Below are positions 1 through 64,000 of a stretch of 64,000 nt of DNA, one piece after another. Location of the stretch: assembly GCA_009702045.1 (NCBI GenBank), contig WLIV01000007.1, forward strand, positions 1 to 64,000, written 5' to 3'. The notes beneath the pieces are model-generated. The model had not been told where the DNA came from. It saw nothing but the letters and a program-made list of their open reading frames with translations, and made no database searches. Made by a program: the position numbers and the translations under genes. Origin of the DNA: Actinomycetota bacterium (GTDB lineage Bacteria > Actinomycetota > Acidimicrobiia > Acidimicrobiales > Ilumatobacteraceae). How positions within the stretch are numbered: position 1 is the stretch's first letter; each line of letters begins with the position of its first letter.

Positions 1-617
1 CGCTGCGCATGCAGGCCGACAAACCCGGCATCTACACCGGACAGTGCACCGAGTTCTGTGGTCTCAGCCACTCCCGCATGCGCCAGGCTGCGGTTGCACT
101 GAACACGGCCGATTTCCAGACCTGGGTCACGAACCAGACCGAGGCGTACGCCTCGCCCGAGGCCGGCTCCGCCGCCGCCGTGGGCCAGAGCACCTTCATC
201 GCCCAGTGCAGCCGTTGCCACCAGGTGAACGGTCTACAGGATGGCGACGGCAAGCCGGTACTGGCTGAACCCGACCTGTATGTACTCTCGGGCGCCGCGC
301 CGAACCTCACCAACCTGCTGACGCGTACCGCAATCGCTGGTTGGACGTTCGACCTGCTGACCACCACGTGCCGCGAAACGCTCTGGAATGCCCCGCCCGA
401 CGAGTTCGGTGCGCTGTATCTGAAGGGCATCACTGCTGAGTGCTTCAACGAGGCCAACCTGCGTGAGTGGATCCGTAATGCCCCGGCAATGAAGCCGATG
501 TACACCGACCCGAAGAACCTCGGCAGCACGGGCGGCAAGACCCGCGGCATGCCGGCGTTGGGTCTCACCGAGGCTCAGATCGACCAGATCATCGCCTACC
601 TGCTCGAGCGGAAATAA
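1..617 (+). CDS. ctaC: Cytochrome c oxidase subunit II with fused C-terminal cytochrome c domain (5' truncated)
   Basis: Subunit II takes electrons from cytochrome c through the CuA centre and passes them to subunit I in the membrane. Only the C-terminal part is visible; the reading frame (codons from base 3) is open to the window edge, so the first ATG at base 9 is internal. The CuA motif CTEFCGLSHSRM is complete (two Cys, His, Met). After a short linker comes a class I cytochrome c domain with heme motif CSRCH and a later Met-containing loop (APAMKPM). This fusion is typical of caa3-type oxidases. The subunit I gene follows after 15 bp, so the cluster is probably one operon. The N-terminal membrane hairpin lies outside the window. 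Confidence 0.93.
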   Translation, partial: LRMQADKPGIYTGQCTEFCGLSHSRMRQAAVALNTADFQTWVTNQTEAYASPEAGSAAAVGQSTFIAQCSRCHQVNGLQDGDGKPVLAEPDLYVLSGAAPNLTNLLTRTAIAGWTFDLLTTTCRETLWNAPPDEFGALYLKGITAECFNEANLREWIRNAPAMKPMYTDPKNLGSTGGKTRGMPALGLTEAQIDQIIAYLLERK

Positions 618-632
618 CAGGAGCTCCACGAG

Positions 633-2645
633 ATGGCCATCATCGAACGAACTTCCGCGGTACCGGCGACCGTCAGCGGTGCCGGTGCAACTGCACTGCT
701 CACTCCGACCCAGTCGCTGGGTGTGTTTCGTCGCCCAGTCGCCGCCACTGGTTGGCGTGCCTGGGTGTTCACCGTCGATCACAAGAAGATCGGCATCATG
801 TATGGCTTCGTCGCCATGTTCTTCTTCGTGGTCGGTGGCTGCGAAGCCCTGCTGATCCGCCTCCAGTTGGCGGCACCCGACAACACGGTGCTCAGCGCCG
901 GTCTCTACAACGAGATGTTCACGATGCACGCCACCACGATGGTGTTCCTCTTCGTGATGCCGATGGCGGCGGCGTTCGCCAACTACTTCCTGCCGCTCCA
1001 GGTTGGCGCCCGCGACGTGGCCTTCCCGCGACTGAATGCGCTGAGCTTCTGGCTGTTCCTGTTCGGTGGCGTGTTTCTCAACACCTCGTGGTTCCTCGGC
1101 GGCGCGGCCGACGGCGGCTGGTTCATGTACTCGCCGAACAGCAGCCGTCTGTTCTCGCCCAGCCACGGCGTCGACTACTGGGTGCTCGGTCTGCAGATCA
1201 TCGGCATCGCTTCGCTAGTCAGCGCGATCAACCTGATCGTCACGGTGCTGAACATGCGTGCACCCGGCATGAAGTTGATGAACATGCCGGTGTTCACCTG
1301 GATGGTGCTGGTGGTGCAGTTCCTCCTACTGTTCGCCCTGCCGGTGATCACAGTGGCCCTGTTCCTGCTGAGCTTCCAGAGAAACTTCGGTGCAGCGTTC
1401 TTCGACGTCGGTAAAGGCGCCGACCCGCTGCTGTGGCAGCACTTGTTCTGGATCTTCGGACACCCAGAGGTGTACATCATCATCCTGCCCAGCTTCGGCA
1501 TCATCTCCGAAGTGCTCCCCACGTTCTCGCGTAAGCCGTTGTTCGGCTACAAGTTCGTGGTCTTTTCCGGCGCCGCCATCGGCTTCGTCGGCTGGGGTGT
1601 GTGGGCCCACCACATGTTTGCCAGTGGCCTCGGCCCGGTGAGCGTGGCCGTGTTCTCCGTCGCCACGATGCTCATCGCCATCCCAACTGGCGTGAAGATC
1701 TGCAACTGGACCCTCACGCTGTGGGGCGGCAAGCTGTGGTTCTCCACGGCAATGATGTTTGCCATCGGTGTCATCGTGCTGTTCAGCATTGGTGGCCTCT
1801 CCGGCGTTACCCACGCCGTCGCCCCGGCCGATACGCAGCAGACCGACACGTATCACATCGTCGGTCACTTCCACTACGTCATCGTTGGTGGCGCGGTGAT
1901 GGGCCTGTTCTCCGGCTTCTACTACTGGTGGCCGAAGGTGTTCGGCAAGTTGCTGAACGAGCGGCTCGGGAAGTGGAACTTCTGGCTGATGTTCTTCGGT
2001 GTGAACTTGACGTTCGCCCCGATGCACATCCTGGGCATGCAAGGTCAGCCGCGCCGTATGGTCGTGTGGCCCGAGAAGCTGACCGGTGAAGGTTTCTTCA
2101 ACCTCGCGTTCTGGAACAAGATCGCCACCCTCGGTTCGTTCACGATCGCTTTGGGCGTGTTGTTGTTCTTGATCAACGTGGTGTACACGGCGAAGAAGGC
2201 CGGTAAGGCACCGCTCGACCCGTGGGATGCGCGCACACTCGAGTGGATGACTGCCAGCCCGCCGAAGGAACACAACTTCGACACCATTCCCACGATCCAC
2301 TCGCTCGACGAGTTCTTCCACCGCAAGTACGAAGAGGTCGACACCGACAAGGGTCCGCGACTCGTGAGGGTGCGCTCCGCTGAAGAAGTGCTGGCAGCTG
2401 AAGAAGCGAAGGCTGACACCCACATCCACATGCCGTCGCCGTCGTACTGGCCGATCGTGCTGGCTCTTGGGCTGCCGATCATTGCCTACGGCGTGATCTA
2501 CAACTTGTTGCTGTCGGTGGTCGGTGCAGCGGTCCTGTTGCTCGGCGTCTTCGGCTGGGTACTTGAACCCTCTGTCGCTGAGGACAGCGACTACGACCCG
2601 CCGGCCGGTGGGTCCGAGACCAAGGAGCTGAGTTCCGTTGGCTGA
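633..2645 (+). CDS. ctaD: Cytochrome c oxidase subunit I (aa3/caa3 type) with C-terminal membrane extension
   Basis: Catalytic subunit that reduces O2 to water at the heme a3-CuB site and pumps protons. All metal ligands are visible: His99 (low-spin heme), HPEVY around residue 277 (CuB His and the cross-linked Tyr), the His pair in WAHHMF near 326, and HIVGHFHY near 408-415 (heme a3 and heme a ligands). About twelve hydrophobic segments occupy residues 50-530. At 670 aa it exceeds the usual ~550-580: the last ~70 residues add two hydrophobic segments (PIVLALGLPIIAYG; AAVLLLGVFGWVL) and an acidic tail. An AGGAG lies about 8 bp before the ATG. The stop overlaps the start of the subunit III gene. 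Confidence 0.97.
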   Translation: MAIIERTSAVPATVSGAGATALLTPTQSLGVFRRPVAATGWRAWVFTVDHKKIGIMYGFVAMFFFVVGGCEALLIRLQLAAPDNTVLSAGLYNEMFTMHATTMVFLFVMPMAAAFANYFLPLQVGARDVAFPRLNALSFWLFLFGGVFLNTSWFLGGAADGGWFMYSPNSSRLFSPSHGVDYWVLGLQIIGIASLVSAINLIVTVLNMRAPGMKLMNMPVFTWMVLVVQFLLLFALPVITVALFLLSFQRNFGAAFFDVGKGADPLLWQHLFWIFGHPEVYIIILPSFGIISEVLPTFSRKPLFGYKFVVFSGAAIGFVGWGVWAHHMFASGLGPVSVAVFSVATMLIAIPTGVKICNWTLTLWGGKLWFSTAMMFAIGVIVLFSIGGLSGVTHAVAPADTQQTDTYHIVGHFHYVIVGGAVMGLFSGFYYWWPKVFGKLLNERLGKWNFWLMFFGVNLTFAPMHILGMQGQPRRMVVWPEKLTGEGFFNLAFWNKIATLGSFTIALGVLLFLINVVYTAKKAGKAPLDPWDARTLEWMTASPPKEHNFDTIPTIHSLDEFFHRKYEEVDTDKGPRLVRVRSAEEVLAAEEAKADTHIHMPSPSYWPIVLALGLPIIAYGVIYNLLLSVVGAAVLLLGVFGWVLEPSVAEDSDYDPPAGGSETKELSSVG

Positions 2646-3264
2646 CATCGCAGTTCACGAAGCCGTGACCAGTCACGACGATCACGGTGCTGCCGGCCAC
2701 GGCAGCATCACAGGAATCAGCAACAACAAGCTGGCCATGTGGCTGTTCCTCGGCAGCGAGTGCTTGCTGTTCGGCGGCCTGATCAGTACGTACATGCTGT
2801 ACCGCGGTCGCCACGGTTCGGGCGTCGGTCCGGCCCAGTTGTTCGACATCCCGCTCACCTCGGTCAGTAGCTTCGTACTGCTGATGAGTTCGTTGACGAT
2901 GGTGATGGCCGTGAACTCGGCCAAACGCAAGGACGACCGCAACACGAACCTGTGGCTGACGGTGACTGCGTTGCTCGGCTCGCTGTTCGTAGGAGCGCAG
3001 GTCTACGAGTTCACGTCGTTCTACCACGAGGGTGTCGGCTTCACGACCAGCCTGTTCTCGTCAAGCTTCTTCACACTGACCGGCTTCCACGGTGTGCACG
3101 TCTCCATTGGCGTGATCATGCTGCTGGCGATGGTGGCGATCATTTCCCGCAACAAGGTGGCTGGCGACAAGGCCGAAGTCGTCGAGATGATCGGTCTGTA
3201 CTGGCACTTCGTCGACGTCGTATGGGTGGTCATCTTCACCCTCGTCTATCTGATCCCGGCCTGA
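2638..3264 (+). CDS. ctaE: Cytochrome c oxidase subunit III
   Basis: Non-catalytic core subunit of the heme-copper oxidase, stabilising subunit I in the membrane. It has 208 aa with five predicted membrane segments, as in short bacterial subunit III, and typical patches KLAMWLFLGSE, FTLTGFHGVHV and YWHFVDVVWVVIF. The start is TTG at 2638, overlapping the ctaD stop by 8 bp. An AAGGAG at 2622-2627 sits 10 bp upstream, inside the ctaD end, and supports this start and translational coupling. The N-terminus is rich in His and acidic residues (HDDHGAAGHGS), a feature also seen in the next gene. Confidence 0.95.
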   Translation: MADIAVHEAVTSHDDHGAAGHGSITGISNNKLAMWLFLGSECLLFGGLISTYMLYRGRHGSGVGPAQLFDIPLTSVSSFVLLMSSLTMVMAVNSAKRKDDRNTNLWLTVTALLGSLFVGAQVYEFTSFYHEGVGFTTSLFSSSFFTLTGFHGVHVSIGVIMLLAMVAIISRNKVAGDKAEVVEMIGLYWHFVDVVWVVIFTLVYLIPA

Positions 3265-3274
3265 GGTAACCCCA

Positions 3275-3619
3275 ATGAGCGCAGTCACCGAACACGCCGA
3301 GCAGGACGAGCACGCCGGGCATCATGCCCACGGCGGTGAAGAGCCGCACGTCCCCAAGGACTCGTACTTCATCAAGGTCGCCCTGTGGCTGGCCCTGCTG
3401 ACTGCGCTCGAGACCTCGACGTACTGGATCCACCTCGGCGGCTTTGCCACGCCGGCGCTGCTGATCATGATGACGATCAAGTTCTTCATGATCGTCATGA
3501 TCTTCATGCACCTGAAGTTCGACAACAAGCTGTTCAGCCTGATGTTCTACATCGGTCTGGGGCTGGCGATCTTCGTCTACTGCGTGGCACTTTCCACGTT
3601 CCAGTTCTTCGCTCGCTGA
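3275..3619 (+). CDS. ctaF: Cytochrome c oxidase subunit IV-like small membrane protein
   Basis: A 114-aa protein in the position where actinobacterial oxidase clusters carry the small subunit IV (prokaryotic cytochrome c oxidase IV family). The first ~30 residues are hydrophilic and unusually His/Glu-rich (EHAEQDEHAGHHAHGG), followed by three hydrophobic segments including LLIMMTIKFFMIVMIFMHL and FYIGLGLAIFVYCVALS. The histidine-rich head could bind metal, but this is only inference. It starts 10 bp after ctaE and ends 4 bp before ctaG, so cotranscription is likely. Confidence 0.85.
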   Translation: MSAVTEHAEQDEHAGHHAHGGEEPHVPKDSYFIKVALWLALLTALETSTYWIHLGGFATPALLIMMTIKFFMIVMIFMHLKFDNKLFSLMFYIGLGLAIFVYCVALSTFQFFAR

Positions 3620-3623
3620 CGCC

Positions 3624-4481
3624 ATGTTCGCGGCCGCACGGTTCGTGGACCCGTGGCGGTTCCAGCCCAACGTTGAGGTGTACCTCCTCGTTGGGTTCCT
3701 CGTCGCGGCGTACATCTATGTCGTGCGAGTCATCGGCCCGAAGGCGGTCCCCAGCGGCGCGGCCGTGATCACCCGCCGTCACCTGTGGTGCTTCGTCCTT
3801 GCGATGCTGGTGTTGTTCAGCGCCAGCACCTGGCCGATCCACCAGATCGGTGAGGACTACCTGTACTTCATGCACATGATCCAGCACATGATGCTGAGCT
3901 ATCTCCTGCCGCCACTGGTGTTGTTGGCAACGCCGGAATGGCTGCTGCGAGTCTTGATCGGTAACGGACGCACCTATCGGGTGGTCGCGTTCTTCACTCG
4001 CCCGGTCGTGGCAGCGGTCCTCTACAACGGCGTCATCATGCTCTTGCATGTACCCGGAATCGTGAACACCGCCACGGTGAACGGCCCACTGCACTACCTG
4101 TTGCACGTCGCCCTTGTACTCACTGCATTGCTGATGTGGGCACCCGTCGTGGGCCCGCTGCCAGAACTGCGGATGCGGCCAGCCGGAACGATGATCTACT
4201 TGTTCCTGCAGGGTGTGGTGCCCACGGTGCCAGCCATGTGGCTGTCGATGGCCGATAACCCGGTGTACCGCCACTACGGGCAGCAGGCTGTTCGTGTGTG
4301 GGGTATCAGCGCAATGGACGACCAGCAAGTCGCCGGCGTACTGATGAAGATCGCCGGTGGGTGGTACATGTGGATCATCATGGGCTACATCTACTTCGCC
4401 AGGTTCGGCAAGGAAGCAGCCGATGCCAACACCTATCGCCGTCAGCGACCTGTCACGGAATCGGTCGTTCGGCCAGGGTGA
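3624..4481 (+). CDS. ctaG: Cytochrome c oxidase assembly protein, CtaG (caa3) family
   Basis: Polytopic assembly factor of the caa3-CtaG family, required in Bacillus for active caa3 oxidase, presumably in CuB delivery. The 285-aa product has about seven hydrophobic segments and the typical stretch HMIQHMMLSYLLPPLVLL near residues 92-110; several Met/His pairs in membrane segments are plausible copper ligands. It lies 4 bp after ctaF. The 3' end overlaps the convergent HtrA gene by 29 bp, so no conventional terminator fits between them. Confidence 0.9.
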   Translation: MFAAARFVDPWRFQPNVEVYLLVGFLVAAYIYVVRVIGPKAVPSGAAVITRRHLWCFVLAMLVLFSASTWPIHQIGEDYLYFMHMIQHMMLSYLLPPLVLLATPEWLLRVLIGNGRTYRVVAFFTRPVVAAVLYNGVIMLLHVPGIVNTATVNGPLHYLLHVALVLTALLMWAPVVGPLPELRMRPAGTMIYLFLQGVVPTVPAMWLSMADNPVYRHYGQQAVRVWGISAMDDQQVAGVLMKIAGGWYMWIIMGYIYFARFGKEAADANTYRRQRPVTESVVRPG

Positions 4482-5613
4482 CATCGAAGGTGATGGTGGT
4501 TCCGTTGCGTTGGACGGTCACCTTCGTGGCGGAGCCTGGCGCGGTGGCCCGCAATGCCGTCTGCAGCTGACCCTGGGTGGAGATCTTCGTGTCGCCCACC
4601 TGTGTGATGATGTCGCCAGCCTGGATGCCGACGTCCGCCGCCGGTGTGCCGTCCTGCACGGTGGTGACGGTGAGGCCGTACGGCGTCTGGGCGACGTTGA
4701 CGCCGATGAAGCCGACCGGGGAGGCCTTGACCTCCTTGCCCGCCTTTAGATCAGCAAGCAGAGGCTTGATGGTTGCTACAGAGATGGCGAAGCCGACGTT
4801 CTGTGCGTCGGAATAGCCCGCAGAGTTGATCCCGACGAGCTCGCCGTTGGCGTTCACCAGGGCACCGCCCGAGTTGCCATGGTTGATCGCCGCGTCGGTT
4901 TGGATCAGACCGTGCAGCGTCACGGTGTCCGTTTCACGCAGGGTGCGGTCGAGTGCCGAGATGATGCCGGTGGTGACGGTGGGGGTGTCGCCCAGATCGA
5001 GCGCATTGCCAATCGCTACGACAGCATCGCCGACACGGAACTGAGTCGCATCAGCAAGTGCGAGCGGATGGAGATCCGTGGAGTCGGTGAGTTGCATGAG
5101 CGCCACGTCGTAGTCGGCAGAAGCGCCCAGCACCTTGGCTTCGCGTACGGTGCCGTCGGCCATCTTCACCGTGAATACCGGAGCATCGAGGGCCTTGCCT
5201 GCGTCGTCGGCGGCGTTCACAACGTGGGCGTTGGTGAGCAGCAGCCCGTCGTTGGAGATAATCACGCCCGAGCCAGCGGCGATCGGTGTCACGCTGCTGC
5301 CGACGCGGCTGGAGACCTCGATGGCCACCACTGCGGGCATCACCTTGGCGAGCAACTGGTGGAGGTCGCCGAGGGTCGAGGGATTGCCACTGCTGCTCTG
5401 CCCCGATGCAGTGGCCACGTACGTGACAGTGCCCCTGTCGGATTCGGTGAGCTTGACCGTCGTGTAGGCAACCCCTCCCGACAGCGCCACACACGCTGCT
5501 GCGGCGCCCACCACGCGCCCGACGCGAGAAGGGCGGCGGGGTTCCATGAGAGGAGGCGGTGGCGGCAACGGCGACGAAGCGGGGAAGTTGTCCAGATCAT
5601 CGAGCAGCGACAT
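4453..5613 (-). CDS. Membrane-anchored HtrA/DegP-type serine protease with PDZ domain
   Basis: Trypsin-like protease/chaperone expected to act outside the membrane on misfolded or regulatory proteins. The 386-aa protein has a Pro-rich cytoplasmic head, one membrane anchor (about 35-53, VVGAAAACVALSGGVAY), a protease domain with the triad His130 (TNAHVV), Asp169 (DYDVAL) and Ser248 (GNSGGAL), and a C-terminal PDZ domain (about 300-386). The start is chosen at 5613 because AAGGA lies 7 bp upstream; an in-frame start 33 bp further up has no such site. It diverges from a response regulator gene, and HtrA proteases are often controlled by neighbouring two-component systems. Confidence 0.92.
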   Translation of the reverse strand: MSLLDDLDNFPASSPLPPPPPLMEPRRPSRVGRVVGAAAACVALSGGVAYTTVKLTESDRGTVTYVATASGQSSSGNPSTLGDLHQLLAKVMPAVVAIEVSSRVGSSVTPIAAGSGVIISNDGLLLTNAHVVNAADDAGKALDAPVFTVKMADGTVREAKVLGASADYDVALMQLTDSTDLHPLALADATQFRVGDAVVAIGNALDLGDTPTVTTGIISALDRTLRETDTVTLHGLIQTDAAINHGNSGGALVNANGELVGINSAGYSDAQNVGFAISVATIKPLLADLKAGKEVKASPVGFIGVNVAQTPYGLTVTTVQDGTPAADVGIQAGDIITQVGDTKISTQGQLQTALRATAPGSATKVTVQRNGTTITFDVTLAERPIP

Positions 5614-5697
5614 ATACGCATCCTTACCGCTCGCAGCTGAAAACACGCTGAGGGCTGCTGAAGTGTTCTTCAGGACTCACCCTGCGACAATGCAGCT

Positions 5698-6357
5698 ATG
5701 CGCGTCCTGGTAGTCGACGACGAAGTGCGTCTCGCAAGTGCGATACAACGCGGCCTGCAGGCCGAAGGGTTCACCGTCGACCTTGCGCACACCGGAACAG
5801 ACGGCTTGTGGGCCGCCACTGAGCACAAGTACGACGCCGTCGTGTTGGACATCATGTTGCCGGGGCTGAACGGCTACCGGGTCTGCGCCGAACTGCGGAC
5901 GCGCGGTATCGACACGCCAATCCTGATGCTCACGGCGAAGGACGGTGAATTCGACGAGGCCGAGGCGCTGGACACAGGCGCCGACGACTTCCTTTCCAAG
6001 CCCTTCTCGTATGTCGTGCTCGTCGCTCGCCTCCGTGCACTCGTGCGTCGTGCTCGTGGGCGTGCCACCAGCGACCTGGTGGCGGGCAACATCACGCTGC
6101 AGTTGGGCGCCCGCCGTTGTCTGCTCGCTGGCGAACAGGTCTCACTCACAGCGCGCGAATTCGCCGTCCTCGAATACCTCGCCGAGCATGCCGGCGACGT
6201 AGTGGCCAAGCGCGACATCTTGGACAACGTGTGGGATGAAGACTTCGATGGGCCGGACAATGTGATCGAGGTGCATGTGCACGCGTTGCGCCGCAAGCTG
6301 GGAGCAGATGCAATCGAGACCGTACGCGGCGCCGGCTACCGCCTGGTCGATCGATGA
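5698..6357 (+). CDS. OmpR/PhoB-family response regulator
   Basis: DNA-binding output of a two-component system. The receiver domain (1-115) has the acidic pocket VVDDE, phospho-acceptor Asp51 (VVLDIMLPG), and the conserved Thr/Lys (MLTAK; Lys101 in SKPF). The winged-helix domain (about 125-219) shows LTAREFAVLEYLAEH and RKLGADAIETVRGAGYRL. It overlaps the kinase gene by 4 bp (ATGA), so the pair is translationally coupled. It diverges from the htrA-like gene across about 85 bp, a likely shared control region. The specific signal cannot be read from sequence. Confidence 0.94.
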   Translation: MRVLVVDDEVRLASAIQRGLQAEGFTVDLAHTGTDGLWAATEHKYDAVVLDIMLPGLNGYRVCAELRTRGIDTPILMLTAKDGEFDEAEALDTGADDFLSKPFSYVVLVARLRALVRRARGRATSDLVAGNITLQLGARRCLLAGEQVSLTAREFAVLEYLAEHAGDVVAKRDILDNVWDEDFDGPDNVIEVHVHALRRKLGADAIETVRGAGYRLVDR

Positions 6358-7730
6358 TCCAGCGTCGTCCGTCGCTGCGTGTGCAGGTGGCCGGTATCGC
6401 GACGGCGATCGTGGCCGTCACACTGGCCAGCACCGGGGTGTTCGTTACTCATTGGATGCGCACATCGTTGTTGCACGACGCCGACATGGAGCTGAGCGGC
6501 CAGGTGGCGTACGTGGCCCAGTTGACCCAGGTCGGCGAGTTGTCGTCGATCCTCGCGGCGAGCGGACCCGACACCGGTCAGGTGCAGGTGGTCACTGCTC
6601 GACGCGTGGTGGTGGCCGTATCGCCTGGTCTGGCCACGACCACCCGGCTCGATGTGTTCGACCCTCCGCCGGTGGGGCGCGTGTCGGCCCGCACGGTGCC
6701 GGGGGGCGTGGTGGGCAGTGACAGCGGCGCCGATTACCGCGTGGTCGCGCGCACCGTCAGCACACCGATCGGACCGCTCACTGTGTATGCCGCGTCGTCG
6801 CTGCATGCCGTCAACCACGCCGTGCGCATGCTCGCCCTGGGGCTCTGGGTAGGACTTCCGTTCCTCACGCTGCTGGCCGGGCTGGGCATCTGGCTCGTGG
6901 TCGGGAGGTCGCTGTCACCGGTTGAACAGATGCGCCGGGAGGTCGCGGCCATCTATCGGCCCGAGCAGCGGATCTCTGCTGGGGTGCGAGCGATTGAACT
7001 CGACCGGCTGGCCACGACGATGAACGATCTGCTCGATCGTGTCGACCAGGCAGCTGCCACCCGCCGTCGATTCCTTGCCGACGCGTCGCACGAACTGCGG
7101 AGTCCACTTGCATCAGCGCGCACCCAACTGGAGGTTGGGTTGGCGTACCCGGCCGCCACTGACTGGCCTGAAACGGCGCGCGAGGTGATGGTCGATATTG
7201 AGCGGCTGCAGGCGCTCGCTGGTGAGTTGCTGGATTTGGCGCGAGTGGAGTCGAGCGAGCGAGCACTGGCGCCAGAGCCGGTGGAGCTCCACGAGCTGAT
7301 CGGCGACGAGTTGGCCCGCTACGCCGACCCGCGCATTGCCGCCGATCTCGCCCCGGCTCACCTGTTGGCCGACCGGCGACTGATGGTGCGACTCGTGCGG
7401 AACTTGGTCGACAACGCTGTGCGGCACTCGGTATCGGTGATCACCGTCACGCTGACCAGCACGGCATCGGGAATCCGACTGCGGGTGTGGAACGACGGCC
7501 CGGCAATCCAACCGTCCGACCGCGAGCGGGTGTTTGCTGCCTTCACTCGGCTTGATGAGGCGCGGACTCGCGATGACGGGGGAGCGGGTCTCGGGCTGTC
7601 GATCGCTCGACGTGTTTGCGAGGTGCACGGTGGCACGCTCACCGTCGACGAGTGCACGGTCGGCGCTGCGTTCGTCGCCACGTTCCCGATCAGTCCCAGC
7701 GGAACAGGCGTGCCGCCAGCAGCGGCGTGA
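6354..7730 (+). CDS. Two-component sensor histidine kinase
   Basis: Membrane sensor that phosphorylates the adjacent response regulator. The 458-aa protein has a membrane segment at about 12-33, an extracytoplasmic sensor region of about 120 residues with no recognised domain, a second segment near 160-184, a HAMP-like linker, the H-box ASHELRSPL with His246, N-box NLVDNAVRHS, and glycine boxes ending GGAGLGLSIARRV. It overlaps the regulator by 4 bp, and its 3' end overlaps the convergent ABC permease gene by 41 bp. Confidence 0.94.
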   Translation: MIQRRPSLRVQVAGIATAIVAVTLASTGVFVTHWMRTSLLHDADMELSGQVAYVAQLTQVGELSSILAASGPDTGQVQVVTARRVVVAVSPGLATTTRLDVFDPPPVGRVSARTVPGGVVGSDSGADYRVVARTVSTPIGPLTVYAASSLHAVNHAVRMLALGLWVGLPFLTLLAGLGIWLVVGRSLSPVEQMRREVAAIYRPEQRISAGVRAIELDRLATTMNDLLDRVDQAAATRRRFLADASHELRSPLASARTQLEVGLAYPAATDWPETAREVMVDIERLQALAGELLDLARVESSERALAPEPVELHELIGDELARYADPRIAADLAPAHLLADRRLMVRLVRNLVDNAVRHSVSVITVTLTSTASGIRLRVWNDGPAIQPSDRERVFAAFTRLDEARTRDDGGAGLGLSIARRVCEVHGGTLTVDECTVGAAFVATFPISPSGTGVPPAAA

Positions 7731-8415
7731 CCGCTGCCCACGCGGCCAGCACGATCCAGCTGGTGCCCGGCTGGTTGCCATGTCCGCCAAGTGTCTCGCG
7801 CAGTACATCGGCCAAGGCTCCACTGGGCAACGCATGGGCGACGGCCCGGACGGCACCCGGCAGTTTGGCGAACGGGATGACCATGCCGCCGAGCAACAGC
7901 AGTACGAGATACAGGCCGTTGAGCGCTGCGAGGTTGATTTCGCCACGCAGCCGACCGGCCATGGTGAGCCCGATACCGGCGAACGCAATGGTGCCGACAA
8001 GTACCGCGGCGATCGCCAGCGCCCAGTTTGTGGACTGCGGAGCCCAGCCCAACGCATAGGCCACCGGGACGAGCACGGCGAACTGCACCAGCTCGACGAC
8101 CGCGACAGCAGTGATCTTGGCGGCGATGAGGAGCGGGCGGCCCAGCGGTGTGGCCCCCAGTCGTTTCAACACGTGGTACGTGCGCTCGAAACCGGTGCCG
8201 ATCCCGAGGCTGACCATCGACGTGCTCATCACCGCGAGCGCCAGCACGCCGGGGGCCAGAAAGTCGATGGGATCCTTCGTGCCGGTGGGAAGCACGTCGA
8301 CGAGGCTGAAGAACGTGAGCAGCAGCACCGGGATGCCGAGCGTGAGCAGCAGTTGCTCACCGTTGCGGCGCACGACCTGCAGCTCGGCGATGAGTTGAGC
8401 ACGAAAGCGAGTCAT
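7690..8415 (-). CDS. ABC-2 type transporter permease
   Basis: Membrane half of an ABC exporter. The 241-aa product has six hydrophobic segments and the general form of ABC-2 permeases. The start is set at the ATG at 8415 because it overlaps the stop of the ATPase gene by 4 bp (ATGA) and gives the usual N-terminus (MTRFRAQLIAEL); the upstream in-frame extension overlaps the ATPase coding sequence and is Cys/Pro-rich nonsense. The substrate is unknown; such pairs often export drugs, lipids or peptides. Confidence 0.88.
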   Translation of the reverse strand: MTRFRAQLIAELQVVRRNGEQLLLTLGIPVLLLTFFSLVDVLPTGTKDPIDFLAPGVLALAVMSTSMVSLGIGTGFERTYHVLKRLGATPLGRPLLIAAKITAVAVVELVQFAVLVPVAYALGWAPQSTNWALAIAAVLVGTIAFAGIGLTMAGRLRGEINLAALNGLYLVLLLLGGMVIPFAKLPGAVRAVAHALPSGALADVLRETLGGHGNQPGTSWIVLAAWAAVTPLLAARLFRWD

Positions 8416-9338
8416 GCTGCACCACCCTGGCCATGCTTGTCGTCCTTGTCCGCAGTGAGGCGACGGAAGACATCCTCCAGCCGCTGCGAACCGGCACGTA
8501 GATCGGTGAGTGGATGGCCCTGATCCGCCAGCCACGATGCCAGCGTCGCCATCAGCCGTGGGTGCGGTGGGGCGTCGATCACATATTCATCGGCACCGAC
8601 CTGGCTGGCGATCAGATCGATGGCTGCAGCGAGTGCGTGCACGTCGAGCGTGGGCGAACTGCGGAAGCGAATCTCGTCGTGACCGCGGCGTAGTTCCGCG
8701 AGCGTGCCGTCGGCGATGATCTGGCCCCGGTCGAAGATGACCACGCGGTCGGCCAAGCGCTCCGCCTCGTCGAGTTCGTGGGTGGCGAGGATGACCGCGC
8801 ACCCGGCGGCAGCGAGGTCGCGGATGATGCCGCGGATGGTGTCGCGACCGTTGACATCGACCCCGGACGTGGGTTCGTCGAGGAACGCAACCTCGGGTCG
8901 CGAGGCGAGCGCGAGCGCAAGCGAGAGCCGTTGCTGCTCGCCACCGCTGAGGCGCCGCCACGTTGCCTTGGCCCGGTCGGCGAGGCCCACCTGCTGCACG
9001 AGCGCATCGGCATCAGCTCCCTTGCCGTACAGCGCGCAGTAGTGCCGCACCGAGTCGGCCACCCGGGCTCCGGGGTACACGCCACCGGCCTGCAGCATCA
9101 CACCCATCCGCTCGCTGAGGCGGCGCTGATCGCGGGCAGGGTCGAGGCCCAGCACCCGCACCTCACCGGACGCTGCGCGGCGATAGCCCTCGCACACTTC
9201 GATCGTGCTGGTCTTGCCAGCGCCGTTGGGCCCGAGGACCGCCGTGATCTCACCGGCGGCAGCAGAGAACGACACCTCGTTCACTGCCACCAGGTCGCCG
9301 TAGCGCACCGTCAGCCCATTCACCTCGACTGCACTCAC
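8412..9338 (-). CDS. ABC transporter ATP-binding protein (exporter type)
   Basis: Energises the ABC-2 permease encoded directly downstream. It has Walker A GPNGAGKT, signature LSGGEQQRL, Walker B VAFLDEPTSG and the switch His in ATHELDEAE. The C-terminal ~90 residues form the accessory domain common in drug/lipid exporter ATPases. The GTG start at 9338 lies 8 nt after TAGCGT (9352-9347), consistent with a leaderless transcript. Its start faces serS across about 60 bp. Confidence 0.93.
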   Translation of the reverse strand: MSAVEVNGLTVRYGDLVAVNEVSFSAAAGEITAVLGPNGAGKTSTIEVCEGYRRAASGEVRVLGLDPARDQRRLSERMGVMLQAGGVYPGARVADSVRHYCALYGKGADADALVQQVGLADRAKATWRRLSGGEQQRLSLALALASRPEVAFLDEPTSGVDVNGRDTIRGIIRDLAAAGCAVILATHELDEAERLADRVVIFDRGQIIADGTLAELRRGHDEIRFRSSPTLDVHALAAAIDLIASQVGADEYVIDAPPHPRLMATLASWLADQGHPLTDLRAGSQRLEDVFRRLTADKDDKHGQGGAA

Positions 9339-9400
9339 GACTCACGACGCTAGCCGCAAGGTCCTGTGACTTCACCGGCCGCTCCAACTAGCGTTGAGGC

Positions 9401-10690
9401 GTGATCGATGTCCGACTGCTCCGTACCGACCCAGATGGTGTGCGCACCGCGCTCGCCCGCCGCGGCAACGCTGATGTGCTGGCCCAACTCGCCCGAGCCA
9501 TCGAGGTCGAGGGCGAGATGCGCACGCAGCAGGGCCTCCGCGATGCGCTGCGTGGAGAGGTCAACGAGCTGTCCAAGCAGGTGGGCCTGAAGCGTCGCGA
9601 GGGCGATACCGACGGTGCCGAGGGGCTACAAGCGCGCAGCCGGACACTGGGTGAGCAGGAAACTGCCCTCGCCGCCGCCGCCGACGTGCTGCAGGCCGAG
9701 TTGCGCGAGCTGTTGCTGCGTATCCCCAACCTTCCGCACCCGGACGCCCCGGACGGCGCCAGCGACCGCGACAACCCAATCATCAAGGGGCCGTTCCTGC
9801 CCGAGTCGTTCCCCGACTACCAGCGTGTGCCGCACTGGGAAACCGCTGCGGCGCTCGGCATCCTCGACAACGAGCGGGCCACCAAGATCAGCGGTGCGAT
9901 GTTCACCATGCAGCGCGGCGCCGGCGCCACGCTGGCCCGTGCGTTGTGCCAGTACGCGCTCGACATGAACAGCGACGCGTTCGAGGAGATCCGCCCACCG
10001 TCATTGGTCACCACTGCCACGCTCACCGCCACCGGTCAGCTGCCGAAGTTCGCCGACGACGCGTACGCCATCGAGCGTGACGACCTGTGGTGCATTCCCA
10101 CCGCCGAGGTGCCGCTCACCAGTCTGTACGCAGGTGAAGTGCTCGACGTGAGCGTCCTGCCTCAGCGGCTCATGGCGCATTCGTCGTGCTACCGCCGTGA
10201 GGCCGGTTCGGCCGGGCGCGACACCAGGGGAATGCTGCGCGCGCACGAGTTCGACAAGGTCGAGATCCTCGCCGTCGCGACGCCCGAGCAGGGTCCCGAG
10301 CTGCTGATCGAGTTACGCGACCGGGCCGAGCGATTGATCAGCGGCCTCGGCCTTCCCTACCGGGTCATCGAGATCTGCACCGGCGACATGGGCCAGAGCC
10401 ACCACCGCAGTTTCGACATCGAGGTCTACGCGCCCGGTTGCGACAACTGGCTGGAGGTCAGTTCGGTCAGTTGGTTCGGCGACTATCAGGCCCGTCGCGC
10501 CGACATCCGCTTCCGCACACCGGGGGAGAAGGGAACCACCGTCGCCAACACGTTGAACGGGTCGGCGCTCGCTGTGCCGCGCGTGTGGGCCGCAATCATG
10601 GAGAACTACCGCCAGGCCGATGGCAGCGTGGTGATTCCGGACGTGCTGAAGCCGTACATGCGCGGTATCGAGGTGATCTCGCCGAAATGA
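9401..10690 (+). CDS. serS: Seryl-tRNA synthetase
   Basis: Cytoplasmic class II aminoacyl-tRNA synthetase charging tRNA-Ser. The first ~110 residues form the tRNA-binding coiled-coil arm. Motif 2 (YRREAGSAGRDTRGMLRAHEF) and the motif 3 region (NGSALAVPRVWAAIMENY) are intact, and the 429-aa length is typical. The start is GTG, 6 nt after TAGCGT (9389-9394), a leaderless arrangement. It overlaps pdxH by 4 bp. Confidence 0.97.
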   Translation: MIDVRLLRTDPDGVRTALARRGNADVLAQLARAIEVEGEMRTQQGLRDALRGEVNELSKQVGLKRREGDTDGAEGLQARSRTLGEQETALAAAADVLQAELRELLLRIPNLPHPDAPDGASDRDNPIIKGPFLPESFPDYQRVPHWETAAALGILDNERATKISGAMFTMQRGAGATLARALCQYALDMNSDAFEEIRPPSLVTTATLTATGQLPKFADDAYAIERDDLWCIPTAEVPLTSLYAGEVLDVSVLPQRLMAHSSCYRREAGSAGRDTRGMLRAHEFDKVEILAVATPEQGPELLIELRDRAERLISGLGLPYRVIEICTGDMGQSHHRSFDIEVYAPGCDNWLEVSSVSWFGDYQARRADIRFRTPGEKGTTVANTLNGSALAVPRVWAAIMENYRQADGSVVIPDVLKPYMRGIEVISPK

Positions 10691-11346
10691 GCGAACCCGC
10701 CGACATCCTCGCCCGCCACCGGTTCGAGTACGAAACGGCGGGCCTCGACGTGGGTGAGGTCGACCCCGATCCGATGACGCAGTGGCGTCGATGGTTCGGC
10801 GATGCGGTGGACGCTGGGTGCACCGAACCGAATGCGTTCGTGCTGAGCACCGTCGACGAGGACGGTTGGCCGCAGTCGCGGTATCTGTTGTTACGTGCCG
10901 CTGATGAGCGCGGGTTCACCTGCTTCACCAACTACGAGTCGGCCAAGAGCCGCGAGCTCGCCGACACCGGACGCGCCTCGATGTTGTTCACATGGTTGCA
11001 GTTGCATCGTCAGGTGCGGGTCACCGCGACGGCCGAACGTGTACCCGATGCAGAGAGCGATGAGTACTTCGCCTCGCGGCCGCGTGGCTCGCAGATCGGT
11101 GCCTGGTCGTCACCGCAGTCGCAGCCGATCGCCGATCGCGACTGGCTGGAGCAGCGGGTGCAACAGATGGCGGCGACGTTCGTCGATGCCGAGGTGCCTC
11201 GGCCGGCGTTCTGGGGTGGCTGGTTGTTGCGCCCCGAAACGTTCGAGTTCTGGCAGGGTCGCCCCAGCCGTCTGCACGACCGCCTGCGCTACACCCGCGG
11301 CCAACGCGACGCAGCCGCCTGGCACGTCACCCGCCTCTCACCCTGA
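10687..11346 (+). CDS. pdxH: Pyridoxamine 5'-phosphate oxidase
   Basis: FMN-dependent enzyme oxidising pyridoxine/pyridoxamine 5'-phosphate to pyridoxal phosphate. The 219-aa protein shows the FMN-binding region (SRYLLLRAADERGFTCFTNY), the segment SRPRGSQIGAWSSPQSQPI and the C-terminal FWQGRPSRLHDRLRY with the arginines that grip the substrate phosphate. The start is the ATG at 10687, which overlaps the serS stop by 4 bp; an upstream in-frame extension lies inside serS and is rejected. Confidence 0.95.
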   Translation: MSEPADILARHRFEYETAGLDVGEVDPDPMTQWRRWFGDAVDAGCTEPNAFVLSTVDEDGWPQSRYLLLRAADERGFTCFTNYESAKSRELADTGRASMLFTWLQLHRQVRVTATAERVPDAESDEYFASRPRGSQIGAWSSPQSQPIADRDWLEQRVQQMAATFVDAEVPRPAFWGGWLLRPETFEFWQGRPSRLHDRLRYTRGQRDAAAWHVTRLSP

Positions 11347-11354
11347 CCAACCCC

Positions 11355-11492
11355 CGAGTGGGTGGTGGCCGGCCCGAGTGGCAGGAGTGCACCCGAGTGG
11401 GTGGTGGCACCCTGGGTGTCACGTGCCACTCGGTCAGACCGGGGACGAGCCGCTGGGGCGCTCACCCACTCGGACCGGTGGGCTGGCACTCG
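11355..11492. repeat. Dispersed repeat family A, copy 1
   Basis: CGAGTGG occurs at 11355, 11375 and 11394 (19-20 bp apart). A degenerate palindrome follows at about 11403-11422 (GGCACCCTGGGTGTCAC) and then the inverse arm CCACTCGG. Further inverse units (CCCACTCGG, GGCACTCGC) continue about 20 bp apart into the last ~60 bp of the convergent hydrolase gene. The same architecture recurs at 42813-42910 and 57979-58083. It lies between the 3' ends of two convergent genes. Confidence 0.75.
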
Positions 11493-12063
11493 CACCGACC
11501 CAGGTGGTGGAGGCGGCGGTGAGCGCGTCGATCAGCGCTTCGGTGTGCGGCGCCTGGCCGCGCACCCTAGGTGGCAACTCGATCTGCACACCGCACTGGC
11601 GTGGCAGGTTCACCGGGTTGTCTCGGTGTAGGCCGCGCAACTCGCGCGGGATCTGCTCGAGGTCGGTCTCCACGTGGTAGTCGGGAAGCGCTTCGCGCAG
11701 ATGCTCGGCGACGTGGTGGGCCAGTCCTCGGTTCTGACCGCCGAGCAACAGGCTGGTCCAGTATCCGTGCCGTCCGAAACCGTGGATCGTGATCACCGCG
11801 TCGACATGGCGCAGGAAGCCCTGCAGGTGCGCTGAGTCGAGGGCGGAGATGCGGTGCGAGGGGATGTGATGCTGCTGTCCGGCGGGTTGCAGCACCCCGT
11901 AGTAGCTGGCACCGCTGCGTTCCGCGGCCTGCGACGCGATCACATCAGTCATCTCCTCCAGCGATCCACCGTGGTACGCCATGAACCCCAACTGACCGCG
12001 AAGCGTGCAGACTTCGCGCACCCCCGGCATGGCGAGCAACTCGCGAAAGCGGTGGTGGCTCAT
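11434..12063 (-). CDS. Poly-gamma-glutamate hydrolase-like protein (DUF867 / phage PGA-hydrolase family)
   Basis: Resembles the zinc-dependent gamma-glutamyl hydrolase family typified by phage PghP and Bacillus YmaC/YjqB. Visible family features: AYHGGSLEEMT near residues 29-39 (metal His and Glu), the central VDAVITIHGFG, LLGGQNRGLA, and CGVQIELPPRVRG near the C-terminus. No signal peptide is obvious. The last ~20 residues (VRVGERPSGSSPV) fall inside repeat family A and are probably not part of the ancestral fold. The natural substrate is unknown; poly-glutamate or gamma-linked cell-wall peptides are possibilities. Confidence 0.7.
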   Translation of the reverse strand: MSHHRFRELLAMPGVREVCTLRGQLGFMAYHGGSLEEMTDVIASQAAERSGASYYGVLQPAGQQHHIPSHRISALDSAHLQGFLRHVDAVITIHGFGRHGYWTSLLLGGQNRGLAHHVAEHLREALPDYHVETDLEQIPRELRGLHRDNPVNLPRQCGVQIELPPRVRGQAPHTEALIDALTAASTTWVGASASPPVRVGERPSGSSPV

Positions 12064-12072
12064 GGAGGCCGG

Positions 12073-12927
12073 TCAGCCTGGCTGGCGACGTTGCTTGTTG
12101 AAGACCGCGAAGCCGACTGCTGCGGCAATCACGATCGACGACAGCACCACGACGGTGGTTTGGTTGCGCTGGATGAAGCGGCTGAGTGATTCCTGCCACG
12201 AGGTAGTGCCGGAGATGACGCTGCTGGTGCCGGTCTTGTCGCGGATGCCGTTGTACCAGTAGTACGAGAGGTACATGCCAGTCAGTAGCACGAACACCCC
12301 GGCGATGTATTCGAACCACTCCATGCCCTTGCGCAGTGTCTTCAGCAGCGCTGTGTTGGCCATCGCCAACGTGATGGTGAGGCCGCTGACGAGCAGGGCC
12401 ATGCCGAGGCCGTAGAGGCCCACACCTGCGGCGCCGGTGAGCAGACCGTCGGTGGTGACACCGCCCAGCACGACTGACATGAACCCTGGGAGGGTGCAGC
12501 CCAAGGAAGCGATCGCGTAGGCGATGCCAAACACATACATGCTGCGTACCGACCGATCTCGCTTGCCGATGTCGAGCTTGGGTGTGGTGAACGGCAGCCG
12601 ATAGCCGAAGAGCATCGCGATGCCGAGCGCAACGAGGCCGAGCCCCATCACCAACGACAGGTACGGCGCCTTGTCCATGAACCAGGTGGTGCTCCACTTG
12701 GTGATGACGCCGATCACCACGAAGACGGACATGAAACCACCCGAGACCGACAGGCTGACGGCGAGTGCGCGCGTGATGGAAGTTCGCTCGGCGCCCGGGC
12801 GCAGGTTCTCCATGCCGAGGAAGTAGAGGAGGTACGTGGGCAGCAGGACGAAGCCGCACGGGTTCACCGCTGCCAGTAGACCCTGCGTGAAACCGTTCGC
12901 CAGACGCGCGTCGAGAGCGAACATCAA
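12073..12927 (-). CDS. ccdA: CcdA/DsbD-type thiol-disulfide membrane transporter
   Basis: Polytopic protein moving reducing equivalents across the membrane to an extracytoplasmic thioredoxin, for cytochrome c maturation or disulfide reduction. The 284-aa product has at least six hydrophobic segments and the family's two cysteine contexts, VNPCGFVLLPTYL near residue 24 and SLGCTLPGFM near residue 137. It overlaps the upstream TlpA-like gene by 4 bp (ATGA), a common functional pairing. The c-type heme in CtaC gives a possible client. Confidence 0.9.
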   Translation of the reverse strand: MMFALDARLANGFTQGLLAAVNPCGFVLLPTYLLYFLGMENLRPGAERTSITRALAVSLSVSGGFMSVFVVIGVITKWSTTWFMDKAPYLSLVMGLGLVALGIAMLFGYRLPFTTPKLDIGKRDRSVRSMYVFGIAYAIASLGCTLPGFMSVVLGGVTTDGLLTGAAGVGLYGLGMALLVSGLTITLAMANTALLKTLRKGMEWFEYIAGVFVLLTGMYLSYYWYNGIRDKTGTSSVISGTTSWQESLSRFIQRNQTTVVVLSSIVIAAAVGFAVFNKQRRQPG

Positions 12928-13517
12928 CCGAGGTCGCTCTCGATGTACTTGGCGAGCGTGGCTTCGTCGAGCTGCCCGGTCTGGCGCACGATGACGCCCT
13001 TCGCGTTCACGAACAACGTGACTGGGAAGGCGGCGATGCCGGCCGTGCTGATGAACTCGCCGTTGCCGTCATACAGCAGTTGGTACTTCACACCCTTGCC
13101 GCGGGCGAAGCGTTCCTCGCGGTCGCTGGGGCCGAGGAAGTCGAGGCCGACGAACTGCACCTTGCTGCCGTACTTCGCATATGCGGCCGCGAATGCGGGC
13201 AGCTCCTCCTTGCATGGGATGCACGTACTGCCCCATACGTTGATCACCATCGGCATGCCGATGAGTGAGGACGTGGGGATGTCGTCGCCTGCCAGGTTCT
13301 GGACGTTGACATCGGGCAGGGGCTTGCCCTCGACGACCGCATTGGTATCGATGCCGCCGACGTCGGGCGCCGGCCGCGTGTCAGTGGCTTCGGTGGAGGT
13401 GGTGCTCGAACCACCCGTATTGCGGTCGGCGAGAATGAAGCCGACGGCAACCGAGGCGACCGCTGACACAGCGAGCGAACCGAACAACAGTCGTTTGCGA
13501 ACCTGCACGGGCGCCAC
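12924..13517 (-). CDS. TlpA/ResA-like membrane-anchored thioredoxin
   Basis: A 197-aa protein with an N-terminal membrane anchor (LLFGSLAVSAVASVAVGFIL), a Ser/Thr-rich linker and a thioredoxin fold whose active site is CIPC in WGSTCIPCKEEL. The cis-proline loop is FPVTLFV. It probably acts outside the membrane as a reductant of apocytochrome c or other disulfides, fed electrons by the CcdA encoded immediately downstream. The start codon is GTG at 13517. Confidence 0.9.
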   Translation of the reverse strand: MAPVQVRKRLLFGSLAVSAVASVAVGFILADRNTGGSSTTSTEATDTRPAPDVGGIDTNAVVEGKPLPDVNVQNLAGDDIPTSSLIGMPMVINVWGSTCIPCKEELPAFAAAYAKYGSKVQFVGLDFLGPSDREERFARGKGVKYQLLYDGNGEFISTAGIAAFPVTLFVNAKGVIVRQTGQLDEATLAKYIESDLG

Positions 13518-13518
13518 G

Positions 13519-13914
13519 TTATCGGTGCCGCGCGGCCGCGGGCCCGCGTCGCCGAAGCGTCACGAGGTGCGGGGGAATCGGCACTTCGTCGATCGGACCG
13601 AGTGGGCGAGGGTGCTTGGGTGGACGGCCGCGTGGTCGCTTGTTGGCGATGATTCGACCGTTCTCCAGCAACTCGCCGCCCCACACACCCCACGGCTCGG
13701 CACGGTCGATGGCCCCGGCAAGGCAATCGGCCGCCAGCGTGCACTTGCCACAGATGGCCTTGGCGCGGGCCGTGTCGACCGTGTTGTCCGAGAAGAACAG
13801 GTAGCTGAGCGTGCCGTGGCCATCGGCGCAGCGCGGCTTGGCCACGCGCACTGCGATCGGTTCGACGATCTCGTCGAAGGCGTGCTGGATATCGGTGTCG
13901 TTCAGGGTGTACAT
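13519..13914 (-). CDS. WhiB-family [4Fe-4S] transcriptional regulator
   Basis: Actinobacteria-specific redox-responsive regulator. The four cluster cysteines are Cys29, Cys55, Cys58 and Cys64 (CGKCTLAADC); the GVWGGE turn follows at 76-81, then a basic RPRGRPPK patch resembling an AT-hook. Its 131-aa length is within the family range. It ends 1 bp before the TlpA-like start, so it is probably cotranscribed with the redox genes. An AGAGGAA sits before the ATG. Confidence 0.95.
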   Translation of the reverse strand: MYTLNDTDIQHAFDEIVEPIAVRVAKPRCADGHGTLSYLFFSDNTVDTARAKAICGKCTLAADCLAGAIDRAEPWGVWGGELLENGRIIANKRPRGRPPKHPRPLGPIDEVPIPPHLVTLRRRGPAAARHR

Positions 13915-13970
13915 GCGGGTTCCTCTGGACAGGCAATGCGGATTCGGGGACAGGGTGGAAAAACCAGAAA

Positions 13971-14000
13971 GGCCGCCAGGATCTTGCGATCCCGACGGCC
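13971..14000 (-). terminator. Rho-independent terminator (minus strand)
   Basis: A hairpin with outer stem GGCCG/CGGCC, a 3-nt internal loop, inner stem GGATC/GATCC and a TTGC-type loop. On the minus strand it is followed by TTTCTGGTTTTT. It lies about 250 bp downstream of the orn stop and before the WhiB start, so it would end the orn transcript or a short transcript made in between. Confidence 0.7.
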
Positions 14001-14025
14001 TCGGTGGGCGCTGACAACGTTGGTG

Positions 14026-14205
14026 TTACGTCGTGAGCATCCCGGGGCGTCGGGCGGTGCGCTTCTTTGCGGTTGCCGTGATGGACATGGTTGCCATCAT
14101 CGAGCCGGTGCGATTGCGCCACTGGTGACCAAAGACGAACACGCCACACGGGCGCGCAGCGCTGGCCACATGGGCCTGGTGCGGTGCGAGCGTCGAGCTG
14201 TTCAT
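14026..14205 (-). CDS. Possible small protein or 3'-UTR-encoded peptide (uncertain)
   Basis: A 59-codon frame (from ATG 14205) in the 330-bp gap between orn and WhiB. The product is basic at the C-terminus (TAKKRTARRPGMLTT) and resembles nothing I recognise. No ribosome-binding site is evident. The case for it is only the open frame plus the strong terminator at 13971-14000 directly downstream. The same interval could instead be the 3' UTR of orn or a non-coding RNA of about 250 nt. Confidence 0.25.
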   Translation of the reverse strand: MNSSTLAPHQAHVASAARPCGVFVFGHQWRNRTGSMMATMSITATAKKRTARRPGMLTT

Positions 14206-14246
14206 CCCGGCAAGGCAACCACGTCCGGAAACGAACGTCAACCGAT

Positions 14247-14810
14247 TTATTCGGTGACGGGCGTCGCTGGGGCCGCGACGGGCACGAAAATGTGCTCGCG
14301 GTAGTAGCGCAGTTCGGCCACGCTCTCACGAATGTCGTCGAGCGCACGGTGGGTGCCCTGCTTCTGGCGCAGGCCGTTCAACACCGTCGGATACCAGCGG
14401 CGCACGAGTTCCTTCACACTGCTGACATCGACACTGCGGTAGTGCAGGTAGTTCTCGATATCGGGCAGGTAGGCGACGAGGAAGCGCCGATCCATCCCGA
14501 TCGAGTTGCCACACAGGGGCACCTTGCGTGCCTCGGGAACGTGCTGCTGGATGAACGCGAGGGTCTGTGCCCCGGCGTCCTCGAGCGTGATGGTGGAGAC
14601 GCGGATGGCATCGAGCAGTCCGCTGCGCGTGTGCATGTCGACCACCACGGGGTCCATCAGCGCAAGCTGTTCCTCGGTGGCGTGCACCACCAGGTCGGGA
14701 CCTTCAGCGATGATGTTCAGCTCATCATCGGTGATGATCGTCGCGATCTCGACGATGACGTTCACCGCCGGTTCCAGTCCGGTCATCTCAAGGTCCATCC
14801 ATACCAGCAC
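14247..14810 (-). CDS. orn: Oligoribonuclease
   Basis: 3'-5' exonuclease finishing RNA decay by degrading 2-5-nt oligoribonucleotides and pGpG. DEDDh residues are present: Asp6 and Glu8 (MDLEMTG), Asp107 ([10 protein letters not shown]), His154 and Asp159 (THRALDD). The 187-aa length is typical. The start is GTG, 7 nt after TAGCCT (14823-14818), so the mRNA is probably leaderless. It diverges from a NUDIX gene across about 30 bp, so the two promoters overlap. Confidence 0.96.
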
Positions 14811-14842
14811 GTCTGGCAGGCTAGGCCAGACGGTACGGTTCG

Positions 14843-15580
14843 ATGCGTATGACCGAAGCCGAAGTCCAGATCCGCCCCGCCGCCACGGTGATGTTGTTGC
14901 GCGACACTGCCGACGGTCTCGAGGTGTTCATGCTGCGTCGCAATACCGCCATGGCCTTCGCTGCGGGCATGTACGTGTTCCCGGGTGGCCGCGTTGACGA
15001 CGCCGACGGCGCGGGCGATGAAGGGTTCGTGGTGGCCGCGATCCGCGAGTGCTATGAGGAGGCGGGCATCCTGCTCGCTGTCGACGCCGACGGTTGCATG
15101 GTCTCCGATGGTCACCCGGTGTTGGCCCACCGTGAAGGTGTTCACGATGGGACGGTCGATGTGCGAGTGCTCGTGGAGGAACACGGTCTGCGCCTCGCCA
15201 CCGACCAACTCCCGTGGGTTGCTCACTGGATCACGCCCAAAGGCGAAGCCGCCCGTCGATTCGACACGCGCTTCTTCATGGTCGCCAGCCCTGCCGGTCA
15301 GTCGTCGCACCACGACGACACCGAGTCCGTCGCCAGCATGTGGGTGCGCCCACCAGTTGCCGTCGCCGACTTCCTCGCCGGCAACCTGCAGCTCATGCCT
15401 CCCACCATCTGGTGCCTGCGCGAGTTGGCCGAGTACTCCGATGTCGCGTCGGCGATGGCCTGGGGACGCTCCATCGGCGCACCGGACTGCGTGCTGCCGA
15501 AACTGGTCTACGACACCGAAGGCCAGTTTGCGGGTTTGCTGTTCCCCTGGGACGACGCCTACGCGTCCAACGCTGACTGA
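14843..15580 (+). CDS. NUDIX hydrolase (NUDT19/CoA-diphosphatase-like)
   Basis: A 245-aa pyrophosphohydrolase. The N-terminal half reads [10 protein letters not shown] then [10 protein letters not shown], and the Nudix box centres on [15 protein letters not shown]. The long insert between the GG motif and the box, and the C-terminal region ([25 protein letters not shown]), match the NUDT19-like branch that acts on CoA derivatives. The start may be the ATG at 14843 or 14849; a TACGGT box at 14834-14839 makes the second plausible for a leaderless mRNA. Confidence 0.85.
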
Positions 15581-15583
15581 CCC

Positions 15584-16786
15584 TTACTGGGGCTGAGTGG
15601 CGTCCTTGGCGTCGAGGGCGGCAGCGACCATCCCCAACATGCGGGCGCTGCAGCCGGCCATGTTGGCGGGAGGGGCGATGTCGTCGACCAGTCGACGAGC
15701 AATGGCGCGGAACTCGTCGGCGGCGGGGCCGACACCTGTGAGCGCGACTGGCGCACCGGCATCGCCACCAGCGGACACCGCTGCCTCGATCGGGATACGG
15801 CCCAGCAGGGGCACGCCGATCTCGTCGGCGAGTGTCTGACCACCGCCTTCGCCGAACAGCGCGTACGACTCGCCGTGCTCGCAGGTGAAGGCGCTCATAT
15901 TCTCGATGACTCCACACACGCGAAGGAAGCTGCGGCGAGCCATGTCGGCGGCGCGGGTAGCTACCTTCTGCGCGGCGAGCGCCGGCGTGGTGACGATCAG
16001 CAAATCGGTACGCGGCAGCATTCGGGCAAGGCCCATCTGCACGTCGCCGGTGCCCGGTGGCATATCGATGAACAAGTAGTCGAGATCTCCCCAGTGCACA
16101 TCGCGCAAGAACTGCTCGACGGCCTTGGTGAGCATCAGGCCACGCCACATCAGCGCCGTGTCCTCCTGGACGAGGAAGCCGGTACTGACGACCTTCAGCA
16201 GTCCCTTCGACAGCCCGCGTCCGACCTCCAGGGTGTTGGGCATGATCCGCGGACGATCGCTGCCGTCCACCTTCTCAGCCTCGAGCGGCTCGTCGATGCC
16301 CAGCAGACGAGGCACGCTGAAGCCCCAGATGTCGGCATCGAGCACCCCGACGGTGAAACCTTGCGCGGCGATTGCGGCTGCGAGGTTCACCGTGACCGAA
16401 CTCTTCCCCACGCCGCCCTTGCCGCTGGCGACGGCGATCACCTTGCAGGTGAGGGGCACGTTCGTGTCGGGCGGGTTCTCGCGGGCGTTCCAGCGGGCCT
16501 TCAGCATCACGTCGCTGCGCTCGTCGCTGGTCATCTCGCCCCACTCGATCCGCACGTCGGTGACGCCCGGGTGCACGGCGATGCGGGTTTCAACATCCTT
16601 CTTGATCTGGGCACGGAGCGGGCAGCCGCCGATCGTGAGCTTGACCCCAACGGTGACGACTCCTTGGGCCGAGACGGCCACGGACGGCACCATGCCCAGC
16701 GTGACGATGTCGGCGCCCAGTTCTGGATCAATCACGGCACGCAGTAACGCCGTCACGGTCTCGACATCAGGCGGCGCATCAATCAC
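15584..16786 (-). CDS. mrp: Mrp/NBP35-type Fe-S cluster carrier ATPase
   Basis: P-loop ATPase that binds and transfers Fe-S clusters. The N-terminal MIP18/DUF59 domain (about 1-90) precedes the deviant Walker A SGKGGVGKSS, DADIWGFSVP and the FIDMPPGTGD switch. The usual cluster-binding CPxC is altered: the sequence reads NMSAFTCEHGES, keeping one Cys. Start GTG 16786 (VIDAPPDVETV) gives a 400-aa product; further upstream the frame runs into the divergent erpA gene. The division of labour with ErpA in Fe-S delivery is inferred from adjacency. Confidence 0.9.
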   Translation of the reverse strand: MIDAPPDVETVTALLRAVIDPELGADIVTLGMVPSVAVSAQGVVTVGVKLTIGGCPLRAQIKKDVETRIAVHPGVTDVRIEWGEMTSDERSDVMLKARWNARENPPDTNVPLTCKVIAVASGKGGVGKSSVTVNLAAAIAAQGFTVGVLDADIWGFSVPRLLGIDEPLEAEKVDGSDRPRIMPNTLEVGRGLSKGLLKVVSTGFLVQEDTALMWRGLMLTKAVEQFLRDVHWGDLDYLFIDMPPGTGDVQMGLARMLPRTDLLIVTTPALAAQKVATRAADMARRSFLRVCGVIENMSAFTCEHGESYALFGEGGGQTLADEIGVPLLGRIPIEAAVSAGGDAGAPVALTGVGPAADEFRAIARRLVDDIAPPANMAGCSARMLGMVAAALDAKDATQPQ

Positions 16787-16826
16787 GAAGCGCAGCCTAC
16801 GGTAAATACGAGCTACACTTCTCCGC

Positions 16827-17153
16827 ATGATCACGCTCACCGACACCGCCGCCCGCAAGGTGAAGGAACTGCTCGAGGCCGAAGGCGCCACCGATCTCGC
16901 CCTGCGCGTTGCAGTGCGTCCCGGTGGGTGCAGCGGATTCTCGTACGAAATGTTCTTCGACGGCGACTTCGCCCAGGACGACGAGAAGGCCACCTTCGGC
17001 AGCGAGCCGGTCAGCGTCGTCGTCGACGCTCAGTCCGCTCAGCTGCTGCTCGGTGCCACGCTCGACTACAAAGACGGCCTCAACGAGGCAGGGTTCGCTA
17101 TCACGAACCCGAACGCCAGCCGCAGCTGCGGTTGCGGCAAGTCGTTCAGCTGA
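16827..17153 (+). CDS. erpA: A-type iron-sulfur cluster carrier (ErpA/IscA/HesB family)
   Basis: Small scaffold/carrier inserting Fe-S clusters into apoproteins. The three family cysteines are Cys35 (PGGCSGFSY), Cys101 and Cys103 (SCGCGKSF); the 108-aa length is typical. The ATG lies 7 nt after TACACT (16814-16819), a leaderless promoter, and it diverges from mrp across about 40 bp. Its last 8 bp overlap the convergent lipoprotein gene. Confidence 0.95.
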   Translation: MITLTDTAARKVKELLEAEGATDLALRVAVRPGGCSGFSYEMFFDGDFAQDDEKATFGSEPVSVVVDAQSAQLLLGATLDYKDGLNEAGFAITNPNASRSCGCGKSFS

Positions 17154-18075
17154 GCAACAGCTCGACGCGCTCGCGCAGTTCGCTCTTGTCCCAGATGCCG
17201 TCGAGGCGATCGACGATCACGCCTGTCGCGTCGATGAAGTAGATGATCGGTTCGTACTGCACGCCGAGCGCGGCTACTGCAGGTGCGACCTCGGTGGCGG
17301 CCTCGTCGCTGTAGACGTCGGCGTGCACGCACACCATCGCGTCACCAACGCGCGTTGACTCGGCAATCAGGAACTGCAGACCGGGGGAGCATGTGCCGGT
17401 GGTGCAGTGTGCGGGCGTGCCCACCATGTAGGCGACGGGCTTACCCGACTTCAACGCGTCGGCGAGCGTGACCTCGTGGAAGGGACACGGCTTCGGGGCG
17501 AGCGTGCAGTACGGCTCGACACCACGGTGGTTGTCCTTGGTGGGGGTGTCGAACGCGGGCATCGGCGTGCCGGTGGCGGGTGAGACGACATCGGTCGGGT
17601 CGAACACCTCGAACGTTGCGCCGTAGCCGTCGTCGCCCTTCAGGCGCAATGTGTACACGACGGCTTTGGGCAGGGTGGCGCGAGCCACCCAGTAGGCGTT
17701 GGCGATGCCGTCGAAGTGGCGGGTGGCGACGACATCGGTGATCTTCACCTGGTTGAAGTCCTCGATCCAGCCTTCGATGGTCTCCGGACCGTTGTCGCGC
17801 AGGCCGCCGTTCTGGTCGTTGGAGGCGACCTTCATGATCGAGACCGGTAGACGCTCCTCCTGGCCGGGGATGAACAGCGGGTGGTTGGGGAACCGCTGCA
17901 CCATCGCGAACGCCTTGGGCAGTTCGGTGCCGTCCGAGCGCTGCGCCGGCACCGCCGTGTCACCTGGGTTGGTGGCCGGTGAAGTGCTGGGGCTGTCGGC
18001 GGCGCAGGCGGCGAGGAGAGCAGTGCCGCTGGCGGTTGCGCTGGCGACGAGGAATTGGCGACGGGTCGGAGTCAT
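17146..18075 (-). CDS. Tat-type lipoprotein, probable thioredoxin-fold domain
   Basis: A 309-aa exported protein. The N-terminus TRRQFLVASATASGTALLAAC combines a twin-arginine signal with a lipobox, so it should be Tat-exported and lipidated. The C-terminal half contains GTPAHCTTGTCSPGLQFL (Cys-x4-Cys) followed by strands typical of a thioredoxin/Sco-like fold (YEPIIYFIDATGVIVDRLDG). The N-terminal half (about 60-190) is unrecognised. The start is ATG 18075, which places the twin arginine at residues 5-6. Function unknown; an extracytoplasmic redox role is an inference. Confidence 0.75.
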   Translation of the reverse strand: MTPTRRQFLVASATASGTALLAACAADSPSTSPATNPGDTAVPAQRSDGTELPKAFAMVQRFPNHPLFIPGQEERLPVSIMKVASNDQNGGLRDNGPETIEGWIEDFNQVKITDVVATRHFDGIANAYWVARATLPKAVVYTLRLKGDDGYGATFEVFDPTDVVSPATGTPMPAFDTPTKDNHRGVEPYCTLAPKPCPFHEVTLADALKSGKPVAYMVGTPAHCTTGTCSPGLQFLIAESTRVGDAMVCVHADVYSDEAATEVAPAVAALGVQYEPIIYFIDATGVIVDRLDGIWDKSELRERVELLLS

Positions 18076-18157
18076 CGTTCGGAAACGGTACTGCGGTTGC
18101 GCTCGTGTCACACGGCGCGGGAGCCTCGCCGCGGTCGCGCTGGCCTACGATGCGGAC

Positions 18158-18511
18158 ATGAGCAAACCCCTTGGGCCCTACACCCCCGCCGTTCGCGCCG
18201 GCGACTGGATCATCGTCAGCGGTCAACTCGGCCTCCAGGACGGCGTGCTGGTCGATGGTGGCGTCGCCGCCCAGACCGCACAGGCAGTCGTCAACCTGAA
18301 GGCACAGCTGGCCTCGATGGGCGCCACGATTCACGACGTGGCCAAGACGTTGTGCTTCCTCACCGACATCGACACGTTCGCCACCTTCAACGACGCGTAC
18401 GTGGCCGGCTTCGACGGTTCGCGTCCCGCCCGCAGCACCATCGGCGTGGCAGCACTGCCGGCCGGCGCCGCAGTGGAGATTGAGGCCTGGGCGTTCAAGC
18501 CACTAGGCTGA
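18158..18511 (+). CDS. ridA: RidA/YjgF-family deaminase
   Basis: A 117-aa protein of the YjgF/YER057c/UK114 family, which hydrolyses reactive enamine/imine intermediates released by PLP enzymes. Typical elements: YTPAVRAGDWIIVSGQLG at the N-terminus, the Arg of SRPARSTIGVAALP and the Glu of VEIEAWA. The ATG follows TACGAT (18146-18151) by 6 nt, a leaderless layout that rejects a longer upstream in-frame extension. A PLP decarboxylase is encoded about 190 bp downstream, a sensible partner. Confidence 0.93.
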   Translation: MSKPLGPYTPAVRAGDWIIVSGQLGLQDGVLVDGGVAAQTAQAVVNLKAQLASMGATIHDVAKTLCFLTDIDTFATFNDAYVAGFDGSRPARSTIGVAALPAGAAVEIEAWAFKPLG

Positions 18512-18516
18512 CGTTC

Positions 18517-18672
18517 GTGCCCGGTGCCATTGCCATCCTCGTCGCATTGCTGATCTTCCCCGTGATCGCGATCATGGGTACGGCCACCATCGCTGCCGCC
18601 CTCGGCTTCCTGCTGAACCGCGACGCAGAGCAGCGCAACGAGGGCAGCGAACTGCTCGACGTCAACCTCTGA
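18517..18672 (+). CDS. 51-aa single-pass membrane peptide
   Basis: An unannotated small gene between ridA and the decarboxylase. Starting at GTG 18517 it encodes 51 residues: one or two hydrophobic stretches (AIAILVALLIFPVIAIMG; ATIAAALGFLL), then a charged tail (NRDAEQRNEGSELLDVNL). A TAGGCT box at 18504-18509 lies 7 nt before the GTG, matching the leaderless pattern of neighbouring genes and supporting the start. Function unknown. Confidence 0.65.
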   Translation: MPGAIAILVALLIFPVIAIMGTATIAAALGFLLNRDAEQRNEGSELLDVNL

Positions 18673-18699
18673 CTCGGGCCCGCCAGTACAGTTCGGCCG

Positions 18700-20058
18700 A
18701 TGCACCAGCGCGACAGTTCGGTCGAGGTGCTCACACAGGCCATCGTCCGCTACGCGGTCGCTCGTGTGCGCATGGAACCGCCGCTGGATGGGCCGCGCAC
18801 TGAGGCCGAGTTGACGGCGATGTCGGGCACCACGATCAGTGAGCAGGGCCTCGGTGGGCTGGAGGCGTTGCGCGTGTTCGCCGACGTGCTGGCGCCGGCA
18901 TGCATCTCCACCGATCACCCACGGTTCTTGTCGTTCGTGCCAGCTGCACCGACGGAGGCGTCGATCCTGTTCGATCTCGTCGTCGGTGCGTCCAGCATCT
19001 ACGGCGGTTCGTGGATGGAGGGTGCCGGCGCAGTGTTCGCCGAGAACCAGGCGTTGCGCTACATCGCCGATCTCGCAGGCATGCCGACCGAGGCCGGTGG
19101 GGTGTTCCTCAGCGGCGGCACTGCGGGGAACCTGTCGGCGCTGATCGCTGCGCGGCACCAGTGGCGGGCCCGTGCCGGTGGCCGCTTCGATCGCACCCGC
19201 GGGCTGGTGCTCTCGTCGAAAGGCGCGCACAGCTCCATCGCTCTCGCGTGTCGCGCGATGGATGCCGACGAGATCTCGGTCGACTCGGATGCAGAGGGTC
19301 GGCTGCACGTGGAGAACCTGCGCGACGCGGTCGCCGCACTGGCACCCGAGGATCGTGAGCGGGTGTTCGCGATCGTCGCGACCTGCGGCACCACCAACGC
19401 TGGCGTCATCGACGACCTCGACGCCGCGGCCTCCGTCGCGGCCGAGCTGGAAGTGTGGTTCCACGTCGACGGCGCGTACGGCGGGGCCGGTCTCGCTGCA
19501 CCCAGCGTGCGGTCCCGGTACCGGGGAATCGAACGTGCCGACAGCTTCATCGTCGACCCGCACAAGTGGCTGTTCGCCCCCTTCGACTGCTGCGCGCTGC
19601 TGTACCGCGACCCGCTCGCCGCGCGTGCCGCGCACACCCAGCACGCCGAATACCTCGACGTGCTGCACGACGACAGCTGGAATCCCAGCGACTTCGCCCA
19701 CCACCTCTCGCGGCGGGCGCGTGGCCTGCCGTTCTGGTTCAGCCTCGCCACGTACGGCACCGCCGCATATCGCGATGCGGTGGAGAGCACGCTCACCGTG
19801 GCCCACGAAGGGGCGCGGCTGATCGACACGTCGTTGCATCTCGAGCTGATCATGCAGCCCGAACTCAGCGTGGTGCTGTTCCGCCGCATCGGCTGGACGC
19901 CCCAGCAATACCAGGCCTGGAGCGATCATCTGCTCGCCGACGGCGTGGCATTCGTGGTGCCGACGGCATGGGCGGGCGAGACTGTGTTGCGCCTCTGCAT
20001 CGTCAACCCGCGCACCACGCTCGACGACATCCACCTCATCATCGATTCACTGCTCTGA
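18700..20058 (+). CDS. PLP-dependent group II decarboxylase (aromatic-amino-acid/glutamate type)
   Basis: A 452-aa fold-type I PLP enzyme. The PLP Lys is in VDPHKWLFAPFDC; the ring-stacking and phosphate regions are SGGTAGNLSALIAAR and VHVDGAYGGAGL. This matches aromatic-L-amino-acid decarboxylases and related group II enzymes; the substrate is not determined. The ATG lies 7 nt after TACAGT (18687-18692). The amidohydrolase gene follows after 9 bp, so they are likely cotranscribed. Confidence 0.9.
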   Translation: MHQRDSSVEVLTQAIVRYAVARVRMEPPLDGPRTEAELTAMSGTTISEQGLGGLEALRVFADVLAPACISTDHPRFLSFVPAAPTEASILFDLVVGASSIYGGSWMEGAGAVFAENQALRYIADLAGMPTEAGGVFLSGGTAGNLSALIAARHQWRARAGGRFDRTRGLVLSSKGAHSSIALACRAMDADEISVDSDAEGRLHVENLRDAVAALAPEDRERVFAIVATCGTTNAGVIDDLDAAASVAAELEVWFHVDGAYGGAGLAAPSVRSRYRGIERADSFIVDPHKWLFAPFDCCALLYRDPLAARAAHTQHAEYLDVLHDDSWNPSDFAHHLSRRARGLPFWFSLATYGTAAYRDAVESTLTVAHEGARLIDTSLHLELIMQPELSVVLFRRIGWTPQQYQAWSDHLLADGVAFVVPTAWAGETVLRLCIVNPRTTLDDIHLIIDSLL

Positions 20059-20067
20059 AGGAACACC

Positions 20068-21429
20068 ATGGCCGATCTGCTCATCCGCAATGCGCTGCTC
20101 GTCGCAACCGTCGACGACCAGCGGCGTGAGCTCCCTGGCGGCTGGGTGGCGATCACGGGCAACCTGATCGAGGCCGTCGGCGGCGCCGCCGACGACGCTC
20201 CGATCGCGGATCAGACGATCAACGCCGGCGGCTGTCTGGTCACACCGGGTCTGGTGAACTCGCACCACCACATGTACCAGAACCTCACGCGCGCCTACCC
20301 GGGTATGACCGACAAGCCGTTGTTCGGATGGTTGCAGTCGTTGTACCCGCTGTGGCGTGCCATCGACGAGGACGCCGTGTTCGCGAGTGCGTTCGTCGGC
20401 CTTGCCGAACTCGCGCTCAGCGGTTGCACCACCAGCACCGACCACCTGTACCTGCACCCCAAGGGTGCCGGCGATCTGCTCGGCGCGGAGATCGCCGCCG
20501 CACAGGAGATCGGCATGCGGTTCCACCCCACGCGCGGCTCGATGAGCCTCAGCGTGAAGGATGGCGGGCTGCCGCCCGACGACGTGGTGTCCGATGACGA
20601 CGAGATTCTCGCCGCGAGCGAGGCCGCAGTGCTGCGCCACCACGACCGGTCGCACGGGGCGATGGTGCGTATCGCACTGGCACCGTGCAGTCCGTTCAGC
20701 GTCACTGAGGATCTGATGGTGCGAAGTGCCGAACTGGCGCGTCAGCTCGATGTGCGGCTGCACACCCACTTCGCGGAGAACGCCGAGGACGATGCGTACT
20801 CGGTGGAGAAGTTCGGCTGCCGTCCGATGGAATACCTCGAGCGCACCGGCTGGTGCACCGACCGCACGTGGGTCGCCCATTGCGTCATGCCGAACCACGA
20901 CGAGATCCACCGTCTCGGCGCAGCGGGTATCGGCGTGGCTCACTGTCCCAGCAGCAACCTGATCCTCGCGTCGGGCATTTCGCCGATCGTGCCGATGCGC
21001 GCTGCCGGTGTGAAGGTCGGCATCGGTGTCGACGGTTCGTCGTCGGCCGACAGTGCATCGATGTGGATGGAGGCCCGTCAGGCGATGCTGTTGGCCAAGC
21101 TGCGCGACGGCGCGCACGCCGGCACGGCGCGCATGGCGTTGGAGATGGCCACGCTCGGCGGGGCCGGCTGTCTCGGTCGCGAGGGCGAGATCGGGGTACT
21201 CGCGCCGGGGGCCGTTGCCGACGTGGCCATCTGGCGGCTGCAGGGTCCGGCGTTCGCCGGCGCATTGGCCGACCCAGTGGAGGCCTGGCTACGGTGCGGC
21301 CCGGTGAGCGCTTGGCACACGATCGTCAACGGACGGTTCGTGGTTCGCGACGGCGAACTCGTCCACCCCGACATCCACCGCGCGCTCCGCAACCACGCAG
21401 AGCACGCGGCGCGCATCCAACAACTCTGA
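20068..21429 (+). CDS. Amidohydrolase, 8-oxoguanine deaminase-like
   Basis: A metal-dependent deaminase of the cytosine deaminase/TrzN group. Metal ligands: VNSHHHMYQNL (HxH near residue 68), HTHFAEN, WVAHCV and GVDGSSSADSA. The NSHHH-YQNLTRA signature and overall length (453 aa) match characterised 8-oxoguanine deaminases, which clear oxidised guanine as urate; other heteroaromatic amines remain possible. Start ATG 20068 lies 9 bp after the decarboxylase, with AAGGA just upstream. Confidence 0.78.
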   Translation: MADLLIRNALLVATVDDQRRELPGGWVAITGNLIEAVGGAADDAPIADQTINAGGCLVTPGLVNSHHHMYQNLTRAYPGMTDKPLFGWLQSLYPLWRAIDEDAVFASAFVGLAELALSGCTTSTDHLYLHPKGAGDLLGAEIAAAQEIGMRFHPTRGSMSLSVKDGGLPPDDVVSDDDEILAASEAAVLRHHDRSHGAMVRIALAPCSPFSVTEDLMVRSAELARQLDVRLHTHFAENAEDDAYSVEKFGCRPMEYLERTGWCTDRTWVAHCVMPNHDEIHRLGAAGIGVAHCPSSNLILASGISPIVPMRAAGVKVGIGVDGSSSADSASMWMEARQAMLLAKLRDGAHAGTARMALEMATLGGAGCLGREGEIGVLAPGAVADVAIWRLQGPAFAGALADPVEAWLRCGPVSAWHTIVNGRFVVRDGELVHPDIHRALRNHAEHAARIQQL

Positions 21430-21439
21430 AACGCCCCAC

Positions 21440-22018
21440 GTGATCACCGCCTTCCTCGTCGCCTTTGGCACCGTCTTCCTCGCAGAACTCCCCGACAAGA
21501 CGATGGTCGCGTCGTTGGTGCTCACGACCCGCTTCCACCGACCGTTCGCGGTCTGGGTCGGTGTGTCGGCCGCGTTCGTGATGCACGTGGTACTGGCCGT
21601 CAGCCTCGGCTCGCTGTTGCGGCACCTCCCCGTCACCCCGGTGCGGTGTGCGGTCGCCGTACTGTTCCTCGTCGGCGGCATCATCATGTTGCGCACCAAG
21701 CACGAGGACCAGGAAGACGGCGGTCCGGATGCGGCCGGCGTGTCGTTCCGCAAAGTGGCGCTGACGGCGGCATCGGTGGTGGGCCTGGCCGAGTTCGGCG
21801 ACCTGACCCAACTCGCCACTGCGGGCATCGCCACTCGCTACTCGGCGCCGGTCGCAGTGGCGTTGGGCGCGTGGTGCGCACTCGTGACAGTCGCCGCGCT
21901 GGCGGTCACCGCCGGCCGCTGGATCGTGCAACACGTGCCGCTGAAGATCGTGCAGCGGGTGGCGGGCATCGTGTTCATCGCGTTCGGTGTAGCCAGCGCA
22001 GTCTCAGCCTTCGCGTGA
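21440..22018 (+). CDS. GDT1/TMEM165 (UPF0016) family transporter
   Basis: A 192-aa membrane protein with six hydrophobic segments in two homologous halves, as in the Mn2+/Ca2+ transporter family. The family motif E-x-G-D-[KR]-[TS] appears in altered form in both halves: AELPDKTMVAS near the start (Gly replaced by Pro) and AEFGDLTQLA in the second half (Lys/Arg replaced by Leu). A cation transport role is inferred from the family. Start GTG 21440, 10 bp after the amidohydrolase. Confidence 0.85.
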   Translation: MITAFLVAFGTVFLAELPDKTMVASLVLTTRFHRPFAVWVGVSAAFVMHVVLAVSLGSLLRHLPVTPVRCAVAVLFLVGGIIMLRTKHEDQEDGGPDAAGVSFRKVALTAASVVGLAEFGDLTQLATAGIATRYSAPVAVALGAWCALVTVAALAVTAGRWIVQHVPLKIVQRVAGIVFIAFGVASAVSAFA

Positions 22019-22035
22019 GCGGGTACGGTTCCGGC

Positions 22036-22566
22036 ATGCCCGAACCACTCGATCAGTACCTCGTCGGAGTGTCGCTGCCCGACGCCTTGCGCGCACAGGA
22101 GTTCCTCACGGCCACCACCGGTCTCGCCGTCAAGGGCGCGCTCAAATTGCGCGATGCCGTGATCGTCACCAAGAACGCCGAAGGGCACACCGCGGTGCGT
22201 GAGACCATCGACCCGCAGCCTGGCCGCACAGCGCTCTCCAGCGGTATGTGGACCGGTCTGCTCGGTCTGTTGGTCGGTGGCCCTGTCGGCTGGCTGGTGG
22301 GTGGCGCCGTAGGCGCCGGCGTGGGCGCGGCGACGGCGAAGGTGATCGACCTCGGTATCCCCGACGAGTGGGTGGCGTGGTTCCGCGAGGCCGTGCAGCC
22401 GGGCACCACCACCGTGCTGTTGTTGCTGGAAGATCTGCACGTCGGTGCGCTGGCCAAGGAAATGGAACGCTTCCCCTTCGCTCGACTGGTGCACACCACT
22501 CTGCCCGAGTCGGCGCTGCGGCAACTCGAGGAAGCACTAGGGCAAGAACACATCGCCGACGCGTAG
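22036..22566 (+). CDS. DUF1269-family membrane-associated protein
   Basis: A 176-aa protein of unknown function resembling DUF1269. It has a soluble N-terminal domain, a glycine-rich hydrophobic hairpin (GLLGLLVGGPVGWLVGGAVGAGVG, about 75-98) and a soluble C-terminal domain. Start ATG 22036 lies 6 nt after TACGGT (22024-22029); a longer upstream extension sits in the preceding gene and is rejected. The stop codon TAG forms part of the -10 box of the next gene. Confidence 0.78.
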   Translation: MPEPLDQYLVGVSLPDALRAQEFLTATTGLAVKGALKLRDAVIVTKNAEGHTAVRETIDPQPGRTALSSGMWTGLLGLLVGGPVGWLVGGAVGAGVGAATAKVIDLGIPDEWVAWFREAVQPGTTTVLLLLEDLHVGALAKEMERFPFARLVHTTLPESALRQLEEALGQEHIADA

Positions 22567-22575
22567 TATCCGGGC

Positions 22576-23331
22576 ATGACGCCCGACCCGTACTTCGACC
22601 TCACCGGCAAGATCGCCCTCGTCACCGGCGGGAGCCGTGGCCTTGGTTACCAGATGGTGAAGGCCTTCGCCGAGCGTGGCGCCGATGTCATCATCGCCAG
22701 CCGCAAGCTGGACAACTGTGAGACGGTGGCCGACGAGGTGCGTGCGCTGGGTCGCCGGGCGATGGCGTACGCAGTGCACGCCGCGAAGTGGCCCTCGATC
22801 GATGAACTGATCGACGCGTCGTACGCCGAGTTCGGCCGCATCGACATCCTGGTGAACAACGCTGGCATGAGCCCGGCCGTGCCCAGCCACGAGGTCACTG
22901 AGGACCTGTTCGACAGCGTGGTCGGTCTGAACTACAAGGGTCCGTTCCGTCTGGCCAGCCAGGTGGCAAAGCGCATGTACGACGGCGACGGTGGCGTCAT
23001 CATCAACGTCACGTCGTCGGGCAGCCTGATGCCGCTGCCGGGGATCGTTCCCTACGGCGGGGCAAAGGCTGCGCTGAACCACATGTCGCGTTCGCTCGCC
23101 GCCGAGTATGGGCCGAAGGTGCGCGTGAACACGTTGTCGCCCGGGCCGTTCCTCACCGATATTGCGAAGGCGTGGACGCCCGAGATGCGCGAGTCCGCTG
23201 GCAATGCGCTCGGTCGCCCGGGCAACCCGAACGAGATCGTCTCCGCGGCGCTGTTTCTCGCCAGCCCGGCCAGCAGCTTCACCACCGGCGCCATCGTCCG
23301 CGTCGACGGCGGCCTGCAGATCGGCCAGTAG
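22576..23331 (+). CDS. Short-chain dehydrogenase/reductase (SDR)
   Basis: A 251-aa classical SDR using NAD(P)H. Cofactor motif TGGSRGLGYQ near residue 17, NNAGMSP near 95, catalytic Ser/Tyr/Lys in TSSGSLMPLPGIVPYGGAKAAL, and the PG motif LSPGPFLTD. The C-terminus GAIVRVDGGLQIGQ is typical of the FabG-like group. Substrate unknown. Start ATG lies 6 nt after TAGTAT (22564-22569), a near-consensus -10 box. It converges on glnR. Confidence 0.92.
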   Translation: MTPDPYFDLTGKIALVTGGSRGLGYQMVKAFAERGADVIIASRKLDNCETVADEVRALGRRAMAYAVHAAKWPSIDELIDASYAEFGRIDILVNNAGMSPAVPSHEVTEDLFDSVVGLNYKGPFRLASQVAKRMYDGDGGVIINVTSSGSLMPLPGIVPYGGAKAALNHMSRSLAAEYGPKVRVNTLSPGPFLTDIAKAWTPEMRESAGNALGRPGNPNEIVSAALFLASPASSFTTGAIVRVDGGLQIGQ

Positions 23332-23344
23332 TAACCGTCTCCGG

Positions 23345-24025
23345 TCAGCGGCCCCAGCGAGACTGCCCGAAGCGGTAGCCGACAGAGCGCACGGTCTGAA
23401 TCAGGTTGGCGTGCTCTTCGCCCAGCTTGGCGCGCAGGCGGCGGATGTGCACGTCAACCGTGCGGGCACCGCCGTAGTACTCGTAGCCCCATACCCGGCT
23501 GAGCAGGATCTCGCGGGTAAACACCTTGCCCGGGTTCTGGGCGAGGAACTTCAACAGTTCGTACTCCATGTACGTGAGGTCGAGCGGATGCCCTTCGATC
23601 GAGGCCTGGTAGGTCTCCAGGTTGAGCGCAAGACCGCTGTACTCCACCATCTCCGGTCGTGCTTCACCGCCGCCGCGGAAGAACATGTGCCGCAGACGTG
23701 CTTCCAGCTCCACGGGGTGGAACGGGGTGAGGCAGAAGTCGTCGAACAACTCATCGCGCAGTTGCAGGTCGGAGAGCTGAGTTCCGTTCACCAACACCAT
23801 CAGCGGGCTGACCGGGGTGTCGCGTTTGCGCAGCGCCCGGCAGAACGCCCAGGCTCCGTCGGGGTCGGCGTCACACGCCACAATGGCTCCGGCCCAACCG
23901 GCGGATGGCTCGGAGCGCACCGCCTCGTCGGCCGACGACACGGCCTGCCACCGATAGCCGGCCAGGTCGAGGGTGCGCGCGAGGTCGGGCGGCGGCGGGT
24001 CTGGGTAGACGGCCACAAGTTCCAC
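23345..24025 (-). CDS. glnR: GlnR-like orphan response regulator of nitrogen metabolism
   Basis: OmpR-type regulator of nitrogen assimilation genes in Actinobacteria. The receiver-like domain starts VELVAVYPDPPPPDL, close to the known GlnR start, but lacks the canonical DD pocket: the phospho-site region reads AIVACDADPDG. The winged-helix domain is strongly conserved (PLDLTYMEYELLKFLAQNPG; VWGYEYYGGARTVDVHIRRL). The GTG start at 24025 overlaps the glnA stop (TAGTG), implying coupling. The adjacency to glnA and the paired boxes upstream of glnA and glnII make GlnR the best assignment. A longer in-frame extension lies inside glnA and is rejected. Confidence 0.85.
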   Translation of the reverse strand: MELVAVYPDPPPPDLARTLDLAGYRWQAVSSADEAVRSEPSAGWAGAIVACDADPDGAWAFCRALRKRDTPVSPLMVLVNGTQLSDLQLRDELFDDFCLTPFHPVELEARLRHMFFRGGGEARPEMVEYSGLALNLETYQASIEGHPLDLTYMEYELLKFLAQNPGKVFTREILLSRVWGYEYYGGARTVDVHIRRLRAKLGEEHANLIQTVRSVGYRFGQSRWGR

Positions 24026-25362
24026 TAGAGGGCCTTCAGGTAGCGATTCAGTTCGAACTGGCTGACGTGGCTCTTGTAACCGCGCCATTCGCTGCGCTTG
24101 TTGCGCAGGAACCATTCGAAGATGTGCTCACCCAGTGCTTCACGTACCAGCTCGCTCTTCTCCATCACCTTCAGCGAGTCGCTGAGCGACTGCGGCAAGG
24201 TGTCGATACCCAGCTGCGCCAACTGCTGATCGTCCATCTCGAACAGGTTGGCGTCGGCCTCGACGGGCAACTCGTAGCCCTCGGTGATGCCCTTGAGGCC
24301 GGCCGCCAGCACCACGCTGAACGCGAGATACGGGTTGCACGCCGGGTCGGGCGATCGGTACTCGATGCGGGTGGCGCTGGGATTGCCGCGCTTGGCGATT
24401 GGCACGCGGATCAGGCCGCTGCGGTTGTTGCGCGCCCAGCTGATGTGTACCGGCGCTTCGAACCCGGGCACGAGACGCTTGTAACTGTTGATGGTCTGGT
24501 TGGTGACCGCAGTGATCTCGGCTGCATGACGCAGCAAGCCGGCCATGAACTGCTTGGCCACCGGCGACAGGCTGTACGGATCGTCGGCGCTGTAGAACGC
24601 GTTGTCGTCGCCGTCGAACAGGCTGAAGTGCATGTGCATGCCACTTCCTTGGACGCCCTCCAATGGCTTGGGCATGAACGTCGCGTGCACACCGTGCTTG
24701 GCGGCGACCTCCTTCACCACGAGGCGGAACGTCATGACGCTGTCGGCCATTGTCAGGGCGTCGGTGTGGCGCAGATCGATCTCGTGCTGACTGGGGGCGT
24801 CCTCGTGGAAGCTGTACTCCACCGGGATGCTCATCGTCTCCAGCGTGCGGATCGTCTCCTTGCGCAACGTGCCGGCCACGTCGGTGGTGGTGAGGTCGAA
24901 GAACCCACCCTCGTCGAGCGGAATAGGCGTCTGGCCCTTCTCCGGCGGGGCGAAGTAGAAGAACTCCATGTCGGGCGCGACGTAGAGCGTGAAACCCTTG
25001 GCGCGAGCTGCAGAGAGGTTGCGGCGCAGCACCTGGCGCGGGTCGCCCTCGAATGGCGTGCCGTCGAGGTGGTGGATATCGCAGAACACGCGAGCCTCCA
25101 CCGACTTGGGGTCGCCCCACGGCAACACTTCGAAGGTGTTGGCATCGGGCATCGCCAGCACGTCGGCTTCCTGAACGCGGCTGAAACCATCGATGGCCGA
25201 GCCGTCGAAGGTCATGCCGTCCTCCAGGGCGTTCTCCAACTCTGCGGGGCTGATGGCGAAGCTCTTCAGGTTGCCGAGGACGTCGGTGAACCACAGGCGA
25301 ATGAGGCGCACGCCGCGCTCTTCCACCGTGCGCAGTACGTAATCACGTTGTTGATCGAGCAT
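24025..25362 (-). CDS. glnA: Glutamine synthetase type I (GlnA2-like)
   Basis: ATP-dependent condensation of glutamate and ammonia. The 445-aa length and the start MLDQQRDYVLRTVEERGVR match the actinobacterial GlnA2 branch rather than the ~475-aa adenylylated GlnA1. Active-site segments: DGSAIDGFSR, DMEFFYFAPP, EIDLRHTDAL, KPLEGVQGSGMHMHFSL, and the ANNRSGLIRVP-like region reading ARNNRSGLIRVP. Some GlnA2-branch enzymes use other amines, so the substrate is not certain. GAGGGAG precedes the ATG, and a probable GlnR box lies 74 bp upstream. Confidence 0.93.
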   Translation of the reverse strand: MLDQQRDYVLRTVEERGVRLIRLWFTDVLGNLKSFAISPAELENALEDGMTFDGSAIDGFSRVQEADVLAMPDANTFEVLPWGDPKSVEARVFCDIHHLDGTPFEGDPRQVLRRNLSAARAKGFTLYVAPDMEFFYFAPPEKGQTPIPLDEGGFFDLTTTDVAGTLRKETIRTLETMSIPVEYSFHEDAPSQHEIDLRHTDALTMADSVMTFRLVVKEVAAKHGVHATFMPKPLEGVQGSGMHMHFSLFDGDDNAFYSADDPYSLSPVAKQFMAGLLRHAAEITAVTNQTINSYKRLVPGFEAPVHISWARNNRSGLIRVPIAKRGNPSATRIEYRSPDPACNPYLAFSVVLAAGLKGITEGYELPVEADANLFEMDDQQLAQLGIDTLPQSLSDSLKVMEKSELVREALGEHIFEWFLRNKRSEWRGYKSHVSQFELNRYLKAL

Positions 25363-25435
25363 GTCGTGGCTCCCTCAGGGGCTCAAGGGGACATCGTCAG
25401 TGTGCCATGTTCGTCAGCGCGCGCGCCCAGGGGCG

Positions 25436-25452
25436 TGTGAACAGAGTGTGAA
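25436..25452 (-). promoter_or_regulatory. Probable GlnR-binding box upstream of glnA
   Basis: On the minus strand the sequence is TTCACA-CTCTG-TTCACA: two hexamers with 11-bp spacing, fitting the AC-n9-AC pattern described for GlnR sites in mycobacteria. Its near edge is 74 bp from the glnA start. The same hexamers, spacing and distance recur upstream of glnII. Confidence 0.7.
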
Positions 25453-25462
25453 ACGCACCGGC

Positions 25463-25702
25463 TCAGAACACGGCGGACATGAGCGAGATGATCGCGATCA
25501 CGGCAATGCCGATCGCCATCACCGCGGCGGCTGTACGTGCCATCGACCGTTGGTATGCGCGAGTGCGCGGGTTCCGGTTCGTGGCGCCGCGGGCGAACGC
25601 GCCCATCGCCTTGATCTGGCCCTCGGGTGTGTACAGCTCTCCCGGCGCGCTGGTCGCCGGTTGCCAGTCGTCGTCGCCTAGTCGGTGCTGCCCGCCGTTC
25701 AT
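25463..25702 (-). CDS. Small C-terminally anchored membrane protein
   Basis: A 79-aa protein with a hydrophilic head (NGGQHRLGDDDWQPAT; GELYTPEGQIKAMGAFARG) and one C-terminal hydrophobic segment (TAAAVMAIGIAVIAIISLMSAVF), so probably a tail-anchored protein facing the cytoplasm. It is not a family I recognise. It lies upstream of glnA in the same direction; its 3' end is 11 bp from the GlnR-type box, so it is likely a separate unit. Confidence 0.65.
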   Translation of the reverse strand: MNGGQHRLGDDDWQPATSAPGELYTPEGQIKAMGAFARGATNRNPRTRAYQRSMARTAAAVMAIGIAVIAIISLMSAVF

Positions 25703-25720
25703 GTCGCGAGCGTAGGTCGG

Positions 25721-25794
25721 CTTCGGGGCAGGAATCGTCCCGAATCAGCTTCTGGGCGGGATTCGTCCCGGCCTCCGGGAACGAAACCGCCCAG
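25721..25794 (-). repeat. Dispersed repeat family B, copy 1
   Basis: On the minus strand: CTGGGCGG, a 27-nt loop containing CCGGGAC, then CCGCCCAG (perfect 8-bp arms at 25787-25794 and 25752-25759), followed by AAGCTGA and GGGACGATTCCT. The copy at 43400-43474 shares the order and the AAGCTGA/GGGACGATTCCT tail, with different but complementary arms. It lies in the 311-bp gap between the small membrane gene and the toxin-like gene. The rest of that gap holds a small hairpin at 25934-25956 (CAGC-GCACC/GGTGC-GCTG) and no convincing gene. Confidence 0.65.
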
Positions 25795-26013
25795 TTCGGC
25801 CGCACCGGACCGCCACCTGGATTTGCCCCAAAGATGGTCGGCACGTGGCAGCCATCGGTGCACTCACGGAACTCGGGTAGGTGGTCAGCCGAGTAACGCA
25901 GAGCTGCGGACCTGCTCGTGACCTGCCCAGCTCCAGCTGCACCTTAGGTGCGGCTGACCGAACCGTTCCGGGGTGGGTTGCCGCGACACAAGACGACAAC
26001 TATCATTGTCACC

Positions 26014-26268
26014 GTGGAGATCCTGGCAAGCGCTCGGAAGCACGGAGTTTCCGACGACGACATCCGACACGCATGCGCGAATGCAATCGGCTCGATCACA
26101 ACGCCGGACCAACCCGACTTCACGATGCTCATCGGCCCCGACCAGAGCGGCGAGCCGCTGGAGGTCGGAGTGCTCGCTGCTGACGACAACGACTACGTCA
26201 TCCACGCGATGACCGCGAGACCCAGATACATGAACATGATTCGACACGACCGAGGTGGACCACGATGA
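26014..26268 (+). CDS. Toxin-like small protein of a TA-type gene pair
   Basis: An 84-aa protein beginning VEILASARKHGVSDDDIRHA, followed by two strand-like blocks (FTMLIGPDQSGEPLEVGVL; NDYVIHAMTARPRYM). Similar small actinobacterial proteins are usually listed as toxins or hypotheticals paired with an HTH partner; I infer this from form and context only. Start GTG 26014 lies 7 nt after TATCAT (26001-26006), the strongest -10 box in the window. The next gene overlaps by 4 bp (ATGA). Confidence 0.6.
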   Translation: MEILASARKHGVSDDDIRHACANAIGSITTPDQPDFTMLIGPDQSGEPLEVGVLAADDNDYVIHAMTARPRYMNMIRHDRGGPR

Positions 26269-26546
26269 AGACCAAGAAGCACCCGCGCGACATGACCCCG
26301 GCCGACACCGAGGCGATCATCGCGGCGTTTGACGCCCACGAGGATGGCGTATTCAGCGTCGCAGACGTCGCCGTCCTGACGGAGTTGCGCGCAGCCACTG
26401 CTGCACGCCGCGAGGCCGAAGGCAGGATCGAGGCGGCCGTCCTCGAGGCGCACCACCATGGAATGTCGTGGGGTCTGATCGGAGCGCAGCTCGGCATGAC
26501 CCGACAGGGCGCCCGTCAACGCTTCGATCGCCTGATTAATGGCTGA
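26265..26546 (+). CDS. Antitoxin-like HTH protein, partner of the preceding gene
   Basis: A 93-aa protein with a charged N-terminus (MKTKKHPRDMTPAD), a helical middle (AATAARREAEGRIEAAVLEA) and a C-terminal helix-turn-helix (GMSWGLIGAQLGMTRQGARQRFDRL) of the type that selects DNA by a Trp-containing recognition unit. It overlaps the toxin-like gene by 4 bp, so expression is coupled. The HTH suggests autoregulation as in type II antitoxins. The toxin-first order is less usual but known (e.g. HigBA, BrnTA). Confidence 0.6.
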   Translation: MKTKKHPRDMTPADTEAIIAAFDAHEDGVFSVADVAVLTELRAATAARREAEGRIEAAVLEAHHHGMSWGLIGAQLGMTRQGARQRFDRLING

Positions 26547-26810
26547 GCCGTAGCACCGAACTGCCTGATGGTGTCCACAGTCAACTGTCGACGGCTCGTT
26601 GGTGCGACGTCTGTCCCTTTGTCTGACTCCTTCGAGATCGAGCTCCAGTGGACGGAGGAGGTCATCCACTTGGAGGGACGCTCGGTCCTCCCTTGGCCAC
26701 CGTCGTCCCGTACGCGACGACCACCACCCCGTGTGGGACACTCGCGGTGCGTGCGCGGATGCTGAGGCGTCGCGACGCTGGTCGACCGCTTTCGACAACA
26801 AGGACACACG
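26547..26810. other. 264-bp gap with no supported gene
   Basis: Only short overlapping frames on both strands occur here, none with a ribosome-binding site, a family resemblance or a -10 box at the right distance. The final part carries the AAGGA that serves the next gene. I see nothing else that I can support. Confidence 0.5.
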
Positions 26811-27275
26811 ATGCTCACGAATGGCCTCAATCACGTAGCGCTGATCACCAACGACTCGGCCCGGCTCCAGTCGTTCTACCGGGACGTGTTCGACGCCGAG
26901 GTCGCCAGCGACGGTGCCGAGTTTCCTGATGGCACCGGACCTCGGCTCACGGTCATCAAGATCGGCGACCATTGCGAACTCAACGTGTTCCAGATCGACG
27001 GCAACTCCCAGGCGGACCATCAAGTGCCGATGTTCGGGCGCGGCCGTCTCGACCACTTCGCGCTCCAGGCCGCGTCGCTGACGGCATTCGAGGAGATTCG
27101 CGAACGGCTGATGGCTCGTGGTGCGGCTAACGACTTCGTCACCGATTTTGGATCGACGTTGAGCATCTTCTTCCGCGACCCCGACGGCCTCGAGGGCGAA
27201 GTGTGCGTTCAGAACCCTGATGCGGTCCCGGGGGTCCACAACCCTCCCGGCACCCGCGCCACCCGCTACACCTGA
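26811..27275 (+). CDS. VOC-superfamily (glyoxalase/dioxygenase-type) protein
   Basis: A 154-aa protein with two beta-alpha-beta-beta-beta modules. The first begins LNHVALITNDSARLQSFYRD with a metal-type His, and the second LDHFALQAASLTAFEEIRERL; the end contains IFFRDPDGLEGEVCV, the usual metal-Glu position. Members include glyoxalases, ring-cleavage dioxygenases and resistance proteins; no specific reaction can be assigned. AAGGA at 26800-26804 is 6 bp before the ATG. Confidence 0.8.
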   Translation: MLTNGLNHVALITNDSARLQSFYRDVFDAEVASDGAEFPDGTGPRLTVIKIGDHCELNVFQIDGNSQADHQVPMFGRGRLDHFALQAASLTAFEEIRERLMARGAANDFVTDFGSTLSIFFRDPDGLEGEVCVQNPDAVPGVHNPPGTRATRYT

Positions 27276-27286
27276 CATCGAGCTCC

Positions 27287-27523
27287 TCACCGCCCCGCAA
27301 CGTCCAAGGCCGCGCGCCCACAACACCTCACGTAACGCAACGGTGGGATCCAGCGGTTCAGCTGAACCGCCCAACGTCTGCTGGGGAGCGTGCTCGAGCG
27401 TGCTCGAGCGTCGCTTGGTCGCACAGCACGACGCACATCGTCCAACTCGCGAGCGAGCGCTTCGAGATCAGCCGGCGACATCGCCCGCACCGCCTCGAGA
27501 TCCGGAATGAGGAGCGAACTCAT
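27287..27523 (-). pseudogene. Probable truncated gene remnant
   Basis: The frame from ATG 27523 starts like a real protein (SLLIPDLEAVRAMSPADLEALARELDDVRRAV, an amphipathic helical N-terminus). After about 40 residues it turns into Arg/Ser/Cys-rich sequence, coinciding with two tandem copies of CGTGCTCGAG near 27391-27410. I read this as the 5' end of a longer gene that has been lost. No intact family can be named. Confidence 0.3.
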
Positions 27524-27574
27524 GTACTCAGTCAAACAAAACGGTCTGACAAGGTGCCCGGTCCGAAAACGGCG

Positions 27575-27604
27575 CGAGGGGCCCGGGTGAACCCGGACCC
27601 CTCG
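27575..27604 (-). terminator. Rho-independent terminator of glnII
   Basis: A 14-bp stem with one mismatch (CGAGGGG-C-CCGGGT paired with ACCCGG-A-CCCCTCG) and a 2-nt loop. On the minus strand it is followed by CGCCGTTTTC. It starts about 20 bp after the glnII stop. Confidence 0.8.
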
Positions 27605-27626
27605 TGTTCGACTAGATGGTCTGGTG

Positions 27627-28643
27627 TCAGACGGGGCCAGCGGCGCCGCAGACCGTCTCGATGATGAGGCGGGTCACGGTGTACGGGTCCATGTTGGCGT
27701 TCGGGCGACGATCCTCTGCGTAGCCCTTGCCGGTGCGGGACACCTGCCACGGGATACGGATCGAGGCGCCACGATCGGAGACGCCGTAGCTGAACTTGTT
27801 GTACGGGGCGGTCTCGTGGGCGCCGGTGAGGCGGCTCTCGATGTCGTGGCCGTAGTTCTTGACGTGCAGCTCGAGCTTCTTGCCGATTGCCTCGGCGGCG
27901 GCCTTGATGGCCTTCATGGCCTTGTCCTCGCGCATTGCCTTCGTGCTGAAGTTGGTGTGCGCGCCGGCTCCGTTCCAGTCGCCCTTCTGCGGCTTGGCAG
28001 CGAGGCTGACGACGATGTCGTAGTCCTCGGCGATGCGGTGCAGCAGCCAGCGTGCGACGGTGAGCTGGTCGCTGACGGTGACGCCGTCGGCGGCGCCGAT
28101 CTGAAACTCCCACTGACCGGGCATGACCTCGGCGTTGGTGCCCTCGATGAGCAGATTGGCATCGAGACAGGCCTGGGTGTGCTCTTCGATGAGCTCACGG
28201 GCGACGACGCGGCCAGCGCCGACGCCGCAGTAGTACGGGCCCTGCGCAGCGGGGAAGCCGTTGGCGGGGAAGCCGAGCGGCGTGCCGTCGAGCTTGAGGA
28301 GGGTGTACTCCTGCTCGATGCCGAAGATCATCTCGTGCTTGGCGAACTTCTTCTGCGCCTTCACCAGCGAGTGGCGGGTGTTGGTCGGGTGCGGCTTGTC
28401 GTCCTGGGCCAGGTGCACATCGCAGAGCACGAGGACGTTGTCGCGACCGCGGATCGGGTCGGGGCACACGAACTGCGGCTGCAGTTCGCAGTCGCTCTTG
28501 TCGCCAGTGGCCTGGTTGGTGGAGGAGCCGTCGAAACCCCACACCGGCGGGGTCTTGCCGTCGGCGATGATCTTGGTCTTCGAACGGAGCAGCGGCGTGG
28601 GCTCGGTGCCGTCGATCCAGATGTATTCAGCTTGGTAAGCCAC
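27627..28643 (-). CDS. glnII: Glutamine synthetase type II
   Basis: Eukaryote-like GSII, an octa- or decameric ammonium-assimilating enzyme found in some actinobacteria and rhizobia. The 338-aa length and motifs are typical: YIWIDGTEPTPLLRSKTK, WGFDGSSTNQA, FGIEQEYTLL, NAEVMPGQWEFQIG, GDWNGAGAHTNFST and RRPNANMDPYTV. Start GTG 28643 is preceded by AAAGGA at 5-bp spacing; an upstream in-frame extension is non-conserved. A GlnR-type box lies 74 bp upstream, and an intrinsic terminator follows the gene. Confidence 0.96.
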   Translation of the reverse strand: MAYQAEYIWIDGTEPTPLLRSKTKIIADGKTPPVWGFDGSSTNQATGDKSDCELQPQFVCPDPIRGRDNVLVLCDVHLAQDDKPHPTNTRHSLVKAQKKFAKHEMIFGIEQEYTLLKLDGTPLGFPANGFPAAQGPYYCGVGAGRVVARELIEEHTQACLDANLLIEGTNAEVMPGQWEFQIGAADGVTVSDQLTVARWLLHRIAEDYDIVVSLAAKPQKGDWNGAGAHTNFSTKAMREDKAMKAIKAAAEAIGKKLELHVKNYGHDIESRLTGAHETAPYNKFSYGVSDRGASIRIPWQVSRTGKGYAEDRRPNANMDPYTVTRLIIETVCGAAGPV

Positions 28644-28687
28644 GGGAATCCTTTGCGGGTGTGTGGGAGGGGCGAAGACATGCTGCT

Positions 28688-28710
28688 CAATGGGCATTTC
28701 CGGCCCATTG
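28688..28710. promoter_or_regulatory. Perfect 8-bp inverted repeat in the glnII leader
   Basis: CAATGGGC and GCCCATTG flank a 7-nt loop. It lies between the GlnR-type box and the glnII start, about 45 bp before the start codon, so it could be a second operator or an RNA hairpin in the leader. No comparable repeat is seen upstream of glnA. Confidence 0.4.
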
Positions 28711-28716
28711 CCCGAA

Positions 28717-28733
28717 TGTGAACGCTGTGTGAA
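28717..28733 (-). promoter_or_regulatory. Probable GlnR-binding box upstream of glnII
   Basis: Minus strand TTCACA-CAGCG-TTCACA, the same two hexamers and 11-bp spacing as upstream of glnA. The distance from the near edge to the start codon (74 bp) is identical in both genes. Confidence 0.7.
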
Positions 28734-28824
28734 GTTGGTCCGGCTCAGACGCCGCTCGGAAGGCGGACGACTGGGGCGGCTAACGCGTTCCACACTACTG
28801 ATGCGGTCTCGAGGGATCCCAATG

Positions 28825-29754
28825 TCAGGAGCGTGCTCGCCACCACGCCACGGTCGCCGCCGCGCCGTCGGCCAGCGGTGTCGCAACGAGGCCAAACGTC
28901 TGCTGCGTCAGTGAGGAGTCAGCCACCCACGGGTCGGTGAACTGGTACCAGGTCTCGGTCAGGCCGCGCATCGGTGCGACGAACAGACCGAGTGCTGTCA
29001 CCGCGACCTTCGGTACGGACTTCACTGCCACGGTGGTGCCGGCCGCTGCCGCCAGTGCGGCGACCGTCTTGCGTTGGGTGATTGCAGGAGCGTTGGGCAC
29101 ATGCCACGGCTTGCCCCACGCCTGCTCGTCGTCGGCGATGGTGACGAGCGTGCGCACGACGTCTGGCATATAGCTGACGGCGTGCACGACGTCGAGCGAG
29201 CCCAACAGGCTGACGCTCTTACCGGAGAGCACGCGCGGCAGCACTCGCTCGCCGAGTGCTGCACCGATGACGCCCGGACCGTAGAAGTCGCTGGCCCGAG
29301 CGAGCGTGGCCCGCAGTCGGCCGGAAGCGTGGGCATGCAGCAGTTCGTCGGCCATGCGACGGCGCACGGCGCCCTTCGGCCCGGTGGCGTTCGGAGTGTC
29401 TCCCTCGGCCATCGGCATCGTTGTGCCGGGCCCGAAGGCGTACAGGTTGTCCATCATCACCAACACCGCGTCCGTGCGCTCGGCGGCAGTCATCAGCGCG
29501 GTGTGAATCGGCGGCCAGTCAGTTGGCCAGCGGTGGTAGGGCGGATTGGCGCAGTTGTAAATCGCTGCGGCAGTGGTGGCGGCTTTGGTGATTGCCGCAG
29601 CGTCGGATGCGTCCGCCTGCACTCGTGTGACGAGCGGGTGCTCGGGTCCGGATCCGCTGCGGGTGATCACCGTGACCGGTGTTCCGCGCTCGGCGAGTGC
29701 GACGGCGACTCCCGACCCGACTGGGCCGGCCCCGATGACGACATGGTGGTTCAT
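28825..29754 (-). CDS. NAD(P)-binding epimerase/dehydratase-like protein
   Basis: A 309-aa extended-SDR/atypical SDR-like protein. The nucleotide motif is VVIGAGPVGSGVAVAL at the N-terminus; the middle shows YNCANPPYHRW and MMDNLYAFGPG, resembling the NAD-dependent epimerase family, but the classic YxxxK is not clearly present. Start ATG 29754 is chosen because AGAGGAAG precedes it; a GTG 18 bp upstream is an alternative. It diverges from a TetR gene, with paired operators between them, so it is probably that regulator's target. Confidence 0.75.
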   Translation of the reverse strand: MNHHVVIGAGPVGSGVAVALAERGTPVTVITRSGSGPEHPLVTRVQADASDAAAITKAATTAAAIYNCANPPYHRWPTDWPPIHTALMTAAERTDAVLVMMDNLYAFGPGTTMPMAEGDTPNATGPKGAVRRRMADELLHAHASGRLRATLARASDFYGPGVIGAALGERVLPRVLSGKSVSLLGSLDVVHAVSYMPDVVRTLVTIADDEQAWGKPWHVPNAPAITQRKTVAALAAAAGTTVAVKSVPKVAVTALGLFVAPMRGLTETWYQFTDPWVADSSLTQQTFGLVATPLADGAAATVAWWRARS

Positions 29755-29777
29755 CTGCTGCTTCCTCTGCACTAGCG

Positions 29778-29852
29778 CTCTCTAACGAGAGCGGTGCTCA
29801 CATAATGCAGAGCCGTTCTACGAAAAGCAAGAGCACTGCTCTCGTTCGAGAG
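29778..29852. promoter_or_regulatory. Paired inverted TetR operators
   Basis: Two 22-bp copies in opposite orientation, at 29778-29799 and 29831-29852, match at 20 of 22 positions. Each contains the near-palindrome CTCTC(T/G)AACGAGAG followed by CGGTGCTC or CAGTGCTC. They occupy the whole divergent spacer; the second covers the -35 position of the tetR promoter (its -10 is TACACT at 29863-29868). Binding should repress both genes. Confidence 0.75.
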
Positions 29853-29874
29853 TGACGTTCGCTACACTCCTGCC

Positions 29875-30594
29875 ATGGCCGGAGTCAGGGAACGTGCTCG
29901 TGCAGGGGTGATCGCAGAGATCGTGCGGCTCGCTCGCCTACAGGTGGCCGAGTCAGGGGCGGCGGCATTGTCGTTGCGCGCGGTCGCTCGCGACCTGGGA
30001 ATGGTGAGCTCGGCGGTCTATCGCTACTTCGCCAGCCGCGATGAACTGTTGACGCAACTGATCATCGATTCGTACGACCGCCTCGGCGAGGCCGCGGAAG
30101 CGGCTGACGCGTCGGTGAAGCGACGCAGCGATTACCCGGCGCGCTGGCGGGCCATCACCCACGGCATCCGGCAGTGGGCGATCGACAATCCGTCGGAGTA
30201 CGCGTTGCTGTTCGGTACTCCGGTACCCGGGTATGCGGCGCCGCAAGACACGATCGGCCCGGCTGGCCGCTACACGTGGGTGTTGCTGAGGCTGCTCGCG
30301 GAGATGGAGGCATCCGGCCGCACGAGCGCCGTCGCGACGCCGATTCCCGTGGCGTTGCGATCCGATCTGACGGCGCTGCGCTCGAACCTCGGTATTCCCG
30401 TCAGTGACGCGCTGCTGGCCGTTGGCATGGTGGCGTGGGCGAACGTGATGGGGGCCATCTCGCTGGAGTTGTTCGGACACCTGCACCGCGTCGTCGACAC
30501 ACCCGGGGCGCTGTTTGAAGCCGTGGTGCGCGAACAGGGCGAGCGAATGTTCCCGGGAACCACGGCGTCGCGTCGTCCGTCCAAGCGGACATGA
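29875..30594 (+). CDS. TetR-family transcriptional regulator
   Basis: A 239-aa regulator with the TetR HTH near residues 30-60 (AALSLRAVARDLGMVSSAVYRYFASRDELL) and a ligand domain ending in the WHG/TetR_C type (DALLAVGMVAWANVMGAISLELFGH). Start ATG lies 6 nt after TACACT, a leaderless promoter overlapped upstream by its probable operator, so autorepression is likely. The lipoprotein gene overlaps by 4 bp. Confidence 0.92.
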   Translation: MAGVRERARAGVIAEIVRLARLQVAESGAAALSLRAVARDLGMVSSAVYRYFASRDELLTQLIIDSYDRLGEAAEAADASVKRRSDYPARWRAITHGIRQWAIDNPSEYALLFGTPVPGYAAPQDTIGPAGRYTWVLLRLLAEMEASGRTSAVATPIPVALRSDLTALRSNLGIPVSDALLAVGMVAWANVMGAISLELFGHLHRVVDTPGALFEAVVREQGERMFPGTTASRRPSKRT

Positions 30595-31436
30595 AACGCC
30601 GATCGTTCCTCCTTGCTCTCCTCGGTGCCCCGGCTGTCGCCCTCCTCGCCGCGTGCGGCGACTCGAAACAGGTGAACCCTGGCACCACGCCGGGCACGAC
30701 TGGCCCTGGTCACACGGTCTCCGACGACTTCGTGCTGCGCGTCGTTCACGAAGGCGGTCTTGTCCCCGCCGACATGATCTTCAACCGACTGCCGACTCTG
30801 CTCGTCACGGGTGACGGGCGAGTTTTCACCCAGGGGGCCATCACCGCGCATTACCCCGGTCCGTTGGTGATGCCGGTGATGGTGGCCACAATCACGTCGA
30901 CCGGTCTCGCCGCCCTGGTGAAGGCGGCCGACGAGGCCTCACTGCTCGGTGCCGCGGCGAACTACGACCTACCCGATGGCATCGGGATCGCCGACGCACC
31001 GACCACGGTCGTCACGATCACCATCAATGGCGCGACCTACGAACATCGGGCCTACGCGCTGGGCATCGACACGCCGTCCACGCCGACGCGTGAACGACTG
31101 CAGTCGTTCGTCGCAAGCACGGCCGATTTCGCGCAACTCGTCGGCGCCGCCAACCTCGGACTCGACGAGGTGTACGAACCCACCACGTATCGCTACCGTG
31201 CCACGGTCACCGACCCCGCGCAGTGGAGCGACCCGAAGCCCACGGTGGTGGGCTGGCCGTCGAACAGCCCATACCTCTCCGACGCAAGTGCATGCGCAAC
31301 GTTGACCGCAGGGCAGGACGCCGGTCTGTTCATCAGGTCGCGCCAGAACACGCTGTTCGAGGATCGTGGAGTCGTCTATCAGTTGGCTGTGGTGGCGGAA
31401 CTCCCCGGCGACGTCGGGTGTGGGCCTGTCACCTGA
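30591..31436 (+). CDS. Secreted lipoprotein of unknown function
   Basis: A 281-aa protein with a signal of lipoprotein type: KRRSFLLALLGAPAVALLAACGD (basic start, twin Arg, lipobox LAAC). The mature part is strand-rich and holds three further Cys (SACATL; DVGCGPVT). No known domain is recognised. Its ATG overlaps the TetR stop by 4 bp, so it is probably co-expressed with that regulator. Confidence 0.7.
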   Translation: MKRRSFLLALLGAPAVALLAACGDSKQVNPGTTPGTTGPGHTVSDDFVLRVVHEGGLVPADMIFNRLPTLLVTGDGRVFTQGAITAHYPGPLVMPVMVATITSTGLAALVKAADEASLLGAAANYDLPDGIGIADAPTTVVTITINGATYEHRAYALGIDTPSTPTRERLQSFVASTADFAQLVGAANLGLDEVYEPTTYRYRATVTDPAQWSDPKPTVVGWPSNSPYLSDASACATLTAGQDAGLFIRSRQNTLFEDRGVVYQLAVVAELPGDVGCGPVT

Positions 31437-31480
31437 CTGGCTCGCGAGCATGTGGGGCGGACCTGGTTAGCCTTCCTGGC

Positions 31481-33199
31481 GTGACACGGCTGCGCATCGC
31501 ACTCGCCCAGATCAATCCGAAGGTCGGCGATCTCGACGGCAATGTCGCCAAGATCTGCGCGGCCTACGACGAGGCGGAAGCTGCCGGCTGCGACATCGTC
31601 GCGTTCCCCGAGTTGGCGATCACCGGCTACCCGCCCGAAGACCTGGTGATGAAACCCGGTTTCGTCGCCGACAACCTGGCCGCTCTGGCCACGGTCGCGG
31701 CCCGCACCGGCCGTTGTGCCGCAGTGGTGGGGTACGTCGCCGCCGACCGCGACCTCTACAACGCTGCAGCGGTATGCGCCAACGGCGAAGTCGTCGGCAC
31801 GTATCGCAAGCGCCTGTTACCCAACTACGCAGTATTCGACGAGGCCCGCTACTTCACTCCCGGCGACGTCAGCGACCCCTACGAGCTGTACGTCATCGGC
31901 GGCGTCAAGGTCGGCATCAGCATCTGCGAAGACGTGTGGAGCCCCACCGGTCCGCTCGCTGAGCAAGCTGCTGGTGGCGCCGAGCTGAACATCAACATCA
32001 ATGGCTCGCCGTTCCACGCCGGCAAGGCCGCCACCCGCGAACGCATGCTCGCCACACGTGCGGCCGACGCCAGCTGCGCGCTCGCCTACGTCAACCAGGT
32101 GTGCGGTCAGGACGAGCTGGTGTTCGACGGCGGCAGCCTGGTGTTCGATGCCGAAGGCACATTGGTGGCCCGCGCCGCGACGTTCGTCGAGGAACTGCTC
32201 ATCACCGACATCGTGATCGAGCCGGTGTACCGCAAGCGTCTACTCGATCCGCGTGGTCGTCGCACCGAGGAGCAGATGCGGCTGATCACGATCAGCGAGC
32301 AGTCCGTCAACGCGTACGGTCCGCTACCTGCGCGCATCTCCCCGCTGCCCGACGACGACGCCGAGCTGTACGAGGCACTCGTGCTGGGCACGCGCGACTA
32401 CGTGCGCAAGAACGGGTTCACCGATGTCGTCATCGGCCTCTCTGGTGGCATCGACAGCACCATCGTCGCGTGTGTCGCTGTCGACGCGCTCGGCGCCGAA
32501 CACGTGCACGGTGTGTCCATGCCGTCGCGCTATAGCAGCGACCACTCGAAGTCCGACGCAGCCGATCTCGCCCTGCAGTTGGGTATCGACTACCGCACGG
32601 TGGCCATCGAGCCAGCGTTCAACGCGTATCTCGAGATGACTGCCGAGGCGTTCGCCGACAAGGCGCCCGACCTCACCGAGGAGAACCTGCAGAGCCGCAT
32701 CCGCGGAACCACGCTGATGGCACTCTCCAACAAGTTCGGCTGGATGGTGCTCACCACCGGCAACAAGAGCGAGATGGCCGTCGGGTACTTCACGATCTAT
32801 GGCGACTCCGTGGGTGGGTACGCAGTCATCAAGGATGTGCTCAAGACGCGCGTGTACGACCTGTGTCGCTACGTCAACCGCCGCGCTGGTCGCCAGATCA
32901 TCAACGAGAGCGTCATCACCAAGCCGCCGTCGGCGGAGTTGCGGCCCGACCAGCGCGACGACCAGAGCCTGCCGCCGTACGAGGTGCTCGACCCGATCCT
33001 GCGGCTGTACGTGGAAGAGGACCGCACGTACGCCGAGATCGTCGAGATGGGCCACGACGAAGTCATTGTGCGCCGCATCACGCGACTCGTCGACATCAAC
33101 GAGTACAAGCGTCGCCAGTGCCCTCCCGGTGTTCGCGTCAGCGTGAAGGCGTTCGGCAAGGACCGCCGCCTGCCCATCACCAACGGCTACCGCGGCTAG
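31481..33199 (+). CDS. nadE: Glutamine-dependent NAD+ synthetase
   Basis: Final step of NAD biosynthesis: amidation of NaAD with glutamine-derived ammonia. The N-terminal nitrilase domain has the triad Glu44 (FPELAITGYPP), Lys110 (TYRKRLLPNY) and Cys149 (SICEDVW). The C-terminal ATP-pyrophosphatase domain has the P-loop GLSGGIDST and the TTGNKSE motif. Start GTG 31481 lies 7 nt after TAGCCT (31468-31473), giving 572 aa; a much longer upstream extension lacks conservation. Its stop overlaps the convergent MFS gene by 4 bp. Confidence 0.96.
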   Translation: MTRLRIALAQINPKVGDLDGNVAKICAAYDEAEAAGCDIVAFPELAITGYPPEDLVMKPGFVADNLAALATVAARTGRCAAVVGYVAADRDLYNAAAVCANGEVVGTYRKRLLPNYAVFDEARYFTPGDVSDPYELYVIGGVKVGISICEDVWSPTGPLAEQAAGGAELNININGSPFHAGKAATRERMLATRAADASCALAYVNQVCGQDELVFDGGSLVFDAEGTLVARAATFVEELLITDIVIEPVYRKRLLDPRGRRTEEQMRLITISEQSVNAYGPLPARISPLPDDDAELYEALVLGTRDYVRKNGFTDVVIGLSGGIDSTIVACVAVDALGAEHVHGVSMPSRYSSDHSKSDAADLALQLGIDYRTVAIEPAFNAYLEMTAEAFADKAPDLTEENLQSRIRGTTLMALSNKFGWMVLTTGNKSEMAVGYFTIYGDSVGGYAVIKDVLKTRVYDLCRYVNRRAGRQIINESVITKPPSAELRPDQRDDQSLPPYEVLDPILRLYVEEDRTYAEIVEMGHDEVIVRRITRLVDINEYKRRQCPPGVRVSVKAFGKDRRLPITNGYRG

Positions 33200-34380
33200 C
33201 TGCGGGCTACCCGGCGGCGGTGCATCTGGCCGTAGGCGACGATGGTGCACAGCGCGAACCCGGCGCACAGCAGCGCCGGTGCAGCCATACCGTGCGCGTC
33301 GTACAAGCGCGTGGCCGTGATGCTGCACAGCGCACGGCCAGTGGTGCCGGCGCCGAGCATGAGTGCCATACCGCGGGCCGGTGATCCGGCGATCGCCGCA
33401 GTACCGAGCGGCATCGCGCTGACCACCGCGAACTCGAACGCTGCGATCGCCACCGCCAGCGCCGGTAACGCCGCCCACAGGTGAGCGTGGCCGAGCGCGA
33501 GCGCGAGCGCGGCGGGCACCATCAGGGCACCGCCGATGGCTGCGCTTCGCTCCTTGCCCCAGCGGTCGGCGTTGCGTGAGGACAGGATCGACGAGAACAG
33601 TTCGCCGAAGCCCAGGGCGAACGCCATCGCACTGAGCGTCGCTGGCGTGAACCCAAATGTGTCCTCGAGGTAGCTGCCGAAGGTGACGAACAGGGCCTGG
33701 CTGGCCCCCATCAGGCAGAACGTGGCCACCATCATCGGCGCCACGTCGGCGACGCGGATCGGGCTTCGTGCTGGTCGGTCGGCCGCGGTGTGTGCGCCCG
33801 AATCAGCGGGGAGGGTACGCGCGACGATGGCGGACAGTGCCACCACGCCGACGGCGCCGACCGCATAGCCGGTGCGCCAGTTACTGAACGCGGTGACGAG
33901 ACCCATCGTGCTGACGCCGATCAGCAGGCCCAGCGCCCAGGAGATCTCCGTCAGGCCCATCACGCGACCGCGCTGTGCGAACGGCACACGGTCGGACGTC
34001 CACGCGCCGAGGCCGAGGTCGAACATCACCTTGCTCTGGGAGATGATCACCAGTGCCACAGCGAACATCAGTGGGTTGACGCTGCTGGCGGCGAGCACCG
34101 TGCCGAGGCCGACCCCGGCGAGGCCGAGAGCCATCGCGGTGCGCCGGTGCATGCGCTCGACGAGTTCACCATTGAACGGTGAGAGCAGACCGGACAACTC
34201 GCTGACGGCGACGGCGACGCCGATACCCGCCAGGTCGGTGCCGTTGCCGTGGGCGATCGTCGCCAGGAACGGGGGAGCGAAACGGAAGCACGCGTTGGCG
34301 GCCGTGCGCGCCATCGTCAACGTGGTGACGTGGTGCCGTACATCCTCGGGAAACGAGTCATCAAGGGCACGGCGTAGCAC
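33196..34380 (-). CDS. MFS transporter
   Basis: A 394-aa carrier with about twelve hydrophobic segments in two halves. The first half contains GLAGVGLGTVLAASS and the loop RVMGLTEISWALGLLIG, which resembles the loop 2-3/motif C region of drug-efflux MFS proteins. Substrate unknown. Its 3' end overlaps nadE by 4 bp; it diverges from lysC, with an unusual long palindrome in the spacer. Confidence 0.88.
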   Translation of the reverse strand: MLRRALDDSFPEDVRHHVTTLTMARTAANACFRFAPPFLATIAHGNGTDLAGIGVAVAVSELSGLLSPFNGELVERMHRRTAMALGLAGVGLGTVLAASSVNPLMFAVALVIISQSKVMFDLGLGAWTSDRVPFAQRGRVMGLTEISWALGLLIGVSTMGLVTAFSNWRTGYAVGAVGVVALSAIVARTLPADSGAHTAADRPARSPIRVADVAPMMVATFCLMGASQALFVTFGSYLEDTFGFTPATLSAMAFALGFGELFSSILSSRNADRWGKERSAAIGGALMVPAALALALGHAHLWAALPALAVAIAAFEFAVVSAMPLGTAAIAGSPARGMALMLGAGTTGRALCSITATRLYDAHGMAAPALLCAGFALCTIVAYGQMHRRRVARS

Positions 34381-34444
34381 GATCCGCCACGCTAACTGCC
34401 CAGCGCCCGTGTCGTCCCCGCCCGCCCGCCCGCCCCGTCCCCCG

Positions 34445-34489
34445 CGTTTGAAGGCGTAACCGCACCCGGTGCGGCCCCGCCTTCAAACG
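34445..34489. promoter_or_regulatory. 45-bp nested palindrome between MFS and lysC promoters
   Basis: Perfect 12-bp outer arms CGTTTGAAGGCG/CGCCTTCAAACG enclose a second palindrome, CCGCACCCGGTGCGG. It lies 65 bp from the MFS start and 50 bp from the lysC start. Both genes point away from it, so it is not a terminator for either; a regulator site or a mobile palindromic repeat is more likely. Confidence 0.5.
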
Positions 34490-34538
34490 GAGTGGTGACG
34501 GGTGGGGGAGGGGGCCGCGTCGCTAGCCTCTTACACCC

Positions 34539-35789
34539 GTGGCCCTGATTGTGCAGAAGTACGGCGGTACATCCGTCGCCGACCCGGATCGAATGCGCGC
34601 TGTCGCCGAGCATGTGGAGTTCACCAAGCGGCACGGCAACGACGTCGTGGTGGTCGTGAGCGCGATGGGCAAGTACACCGACAACCTCATCAAGTTGGCC
34701 AACGACGTCAGCGCGACGCAGCCCGGCCGCGAGATGGACATGCTGCTCACCACCGGTGAGCGCATCAGCATGGCGCTGCTCTGCATGGCGCTCGCCGATC
34801 GCGGCGTCGAGGCGGTCAGCTTCACCGGCAGCCAGGTGGGAATCATCACCGACACGGTGCACACCAAGGCCAAGATTCTCGAGGTCAAGGGCGACCGAGT
34901 CCGTGCGGCCCTCGCCGACGGCAAGGTCTGCGTGGTCGCCGGATTCCAAGGTGTCAGCACCGCCAACGAGATCACTACGCTCGGCCGTGGCGGCAGCGAC
35001 ACCACCGCCGTCGCGCTCGCGGCTGCGCTGAACGCCGACAGCTGCGAGATCTACACCGACGTCACCGGTGTGTTCACTGCCGATCCGCGCATCGTGCCGC
35101 AGGCGCGCAAGCTGCCTCACGTCAACTTCGACGAGATGCTCGAGATGGCAGGGTCGGGCAGCAAGGTGCTCGCGCTGCGCAGCGTGGAGTTCGCCCGCAA
35201 TCACAACGTCCCCATCCAAGTGCGCTCCAGCTTTACCTGGGAGCCGGGCACTTGGGTCACGTCACAGGAGCCGAAAATGGAAGATCCGATCATCTCCGGC
35301 GTCGTCACCGACACCAGCGAGTCGAAGGTCACCGTCGTGGCCGTCCCCGACCGACCCGGCATCTCCGCAGCGCTGTTCGAGCCACTGGCCGCGGCCAACG
35401 TGAACGTCGACATGATTGTGCAGAACACGTCGCACGACGGCACCACCGACATCAGCTTCACGATGCCCAAGGCCGACCGTGTCGCCGCCAGCGAGATCGT
35501 CGAGCGGGTCGCCAAGGAGATCGGCGCTGCTGGCGTCGAGCACCAGGCCGATATCGCCAAGATCAGCCTCGTCGGCGCCGGTATGAAGACCAGCCCCGGC
35601 GTCGCCGCCAAGATGTTCCGCACCCTCGCCGACGAAGGTGTCAACATCGAGATGATCAGCACCAGCACGATCCGCATCAGCGTGGTCACCGCCGCCAGCG
35701 ATCTCGAGCGGGCGGCGCGGGCCCTGCATACAGCGTTCGGCCTCGACTCGGGTCAGGCCTATTCGGCCCCGCTGCCCGAGCGCAAGTAA
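34539..35789 (+). CDS. lysC: Aspartate kinase
   Basis: First step of the aspartate pathway (Lys, Thr, Met, diaminopimelate). The 416-aa protein has the kinase start [29 protein letters not shown] and the segment [16 protein letters not shown], followed by two ACT domains (from about 265) for feedback control. Start GTG; a TAGCCT box lies at 34524-34529 (9 nt). In many actinobacteria a second start inside lysC makes a separate beta subunit; I did not find a clear one. asd follows after a methyltransferase gene. Confidence 0.96.
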
Positions 35790-35848
35790 CCGATATCACT
35801 TGCTGATTCTCCGAATCGAGCGGCGATGCCTGCCAGACTGACGTTCTC

Positions 35849-37757
<1,909 letters not shown>

Positions 37758-37769
37758 GCAGCGCTGCCC

Positions 37770-38051
37770 ATGGACCTCGCCGAACTGCAGGATGTCATCG
37801 AGCGCACCTTCGGCGAGCGCGACCGCGCTCGCGGGGTGGCGCCCACGGTGGCGTGGCTGGCCGAAGAGGTCGGCGAGCTGGCGCAGGCTGTGCGCAAGGG
37901 CACCCACGAACAACAGGTGCACGAGTTCGGCGATGTGATCGCCTGGGTGGCCACGCTCGCCAACCAAATGGGTGTCGACCTCACCGAGGCAGTGCAGCGC
38001 TATGCCGCCGGCTGCCCGCGCTGCGCCTCGCTGCCCTGCGCCTGCGCCTGA
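37770..38051 (+). CDS. MazG-like nucleotide pyrophosphohydrolase
   Basis: A 93-aa all-alpha NTP pyrophosphatase. The metal-binding acids are in WLAEEVGELAQAV and EFGDVIAWVATL. The C-terminus carries four Cys (GCPRCASLPCAC), an extra feature that could bind zinc. It lies 12 bp after asd and likely cotranscribes. Members hydrolyse non-canonical or excess NTPs; the substrate is not evident. Confidence 0.85.
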   Translation: MDLAELQDVIERTFGERDRARGVAPTVAWLAEEVGELAQAVRKGTHEQQVHEFGDVIAWVATLANQMGVDLTEAVQRYAAGCPRCASLPCACA

Positions 38052-38060
38052 AAAACGAAG

Positions 38061-38098
38061 CAGCCGGCACTGCATCTCTTCAGATGCGGTACCGGCTG
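38061..38098 (-). terminator. Rho-independent terminator of tRNA-Pro
   Basis: CAGCCGG, a 2-nt bulge, CTGCATCT, CTTC loop, AGATGCGG, a 2-nt bulge, CCGGCTG. On the minus strand it is followed by CTTCGTTTTTC, a U-tract, and it sits just downstream of the tRNA; on the plus strand no U-tract follows. Confidence 0.8.
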
Positions 38099-38100
38099 AC

Positions 38101-38178
38101 TGGTCGGGGTGAGAAGATTTGAACTTCCGGCCTCCACGTCCCGAACGTGGCGCGCTAACCAAGCTGCGCTACACCCCG
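38101..38178 (-). tRNA. tRNA-Pro (anticodon CGG), CCA encoded
   Basis: Minus-strand sequence starts CGGGGTGTAGCGCAGC and ends TCACCCCG-A-CCA: a perfect 7-bp acceptor stem. The anticodon arm is CCACG-TTCGGGA-CGTGG, giving anticodon CGG (codon CCG). The T-arm contains the GTTCAAATC loop. The 3' CCA is present in the DNA. Confidence 0.93.
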
Positions 38179-38193
38179 TAGCAAACCACGATG

Positions 38194-38601
38194 TTACCCG
38201 GCGACGGGTGCCTCTTCCTCAATGGATTCCGCGACCGGCGGGTTCAGCACGTCGCGAACGGCCTTCTTCAGGGCCAACGGGGTGAACGGTTTCACCAGGT
38301 AGGCATCGGCCGCAGAACGACGGGCGAGGTGCACATCGGCCTGGCGATCCAGCAGCATCAGCACCTTGACGGTGGGCAGCGCGCCCGAACTCTCGTCGAG
38401 GCGCAGATCCATGGTGACGGCCATACCGCCCTTGGAACCGATCTGTAGATCGAGCACCACCAGGTCGGGGGTGCGTTCGGCGACGAGATCGCTGATCAGG
38501 CGGCCCTCACGGCAGATGGTGAACGAAGTGTTGGGCCCGCTGAGCGCATCGGTGACGGAGCTCACGACATGGTCGGCATCGGTGGCGACGAGAATGTGCA
38601 C
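38194..38601 (-). CDS. Single-domain response regulator (receiver-like)
   Basis: A 135-aa CheY-like protein. Elements: HILVATDADHVVSSV, the phospho-site strand VVLDLQIGSKGG (Asp), and the Lys in AYLVKPFTPLALKK. The acidic pocket is weakened (ATDAD instead of DDE). There is no output domain; the C-terminus is an acidic tail (ESIEEEAPVAG). Start GTG 38601 lies 8 nt after TAACGT (38615-38610). The partner kinase is not in the window. Confidence 0.82.
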   Translation of the reverse strand: MHILVATDADHVVSSVTDALSGPNTSFTICREGRLISDLVAERTPDLVVLDLQIGSKGGMAVTMDLRLDESSGALPTVKVLMLLDRQADVHLARRSAADAYLVKPFTPLALKKAVRDVLNPPVAESIEEEAPVAG

Positions 38602-38625
38602 GAGGAAGGACGTTAGCAACTGACC

Positions 38626-39693
38626 TCAGTCGAACAACAACGTGCGGATAGTGGCCAACGCATCGAGCGTGTGTACATCGCCGGGCAGGGTGGGCACCCA
38701 GGTCGTGTGCACATCCTGCGGCACCCCCGTGGTGGACAGCAGGGCAGCGGCCTGATGCCGCTCTGTGGCAGCGTTGGCCCGTAGCTCGACCAGGTTGTCG
38801 TAGAGCGTGGCCAGCGCAACAGCCGTGGGCCGCTTGGCGGGTGGCGCACCGAACTCGGGGGTGCAGCGGTTCACCACGATGGCCGCCACCTCCAAATCGG
38901 TCTGGTGCAGTCGCTCGGCGAAGTAGCGGGCCTCCTCGATCGTGTCCTCCCGTGGCGAGGCGACGAGCACGAAGCGGGTGACGTCGCTGTGCAGCAGGGC
39001 CATCACATCCTCGGCCCGTGAACGGAACCCGGTCTCCATGCCGGCGAACGCCTGGAAGAAGGCGACAGCGTCGGCCAACACGTCGCCGCCGACGACCTTG
39101 CCGATGGTGCGCAAGAGCGGCTGCGTGGCGATGTTCAGCACCTTCAAGCCACGGCGGGTCGGCATCATCAGCAGCTTGAACAACGGGTGGTCGATGAATC
39201 GCGAAATGGTTCCGGGGGCATCAAGGAAGTCGAGCGCGCTGCGGGTGGGCGGGGTGTCGACGATGACCAGATCGAAGCGCGGATCGAGGTGCAGGGCATG
39301 GAGCCGTTCCGCAGCCATGTACTCCTGGGTGCCGCTCAGCGAGCCGGCCACGTTGCGGTAGAAGCCGTTGGCCAGGATGCGTTCGGCCTGCTCGGCGTCG
39401 GCCGCGTTGGAGCGCACCAACCCGTCGAACGTGGTGGCCGTGTCCAGCATCAGCGCCCACAGCTCGCCGCTGCCGGGCACGGCGAGGCGAAGCGGATCGT
39501 TGCCCAACCCACCGGGCACGCCCAGCGCGTCGGCCAGCCGTTTCGCCGGGTCGATGGTGATGACGACGGCCCGACGGCCGCTGCGGGCAGCCTCCAGACC
39601 GAGTGCCGCAGCAGTGGTGGTCTTGCCCACACCCCCGGAACCGCAGCAGATCACGACCTCGGCGGCGGCGAGATGTGCCGCAAGCGTGGTCAT
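38626..39693 (-). CDS. ArsA/GET3-like ATPase (second of a pair)
   Basis: A 355-aa P-loop ATPase with Walker A GSGGVGKTTTAAAL, switch region TIDPAKRLADAL and VIVDTPPTRSALDFLD. It matches the anion-transporting ATPase family; tandem ArsA-like ATPases of this kind occur in Actinobacteria (Rv3679-Rv3680 type, called BagA/BagB). It overlaps the upstream partner by 4 bp. There are no neighbouring arsenic genes, so arsenite transport is unlikely. Confidence 0.85.
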   Translation of the reverse strand: MTTLAAHLAAAEVVICCGSGGVGKTTTAAALGLEAARSGRRAVVITIDPAKRLADALGVPGGLGNDPLRLAVPGSGELWALMLDTATTFDGLVRSNAADAEQAERILANGFYRNVAGSLSGTQEYMAAERLHALHLDPRFDLVIVDTPPTRSALDFLDAPGTISRFIDHPLFKLLMMPTRRGLKVLNIATQPLLRTIGKVVGGDVLADAVAFFQAFAGMETGFRSRAEDVMALLHSDVTRFVLVASPREDTIEEARYFAERLHQTDLEVAAIVVNRCTPEFGAPPAKRPTAVALATLYDNLVELRANAATERHQAAALLSTTGVPQDVHTTWVPTLPGDVHTLDALATIRTLLFD

Positions 39694-40547
39694 CGCGGGT
39701 CCAGTTCATCGGCCAGTGCCTCGACGGACGCGGGATCGAGGCGGGCCCCCGGAACGTGCGACAGCGCAATCTGGGGCAGCGCCAGCATCTCGCCGAGATC
39801 GCGGCATGCCGCCTGGTGCAACAGCCGACGAGCAGTGCGGAACTCGGCAGCCAGCCGCATCGGGCTGCCGTTCGGCGCGGCGTCGGCGGGCAGCGCCGGT
39901 CCCGCATCGACACCGTTCACCACGATCGGGCCGAGGTGCACACCCACCCGATCCTCCACAGCGAATGCGGTCTCGACGGCCTCGTTCATCGGGGTGGTCT
40001 CTGGCAGCGTGACCAGAATCACCTGGCAGCGAGCGGGATCGGCCAGCATCGCTGCGGCCTCGACTGCCTGGGAGTTGATCGGTCCGCTGCGCATGGTGGT
40101 GCGCATGCTCTTGGCCGACATCAGCAGTGTGATTGCGTGGCCGGCGGCCGGCCCATCGACGAGCACCAGGTCGTAACGGCCGCTCTGCTCCAGTTGGCGG
40201 ATCTTGCCGAGCACGAGGATGTCGTCGATTCCGGGTGAGGCGGTGGCCACCACGTCGATGATCCCGCTGGATGCGAGCCTCTTGGTGACCAACGACAGGC
40301 CATGTGTGTCGAGGTACTCGGCCAGGGCGGCAGTGGCGGACAGATGCAGCACCTCCACGTCCGGGAGCAGGCGGGAGAGCGCAGGCTTGCCGTCGAGTTC
40401 GATCACCAGCACACGAAGTCCTCGACGGATTGCCGCACGCGCCAGAACGGCGGTTACCGTGGTCTTCCCGACTCCACCCTTGCCGGCCACTATGGCCACG
40501 GTGGAGTCGGTGAGGAACTGCAGCGGATCAACGCGCTTCGGAGGCAC
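39690..40547 (-). CDS. ArsA/GET3-like ATPase (first of a pair)
   Basis: A 285-aa partner with Walker A GKGGVGKTTVTAVLAR and VLVDGPAAGHAI as switch II. It is shorter than its neighbour and probably forms a hetero-complex with it. Start GTG 40547 follows TAGTCT (40561-40556) by 8 nt, suggesting a leaderless mRNA. The start is only 2 bp from the divergent GTG of the NfeD-type gene, so each promoter region lies in the other gene's coding sequence. Confidence 0.85.
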   Translation of the reverse strand: MPPKRVDPLQFLTDSTVAIVAGKGGVGKTTVTAVLARAAIRRGLRVLVIELDGKPALSRLLPDVEVLHLSATAALAEYLDTHGLSLVTKRLASSGIIDVVATASPGIDDILVLGKIRQLEQSGRYDLVLVDGPAAGHAITLLMSAKSMRTTMRSGPINSQAVEAAAMLADPARCQVILVTLPETTPMNEAVETAFAVEDRVGVHLGPIVVNGVDAGPALPADAAPNGSPMRLAAEFRTARRLLHQAACRDLGEMLALPQIALSHVPGARLDPASVEALADELDPR

Positions 40548-40549
40548 TT

Positions 40550-41911
40550 GTGCGCAGACTAGCGATCACTCTTCTCGTAGGCCCCCTCGTGGGGCTAGCA
40601 GGGTTGTCGCTGCTGTCATCCCCAGTGCGGGCCCAGGGCGCTCCCACCGCCGATGCGGCCGCCGATCTGGCACCCGTGGACGTGTTGCAGGTCTCGGGTC
40701 TGTTCGACGAGGTGACGGTGCAGTCGATCGAGGATGCCATCGACTCCTCCACGGCAAAGGGTTCGCAGGCGCTGATTCTGCAGCTCAACACCGGCGGCGC
40801 AGTGGTCGACACAGCCACCATGCGGCAGTTGCTGCAGAAAGTGGCCGACGCCAAGATCGCGATCGGCATCTGGGTGGGTCCGTCACGCGACGCCCGTGCC
40901 TATGGAACTCCGGCGCAACTGTTCGGCGTGGCTGATGTGACGGCGATGGTGGCCGGTAGCCGAATCGGACACACCGGCGATCTGATCACGCTCGACGGCG
41001 CCACAGTCGACCTCGGTGCTGGAGTCGACACGCTGCGCAACGGCTCGATGTCGTTCGGCGAGGCCCGCCGCACGGGCGTGCTGAAGCTGGACACCACCGA
41101 CGAAGGTGTGCCCACCGTGCGCAGCATGGTGCTGGCAATGGATGGTGTGCAGCTCCAGGACGGCACCGTGTTGAACACGGTCGCCGAAGAGTTGAACGAC
41201 AAGGGCCAGACGCAGAAGGTCGCGACGCTGGTGCGCTTCTCCGGCCTCGGCCTGATCGAGGAGATGTTCCACACGGTGGCCAGCCCGCCGATGGCCTACC
41301 TGTTCCTGGTCATCGGCCTGTGCCTGTTGATCTTCGAGTTCTTCACCGCCGGCGTCGGCGTGGCCGGTGTCGTCGGCGCAGTGCTGACGGTGCTCGGTTG
41401 CTACGGCCTTGCTGCTCTCCCCACCCGCCCCGTTGCGGTGGCGTTGCTCATCGTCGCGCTGATCGCCTTCGCGATCGACGTCCAGGTGGGTATCCCACGG
41501 CTCTGGACCGGTGTGGGAACCGCGCTGTTCGTGCTCGGTTCCTGGTTCCTCTACTCACCACTGCCGGGGAACGATCTGCGCCTCGGTTGGCTCACGTTGT
41601 TCGTCGGTATCAGCGGTGTGTTGCTGACGTTCGTGGTGGGTATGCCATCGATGGTGCGCACGCGTTTCGCAACGCCCACCATCGGCCGCGACTGGATGAT
41701 CGGCTCGATCGGCCTTGCGGTTGGCGCGATCGACCCCGAGGGAGTCGCCCAGGTGGGCGAAGCGAAGTGGCGTGCACGCACGAACCGCGCCACCCCGCTG
41801 GCTGCCGGTGCCGAGTTGCGAGTGATCGCGATCGATGGTGTGACGCTGGAGGTCGAGCCGGTTGAGGGTGCTGCTCGCGACTACCGCGAGCGTCGCCCCA
41901 AGGACGAGTAG
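40550..41911 (+). CDS. NfeD-type membrane-bound ClpP-class protease/scaffold
   Basis: A 453-aa protein: signal peptide (LAITLLVGPLVGLAGLSLLSSPVRAQG), a ClpP/crotonase-like domain (residues 40-230), four membrane segments (about 245-360), and a C-terminal NfeD OB-fold (about 385-445). The stretch IGIWVGPSRDARAYGTPAQL holds the Ser expected as nucleophile. Family members cut membrane-protein C-termini or work with stomatins. Start GTG 40550 has GGAGG at 40540-40544, inside the divergent ATPase gene. Confidence 0.85.
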   Translation: MRRLAITLLVGPLVGLAGLSLLSSPVRAQGAPTADAAADLAPVDVLQVSGLFDEVTVQSIEDAIDSSTAKGSQALILQLNTGGAVVDTATMRQLLQKVADAKIAIGIWVGPSRDARAYGTPAQLFGVADVTAMVAGSRIGHTGDLITLDGATVDLGAGVDTLRNGSMSFGEARRTGVLKLDTTDEGVPTVRSMVLAMDGVQLQDGTVLNTVAEELNDKGQTQKVATLVRFSGLGLIEEMFHTVASPPMAYLFLVIGLCLLIFEFFTAGVGVAGVVGAVLTVLGCYGLAALPTRPVAVALLIVALIAFAIDVQVGIPRLWTGVGTALFVLGSWFLYSPLPGNDLRLGWLTLFVGISGVLLTFVVGMPSMVRTRFATPTIGRDWMIGSIGLAVGAIDPEGVAQVGEAKWRARTNRATPLAAGAELRVIAIDGVTLEVEPVEGAARDYRERRPKDE

Positions 41912-41916
41912 CCGCC

Positions 41917-42807
41917 ATGGTTCCCGTGGTCGATCGGCGCACGTTCGTGCAAGGTCGTACCGCAACCTACGGGGTGGCGGGCGAAGGGATGCCTGTCGTG
42001 CTGCTGCACGGGTGGGCACTCGGTCAACACACGTATCGCGATGTCATCAGCACGATCGCGGAACAGGGCTGCCGCGTCATCGCCCCGGCGCTGCCGGGTT
42101 TCGGTGGGAGTGCCGACCTGCCGGGCGACTCGTTCTCGTTGCGCGGGTATGCCCTGTGGGTGGCCGAGCTGCTCGACACGATCGGTATCGATGAACCGGT
42201 GGTCATGCTGGGCCACTCGTTCGGCGGTGGGGTGGCGGTGCGCTTCGCTCACGACCATCGCGACCGTGTGCGCAGCCTGGTGCTGGTGAACTCGATCGGC
42301 GGGTCCGCGTGGAAGAGTGGGCGCGGTCTGCGCAGCATCGCCGAGCGCCCGCTGTGGGACTGGGGTCTGCACTTCCCCAGCGACGTGTGGCCCATCCGTC
42401 AGGCGACCCGCGTGCTGCCGGTCGTGGTGGAAGACCTGTTGCCCAACCTGCTGCGCAACCCGCGGGCGATCGTCAAGGTGGCCAACCTGGCGCGCCGCGC
42501 CGACCTGCGCAATGAGCTGGAGTCGCTACGCAACGCCGGCCTGCCGATCAGCATCCTGTGGGGCACCCGCGACGGCATCATCCCGCGTGAGTCGTTTGAG
42601 GCGTTGTGTGTCGCGTCCGGTGTGCAGGGCACCATCGTCGAGGGTTCGCACAGCTGGCTACTGGCCGACCCGGCCAAGTTCGGCGAGGTCATCACCAACG
42701 ATGTGCGCGTCGCTAAGGCCGCCCGCGAGCTTGAACAGCAGGCGCCGCCGCTCAAGCGCAAGGGCCTGCGCCGCGTGCAGACCCTCGCCCGCCGCCCCAC
42801 CGCCTGA
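41917..42807 (+). CDS. Alpha/beta hydrolase
   Basis: A 296-aa hydrolase: oxyanion segment VVLLHGWALG, nucleophile elbow GHSFGGG (Ser near 107), a lid region (about 130-200), acid in ILWGTRDGIIP and the catalytic His in EGSHSWLL. The substrate is unknown; it resembles esterases/epoxide hydrolase-like proteins. It begins 5 bp after the NfeD-type gene, so they may be cotranscribed. Confidence 0.88.
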   Translation: MVPVVDRRTFVQGRTATYGVAGEGMPVVLLHGWALGQHTYRDVISTIAEQGCRVIAPALPGFGGSADLPGDSFSLRGYALWVAELLDTIGIDEPVVMLGHSFGGGVAVRFAHDHRDRVRSLVLVNSIGGSAWKSGRGLRSIAERPLWDWGLHFPSDVWPIRQATRVLPVVVEDLLPNLLRNPRAIVKVANLARRADLRNELESLRNAGLPISILWGTRDGIIPRESFEALCVASGVQGTIVEGSHSWLLADPAKFGEVITNDVRVAKAARELEQQAPPLKRKGLRRVQTLARRPTA

Positions 42808-42812
42808 CCTTT

Positions 42813-42910
42813 CGAGTGGGTGGTGACACCCGGGGTGTCACGTCCCACTCGTGTGCGCATGTGGCACTCGGGCCGGCGGCGTGGCACTCGGGCCGGCGGC
42901 CTGGCACTCG
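42813..42910. repeat. Dispersed repeat family A, copy 2
   Basis: CGAGTGGG, the perfect palindrome TGACACCCGGGGTGTCA (42824-42840), the inverse arm CCCACTCG, then a 20-bp unit (GTGGCACTCGGGCCGGCGGC) twice exactly at 42861-42880 and 42881-42900, and a third partial copy at 42901-42910. It fills the gap between the hydrolase and dut. The tandem part runs to within 25 bp of the dut start. Confidence 0.8.
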
Positions 42911-42931
42911 TACACTCAGGGGGTGCTGCCG

Positions 42932-43360
42932 GTGCCGATCGTCCGTCTCGACCTTGAACTGCCGTTGCCGAGCTACGCCCATCCGGGCGACGCGGGCCTC
43001 GACCTGCGGGCGCGTGACAGCGGTGTGGTGCCGCCGGCCGGCGGTCGTCTGCTGATGCCCACGGGGATCAGCATCGCGATCCCGCTCGGCTACGCCGGGT
43101 TCGTGCTGCCCCGCAGTGGCAACGCGCTCAAGCACGGCGTCACCGTCGCCAACGCCCCTGGGCTGATCGACTCTGCCTACCGCGGCGAGATCAAGGTGGT
43201 GCTGCTGAACACCGACCCGCACGAGCCGTTCCACATCCACCGTGGCGACCGCATCGCGCAACTCGTGCTGCAGCGCGTCGAGGAAGTGCAGTGGCACGAG
43301 GTGGAGTCGCTGGACGGCGACGATCGCGGCGGCGGCTTCGGCCACACCGGCACGGCCTGA
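42932..43360 (+). CDS. dut: dUTP diphosphatase
   Basis: Trimeric dUTPase removing dUTP and supplying dUMP. The five motifs are present: GDAGLDLRA, PRSGNA, NAPGLIDSAYRGEIKVVL, RGDRIAQLVL and RGGGFGHTGT. Start GTG 42932 gives 142 aa and has AGGGGG at 8-bp spacing; a GTG 9 bp upstream is possible. A longer in-frame extension is translated repeat DNA and rejected. Confidence 0.94.
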   Translation: MPIVRLDLELPLPSYAHPGDAGLDLRARDSGVVPPAGGRLLMPTGISIAIPLGYAGFVLPRSGNALKHGVTVANAPGLIDSAYRGEIKVVLLNTDPHEPFHIHRGDRIAQLVLQRVEEVQWHEVESLDGDDRGGGFGHTGTA

Positions 43361-43399
43361 CCGGCCCGACTACGGCCCGCCAGCCTGTCGAGTTCCGGT

Positions 43400-43474
43400 C
43401 TGGGAAGGATCAGTTTCGGATTCCGGGACCGAGCCTTCCCAGAAGCTGAGCTGGGACGATTCCTTCCCAGAAAC
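43400..43474 (+). repeat. Dispersed repeat family B, copy 2
   Basis: CTGGGAAGG (43400-43408) and CCTTCCCAG (43434-43442) are perfect 9-bp inverted arms around a 25-nt loop containing CCGGGAC. Then AAGCTGA, GGGACGATTCCT and another TTCCCAG. Compared with 25721-25794 the loop and tail are alike, while the arms have changed in compensating fashion. It lies between convergent dut and the NUDIX gene. Confidence 0.65.
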
Positions 43475-43490
43475 CGGCGGCCGCCGAGCG

Positions 43491-44213
43491 CTACTTCCAG
43501 GCGAAGACGGGCTGCTCGAACTCGTTGACGCGGCGGCCGATCTCGCCATCGAGGGCGACCCAGCGGAACTGCACCAGCACGGCGCCGGTGGGTGCGTGGA
43601 TCAGATCGCCGCCGAGGGGCACCTGCACCACGGGACGGTCGCTCTCGGGGATGGTGATGAACTTCGGCGAGTCGTCGCGCTGTAGGTGATGGCAGCCGAT
43701 GCGGTACACGTGGGCGACCTCGGCGGGGTCGGGCAGCAGCACGACATCGCCGCCGGCCCACAGCACCACTGGGGTCATGATGTACCCCGAGCGGGTGACG
43801 TAGTCGTCGAGGCGGCCGAGTACTGCCGACTCGGGGAGGTCGAGGCCGAGCTCCTCATGCAGCTCACGCCGAGCGGTGTCCTCGGGCGTCTCGCCCGGGT
43901 CCATCCGCCCACCCGGCAATGCCCACTGGCCACCATGGCTGTTCAACTTGGCGGCACGTCGGCACAGCAGGAATGCGGCGCCGCCGGACACGTCGGTCAT
44001 CGCCCCGGTGAGACCGGTGATGTCACCCGGCACCACCTTCATCTGCTCTGCGCTGAACGCGCCCGGGTCGTATGGGTCGGCACCGGGTTCGCTGGGCACC
44101 ACCACGATCGCGACGGCGGCACGCTTGTGGCCGGTGTGGTCGGCCTCGAGCAACGTGTGCTCGGCCAAGTGGCGGCGCATGCGATCGCGCAATGCATCGT
44201 CGTGGGGGATCAT
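43491..44213 (-). CDS. NUDIX hydrolase (CoA-pyrophosphatase-like)
   Basis: A 240-aa protein with a Nudix box GGRMDPGETPEDTARRELHEELG and the region preceding it (NSHGGQWALPGGR) as in NudL/NUDT7-type CoA diphosphatases. An insertion near 55-75 (SAEQMKVVPGDITGL) is unfamiliar. The start ATG 44213 is 13 bp from the divergent hydroxylase-family gene, so promoter elements overlap. Confidence 0.88.
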   Translation of the reverse strand: MIPHDDALRDRMRRHLAEHTLLEADHTGHKRAAVAIVVVPSEPGADPYDPGAFSAEQMKVVPGDITGLTGAMTDVSGGAAFLLCRRAAKLNSHGGQWALPGGRMDPGETPEDTARRELHEELGLDLPESAVLGRLDDYVTRSGYIMTPVVLWAGGDVVLLPDPAEVAHVYRIGCHHLQRDDSPKFITIPESDRPVVQVPLGGDLIHAPTGAVLVQFRWVALDGEIGRRVNEFEQPVFAWK

Positions 44214-44226
44214 CGTGACGCACCCT

Positions 44227-45348
44227 ATGCGCCAGACTATGGAGATGGTCGATCTCTCGGTGGCGGTGACCCCTCTGTACTACGGCTCGATGGCGTGGGA
44301 GAAGCGCGCGCTCGAGCGACGAGCGGCCCTCGAAGGTCCCAGCACGGCCGACTATCTCATGCCCGACTCGAAGACCAGCCTGGCGTTCGGCGCGCTCAGC
44401 CTCACCACTCCGATCACGGCGGCACTGGCCGCGTACGCGGTGCCGTTCAAGGTGGGCAAGCGCAGCGGGCGCGTTGGCAAGGTGGTGCTCGGCGTGGCCG
44501 TTACCGCAGCGGCCGTCACCACCGTGGCCGACTACCTGGCCCGTACCGCCGATACACGCAGCGAGGCCGGTCGCAGCGCGAAGGCGAAGGCGCGCAAGGT
44601 TGCAGCGGTCGGCGGCGTCGCGGCCGTCGTCGCCGGTGGCGTGGTGCTCACGGCCGCGACGGCCGCGCTCACCAGCGCCACCCGCTTCTGGCGCAAGGGT
44701 CAGGCCCGCGACCTCGGCAACGGTGTGGTGCCGTGGGCACTGTCGATGGTGTGGTGGGATCTCGCGTACTACTGGAACCATCGTTTCCAACACGAGATCC
44801 GCGCGATGTGGGCGATCCACGTCGTGCACCACAGCAGTGAGCACTACAACCTCTCCACAGCGCTACGTCAGCCCGTTGCCGGTGCCTTCGGCGTGTGGGT
44901 GCCGTACGGCCTGCCCGCTGCGGTCGGTGTGCGCCCCTCGATCATCGAGACGTCACGCGCGCTGAATCTGATCTACCAGTACTGGATCCACACCGACATG
45001 GTGAAGTCGTTGGGTGCCGGCGAAGCGGTGCTGAACACGCCGTCACATCATCGGGTTCATCATGGGCGCAACAAGCGGTACATCGACCGCAACCATGCCG
45101 GCATCCTCATCATCTGGGACCGGATGTTCGGCACGTTCACGCGCGAGGAGCGCGATGTCGAGCCGGTGGTGTATGGCCTCACCACGAACGTGGAGTCCTA
45201 CAACCTGTGGACCGTGGCGACGCACGAGTACCGCGACATGTTCCGCGAGGTCGCCCGCAGCACCAACTGGCGCGACCGGCTCGGCTTCGTGCTACGCAGC
45301 CCCGGCTGGGCCTACCGCCGTCGCCAGGAACTCGCTGCCGAGCAGTGA
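44227..45348 (+). CDS. Fatty-acid hydroxylase/sterol desaturase family membrane protein
   Basis: Di-iron membrane oxygenase. Histidine clusters: WNHRFQHE, HVVHHSSEHYN and the later HHRVHHGRN, plus an intervening HTDMVK. The 373-aa protein has two or more N-terminal membrane segments separated by a long Lys/Arg-rich, Ala-rich insert (about 80-150) not usual for the family. The substrate (lipid, sterol or carotenoid) is not evident. Three in-frame ATGs (44227, 44239, 44245) are possible. The 3' end overlaps the convergent hydrolase by 57 bp. Confidence 0.85.
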   Translation: MRQTMEMVDLSVAVTPLYYGSMAWEKRALERRAALEGPSTADYLMPDSKTSLAFGALSLTTPITAALAAYAVPFKVGKRSGRVGKVVLGVAVTAAAVTTVADYLARTADTRSEAGRSAKAKARKVAAVGGVAAVVAGGVVLTAATAALTSATRFWRKGQARDLGNGVVPWALSMVWWDLAYYWNHRFQHEIRAMWAIHVVHHSSEHYNLSTALRQPVAGAFGVWVPYGLPAAVGVRPSIIETSRALNLIYQYWIHTDMVKSLGAGEAVLNTPSHHRVHHGRNKRYIDRNHAGILIIWDRMFGTFTREERDVEPVVYGLTTNVESYNLWTVATHEYRDMFREVARSTNWRDRLGFVLRSPGWAYRRRQELAAEQ

Positions 45349-46176
45349 GTCGGTGGCGGCCTCGCGGCGCAGCACCGTGACTCGCTCGAGGAAGTCGAGC
45401 AACACCTTGTTGAACGTGGTGGCGTGCTCGACCATGAACCCGTGGGCGGCACCGGAGATGACCACCAGTTCGGCGTTTGGCAGACGGTCGACCAGTTCCT
45501 CGCTGTCGCCGCGTGGTGTGAGAATGTCTTGGTTGCCCACAAGCACGAGGGTGGGTGCGGTGACCTCGCCGAGGCGATCGGACATGTTGTCGTCGACATC
45601 GAGGATGGCTCGCACCTGTGACACGAACGCGTGTGAGGTGCGCCCCATCGCCAGCGGCCCCAGCCAGCCGAAGGCAGGGACCAGCCGGCGGAATGAACGA
45701 GGCCCGATGACCCATCGGGCAGCTTCGCGGGTCATCGCCCCGACACCTCGTTCGGTGGCCGCTGTCGCCCAACCCTGCAGGAGTTCGCGTCGCCATGGGT
45801 GATTGCGACATGCGGTACACGCGAGCGTGAGTGACAGCACCCGTTCGGGGTACTTCAGCCCGATGATCTGTGTGATGGCCCCGCCCATCGACGCGCCGAC
45901 GATGTGCGCTTGCGTCGCACCTGCGGCGTCGAGCACGGCGATCGCGTCATCGGCCATCTGCTCGAGCGAATAGTGGCCGAACGGTTTGTCGCTGCGACCG
46001 GCGCCACGGTTGTCGAGCGCGATCACTCGGTAGTGCAGTGCAAGGCGGAAGCGCTGCATGTCCCACCCGTGCTTGTCGGCGCCGAGCCCTTGGATCATCA
46101 GCACCGGCGTGGCACCGGGTCGGCCGAGCACTTCGTAATGCAGGCGAATGCCATCGGAGGAGCGGGCGTACGCCAT
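45292..46176 (-). CDS. Alpha/beta hydrolase
   Basis: A 294-aa hydrolase: VLMIQGLGADKHGW (oxyanion hole region), DNRGAGRSDKP, nucleophile elbow GASMGGA (Ser near 99), acid in LVGNQDILTP and His in GAAHGFMVEH. It resembles 3-oxoadipate enol-lactonase/esterase types; substrate unknown. Start ATG 46176 is 1 bp after the stop of the acyltransferase-like gene, making a three-gene operon. A longer upstream extension is inside that gene. Confidence 0.87.
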   Translation of the reverse strand: MAYARSSDGIRLHYEVLGRPGATPVLMIQGLGADKHGWDMQRFRLALHYRVIALDNRGAGRSDKPFGHYSLEQMADDAIAVLDAAGATQAHIVGASMGGAITQIIGLKYPERVLSLTLACTACRNHPWRRELLQGWATAATERGVGAMTREAARWVIGPRSFRRLVPAFGWLGPLAMGRTSHAFVSQVRAILDVDDNMSDRLGEVTAPTLVLVGNQDILTPRGDSEELVDRLPNAELVVISGAAHGFMVEHATTFNKVLLDFLERVTVLRREAATDSLLGSEFLATAVGPAGAA

Positions 46177-46177
46177 G

Positions 46178-46894
46178 TCAGCCTTCCGCCAACCAGTCGA
46201 TCGGCGCGACGCCGGTCTGTACGCCGCCGAACACGTCGAGCATGCGCTGCAGATGTTGTTGCACCTGCTCGGCGAGTTCCACCTCGGCCAGCGGTCCACG
46301 ACGCTTGTGGCGCAGGCGTACCCGGGGCCCGACCTCGGCGCGAGCGCTGCGACCGACAGCACTGCTCATCGTGGCCACCGGGAACACCGGAACACCGGCC
46401 ACCACGGCCGGGCCGACCAACTCGTGCGGCACGGTGCCCGCGTGGCGAGGGTGGGCTGTGGGTGAGGCCGAGACCAACACCAGTTCGTGGTGACGCAGTG
46501 CACCGAGCACATCGGCCGGTTGTGCCAGCAGGCCGCCGAGTCGGCGCATCACAGAGCTGACCGGCGCAATGTCGGGTCGGCCGACGAAGCGCACGGGTCG
46601 GTCGAGCGCCTCGCTGAGCGCAAGTGCTGCATAGACGTTGCCCAACGACCAGCGCCGCACGTTGCACACCAGCAGTGCTCCCGTTCGCGCCGGCAGGTGA
46701 TGCAGTCCGCCGACGCTGACATCCCAGCGCAGCCGGAACAGCGGTGCCATCGCCGAGATGAAGTGCGGGTCGCGGCCGAAGTCGTCGACGGAGAAGGCCG
46801 GCCACACCGCGCGCAACGGTTCGACGACAGCGGTGCCGACGCGCGCCGCCGCGGCGCTGGCGGCCCGACGTGGGAACTCGATCAGCTCAGCCAT
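46178..46894 (-). CDS. PlsC-like acyltransferase homolog lacking the HX4D motif
   Basis: A 238-aa protein of acyltransferase layout: entry FRLRWDVSVGGLHHLPARTGALLVCN, then VRFVGRPDIAPVSSVMRRLGGL (the usual acyl-acceptor/PlsC block II-III region) and VPHELVGPAVVAGVPVFPVA (block IV). Where PlsC enzymes have H-x4-D, it reads NVRRWSLGN. It may be a diverged or inactive acyltransferase. Start ATG 46894 overlaps the upstream stop by 1 bp (TGATG). A much longer in-frame extension is antisense to real genes. Confidence 0.7.
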   Translation of the reverse strand: MAELIEFPRRAASAAAARVGTAVVEPLRAVWPAFSVDDFGRDPHFISAMAPLFRLRWDVSVGGLHHLPARTGALLVCNVRRWSLGNVYAALALSEALDRPVRFVGRPDIAPVSSVMRRLGGLLAQPADVLGALRHHELVLVSASPTAHPRHAGTVPHELVGPAVVAGVPVFPVATMSSAVGRSARAEVGPRVRLRHKRRGPLAEVELAEQVQQHLQRMLDVFGGVQTGVAPIDWLAEG

Positions 46895-47877
46895 CAGGCC
46901 ACCCCCTCGATACTGGAGCTGATGCTGCCGATGCGCACGACGCTCTCCCATGCATAGAGGTGGTCGATGACGTTGGGTGTCGTGAGTGCCGGTACGAAGC
47001 CGAGCAGTTCCTGGGCCTTGGCGCCATCGGCCAACCGGCCGCGGTGCATCAGTTCGATGACATGTTCGGGGATCGGCGCACCGAGCACGTGACTGAGTTT
47101 GCCGGCGGCCCACCATTCGGGCCCGACGAGCGGCAGCGGCATGCGGTGGCCACGCAGGATCGCTTGCAACGCTGTGATCGCGCCAGGAGCGACGATGTTC
47201 ACCGGCGTGTCCAGTCGGCAGGCGGCCGCAGCGACGAACGCCCGCGCTGCGTCGCCGTCCTCGATCACGGCGAACGGCGCATCGGCGAGCAGGCTGTAGG
47301 GAACGATCGGTTGGCGCAGCAATCGGCCGAGCGGGCTGGGCACGTGCTTGCCGAGTACCGGGGCCAACCGCAGTTTGCCGACGGCGATCTTGACGCGTCG
47401 CCCGACCTCGCGGGCCTGACGCTCGACATCGGCCAACATCCGTCCGTACTCGCTCGTCGGATGTAGTGCGGAATTCTCGTCGGGGCGTGTGGGCGAGTTG
47501 CGACCGCGGCCGTACACCTCGAGACCGCTGCGCACCACCATGCTCTCCAGTGCCGGGCACTCTGCTGCGGCGCCGATGATGGCAGTGGCGGCATCGGCGG
47601 TGAACTGGCGAGCCTGGGCCAAGCCGGCACGAGCATCTGGCTCCCAGATGCTGAGGTTGATCACGACGTGGGGGTTGAACTTGGTGACCACATCGACGAT
47701 GCGTTCGCGCTGCGACGGATGCAGCAGATGGAACTCCGCCGTACGGAGTCGGCGTCGCGGTGGGTCGACGTCGATACCGACCAGCCGGCCCACCCACGGC
47801 TCTGTTTCGAGCTTGGCGGCGACCAGCGAGCCGAGCTCGCTGCCCATACCGCTGACGAGGACACGTTGACCGCGCAC
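46894..47877 (-). CDS. NAD-dependent epimerase/dehydratase (extended SDR)
   Basis: A 327-aa protein with the nucleotide motif VLVSGMGSELGSLVAAKL, acidic VGIDVDP, NLSIWEPDA, the serine region VVRSGLEVYGRG and the TSEYGRMLADVER segment holding the catalytic-type Tyr (YxxxL rather than YxxxK). Start GTG 47877 lies 7 nt after TAACAT (47890-47885); ATG 47916 is an alternative. It heads the operon with the acyltransferase-like protein and a hydrolase; a role in envelope lipid or glycan metabolism is inferred from context only. Confidence 0.8.
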   Translation of the reverse strand: MRGQRVLVSGMGSELGSLVAAKLETEPWVGRLVGIDVDPPRRRLRTAEFHLLHPSQRERIVDVVTKFNPHVVINLSIWEPDARAGLAQARQFTADAATAIIGAAAECPALESMVVRSGLEVYGRGRNSPTRPDENSALHPTSEYGRMLADVERQAREVGRRVKIAVGKLRLAPVLGKHVPSPLGRLLRQPIVPYSLLADAPFAVIEDGDAARAFVAAAACRLDTPVNIVAPGAITALQAILRGHRMPLPLVGPEWWAAGKLSHVLGAPIPEHVIELMHRGRLADGAKAQELLGFVPALTTPNVIDHLYAWESVVRIGSISSSIEGVA

Positions 47878-47981
47878 AACTGGAATGTTACTCGTTGGTA
47901 GCCTGACGCTACGCATGGTCGCTCATGCGAGCGGCGGAGCGTGCCGATACATCTTCACGAGCACATTGGAGTACCCGATCC

Positions 47982-49928
47982 GTGAAAATGCCGACCACCA
48001 CCCGAACGACCGTGATCGCACGGTCGCGCGCCCGTGCGCTCGTGTTGAGTGCGGGCCTGGTGGCGGGTCTGGTGGCCTTGCCGTGTGTCGTCGGGCGCCG
48101 AGTCGAGGCCAGCACGTCGGTCCCCGCGGCGGCAGTGGTGTGCCCCGGACCCACCTACACCGTGCTGTCGGGTGACTACTGGATCCGTATCGCCACCAAG
48201 AACGGGGTGACACTCGCGGCGGTGTTGGCCGCCAATCACGCCGTGGCGACCACCGTGATCCACCCCGGTCAGATCGTGTGCCTGCCCGCCAGCGCAGTCA
48301 CCACCACGGCCGCTGTTCCGACCACGGTGAACGCCCCCGGCCCGGTGGTCATCTTGCCGGGCGGCGTCCTGCCGATCAAACAGTTCCCGGTACAGGGGCT
48401 GTGCTGGTTCAGCGATAGTTGGGGTGCCCCCCGTTCGGGTGGGCGCCGGCACGAGGGTGTCGACCTGATCACCAAGATGGGTCAGAAGATCTATGCCGTC
48501 GACGATGGCGTGCTCACCAAGCGGTACATCGATGCACCGGGTTCGCTGTCGGGCAACGGTTGGCGGCTCACCCGCGCCGATGGCACGTACTTCTTCTACG
48601 CCCACCTCAGTGCGTTCGCCGACGGACTGATGGTTGGTTCACCGGTCGTCGCCGGGCAGATCATCGGACTCGTCGGTATGACCGGTGCCGCCGGCACACC
48701 GCACTTGCACTTCGAAGTACACCCCGGGGGCGGCGCGCCGATCAACCCCACGCCCACGGTGACGGCCGTCAACGGCTGCAAGATCACCGCGATCCCCGCG
48801 CAGCCTGCTGCGGTCGCTCCTGTGCCGACGACCACTGTGGCTCCGGCCACAACGATTCCGGCCACAACGATTCCGGCCACAACCACGACCACCGTGGCGT
48901 CCCTTCCGCCCCTGGCGCCGACGGCCAACTCGCGCTGGACGTTCATTGCTCCGCAGACGGTGCTGGACACGAACGGCGCACCGATGACCGCTGGCGCTGT
49001 GCGCACGGTGGCCATCACGGGTGCTCGCGGTTCCCTGGCCGGTGTGCCGGCGGTGCTGGTGCGACTGGTGGCTCGCAGTTCGATGATGTCCGGCCACCTG
49101 AAGCTCTACGCGTGTGGTGCCGCGGTGCCGGAGGCCTCAGCGCTCAACTACGTCCCCGATCGTGTCAACGCCACGGTGCTCCCGGTGCCGACCGGCCCGG
49201 CGGGTGTGTGCGTGGCGGCCAGCAGTTCGGTCGACGTGCGAATCGAAGTGCTTGCGTACGCGTCATCCACGGGTGTCGGCCTGCAGCCGATGGATTCCAA
49301 CCGAGCGCTCGATACACGGCTTGCTACCCCTCTGGCCGCAGGTGCCCCGATCACCCTGCCTACTACCCGGCTTGGGGTTCCGGCGTCGGCTACTGCCGTC
49401 ACGGTGTCGGTCACGCTGCTCACACCCACCGCACCCGGCAGCATCTCCGTTGGGCCATGTGGTGGAACGCCGTGGACACTTGCGTATGGCTCCGCGCCGT
49501 CGCAGATGATCGGTGGTGTGGTGCGGGTCAACGGCGCTGGGTTGTGCCTCTCGTCCACGACGACCGTGCACGTGGTCGTCGATGTCACCGGTGTGTGGGT
49601 GGGCGCTCAGCCGCTGGTGGCACTACCAGCGATGCGACTGTTCGACTCGCGCTTGTCAGAGGCGATCAGTTCGACGGATCGGCGAGTGCCGCTGACATTG
49701 CCGGCTGGCACGACGCGTGCCCAACTCTCGATCGTGGTGATCGGCTCACCGAGTTCCGGCGCGGTGTACGCCTGGAACTGCAACCGGCCGCGACCCGTGG
49801 CATCGGTGGCCTCATCGATCGGCCCACCGACGTCGGTGACGGTGACGATGGACGTCACCGGTGGAGCGATCTGTCTCGCGTCCAGCAGGAATGTGCAGGT
49901 CGTGATCGACGTGTTCGCAGTCGGCTGA
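47982..49928 (+). CDS. Secreted LysM/M23 endopeptidase with three C-terminal wall-type repeats
   Basis: A ~648-aa exported protein. Signal peptide (ALVLSAGLVAGLVALPCVVG), a LysM-like region (YTVLSGDYWIRIATKNGVTL), then an M23 peptidase with metal motifs HEGVD and HLHFEVHPGG. Next a Thr/Pro linker with PATTIPATTIPATT units, and three repeats of ~105-110 residues, each containing a DTR/DSR motif at the start, two Cys, and a V-x-V-x(V/I)-D/E-V end (VRIEVLAYA; VHVVVDVTGVW; VQVVIDVFAVG). Such repeats are common in secreted proteins of Acidimicrobiia. The enzyme should cut peptidoglycan cross-links. Start GTG 47982 or ATG 47988. Confidence 0.85.
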   Translation: MKMPTTTRTTVIARSRARALVLSAGLVAGLVALPCVVGRRVEASTSVPAAAVVCPGPTYTVLSGDYWIRIATKNGVTLAAVLAANHAVATTVIHPGQIVCLPASAVTTTAAVPTTVNAPGPVVILPGGVLPIKQFPVQGLCWFSDSWGAPRSGGRRHEGVDLITKMGQKIYAVDDGVLTKRYIDAPGSLSGNGWRLTRADGTYFFYAHLSAFADGLMVGSPVVAGQIIGLVGMTGAAGTPHLHFEVHPGGGAPINPTPTVTAVNGCKITAIPAQPAAVAPVPTTTVAPATTIPATTIPATTTTTVASLPPLAPTANSRWTFIAPQTVLDTNGAPMTAGAVRTVAITGARGSLAGVPAVLVRLVARSSMMSGHLKLYACGAAVPEASALNYVPDRVNATVLPVPTGPAGVCVAASSSVDVRIEVLAYASSTGVGLQPMDSNRALDTRLATPLAAGAPITLPTTRLGVPASATAVTVSVTLLTPTAPGSISVGPCGGTPWTLAYGSAPSQMIGGVVRVNGAGLCLSSTTTVHVVVDVTGVWVGAQPLVALPAMRLFDSRLSEAISSTDRRVPLTLPAGTTRAQLSIVVIGSPSSGAVYAWNCNRPRPVASVASSIGPPTSVTVTMDVTGGAICLASSRNVQVVIDVFAVG

Positions 49929-49937
49929 ACCGACCGC

Positions 49938-50798
49938 TCAACTGAACCCGCGCGAGTCCTGCTTGAGGGCGGTGTCGACCGACAGCGCCGCGGCCACGAT
50001 CAGCGAGTTGAGCGGCTGCGGAATCTGAGTGTGGATCTGCACGACATAGTTGTCCGCCGTCGTGAACATCGTCTTGGCGAGGCCCTCGAACGTCTTGGTG
50101 ATACGGGCGATCTCGGTGCCCTGGTGATCCTCGATGCGGAAGTTCCAGGCTCGCCAGTTCTCGGCCTTGATCGCGCCATACGTGTAACCACCGGCCTGCA
50201 GCGCGAAATGGATCTTGCCGATCATGTTCTCCTGCACGATGCGACCGATCTCCTGATCGTTGCCGTCGCTGACGATGACCGTGCTTTTCATCAACTTCGC
50301 CGGGCGGGTGATCCGCAACAGAACATGTCCTGCGTTGTCGGTGATCTCCAGCTTGTGGGTCATGAACTGGTCGAGGTTGGACAGCAAGCGAATGGCCTTC
50401 TTCGCTGCGCTCTGACCGACCTGGTTGACGGCAGCGATCTGCTGGCCGTCCTTGTTGAACACGCTGTACTGGTTGTTCAACTCGATCAGCTTGGCCTTCT
50501 GGTTGACCACCAGGATCGGCTCGGTGAAGATCGTGCCGCCGCCATGGAAGGCAGCGTCCTGGACGTTCGCCGAGCGGTACTTCTGATCGCCGTACAGCTG
50601 CTGCTGGATCTTGGCCGCGTCACCTTCGTTGCCGATGGTGAGGGCGCTGTCGAGCTTGTCGAGACCCTTGGGCTGCAGCGGGTCGACCCCCTGAACCCCG
50701 TTGTCGCTGACATGCTCTGTCCACGCGGTGCCGTTCCAGTAACGCATCTGGTGACGACCTGTGCTGTCGGGATACCAATTCGCCGGGGTGGTGCTCAT
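49938..50798 (-). CDS. DUF2510 plus phospholipid-scramblase-like protein
   Basis: A 286-aa protein. The N-terminus is a DUF2510 module (PANWYPDSTGRHQMRYWNGTAWTEHV), common in Actinobacteria and thought to aid membrane or protein interaction. Residues 80-280 match the scramblase/LURP-one-related beta-barrel (TEPILVVNQKAKLIELNNQY; RLLSNLDQFMTHKLEITDNAG; NFRIEDHQGTEIARI). A role in membrane lipids is suspected but unproven for bacterial members. It converges on the M23 gene with 9 bp between stops. Confidence 0.82.
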   Translation of the reverse strand: MSTTPANWYPDSTGRHQMRYWNGTAWTEHVSDNGVQGVDPLQPKGLDKLDSALTIGNEGDAAKIQQQLYGDQKYRSANVQDAAFHGGGTIFTEPILVVNQKAKLIELNNQYSVFNKDGQQIAAVNQVGQSAAKKAIRLLSNLDQFMTHKLEITDNAGHVLLRITRPAKLMKSTVIVSDGNDQEIGRIVQENMIGKIHFALQAGGYTYGAIKAENWRAWNFRIEDHQGTEIARITKTFEGLAKTMFTTADNYVVQIHTQIPQPLNSLIVAAALSVDTALKQDSRGFS

Positions 50799-50828
50799 CC
50801 GGCCAATTTAGACCCTTTTCAGTGACCT

Positions 50829-50900
50829 CTCAGCGGAGTTCGTGCGCCGCACTGGTGGGCGCACTCACTTGGTTCGCAGGCTCAGCGGAGTTCGTGCGCC
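50829..50900. repeat. Exact 20-bp direct repeat around a gene's 3' end
   Basis: CTCAGCGGAGTTCGTGCGCC occurs at 50829-50848 and 50881-50900. The second copy encodes the last codons (AHELR-stop) of the phosphatase-like gene, so its 3' end has been duplicated 52 bp downstream. Confidence 0.8.
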
Positions 50901-51391
50901 ATGAGAATGACCTCACGGGCGAACGGGTCGAGCTGTCGCTTGGCGATGCGCTCGGTGAGGTTGATGCACAGCGACGGATCGTCGACCATGCCGCTCCAGC
51001 GGATGTAGCCGCCAAGGATGCCAATGAGCCGATCATCGAGGGACTCGTTGTGCACGATCACCTTCGTGCTCGCCTCCAGCAGAGTGTTGAGCTCCGTGTA
51101 GAAGGTCTTCAGCCACATCCCGAGGTCGTCGGTGCCGGTGAACGGCCGGTGCAGGTAGCGCAGGCCCAACTCGTCGTAGTTATGGAGGTTGTGGGGCGCA
51201 GGGATGATGCTGATCACGCAGCCGAAGCCGTTTTCGCGCAGCCAGATGATCTCTTCTTGACGGCGGACGCGGCGATGATTCTCGCCATACCCTCCGGGGC
51301 GCTCGCACACGGCGAGTTTGTCCTTCATGAACCACGTGAAGTTGCGCGGCGTGATGCCCAGCGCCCACTTCCCGCGCAGCCTGGGAGGCAT
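50882..51391 (-). CDS. Tyrosine/dual-specificity phosphatase-like protein without catalytic Cys
   Basis: A 169-aa protein with a PTP-like pattern: NGFGCVISIIPAPHNLHNYDELGLRYLHRPFTG (substrate strand and WPD-like loop), then KVIVHNESLDDRLIGILGGYIRW at the position of the P-loop (HCxxGxxR in active enzymes). The Cys is Asn and the Gly is missing, so phosphatase chemistry is unlikely; a binding or regulatory role is possible. Start ATG 51391 has GGAGGAAGG upstream. It lies 44 bp after tilS and may be in its operon. Confidence 0.7.
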   Translation of the reverse strand: MPPRLRGKWALGITPRNFTWFMKDKLAVCERPGGYGENHRRVRRQEEIIWLRENGFGCVISIIPAPHNLHNYDELGLRYLHRPFTGTDDLGMWLKTFYTELNTLLEASTKVIVHNESLDDRLIGILGGYIRWSGMVDDPSLCINLTERIAKRQLDPFAREVILMAHELR

Positions 51392-51435
51392 ACAGCCTTC
51401 CTCCACGGAATAGAGCAACGAATGTTTGGTTGAGG

Positions 51436-52353
51436 CTACTTGTTTTGGGGAGTGTTCGTCGGGGCGAACAGTGTGAGTTGTCGATGGCGTCGCGCCACCC
51501 GCCGACCACCACCCACCTCCGCCGCGACGGCCTCGCCGCGGGCCACGGCGAGGACACGTTCCACCGTGGCCGCGTCCGGGGGGTGATCAGCGGTCAGCCA
51601 GCGCCGCACAGCCCGCCGGGCCAAGGGAACGGGCGCGGCAGCCAGAGCGTTCGCATCGGTGGGGTCGAGGGCCGCCGCCAACTCGTCGAGTAGGTCGCTC
51701 TCGTCGCGTACCAGGTCGGCCTGGCGGGTGAGCACCGGCGTCGGGTCGCGACGCGACAGGTCGGCCAGCAGCGGCAGCAGTTCGTGGCGCACCCGATTCC
51801 GAAGGTGCCGCGGGTCGAGGTTGGAGGGGTCGTGGACCACCTCCAGTTCGAATGCGGCGCACAGCGCTTCGGTCTCGGCACGGCGCAGGGCGAGCAGTGG
51901 CCGACGGTGCCCGGGGCGCATGGCCGACATTCCACGGGTGCCGGCTCCACGCAGGAGGTTCACCAGGATGGTCTCGGCCTGGTCGTCGGCAGTGTGGCCG
52001 GTGAGCACCTCGTGTGGCAGCACCGCGAATCGGGCAGCACGCGCGCGGGCCTCGAGGTTCGGGCCGTCGGTCAGTTGCACCCGTTCGGAGCGGAACGCGG
52101 CACCGAAACGCGTCGCCGTGTTGCTCACCACCAGCGCCTCCTCGGCGGAACCCGGGCGTAGCCCGTGGTCGACGTGGACGGCGGTCACCTCGAGTCCGGC
52201 ACTGATCGCCAACACGAGCAGTGCTGTTGAATCAGCTCCGCCGGAGACCGCGCACGTGACGCGCGTGCCCGAGAGCGGGAAGGTGCAGCGCGCCAGCAGT
52301 TCGGCGCGCAGGCGCTCGGCGGAGTGCGCGAGCGTGGCGAGACCTGCGATCAG
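51436..52353 (-). CDS. tilS: tRNA(Ile)-lysidine synthetase
   Basis: Modifies C34 of tRNA-Ile(CAU) to lysidine so that AUA is read. The PP-loop is SGGADS and typical segments are VDHGLRPGS, GHTADDQAETIL and DPSNLDPRHLRNRVRHELLP. The start is unclear: no ATG/GTG/TTG lies between the preceding small gene and the PP-loop. A CTG at 52353 overlaps that gene's stop (CTGA), giving 305 aa; the alternative is a GTG at 52473, in another frame within the small gene. Confidence 0.88.
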   Translation of the reverse strand: MIAGLATLAHSAERLRAELLARCTFPLSGTRVTCAVSGGADSTALLVLAISAGLEVTAVHVDHGLRPGSAEEALVVSNTATRFGAAFRSERVQLTDGPNLEARARAARFAVLPHEVLTGHTADDQAETILVNLLRGAGTRGMSAMRPGHRRPLLALRRAETEALCAAFELEVVHDPSNLDPRHLRNRVRHELLPLLADLSRRDPTPVLTRQADLVRDESDLLDELAAALDPTDANALAAAPVPLARRAVRRWLTADHPPDAATVERVLAVARGEAVAAEVGGGRRVARRHRQLTLFAPTNTPQNK

Positions 52354-52496
52354 TCTTCTTCGCGGCGCTGGCGGCGGCCGGGGTACTGCGGGGCGACAAC
52401 CTTCTTCAGGTAGCCACCAATGATCCCGAACACGAGACCGACGGCGACGATCGTGAGGCCGACACCCAGCCACCAGTGGAAGATTTCCGCGAGCAT
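52350..52496 (-). CDS. 48-aa membrane peptide upstream of tilS
   Basis: A small gene between rsrA and tilS. ATG 52496 encodes one hydrophobic segment (WWLGVGLTIVAVGLVFGIIGGYL) and a basic/acidic tail (KKVVAPQYPGRRQRREED), predicted to be a single-pass membrane protein. The codon pattern is clearly protein-like, and the end overlaps the probable tilS start by 4 bp. Function unknown. Confidence 0.65.
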   Translation of the reverse strand: MLAEIFHWWLGVGLTIVAVGLVFGIIGGYLKKVVAPQYPGRRQRREED

Positions 52497-52551
52497 GGTC
52501 GCCAGCGTAGCCAGTCAGGGTGCGGCTGGGGCCAATCCGAACGCACCGTGT

Positions 52552-52803
52552 TCAGCCGATACGCCCGTCGCCGTCGAAATCCTCGCCGAAGCACAGCTCG
52601 ATCTTCGACAGCAGTCCGGGGGGGAACTCGTCCTGCTGACACTTCTGGCTGATCACCAGACGCAGCTCAGCGTGGAAGTCGAACGCCTGCAAACAGTCCA
52701 TGCAGCCACCCAGGTGTTCCCGGATCGCCTCGCGCTGGGACGCGTCGAGTTCGTTGTCCAGGAAGGTTTCGAGTTCGCGGAGGGTTTCGCTGCAGTCAGA
52801 CAT
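52552..52803 (-). CDS. rsrA: Zinc-binding anti-sigma factor (RsrA-like)
   Basis: An 83-aa ZAS-family anti-sigma factor. The H-x3-C-x2-C motif is HLGGCMDC (His30, Cys34, Cys37), with further Cys4 and one in SQKCQQ. Disulfide formation should release zinc and the sigma factor. The gene overlaps the sigma gene by 8 bp, giving coupled expression. The C-terminus is acidic ([13 protein letters not shown]). Confidence 0.9.
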
Positions 52804-53377
52804 CAGTTGCGGTGTGCTCGGGGCGGGTCAGGAGACCTCGCTCGGTGGCGAACTCGATCAACGCCTTCTGCATCGCTTTTCTTCCACGATGCAGCCGCGA
52901 CATCACGGTTCCGATCGGGATGTCGAGCATTTCGGCGATCTCCTTGTACGAGAACTGCTCGACGTCGGCGAGCAGTACGGGCAGTCGGAACGACTCCGGG
53001 AGGTCTTCCAGCGCACGCTTCACTTCGTCGCTGGTGAACAACTCGAAGAGCGTGTCTTCGGCGCTGCGTGACGCGACGTCCATCCCGCTGATGCGCTTGT
53101 AGAGATAGAGATCCTCGACGTCGGCCAGATCCGACTCCTGCACACGGCGTTGTTTGGCGCGGTAGGTGTTGATGTAGGTGTTGGTCAGGATGCGGAACAG
53201 CCATGCCCGCAGGTTCGTACCCTCGTTGAACGTGGCGAATCCGCGGTAGGCGCGCACGTAGGTGTCCTGCACCAAGTCCTCGGCGTCGGAGGGGTTGCGC
53301 GTCATACGCAACGCGGCGCTGTACAACTGCGGCGCGTACGGCATCGCCTGTTGTGCGAAGTCGCTGCGATTGGCCAC
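52796..53377 (-). CDS. sigR: RNA polymerase ECF sigma factor, SigR/SigH type
   Basis: A 193-aa thiol-oxidative-stress sigma factor. Region 2 is intact ([38 protein letters not shown]) and region 4 contains [32 protein letters not shown]. It resembles SigR of Streptomyces/SigH of mycobacteria, which control thioredoxin and mycothiol genes. No GGAAT...GTT-type autoregulatory promoter was identified with certainty. Confidence 0.93.
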
Positions 53378-53406
53378 ATGGGCACCCTAACCGCCTGCCC
53401 GTCGCG

Positions 53407-53907
53407 CTACTCGGTCGCCACCTGGCCGAGCATGAACGTGTCGACGGACGAGACGAACCGTTCGAGCATCTCGGCAAAGTCGCGAAGCTCCTGGCGCCGG
53501 AACTGGGTGACGATGTAGCCCAACAGTTCGACCCGGCGGCTGGCGACCTCTCGATGCGCGGCCATGCCGGCAGGGGTGATGGTCACTTGCACGACTCGCC
53601 CGTCCTCGGCGTTCGGTCGGCGCTCGGCGAGGCCACCGTTCACCAAACGTTGCACTGCGCGCGTGGCCGTCGACGGTTCGACGCGCAAGGCCTCGGCCAG
53701 CTCGCTCATGCGCCAGGGCTCGCCGTTGGCGAGCAGGTCGAGCGTGTCCATCTGGCCCATCTCCAGCGCCTCGCTGCCTTGGCCGTAGAGATAGTCGCGC
53801 ACCGACGCCGTCGATGCGCCTCGGCGGAGCTCGCGCCACGCGAGACCGATGCGACTCGCGAGGTCATAAATCTCGCGTTGCCGTGGGTCGGTGGGTACCT
53901 CGGTCAT
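53407..53907 (-). CDS. MarR-family transcriptional regulator
   Basis: A 166-aa winged-helix regulator: helices preceding EPWRMSELAEALRVEPSTATRAVQRLVNGGLAERRPNAEDGRVVQVTITPAG carry the MarR DNA-binding domain, with the wing Asp/Arg pair (EDGR). Start ATG 53907 is preceded by TACCCT 10 nt upstream; longer in-frame starts would overlap fusA2. Ligand and targets unknown. Confidence 0.88.
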   Translation of the reverse strand: MTEVPTDPRQREIYDLASRIGLAWRELRRGASTASVRDYLYGQGSEALEMGQMDTLDLLANGEPWRMSELAEALRVEPSTATRAVQRLVNGGLAERRPNAEDGRVVQVTITPAGMAAHREVASRRVELLGYIVTQFRRQELRDFAEMLERFVSSVDTFMLGQVATE

Positions 53908-53956
53908 AGTGGCGGTCAGGGTAGTCACGTGCGTTGAGGCAACCGTCACCGGAGCG

Positions 53957-56038
53957 TCAGTGCTGCTTCGGGAGCCCGGCCTTGGCCTTGTCGACAAGGT
54001 GGTGCGGCAGCACGTCGTAGTGGTGGTGCTGCACCGTGTACCGACCGCGACCGGCGGTCATTGAGCGCAGTTCGATCGCATAGCGCAGCAACTCGGCGGC
54101 TGGCACCAGCGCCGCGATCTCCTGCTCGCCGTGGTCGGCGCCGGAGGAACCCTGCACACGGCCGCGACGGGAAGTGATGTCGCCCATGACGTCGCCCTGG
54201 TGCGCCGGGGGAACCGTGACGGTGAGCAGCGAGATCGGCTCGAGCACCACCACGCCGGCGGCGGCGAGTGCCTCCTTGAACCCGTGCGCTGCAGCGGTCT
54301 TGAAGGCCATCTCGCTGGAGTCCACTGCGTGGAACTTGCCGTCGAAGAACTCGACCTGCACGTCGACCACGGAGAAACCGTGTACGCCACCTTTGGCCAT
54401 CGTGTCCTCGATTCCGGTCTGGACGGCAGGGATGTAGTTGCGCGGCACGGCACCGCCAACGATGGCATCGACGAACTTGAACCCCGAGCCACGCGGCAAC
54501 GGTGCAACCCGCAGGTTGACCACTGCGTACTGACCGTGGCCACCGCTCTGCTTCTTGACTTTGCCTTCAGCTTCGGCCGTGTTGTTGATCGTCTCGCGAT
54601 ACGCGACGCGCACCTCGGCGAGGTCGACGTTGACGCCGAACCGTCGAGCGAGCCGCTCGACGGTGACCGCGATGTGGGTGTCGCCCATCCCGCGCATGAC
54701 CGTCTGATTGGTCTCCTCGACGCGCTCGACCAGTAGCGCAGGATCCTCGGTCTGCACACGCAGCAGGGCGTTGCCCAGCTTGTCGTCGTCGGCCTGTGTG
54801 CGGGGCACGATCGCCACGGCGTATTGAGGTGTGTGCCGCTCGGCGGCCTGCAACTTCACGGGTGAACCCTTCGGTGTGAGGGTGTCGCCTGTGTGCGTGT
54901 TGTTCAGCTTGGCGACGGCGGCGATGTCGCCGGCCACTACCTCACCGGTGGCCTCCTGCTCCTTGCCGCGCACGAGGAACATCGCGTGCATGCGTTCCTC
55001 ACCGCCGTTCGTGCTGTTGACCAGTTTGTCGTCGGCCCTGATCGTTCCCGAGAGCACCTTGAACACCGACAGCTGGCCCACGTAGGGGTCGGCGATGGTC
55101 TTGAACACCTGGAGCAGCGGCTGGCCGGCTGCGTCGGGGGCAACGACCGAGGTGCGGTCGCCAGCCAGGATGGTGGCCGGACGATCGGCAGGTGACGGCC
55201 CAAGTTCGCACAGAAAGTCGGCCAGACGATCGATGCCGACACCCGTCGCGGCACTCCCCAGCGCCACCGGGAACGCAAGGCAGTCGAGTACCTCGTGGGC
55301 CAGCGTGCGCTCGAGTTCCGCCACGGAGGGGGCGTTGCCCGACAGGTAGCGCTCGAGTTGTACATCGTCACCGGACACGATCTCCTCGACGACGGCGTCG
55401 TGCAACGCGTGCTCTTCGGCGGCGATGTCGGCCGGCATTGGCTCGTTGTGGTGTTGACCGTTGGCCTCGTACTCCAATGCTGCTTCTGTGAGCACATCGG
55501 CGACACCATGCAGGCTGGCCGCCTCGCCGAGCGGCAACTCCAGCGGAGCGATGCCATGTCCGAAGGCAGCGTTCAGTTGCTCGACCACCGAATGGAAATC
55601 GGCGCGGTCCTTGTCCTCCTTGTTCACGAAGAACATACGCGGGATGCCGAGCGCGGCAGCCTTGCGCCACAGCATCTCGGTCTGCACTTCCACACCGTCG
55701 ACCGCGCTGACCACGAACACCGCGAGATCGGCAACGGCGAGTGCCGCGTCGACCTCGGCTTCGAAATCGACGTACCCGGGTGTGTCGATGAGGTTGACCT
55801 TGTACGTCTCGCCGTCGCTGGACTTCCACTCGAAGGGAGCCAGGGCGAGCGACAGGGAGATCTTGCGCTTGATGCTCTCGGCCTCGGTATCGAGCACGCT
55901 GGTGCCGTCGTCGACCTTGCCGGCACGGGTGATCGCGCCGGCACGTGCCAGCAGCGCCTCGGCCACGCTGGTCTTGCCAGCCCCGCCGTGCCCCAGCAGC
56001 ACAACGTTGCGAATGCGATCCGTCGGGTAGCTCTTCAC
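53957..56038 (-). CDS. fusA2: EF-G2-like translational GTPase
   Basis: A 693-aa EF-G paralog. G1 is GHGGAGKTSVAEAL, G3 DTPGYVDF, G4 NKED in FVNKEDKDRADF. The effector/switch region is shorter and differs from canonical EF-G; domains II-V follow (e.g. GVHGFSVVDVQVEFFDGKFH). It matches the actinobacterial FusA2/EF-G2 group, which does not replace EF-G in translocation. Start GTG 56038 follows GAAGGGG; another GTG lies 3 bp before. Confidence 0.9.
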   Translation of the reverse strand: MKSYPTDRIRNVVLLGHGGAGKTSVAEALLARAGAITRAGKVDDGTSVLDTEAESIKRKISLSLALAPFEWKSSDGETYKVNLIDTPGYVDFEAEVDAALAVADLAVFVVSAVDGVEVQTEMLWRKAAALGIPRMFFVNKEDKDRADFHSVVEQLNAAFGHGIAPLELPLGEAASLHGVADVLTEAALEYEANGQHHNEPMPADIAAEEHALHDAVVEEIVSGDDVQLERYLSGNAPSVAELERTLAHEVLDCLAFPVALGSAATGVGIDRLADFLCELGPSPADRPATILAGDRTSVVAPDAAGQPLLQVFKTIADPYVGQLSVFKVLSGTIRADDKLVNSTNGGEERMHAMFLVRGKEQEATGEVVAGDIAAVAKLNNTHTGDTLTPKGSPVKLQAAERHTPQYAVAIVPRTQADDDKLGNALLRVQTEDPALLVERVEETNQTVMRGMGDTHIAVTVERLARRFGVNVDLAEVRVAYRETINNTAEAEGKVKKQSGGHGQYAVVNLRVAPLPRGSGFKFVDAIVGGAVPRNYIPAVQTGIEDTMAKGGVHGFSVVDVQVEFFDGKFHAVDSSEMAFKTAAAHGFKEALAAAGVVVLEPISLLTVTVPPAHQGDVMGDITSRRGRVQGSSGADHGEQEIAALVPAAELLRYAIELRSMTAGRGRYTVQHHHYDVLPHHLVDKAKAGLPKQH

Positions 56039-56160
56039 CACGACCCCTTCCCTAGGTACGGGTTCTGAACGCGACCGTAGCCTCTGAAAAGTGCCCGTCA
56101 TCAGGGTCCTTCGACCCACAATGAGGTGCATGCCGTGCCGATGTCTCGCGACATCACAAA

Positions 56161-56236
56161 TGGAGCCCAGAGAGGGAATCGAACCCTCGACCTTTTCATT
56201 ACGAGTGAAATGCTCTACCGACTGAGCTATCTGGGC
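56161..56236 (-). tRNA. tRNA-Thr (anticodon CGT), CCA encoded
   Basis: Minus strand GCCCAGATAGCTCAGTCGG... with acceptor stem GCCCAGA/TCTGGGC, D-loop GTCGGTAG, anticodon arm TTTCA-CTCGTAA-TGAAA giving anticodon CGT (codon ACG), T-loop GTTCGATTC, discriminator T and encoded CCA. Confidence 0.95.
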
Positions 56237-56290
56237 GCAGTCCGCAATGCTAGCGGTCGCTCCGTCCGCCGCCCACCTGCCGAGATCGGC

Positions 56291-57349
56291 CTAGATCGAG
56301 GGCAGGTCGAGCAACAACGACTGCAGCAGCAGGGTCTCGTTGGGGTTTCGTTCGAGTGCGTCGAGTGCGGTGTGGATTCGGCGCACGGCCTGCACACCCG
56401 ACTCGGGACGTGGCAGGCGACCCTGCACCAGCGCGTCGCGGTACACCCCGGCAATCACCGACATCCCGCTGCGTAGCTCGTCCACCCGATGACGGCGTTG
56501 CTCGCGCTTGTGCCGTTCCTCGAGCTGTTTGCGCCCGCTGCCGCGTTCGCCGGCGGCGGCGACACGGGCCTCCAACACGGCGGCTTCCTCGGCCTGGCGT
56601 TCGGCCAGCGGTGCCGCGGCACCCTCGATGAGTGCGTTCAGTTCGTTGCAGAGTGCGACCACTGTGGCACCCGTCCCGTCGAGGCGCCGCGGCACCTGAG
56701 CGAAGGCGTCGCGACGGGCCCGCAGGCCGGTGTCGGTGACGAGCACGCGAGCGCGGGTGAGATTGCCTTCGGCGGCAGCAGCGGCCTGCGCGGCCGACTC
56801 GGCGGGAGCGCCGTCGGCCACGAGCCGTTCGCGGATGGTGGCCTCGGAGATCGAGGCGAAATCGATGCGGACACACCGTGAGGCGATGGTGACCAGTTCC
56901 GGCGGCACCTGGTCGGCGAGCACGATGAAGACCGTGCTGGGTGGCGGCTCCTCGATCGTCTTCAACAGACGAGCGGCGGCTTCAGCATCCAGCAGGTGGA
57001 ACTCGTGCAACACCATCACCTTGCGGTTGCTCTCCATCGGGGCGAGCGACGCGTTGCGGATGATGTCGCTGACCTGATCCTTGGAGATGCGCGCACCGGT
57101 GCGCTCCACTTCCCGTACGTCGGGGTGCTCGCCGGCGAGGGCCAGACGTGCCGGGCGAGCGTCGGGCTCGTCGTGGCCGGTGAGCAACAAGGCGGCAAAG
57201 GCACGCGCCGCCTCGTGCTTGGTGCTGCCGGGCGGGCCGACGAAGAGATACGCGTGCACTGGGCTGACCGCGGATCGGGTGAGCTGGTCGACAGCACGTG
57301 TCTGGCCGACGACACCGTCCCACACCGAGCGCGTGTACTCGGCGAACAT
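56291..57349 (-). CDS. holB: DNA polymerase III delta' subunit (clamp-loader AAA+ ATPase)
   Basis: A 352-aa clamp-loader subunit. The P-loop is modified (GPPGSTKHEAARAF rather than GxxGxGK), typical of the delta' role. Other elements: EFHLLDAEAAARLLKTIEEPPPSTVFIVLA (Walker B/sensor region, LLKTLEEPP motif) and ASRCVRIDFA (SRC motif). The C-terminus is a long Arg/Glu-rich helical stretch. The start ATG 57349 overlaps the tmk stop by 1 bp (TGATG). Confidence 0.92.
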   Translation of the reverse strand: MFAEYTRSVWDGVVGQTRAVDQLTRSAVSPVHAYLFVGPPGSTKHEAARAFAALLLTGHDEPDARPARLALAGEHPDVREVERTGARISKDQVSDIIRNASLAPMESNRKVMVLHEFHLLDAEAAARLLKTIEEPPPSTVFIVLADQVPPELVTIASRCVRIDFASISEATIRERLVADGAPAESAAQAAAAAEGNLTRARVLVTDTGLRARRDAFAQVPRRLDGTGATVVALCNELNALIEGAAAPLAERQAEEAAVLEARVAAAGERGSGRKQLEERHKREQRRHRVDELRSGMSVIAGVYRDALVQGRLPRPESGVQAVRRIHTALDALERNPNETLLLQSLLLDLPSI

Positions 57350-57957
57350 CACAGACCGATCCGGTCGCGCACGGCTGCACGAATTGCCGCGCTCACGACC
57401 TCCAGCGACTGTCCGGCGTCGATGATGACCCACCGTTCGGGTTCGCTTGCGGCCATCGCGCGGAAGCCGTCGCGGACGCGTTGGTGGAACTCATCGCCCT
57501 CTTGTTCGAATCGGTCGAGCTGGCGGCCGCGCATCCGCCGTTCGAGCACCGCCGTGTCGACGTCGAGGAGGAGCACCAGTTCTGGCCACAACCCACCCAT
57601 TGCCCACTCGTTGATCGAGCGGAGCTCGTCGAGGGGCAGTTCGCGGCCGTAGCCCTGGTAGGCGAGTGTCGAGTAGACGCTGCGATCGCTGACCACGTGA
57701 CGGCCGGCGGCGAGCGCCGGGGCGACGACCTCAGTGAGGTGCTGCGCTCGATCGGCAGCGGCGAGTAATGCCTCTGCCCGGGGCGCCAGATCGGTGACGG
57801 AGGTGTCGTGCAGGATCGTGCGGATTCGCTGCCCGATCGCAGTGCCGCCGGTCTCACGGGTGAGCACAGCCGACAACGCCTCGGCCAGGCGCGCCGCATG
57901 CGTGCTCTTGCCGCACCCTTCGGTGCCCTCGAGTGTGATGTACCGACCGGTCGTCAT
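57349..57957 (-). CDS. tmk: Thymidylate kinase
   Basis: A 202-aa dTMP kinase: P-loop LEGTEGCGKSTHAARLA, the DR motif SDRSVYSTLAYQG, and DVDTAVLERR with the LID ending RFEQEGDEFH. It lies directly upstream of holB, a common replication-linked pairing. Start ATG 57957; a longer upstream extension is translated repeat DNA. Confidence 0.95.
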   Translation of the reverse strand: MTTGRYITLEGTEGCGKSTHAARLAEALSAVLTRETGGTAIGQRIRTILHDTSVTDLAPRAEALLAAADRAQHLTEVVAPALAAGRHVVSDRSVYSTLAYQGYGRELPLDELRSINEWAMGGLWPELVLLLDVDTAVLERRMRGRQLDRFEQEGDEFHQRVRDGFRAMAASEPERWVIIDAGQSLEVVSAAIRAAVRDRIGL

Positions 57958-57978
57958 ATCGAAGTCGCACCATATCCG

Positions 57979-58083
57979 GTGCGAGTGCCACGTCCCCGGT
58001 GCGAGTGCCACGTGCGCGGTGCGAGTGCCACGTTCGCGCCCGAGTGGCTGGTGACACCCCGGGGTGCAACGTGGCACTCGGGC
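57979..58083. repeat. Dispersed repeat family A, copy 3
   Basis: GCGAGTGCCACGT recurs at 57981, 58001 and 58021 (exactly 20 bp apart), then CCCGAGTGG, the degenerate palindrome GTGACACCCCGGGGTGCAAC and the inverse arm GTGGCACTCGGG. Orientation of the tandem part is opposite to that at 42813-42910. It fills the gap between topA and tmk. Confidence 0.8.
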
Positions 58084-58092
58084 GGCCAGCTG

Positions 58093-60801
58093 TCAGAGCT
58101 CGGCGTCGGGCCAGTCGGTGGTGGGAGCAGCCTTCTTCACCGGAGCGGCCTTCTTCACCGGAGCAGCTTTCTTGGCTGCGGCTTTCTTTGCCGGAGCGGC
58201 CTTCTTCGCCGGAGCGGCCTTCTTCGCGGCAGCTTTCTTCGTCGCGGTGGCCCGTTTGGCCGGAGCGCCGCCCTTTTCGATGATCGCTTCGCGGCGGATC
58301 GCGAGCAGTTCGAACGCCCGCTCGGGCAGCATTGCGTCCAGCCGATCGCCCTTGGACAGCGACGCATTGGTCTCGCCGTCGGTGACGTAGACGCCGAACT
58401 TGCCGTCCTTGGCGGCGACAGCCTTGCCGCTCACCGGATCGAGGCCGAACTCGCGCAGCGGACCCTTGGCCGCCAGGTTGGCCCCGCCGCCACGGCGGAA
58501 CACCTTGGGCTGCGAGAAGATCGCCAGCGCTTCGGCCAACGAGATCGTGAGCAACTGCTCCTCGTTGGTGATGTTGCGGTAGTCCTTGCCCTTCTGGACG
58601 TACGGGCCGTAGCGACCGTTGTTGGCCAGGATCAGCTCGCCATCGGTGGGGTCGGCGCCGACGGTGCGCGGCAACTGCAGCAACTCGGTGGCCTCGGCGA
58701 TGGTGATCCGCTCGAAGACCATCGTCTTGAACAAGCTCGCCATCTTCGGCTTCTCCAGCCCAGGCGGCAGATTGTCCGCTGCACCCCACTGTACGTAGGG
58801 GCCGTAGCGGCCGTTCTTGGCGAACACTGGGTAGCCGTCGAGTTCACCGATCGGTTCGTCACTCTTCGGCGCAGCCAGCAACTTGGTGGCCACCTCGACG
58901 GTCAGTTCCTCGGGGGTCAGGTCGTCGGGAACGCTGGCGGTGTCGTCGCCGCGCTTCACGTACGGGCCGTACTTGCCGGGCTTCACCACGATCTCGCGAC
59001 CCTCGGCATCGACGCCGATCGGGAACGTGTTGATCTCCGCCGCGTCGATGTGGTCGAGGTTCTCCTCCACCAGACGCTTCAGGCCAGGATGCCCCACTGC
59101 GTCGTCACCGAAATAGAACTGCTGCAGCCAGTCTTGCTTCTGTCGCTCGTTGCGGGCGATGGAGTCGAGGTCTTCTTCGATACGCGCCGTGAACGCATAG
59201 TCGACGAGGCCTCCGAAGTGCTTCTCGAGCAGCCCGACGACGGCGAACGCAGTCCAGGTGGGGACGAGCGCCTGACCTTTCTTCCACACGTAGCCGCGGT
59301 CCTGCACGGTCTGGATGATCGAGGCCCATGTGGACGGTCGGCCGATACCCAACTCCTCGAGGCGCTTCACCAGCGAAGCCTCGGTGTAACGGGCTGGCGG
59401 CACGGTGGCGTGGCCGTTCGGGGTGAGCGACTGTACTGATACCGATTGCCCCTCGCTGAGGGGTGGCAGCAGTGCTTCCTTCTCCTCCTCGGCGTCGGAC
59501 TCATCCGTGCTCTCGACGTACACCTGGCGATAGCCGGGGAACGTGATCGTGGTGCCACTGGCTGCGAACTCGCAGTCCGTGCTGTCCGCCTTGGCCGTCA
59601 GCCGTACAGAGACAGTGGTGCCGTTCGCGTCGGCCATCTGTGAAGCCAGCGTGCGCTGCCAGATCATGCGGTAGAGCGCGAGTTCCTGGCCATTCAGCTC
59701 GCCAGCGACGGATTCGGGTGTGCGCAGCGGCGTGGTGGGGCGGATGGCCTCGTGGGCCTCCTGCGCGTTCTTCACCTTGTTGGCGAACTGGCGCGGGGCG
59801 GGGGACAAGAACTTCTCGCCATAGCCGCGCTTGACCTCGGCACGGATTGCCCCGAGCGCTTCTTCGCTGAGCGACACGGCATCGGTACGCATGTAGGTGA
59901 TGTAGCCACGTTCGTACAGACCCTGGGCCAGGCGCATCACCTGTGCTGCACCGAGTCGCAGTTTGCGGCCGCCCTCCTGCTGCAGGGTGCTGGTCATGAA
60001 CGGGGCCTTGGGGCTGCTGCGGTACGGCTTGGACTCGACCGATCGCACGGTGAAGTCGGCGCCCGCCAACGTGTCGGCCAACGAGCGGGCACGGGCCTCG
60101 GGAACGACGACAACGTTCTTCTTCGGCAGCCCGTCGGCGGTGAAGTCCTTGCCGGTGGCGACCTTTGTGCCGTCGAGCGCGACGAGCGTGGCCGTGAATG
60201 CCGGTGTGGTGCCGGTGAGGAGTTCGATGTCCCAGTACGGGGCGGTGACGAACGCGATGCGTTCGCGTTCGCGTTCGACGATCAGGCGCACCGACGGGCT
60301 CTGCACACGGCCGGCCGACAGACCTCGGTTGACGCGGCGCCACAGCACCGGCGACACCTCGTATCCGTAGAGTCGATCGAGCAGGCGCCGTGTTTCAGCA
60401 GCGTCGACCAATCCGTAGTCGATACCCCGCGGGTTGTTGACGGCCTGATCGATCGCGCTCTTGGTGATCTCGTGGAACACCATGCGCTTCACGGGGATCT
60501 TGGGCTTGAGGTACTCGAGCAGGTGCCAGCTGATGGCCTCACCCTCGCGGTCTTCGTCCGTCGCGAGATAGAGCTCGGAGGCTCCCTTCATCGCGGCCCG
60601 CAAGTCCTTGATGACGTCCTTGCCGCGCACGGTGAGCTCGTACGTGGGCTTGAAGCCGTTGTCGACATCGATCTGCAAACCCTTGCTCGGGAGGTCGGCC
60701 ACGTGGCCCACCGAGGCGCGCACATCGAACGCATCGCCAAGGAACTTGGCGATGGTTTTGGCCTTTGCGGGTGATTCGACGATGACGAGTGGCTTTGCCA
60801 T
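58093..60801 (-). CDS. topA: DNA topoisomerase I (type IA) with Lys/Ala-rich tail
   Basis: Relaxes negative supercoils through a Tyr-linked break. The TOPRIM domain starts PLVIVESPAKAKTI and has DEDREGEAISWH; the active Tyr lies in RGYITYMRTDAVSLSE near 319. There are no CxxC zinc fingers; the C-terminus has repeated basic TopoI domains (GRYGPYV...) and, from about residue 851, a tail of KKAAPAKKAA-type repeats resembling histone H1, as in other actinobacteria. Length 902 aa. Confidence 0.97.
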   Translation of the reverse strand: MAKPLVIVESPAKAKTIAKFLGDAFDVRASVGHVADLPSKGLQIDVDNGFKPTYELTVRGKDVIKDLRAAMKGASELYLATDEDREGEAISWHLLEYLKPKIPVKRMVFHEITKSAIDQAVNNPRGIDYGLVDAAETRRLLDRLYGYEVSPVLWRRVNRGLSAGRVQSPSVRLIVERERERIAFVTAPYWDIELLTGTTPAFTATLVALDGTKVATGKDFTADGLPKKNVVVVPEARARSLADTLAGADFTVRSVESKPYRSSPKAPFMTSTLQQEGGRKLRLGAAQVMRLAQGLYERGYITYMRTDAVSLSEEALGAIRAEVKRGYGEKFLSPAPRQFANKVKNAQEAHEAIRPTTPLRTPESVAGELNGQELALYRMIWQRTLASQMADANGTTVSVRLTAKADSTDCEFAASGTTITFPGYRQVYVESTDESDAEEEKEALLPPLSEGQSVSVQSLTPNGHATVPPARYTEASLVKRLEELGIGRPSTWASIIQTVQDRGYVWKKGQALVPTWTAFAVVGLLEKHFGGLVDYAFTARIEEDLDSIARNERQKQDWLQQFYFGDDAVGHPGLKRLVEENLDHIDAAEINTFPIGVDAEGREIVVKPGKYGPYVKRGDDTASVPDDLTPEELTVEVATKLLAAPKSDEPIGELDGYPVFAKNGRYGPYVQWGAADNLPPGLEKPKMASLFKTMVFERITIAEATELLQLPRTVGADPTDGELILANNGRYGPYVQKGKDYRNITNEEQLLTISLAEALAIFSQPKVFRRGGGANLAAKGPLREFGLDPVSGKAVAAKDGKFGVYVTDGETNASLSKGDRLDAMLPERAFELLAIRREAIIEKGGAPAKRATATKKAAAKKAAPAKKAAPAKKAAAKKAAPVKKAAPVKKAAPTTDWPDAEL

Positions 60802-60888
60802 TGCGGGGGTATCGCTAGACGCTGGCGGGCTTGGTTGTCAAGGAGGGCGGATGAACGGTCAACTGCTGAGGTCCTACATCGAGTGGTT

Positions 60889-63240
60889 TCAGGCGACCGG
60901 TTGGGGCTCTTTGGCGACCTCGTCGAGGATCCGTTCGGCCGCATCGGCGGGATGTGCGCCCTCCACGTTGAGGTGCGGGAGGATGCGATCCAGCCACTTC
61001 GGGATCCACCAGTTCTTGGCGCCCAGCAACTCCATCGTGGCCGGCACGAGCACCATGCGCACGATGGTGGCATCGACGAACACGGCGACTGCCAAACCCA
61101 GTCCGAACAGCTTCAGTGAGCGGTCGTCGCCCAGTACGAAGGCCGAGAACACGCACACCATGATCAACGCGGCGGCGGTGATCACGCGAGCGGTGACGGC
61201 CAGGCCGTCGGCCACCGCGGTGGCGTTGTCGCCGGTGCGGTCGAATTCTTCCTTCATCCGTGAGAGGAGGAACACTTCGTAGTCCATGGACAGACCGAAC
61301 ACGATCGCGAAGAGCATCATCGGTGCCCATGCCTCGACTGGCCCCTCCTTGTCGACACCGATCAGCCCGAGGCCCCAGCCCCACTGGAAGATGGCGACGA
61401 TCACGCCGTAGGCGGCACCCACTGACAGCAGGTTCATGACCACCGCCTTCAGCGGTACGAGCAGGCTGCGGAACACGATCATCAACAGCAGGAAGCTGAG
61501 CACCAGCACCGCGCCGATCAGCAACGGCAGGCGACCAGCGAGGTACGACGAGAAGTCGATACCCGATGCAGTCCAGCCGCCGACGTTGACTTTGATTCCG
61601 GTGGTGGGCAACACATCCTCACGGAGATGGTTCACGAGGTCGGAAGTGGAGGCGTCCTGGGCGGAACTCTTCGGGTAGACCCGCCACATCCAGAGGTCGG
61701 GGGCGACTTCCATACCGGGTGTGGCGAAGGCCACGTTGCCCGCCTGCTCTGCCGTGAGTGCGTCATCGACCTTCGCTACCGCTGCGGCCGTAGCGGCTGG
61801 GTCGGTGCTGACGAGGATCAGCGGTCCGTTGGTACCCGGCCCGAACGCAGCGGCAACCGTGTCGTACGCCTGTCGAACAGTGGTGTCCTTTGCCATGTTG
61901 CCTTCGTCGCTGAAGCCAAGGCGAATGGAGAAGATGGGCAGCGCGAGCACGAGGAGTACGACGGTGCCGCCGAGGAAGAACGGCCACGGTCGGTGCTGGA
62001 TGAAGCGGCTCCAGCGGTACCAGAAGCGCAACTCAGCAGGCTTCTCGTGTCGCTCGGGGATCGGCGCGCGCAACGCCTTGCCGAACGGGAGCAGACTGGC
62101 ACCGACCAACAGGACGGCGAACAGGGCGCCGAGACTCATCAGTGGGCCGACCTTGTCGAGCACGACTCCGGCGAGGCCGCAGGCCACGAACACGCCGACG
62201 CCTAGTGCGGCGGCTCGCGATGTGGTGTGGATGCGTGTGCCGGTGAACCCCAGCAATGCCGGGAGCAGTGTGATCGAGGCGATCATCATCACGAACACAC
62301 CGGTCGCTCCGGCGACGGCAAGCCCGCGTACGAACGACAGTCCCATGATGAACAAACCGAGCAGCGAGATGATCACGGTGATACCGGCGAAGATGACGGC
62401 GCGGCCGGAGGAGTCGACGGCCGCAACCGTTGCAGTCTCAGGGTCCTCACCCATCTGCAGGTGCTCGCGATACCGACTGACGATGAACAGCGCATAGTCG
62501 ATACCCACGCCAAGGCCGATCATCGCCGCCATCTGCGGGCCGAACTCGGGGATCGAGAAGCCATTGGACGCGATCGCAACGATCGCCATGCCGACGCCGA
62601 GACCGATGATTGCGGTACCGATGGGCAGCCCCATGGCGATGACAGAACCGAAGGCCAACAGCAGGATGACGATCGCGGCGAGTACGCCGAGGACCTCGCT
62701 GGCCGGGAACTTCATCTCTTGGAAGACCTGGCCGCCATAGTCGATCGAGAGGCCCGGCACGTTCACCTGCTGGCCGATCCCCTCGATCTGGTCGGCGAGT
62801 GACTTGAATGCTGCTTGGTCACGCTTGCTCACGGTGAGCTGCGCGAAGGAGACGTCCTGGCCGAAGGTATTGGCCGGGTTGGCGGCGGGGCTGTTCTGCT
62901 GTGCACCTTCCGCGGCGTACGGGCTGACCACCTTCACACCGGGAAGCGCGTCGACCTTCGTGAAGAAGGCAGTCATCGCTGCCGCGACGGCGGGATCGGC
63001 GTTGCCTTGTGTGGCGGTGAAGACGATCTGGGCCTGAATACCGGCGTCTTCCTTGTTGCCGATGTTGTTAAACGCGTCCTGCACGAGCTTGGACTCGGTG
63101 TTCGGCATGCTGAATTCGGTGTGGTAGTCCGTTCCGAGGCTGGACGACAGCACGTTGAGGGTCACGAGCACGGGCAACCACACGGCAAACACCATGATCA
63201 CGCGGTGCCGGAAACTGAATCGCGCAAGGCGAGCGAGCAT
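60889..63240 (-). CDS. MMPL/RND-family membrane exporter
   Basis: A 783-aa exporter with the RND duplicated topology: an N-terminal segment (FRHRVIMVFAVWLPVLVTLNVL), a large extracytoplasmic loop (about 40-170), five segments including GLGVGIDYALFIVSRYREHLQ, a second loop, and a final group with FGLSMDYEVFLLSRMKEEF. The paired D-Y motifs are the proton-relay residues. It probably exports lipids or other hydrophobic compounds. Start ATG 63240 has GGAGGA at 7-bp spacing. Confidence 0.9.
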   Translation of the reverse strand: MLARLARFSFRHRVIMVFAVWLPVLVTLNVLSSSLGTDYHTEFSMPNTESKLVQDAFNNIGNKEDAGIQAQIVFTATQGNADPAVAAAMTAFFTKVDALPGVKVVSPYAAEGAQQNSPAANPANTFGQDVSFAQLTVSKRDQAAFKSLADQIEGIGQQVNVPGLSIDYGGQVFQEMKFPASEVLGVLAAIVILLLAFGSVIAMGLPIGTAIIGLGVGMAIVAIASNGFSIPEFGPQMAAMIGLGVGIDYALFIVSRYREHLQMGEDPETATVAAVDSSGRAVIFAGITVIISLLGLFIMGLSFVRGLAVAGATGVFVMMIASITLLPALLGFTGTRIHTTSRAAALGVGVFVACGLAGVVLDKVGPLMSLGALFAVLLVGASLLPFGKALRAPIPERHEKPAELRFWYRWSRFIQHRPWPFFLGGTVVLLVLALPIFSIRLGFSDEGNMAKDTTVRQAYDTVAAAFGPGTNGPLILVSTDPAATAAAVAKVDDALTAEQAGNVAFATPGMEVAPDLWMWRVYPKSSAQDASTSDLVNHLREDVLPTTGIKVNVGGWTASGIDFSSYLAGRLPLLIGAVLVLSFLLLMIVFRSLLVPLKAVVMNLLSVGAAYGVIVAIFQWGWGLGLIGVDKEGPVEAWAPMMLFAIVFGLSMDYEVFLLSRMKEEFDRTGDNATAVADGLAVTARVITAAALIMVCVFSAFVLGDDRSLKLFGLGLAVAVFVDATIVRMVLVPATMELLGAKNWWIPKWLDRILPHLNVEGAHPADAAERILDEVAKEPQPVA

Positions 63241-63299
63241 GGGGGAATCCTCCAGGCGGCCTTGGGGGGGCAAGGCTGTCCTTTCGCAACGCTACCGTT

Positions 63300-64000
63300 G
63301 TGATAATCGACGAACGATGTGATATCCGCCTCGGCTGGACCGACGAAGCACTGGCCCACTGGCGCGCATTGGACTGTCCGACGGCAGGCCGAGTCAGCCG
63401 TCTCGATCGTGGATGGAGTTCGGTGCTGCAGTCGCTCGACGACCGACCGCTACGGGTACGCAACATCGGTGCCGACGTGGCCGTGGGCGACTTCGTGAGC
63501 ATCGATCCGGACGGTGAACGTGTGCAGCACGTGCTGCACCGTCACAGCGCGTTTGTGCGCCGCGCCTCGTTCGTCGGGAACCGCGCCGAGGCGCACACCA
63601 TCGCCGCCAACGTCGGCACGGTGATGCTGCTGCACGGTCTCACCTCGCCGCCCAACCCGCGTCGTCTGGAACGCGAACTCGTGCTGGCCTGGGACAGCGG
63701 GGCGCGTCCGGTGGTGGTGATGACCAAGATCGACCTGGTGGACGACCCGCGGCCCACAGTGGAGGCGATGCAGGACGTCGCCCCGGGTGTCGACGTGCTG
63801 GTTGCCAGCGGTATCAGCGGAGAAGGTGTGGACGAACTGCGTCACTACGCGAACGACAACGCGACGATCGCGCTGCTCGGGGCCAGTGGGGTCGGCAAGA
63901 GCACGCTGCTGAACTCGCTCGTCGGCGCATCCCGCCAGGCGACGGCCGACGTCCGTGAGGGCGACCAACGCGGACGCCACACCACTACGGCGTCGGAACT
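63300..64000 (+). CDS. rsgA: Ribosome small-subunit maturation GTPase RsgA (3' truncated)
   Basis: The frame from GTG 63300 runs open to the right edge (about 233 codons visible). The OB domain begins GRVSRLDRGWSSVL. The GTPase has circularly permuted motifs, in the order G4 MTKIDL, G5 ASGISGEG, G1 GASGVGKST, G2/switch GDQRGRHTTT, which is diagnostic for RsgA/YjeQ. The protein helps 30S subunit assembly. No ribosome-binding site is obvious, so the exact start is uncertain. The C-terminal zinc domain lies beyond the window. Confidence 0.9.
   Translation, partial: MIIDERCDIRLGWTDEALAHWRALDCPTAGRVSRLDRGWSSVLQSLDDRPLRVRNIGADVAVGDFVSIDPDGERVQHVLHRHSAFVRRASFVGNRAEAHTIAANVGTVMLLHGLTSPPNPRRLERELVLAWDSGARPVVVMTKIDLVDDPRPTVEAMQDVAPGVDVLVASGISGEGVDELRHYANDNATIALLGASGVGKSTLLNSLVGASRQATADVREGDQRGRHTTTASE

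Follow-up and report, generated by a model that had tools for sequence, protein, structure and literature searches.

A probable binding protein with a predicted dual-specificity phosphatase fold and no catalytic cysteine, conserved across the class Acidimicrobiia

The window analysed here, a 64,000-nucleotide stretch of an Ilumatobacteraceae genome, encodes on its minus strand (50882–51391) a protein that we interpret, at a probability of about 0.6, as an ancient and catalytically dead dual-specificity phosphatase (DSP) resembling DUSP23/VHZ, fixed in the class Acidimicrobiia as a single-copy housekeeping gene and acting as a non-catalytic binding module. Binding rather than phosphate removal is its probable mode of action, because the single gene is kept in nearly all sampled genomes of the class although the catalytic cysteine is missing. 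A phosphatase fold, a lost nucleophile and a gene under purifying selection together mark it as a pseudophosphatase. In the mechanism we propose, a flexible RPGG-x4-HRxxRR loop-helix and the remodelled end of the P-loop would dock an anionic ligand or a partner protein. This role would be independent of de novo folate synthesis, though the gene rides in a folE-folP-[gene]-folB-folK operon in most of the families sampled.

The minus-strand frame contains no internal stop and encodes 169 amino acids followed by a stop codon. Its translation matches letter for letter the non-canonical P-loop segment VHNESLDDRLIG (residues 113–124) and the GYIRWSGMV stretch (residues 128–136) on which a first-pass annotation of this DNA had based its proposal of a phosphatase-like gene. 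Direct reading places a Shine-Dalgarno-like GGAGGAAGG at 51396–51404 on the same strand, 4 bases upstream of the ATG at 51389–51391. Comparison of the window protein with seven relatives gave dN/dS values of 0.06–0.16, and all 28 pairs among these eight sequences fell between 0.06 and 0.24. The best 80 of 473 candidate relatives' loci encode proteins 66–100% identical to that of the window. Since dN/dS is low and relatives exist at such identities, the frame is a real gene, to which its predicted fold and presence in most genomes of the class also attest.

The neighbours named by the first-pass annotation lie where it had placed them, all on the minus strand. Upstream are tilS, encoding tRNA-Ile lysidine synthase (51436–52473; PF01171), an rsrA-like anti-sigma factor gene (52552–52803; PF13490, zf-HC2) and a sigR-like ECF sigma factor gene (52796–53377; PF04542 and PF08281). 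For context, the gene immediately downstream (49938–50798, minus strand) encodes a DUF2510 domain followed by a scramblase-like domain (PF03803), both assigned by Pfam. Farther along, a 667-amino-acid frame on the plus strand (47925–49928) resembles by eye a cell-wall peptidase of the LysM/M23 type whose long tail is repetitive.

Evidence for the DSP fold, which the first-pass annotation had suggested from strand and helix patterns, comes from a sequence profile and from predicted structure. Searched alone against Pfam and NCBIfam, the window protein matched no family at E ≤ 10, the DSPc family PF00782 included. Among 74 diverse family members PF00782 matched 10 weakly (best E 0.0042), and the NCBIfam search of members gave nothing useful. 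A profile built from these 74 relatives, however, matched the PDB entry 25xa_A at E = 2e-13, VHR at 5e-5 and DUSP23 at 0.007, the last over residues 11–27 only. In the profile alignment the P-loop region of the family falls opposite the HCxxGxGR of 25xa_A with the arginine in register. AlphaFold2 modelled the window protein with a mean pLDDT of 91.4 and a pTM of 0.86. In a second structural comparison the top match to the model was DUSP23 (2img; Z 17.7, rmsd 2.3, 144 residues aligned), followed by KAP (Z 16.7), Tk-PTP (15.6) and, lower down, SsoPTP (14.8), with other DSPs at Z 14–17. Placement within the DUSP23/VHZ subfamily is suggested by this top score, yet Foldseek ranks Cdc14 first and VHZ/DUSP23 third, and the sequence match to DUSP23 is weak. 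A relative from another class (locus L161) was also predicted to adopt the DSP fold (pLDDT 87.9; Z 15.9 to both DUSP23 and Tk-PTP), so that the profile and the predicted structures place both proteins in the PTP/DSP-fold superfamily.

The active site of this fold is degenerate. In the window protein, residues 114–121 (51029–51052, minus strand) read HNESLDDR against the HCxxGxxR of catalytic phosphatases, with asparagine (codon 51047–51049) at the position of the nucleophile. Column statistics were compiled from 164 unique domain sequences drawn from 248 loci, some genomes having been fetched more than once. The HCx5R signature of cysteine-based PTPs occurs in 0/164, which confirms the loss of the catalytic cysteine. 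H114 is invariant (164/164, no changes on the tree), and the adjacent nucleophile column is among the more variable of the alignment: Ala in 41 sequences, Gly in 31, Asn in 25, Arg in 20, Cys and Gln in 10 each, His in 9, Ser in 5, Met in 3 and other residues in 10. This column requires at least 42 parsimony changes, ranking 127 of 158 columns against a median of 25. Asn had been put forward as a hallmark of the family, but the family alignment gives it in only 25/164, 24 of these at ≥79% identity to the window protein and one (L213) separate. Homologues with an active cysteine at this position were also looked for. Cys is absent from 154/164 sequences, and none of the 10 that carry it has an arginine at Cys+6; these 10 include all six relatives from family f74, which belongs to another class and bears the motif VHCDxxxEWL.

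The rest of the P-loop has been remodelled too. Column 118, the glycine of HCxxG, holds Val, Leu, Ile or Phe in 159/164 sequences and glycine in none, while the P-loop arginine (R121) is kept in 112/164, the window protein included, and lost in 52/164. The active site is gone throughout the set, the asparagine is incidental and the nucleophile position drifts. Some residual anion binding in the old pocket may persist, since Cys is found at position 115 in 10 sequences and R121 is kept in most. For the first proposal, that phosphoproteins or phosphoinositols are sensed by way of the P-loop, we found no support: the glycine of the loop has been replaced in 164/164 sequences, and its arginine is kept in 112/164.

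The gene belongs to a family rather than being a one-off, as had been anticipated. We found it in 362/395 Acidimicrobiia genomes (256/268 in the good-quality subset), with one match per genome in all those listed except G276, which has two. The class is identified by named relatives, Ilumatobacter nonamiensis and Desertimonas flava, and by the taxonomy of Ilumatobacter. In a phylum-wide draw, 37/38 genomes of the class matched (the class total of 38 being read from the order of listing) against 6/358 outside it. The range is thus very largely one class, not the Actinobacteria at large to which the family had been attributed. Five of the six outside matches are in family f74, and the sixth is weak and partial; this candidate (G531, family f67, locus L162; E 5e-5, residues 24–72 only) was dropped because the iterated profile missed it. 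Searching 296 genomes of the phylum with the family profile at E ≤ 0.001 gave 30 matches, 26 in the class and four in family f74, and no canonical phosphatase, a result that is no proof of absence. In sum, the phosphatase fold, the lost cysteine, the existence of a family and its neighbours hold from the first-pass annotation, whereas Asn as a hallmark, the wider range and phospholigand sensing do not.

Several relatives required separate judgement. Loci in records titled Burkholderiales, Bifidobacterium breve and Acidobacteria are 70–86% identical to the window protein and come from metagenome bins, whose titles we take to be wrong. The f74 relatives (L157–L161, L266) carry VHCDxxxEWL, and the gene context of L161 differs from that of the class loci, this copy lying near bacterial sugar transferase and glycosyltransferase genes. 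Gene fusion was considered for long frames (e.g., 452 and 479 amino acids) and rejected in favour of probable out-of-frame extension in GC-rich DNA; where a FolP match exists near such frames, FolP is separate from the domain. An 864-amino-acid frame at L157 continues from the domain into a glycosyltransferase-like stretch; judged by eye, a frameshift is the probable cause.

Thirty-three genomes of the class, 20 of them listed by name, gave no match. Some of the 33 are assembly gaps, as in G028 and G154, whose contigs stop just past folP (L230, L232). Among the unmatched genomes listed, clean losses in place were found in all eight genomes of family f2 and in G342 of family f28; in one f2 genome (G362) the two parts of the locus lie on separate contigs (L225, L226), and two matches in G342 (E 0.04 and 0.10, at a loose limit of 1) are at chance level and were not counted. 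These nine genomes show that the gene can be lost.

Constraint within the family has moved from the P-loop to a loop-helix, ERPGGx4HRxxRRxEExxW (E30-R31-P-G-G-x4-H39-R40-x-x-R43-R44-x-E46-E47-x-x-W50). In the window this most conserved stretch of the family, comprising the loop and the start of the helix, is ERPGGYGENHRRVRRQEEIIW (residues 30–50; 51242–51304, minus strand). Positions with 0–1 changes on the 164-sequence tree are P15, W20, A27, R31, G33, G34, H39, R40, R43, R44, E47, W50, Y72, H114 and R159; R40 shows none, while R31, G34, H39, R43, R44, E47, W50 and R159 show one each. The acidic position D/E120 is also under very strong constraint, and R159 occupies what we take to be the position of the Q-loop residue Gln138 of DUSP23. 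Residues 31–40 hold several of the most conserved residues despite being modelled as coil with a mean pLDDT of 74, the lowest block after the N-terminus. Because top conservation coincides with coil and low pLDDT, we infer that the loop becomes ordered on binding. The fold suggests that this loop faces the degenerate P-loop.

A stronger version of this account is possible, though we hold it only tentatively. The protein may be class-defining for the Acidimicrobiia, a phosphatase fold rebuilt round a new invariant site (R31-P-G-G...H39-R40...R43-R44 together with H114 and D/E120) and serving either as the dedicated receptor of a single, universal ligand or partner in the cell or as an enzyme with new chemistry. 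If this is true, bacteria would have a pseudophosphatase fixed as deeply as a housekeeping gene is. The conserved histidine, arginine and acidic residues would also fit a new active site. We consider it unlikely, however, that the protein is a new enzyme in which cysteine chemistry has been replaced by a site of H39/R40/R43/R44, H114, E/D116 and D/E120, which might, for instance, hydrolyse a phosphorylated small molecule or carry out a transfer on it. The invariant or near-invariant polar residues, shared also by the Cys-bearing relatives of another class, and the position of the gene among enzyme genes of a housekeeping operon would suit such an enzyme. Set against this are the loss of the phosphate-binding R121 in 52/164 sequences, the replacement of H39 and R31 in a few relatives (L141, L163) and the lack of any recognisable catalytic motif.

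Gene order offers a further candidate role. We compared 57 loci of the class, one per genome and chosen to span many families (the window's own family, with two loci, is under-represented), with 14 reference proteins by tblastn and with the family's own profile. The common order is sigR, rsrA, DUF2342, tilS, hpt, (ftsH), folE, folP, the pseudophosphatase gene, folB, folK, DUF2520, panC and nadB. Of the reference genes, the closest on the upstream side is FolP in 49/57 loci and on the downstream side FolB or FolK in 50/57; both hold in 47/57. At L171, where the start codon of the pseudophosphatase gene overlaps the folP stop by 4 bp, hpt, folE, folP, folB, folK and DUF2520 were confirmed by Pfam, and ftsH, DUF2342, panC, nadB and sigR were labelled by eye. 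The window locus and L182, both from the window's family, are reduced to sigR-rsrA-tilS-pseudophosphatase gene-DUF2510. A homologous tilS cluster is present in 98/109 loci compared, mostly of close relatives of the window.

The setting between FolP and FolB/FolK, with the 4-bp overlap at L171, would suit a component of folate synthesis, for example a scaffold for FolP/FolB or the dihydroneopterin-(tri)phosphate phosphatase that is still missing. The gene for DHNTP pyrophosphatase was still reported as missing in most genomes in a 2007 survey (PMC1971073). Operon position had first suggested a role as dihydroneopterin-phosphate phosphatase, which was dropped after the co-occurrence test, and the folate reading as a whole is now highly improbable and largely refuted by co-occurrence. 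All nine genomes that have lost the gene possess FolE, FolB and HPPK, and at their loci (L217–L226) FolP runs directly to FolB or FolK, with gaps of 30–228 bp to FolB or, where divergence of FolB defeated tblastn, of 382–439 bp to FolK. Conversely, in the window's family the gene is present in 29/29 sampled genomes, FolE in 8/29 and HPPK in 17/29; neither enzyme was found in 10/29, including the single-contig, 99% complete G153, and FolE2 was found in one of the 20 genomes tested. Genus g137 (family f39) kept the gene in 6/6 genomes, in none of which FolE or HPPK was found. At least 16 genomes (10 of the window's family and the six of g137) therefore keep the gene without FolE and HPPK; most genomes are drafts, 92–99% complete, so that a single absence may be a gap, but the count spans many genomes. 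In G237 folE, folP, folB and folK are gone from both flanks of the locus and the pseudophosphatase gene is retained. Because the gene is lost where the pathway remains and kept where FolE and HPPK are missing, it is not tied to folate synthesis and does not co-occur with the pathway as a folate enzyme would.

Scoring of FolP itself was ambiguous, since PF00809 also matches frames of more than 1,000 amino acids, which are probably methionine synthase-like. In the window genome FolE and FolE2 were not found, which also speaks against a folate role; FolB and HPPK were found. A separate locus of this genome (contig C6, 50434–52011; L227) keeps folB-folK beside a divergent pterin-binding gene. This genome may obtain its pterin precursor from another source or through an unknown enzyme. 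The genomes without FolE and HPPK (family f1, e.g., G153, G008 and G354, and genus g137) look like folate auxotrophs.

Two further readings carry very little weight. An active cysteine phosphatase using another residue, such as Cys29 in the LAVCERPGG strand, is very improbable: Cys is found there in 104/150 relatives, but Ser in 36 and Ala in 10, and no CX5R stands at this place, so Cys29 was rejected as an alternative nucleophile on account of these 46/150 relatives. Least credible is a degenerating, functionless phosphatase relic, which the lost active site and the nine complete gene losses might suggest but which is refuted by conservation, given dN/dS of 0.06–0.24, presence in 362/395 class genomes, a pattern of constraint unlike decay and its survival in G237, where the folate genes on either side have gone.

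The preferred reading, a dead DSP acting as a binding module, can be set beside known phosphatases. DUSP23/VHZ, Tk-PTP and SsoPTP are among the closest solved folds to the window protein (Z 17.7, 15.6 and 14.8). DUSP23 and Tk-PTP are described as active cysteine enzymes in which acid residues and a glutamine outside the P-loop also take part in catalysis (PMC5965843); unlike them, the family has lost the cysteine (mostly), the glycine (always) and the arginine (52/164). The best sequence match, 25xa_A, annotated in the PDB as 'Dual specificity protein phosphatase family protein', shares with the family the W, LA and PGG of the early strands and loop. These elements are probably older than the rest since this active protein has them too. 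Unlike the family, it has an intact HCxxGxGR, and a 6-residue gap lies opposite the family's HRxxRR.

Among pseudophosphatases, the family resembles STYX and MK-STYX in having a DSP fold without the catalytic cysteine. These mammalian proteins are described as acting by binding other proteins (PMC8269279, PMC8907265). STYX keeps HGX5R and MK-STYX FSX5R (PMC8907265), and one Gly-to-Cys change is reported to restore activity to STYX (PMC8269279). In the present family, by contrast, remodelling extends to the remainder of the P-loop, and the nucleophile column has drifted. Reactivation by a single change is not expected here because the P-loop glycine is gone, as is the arginine in 52/164. PRL (PTP4A) phosphatases bound to CNNM offer an analogy for a DSP fold that may serve as a binding module: their active site binds an aspartate of the partner, and a pseudophosphatase role has been argued for them (PMC5427921). 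PRLs keep the cysteine and arginine and use both in binding (PMC5427921), unlike this family, which has no Cys in 154/164 sequences and no Arg in 52/164.

The pseudophosphatases described in PMC8269279 and PMC8907265 come from eukaryotes, and neither 'bacteria' nor 'prokaryot' appears in the main text of either source, the former a review. The titles and abstract openings among the literature matches listed include no paper about this family. The fold itself is ordinary; what is unusual is that a pseudophosphatase should have become fixed across a class of bacteria and carry a new conserved site. It would be a clear instance of the conversion of an enzyme fold into a housekeeping binding protein, in which the nucleophile was lost, its position drifts and the gene is kept. 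The invariant loop supplies a ready list of mutants, and the nine natural losses a comparison set.
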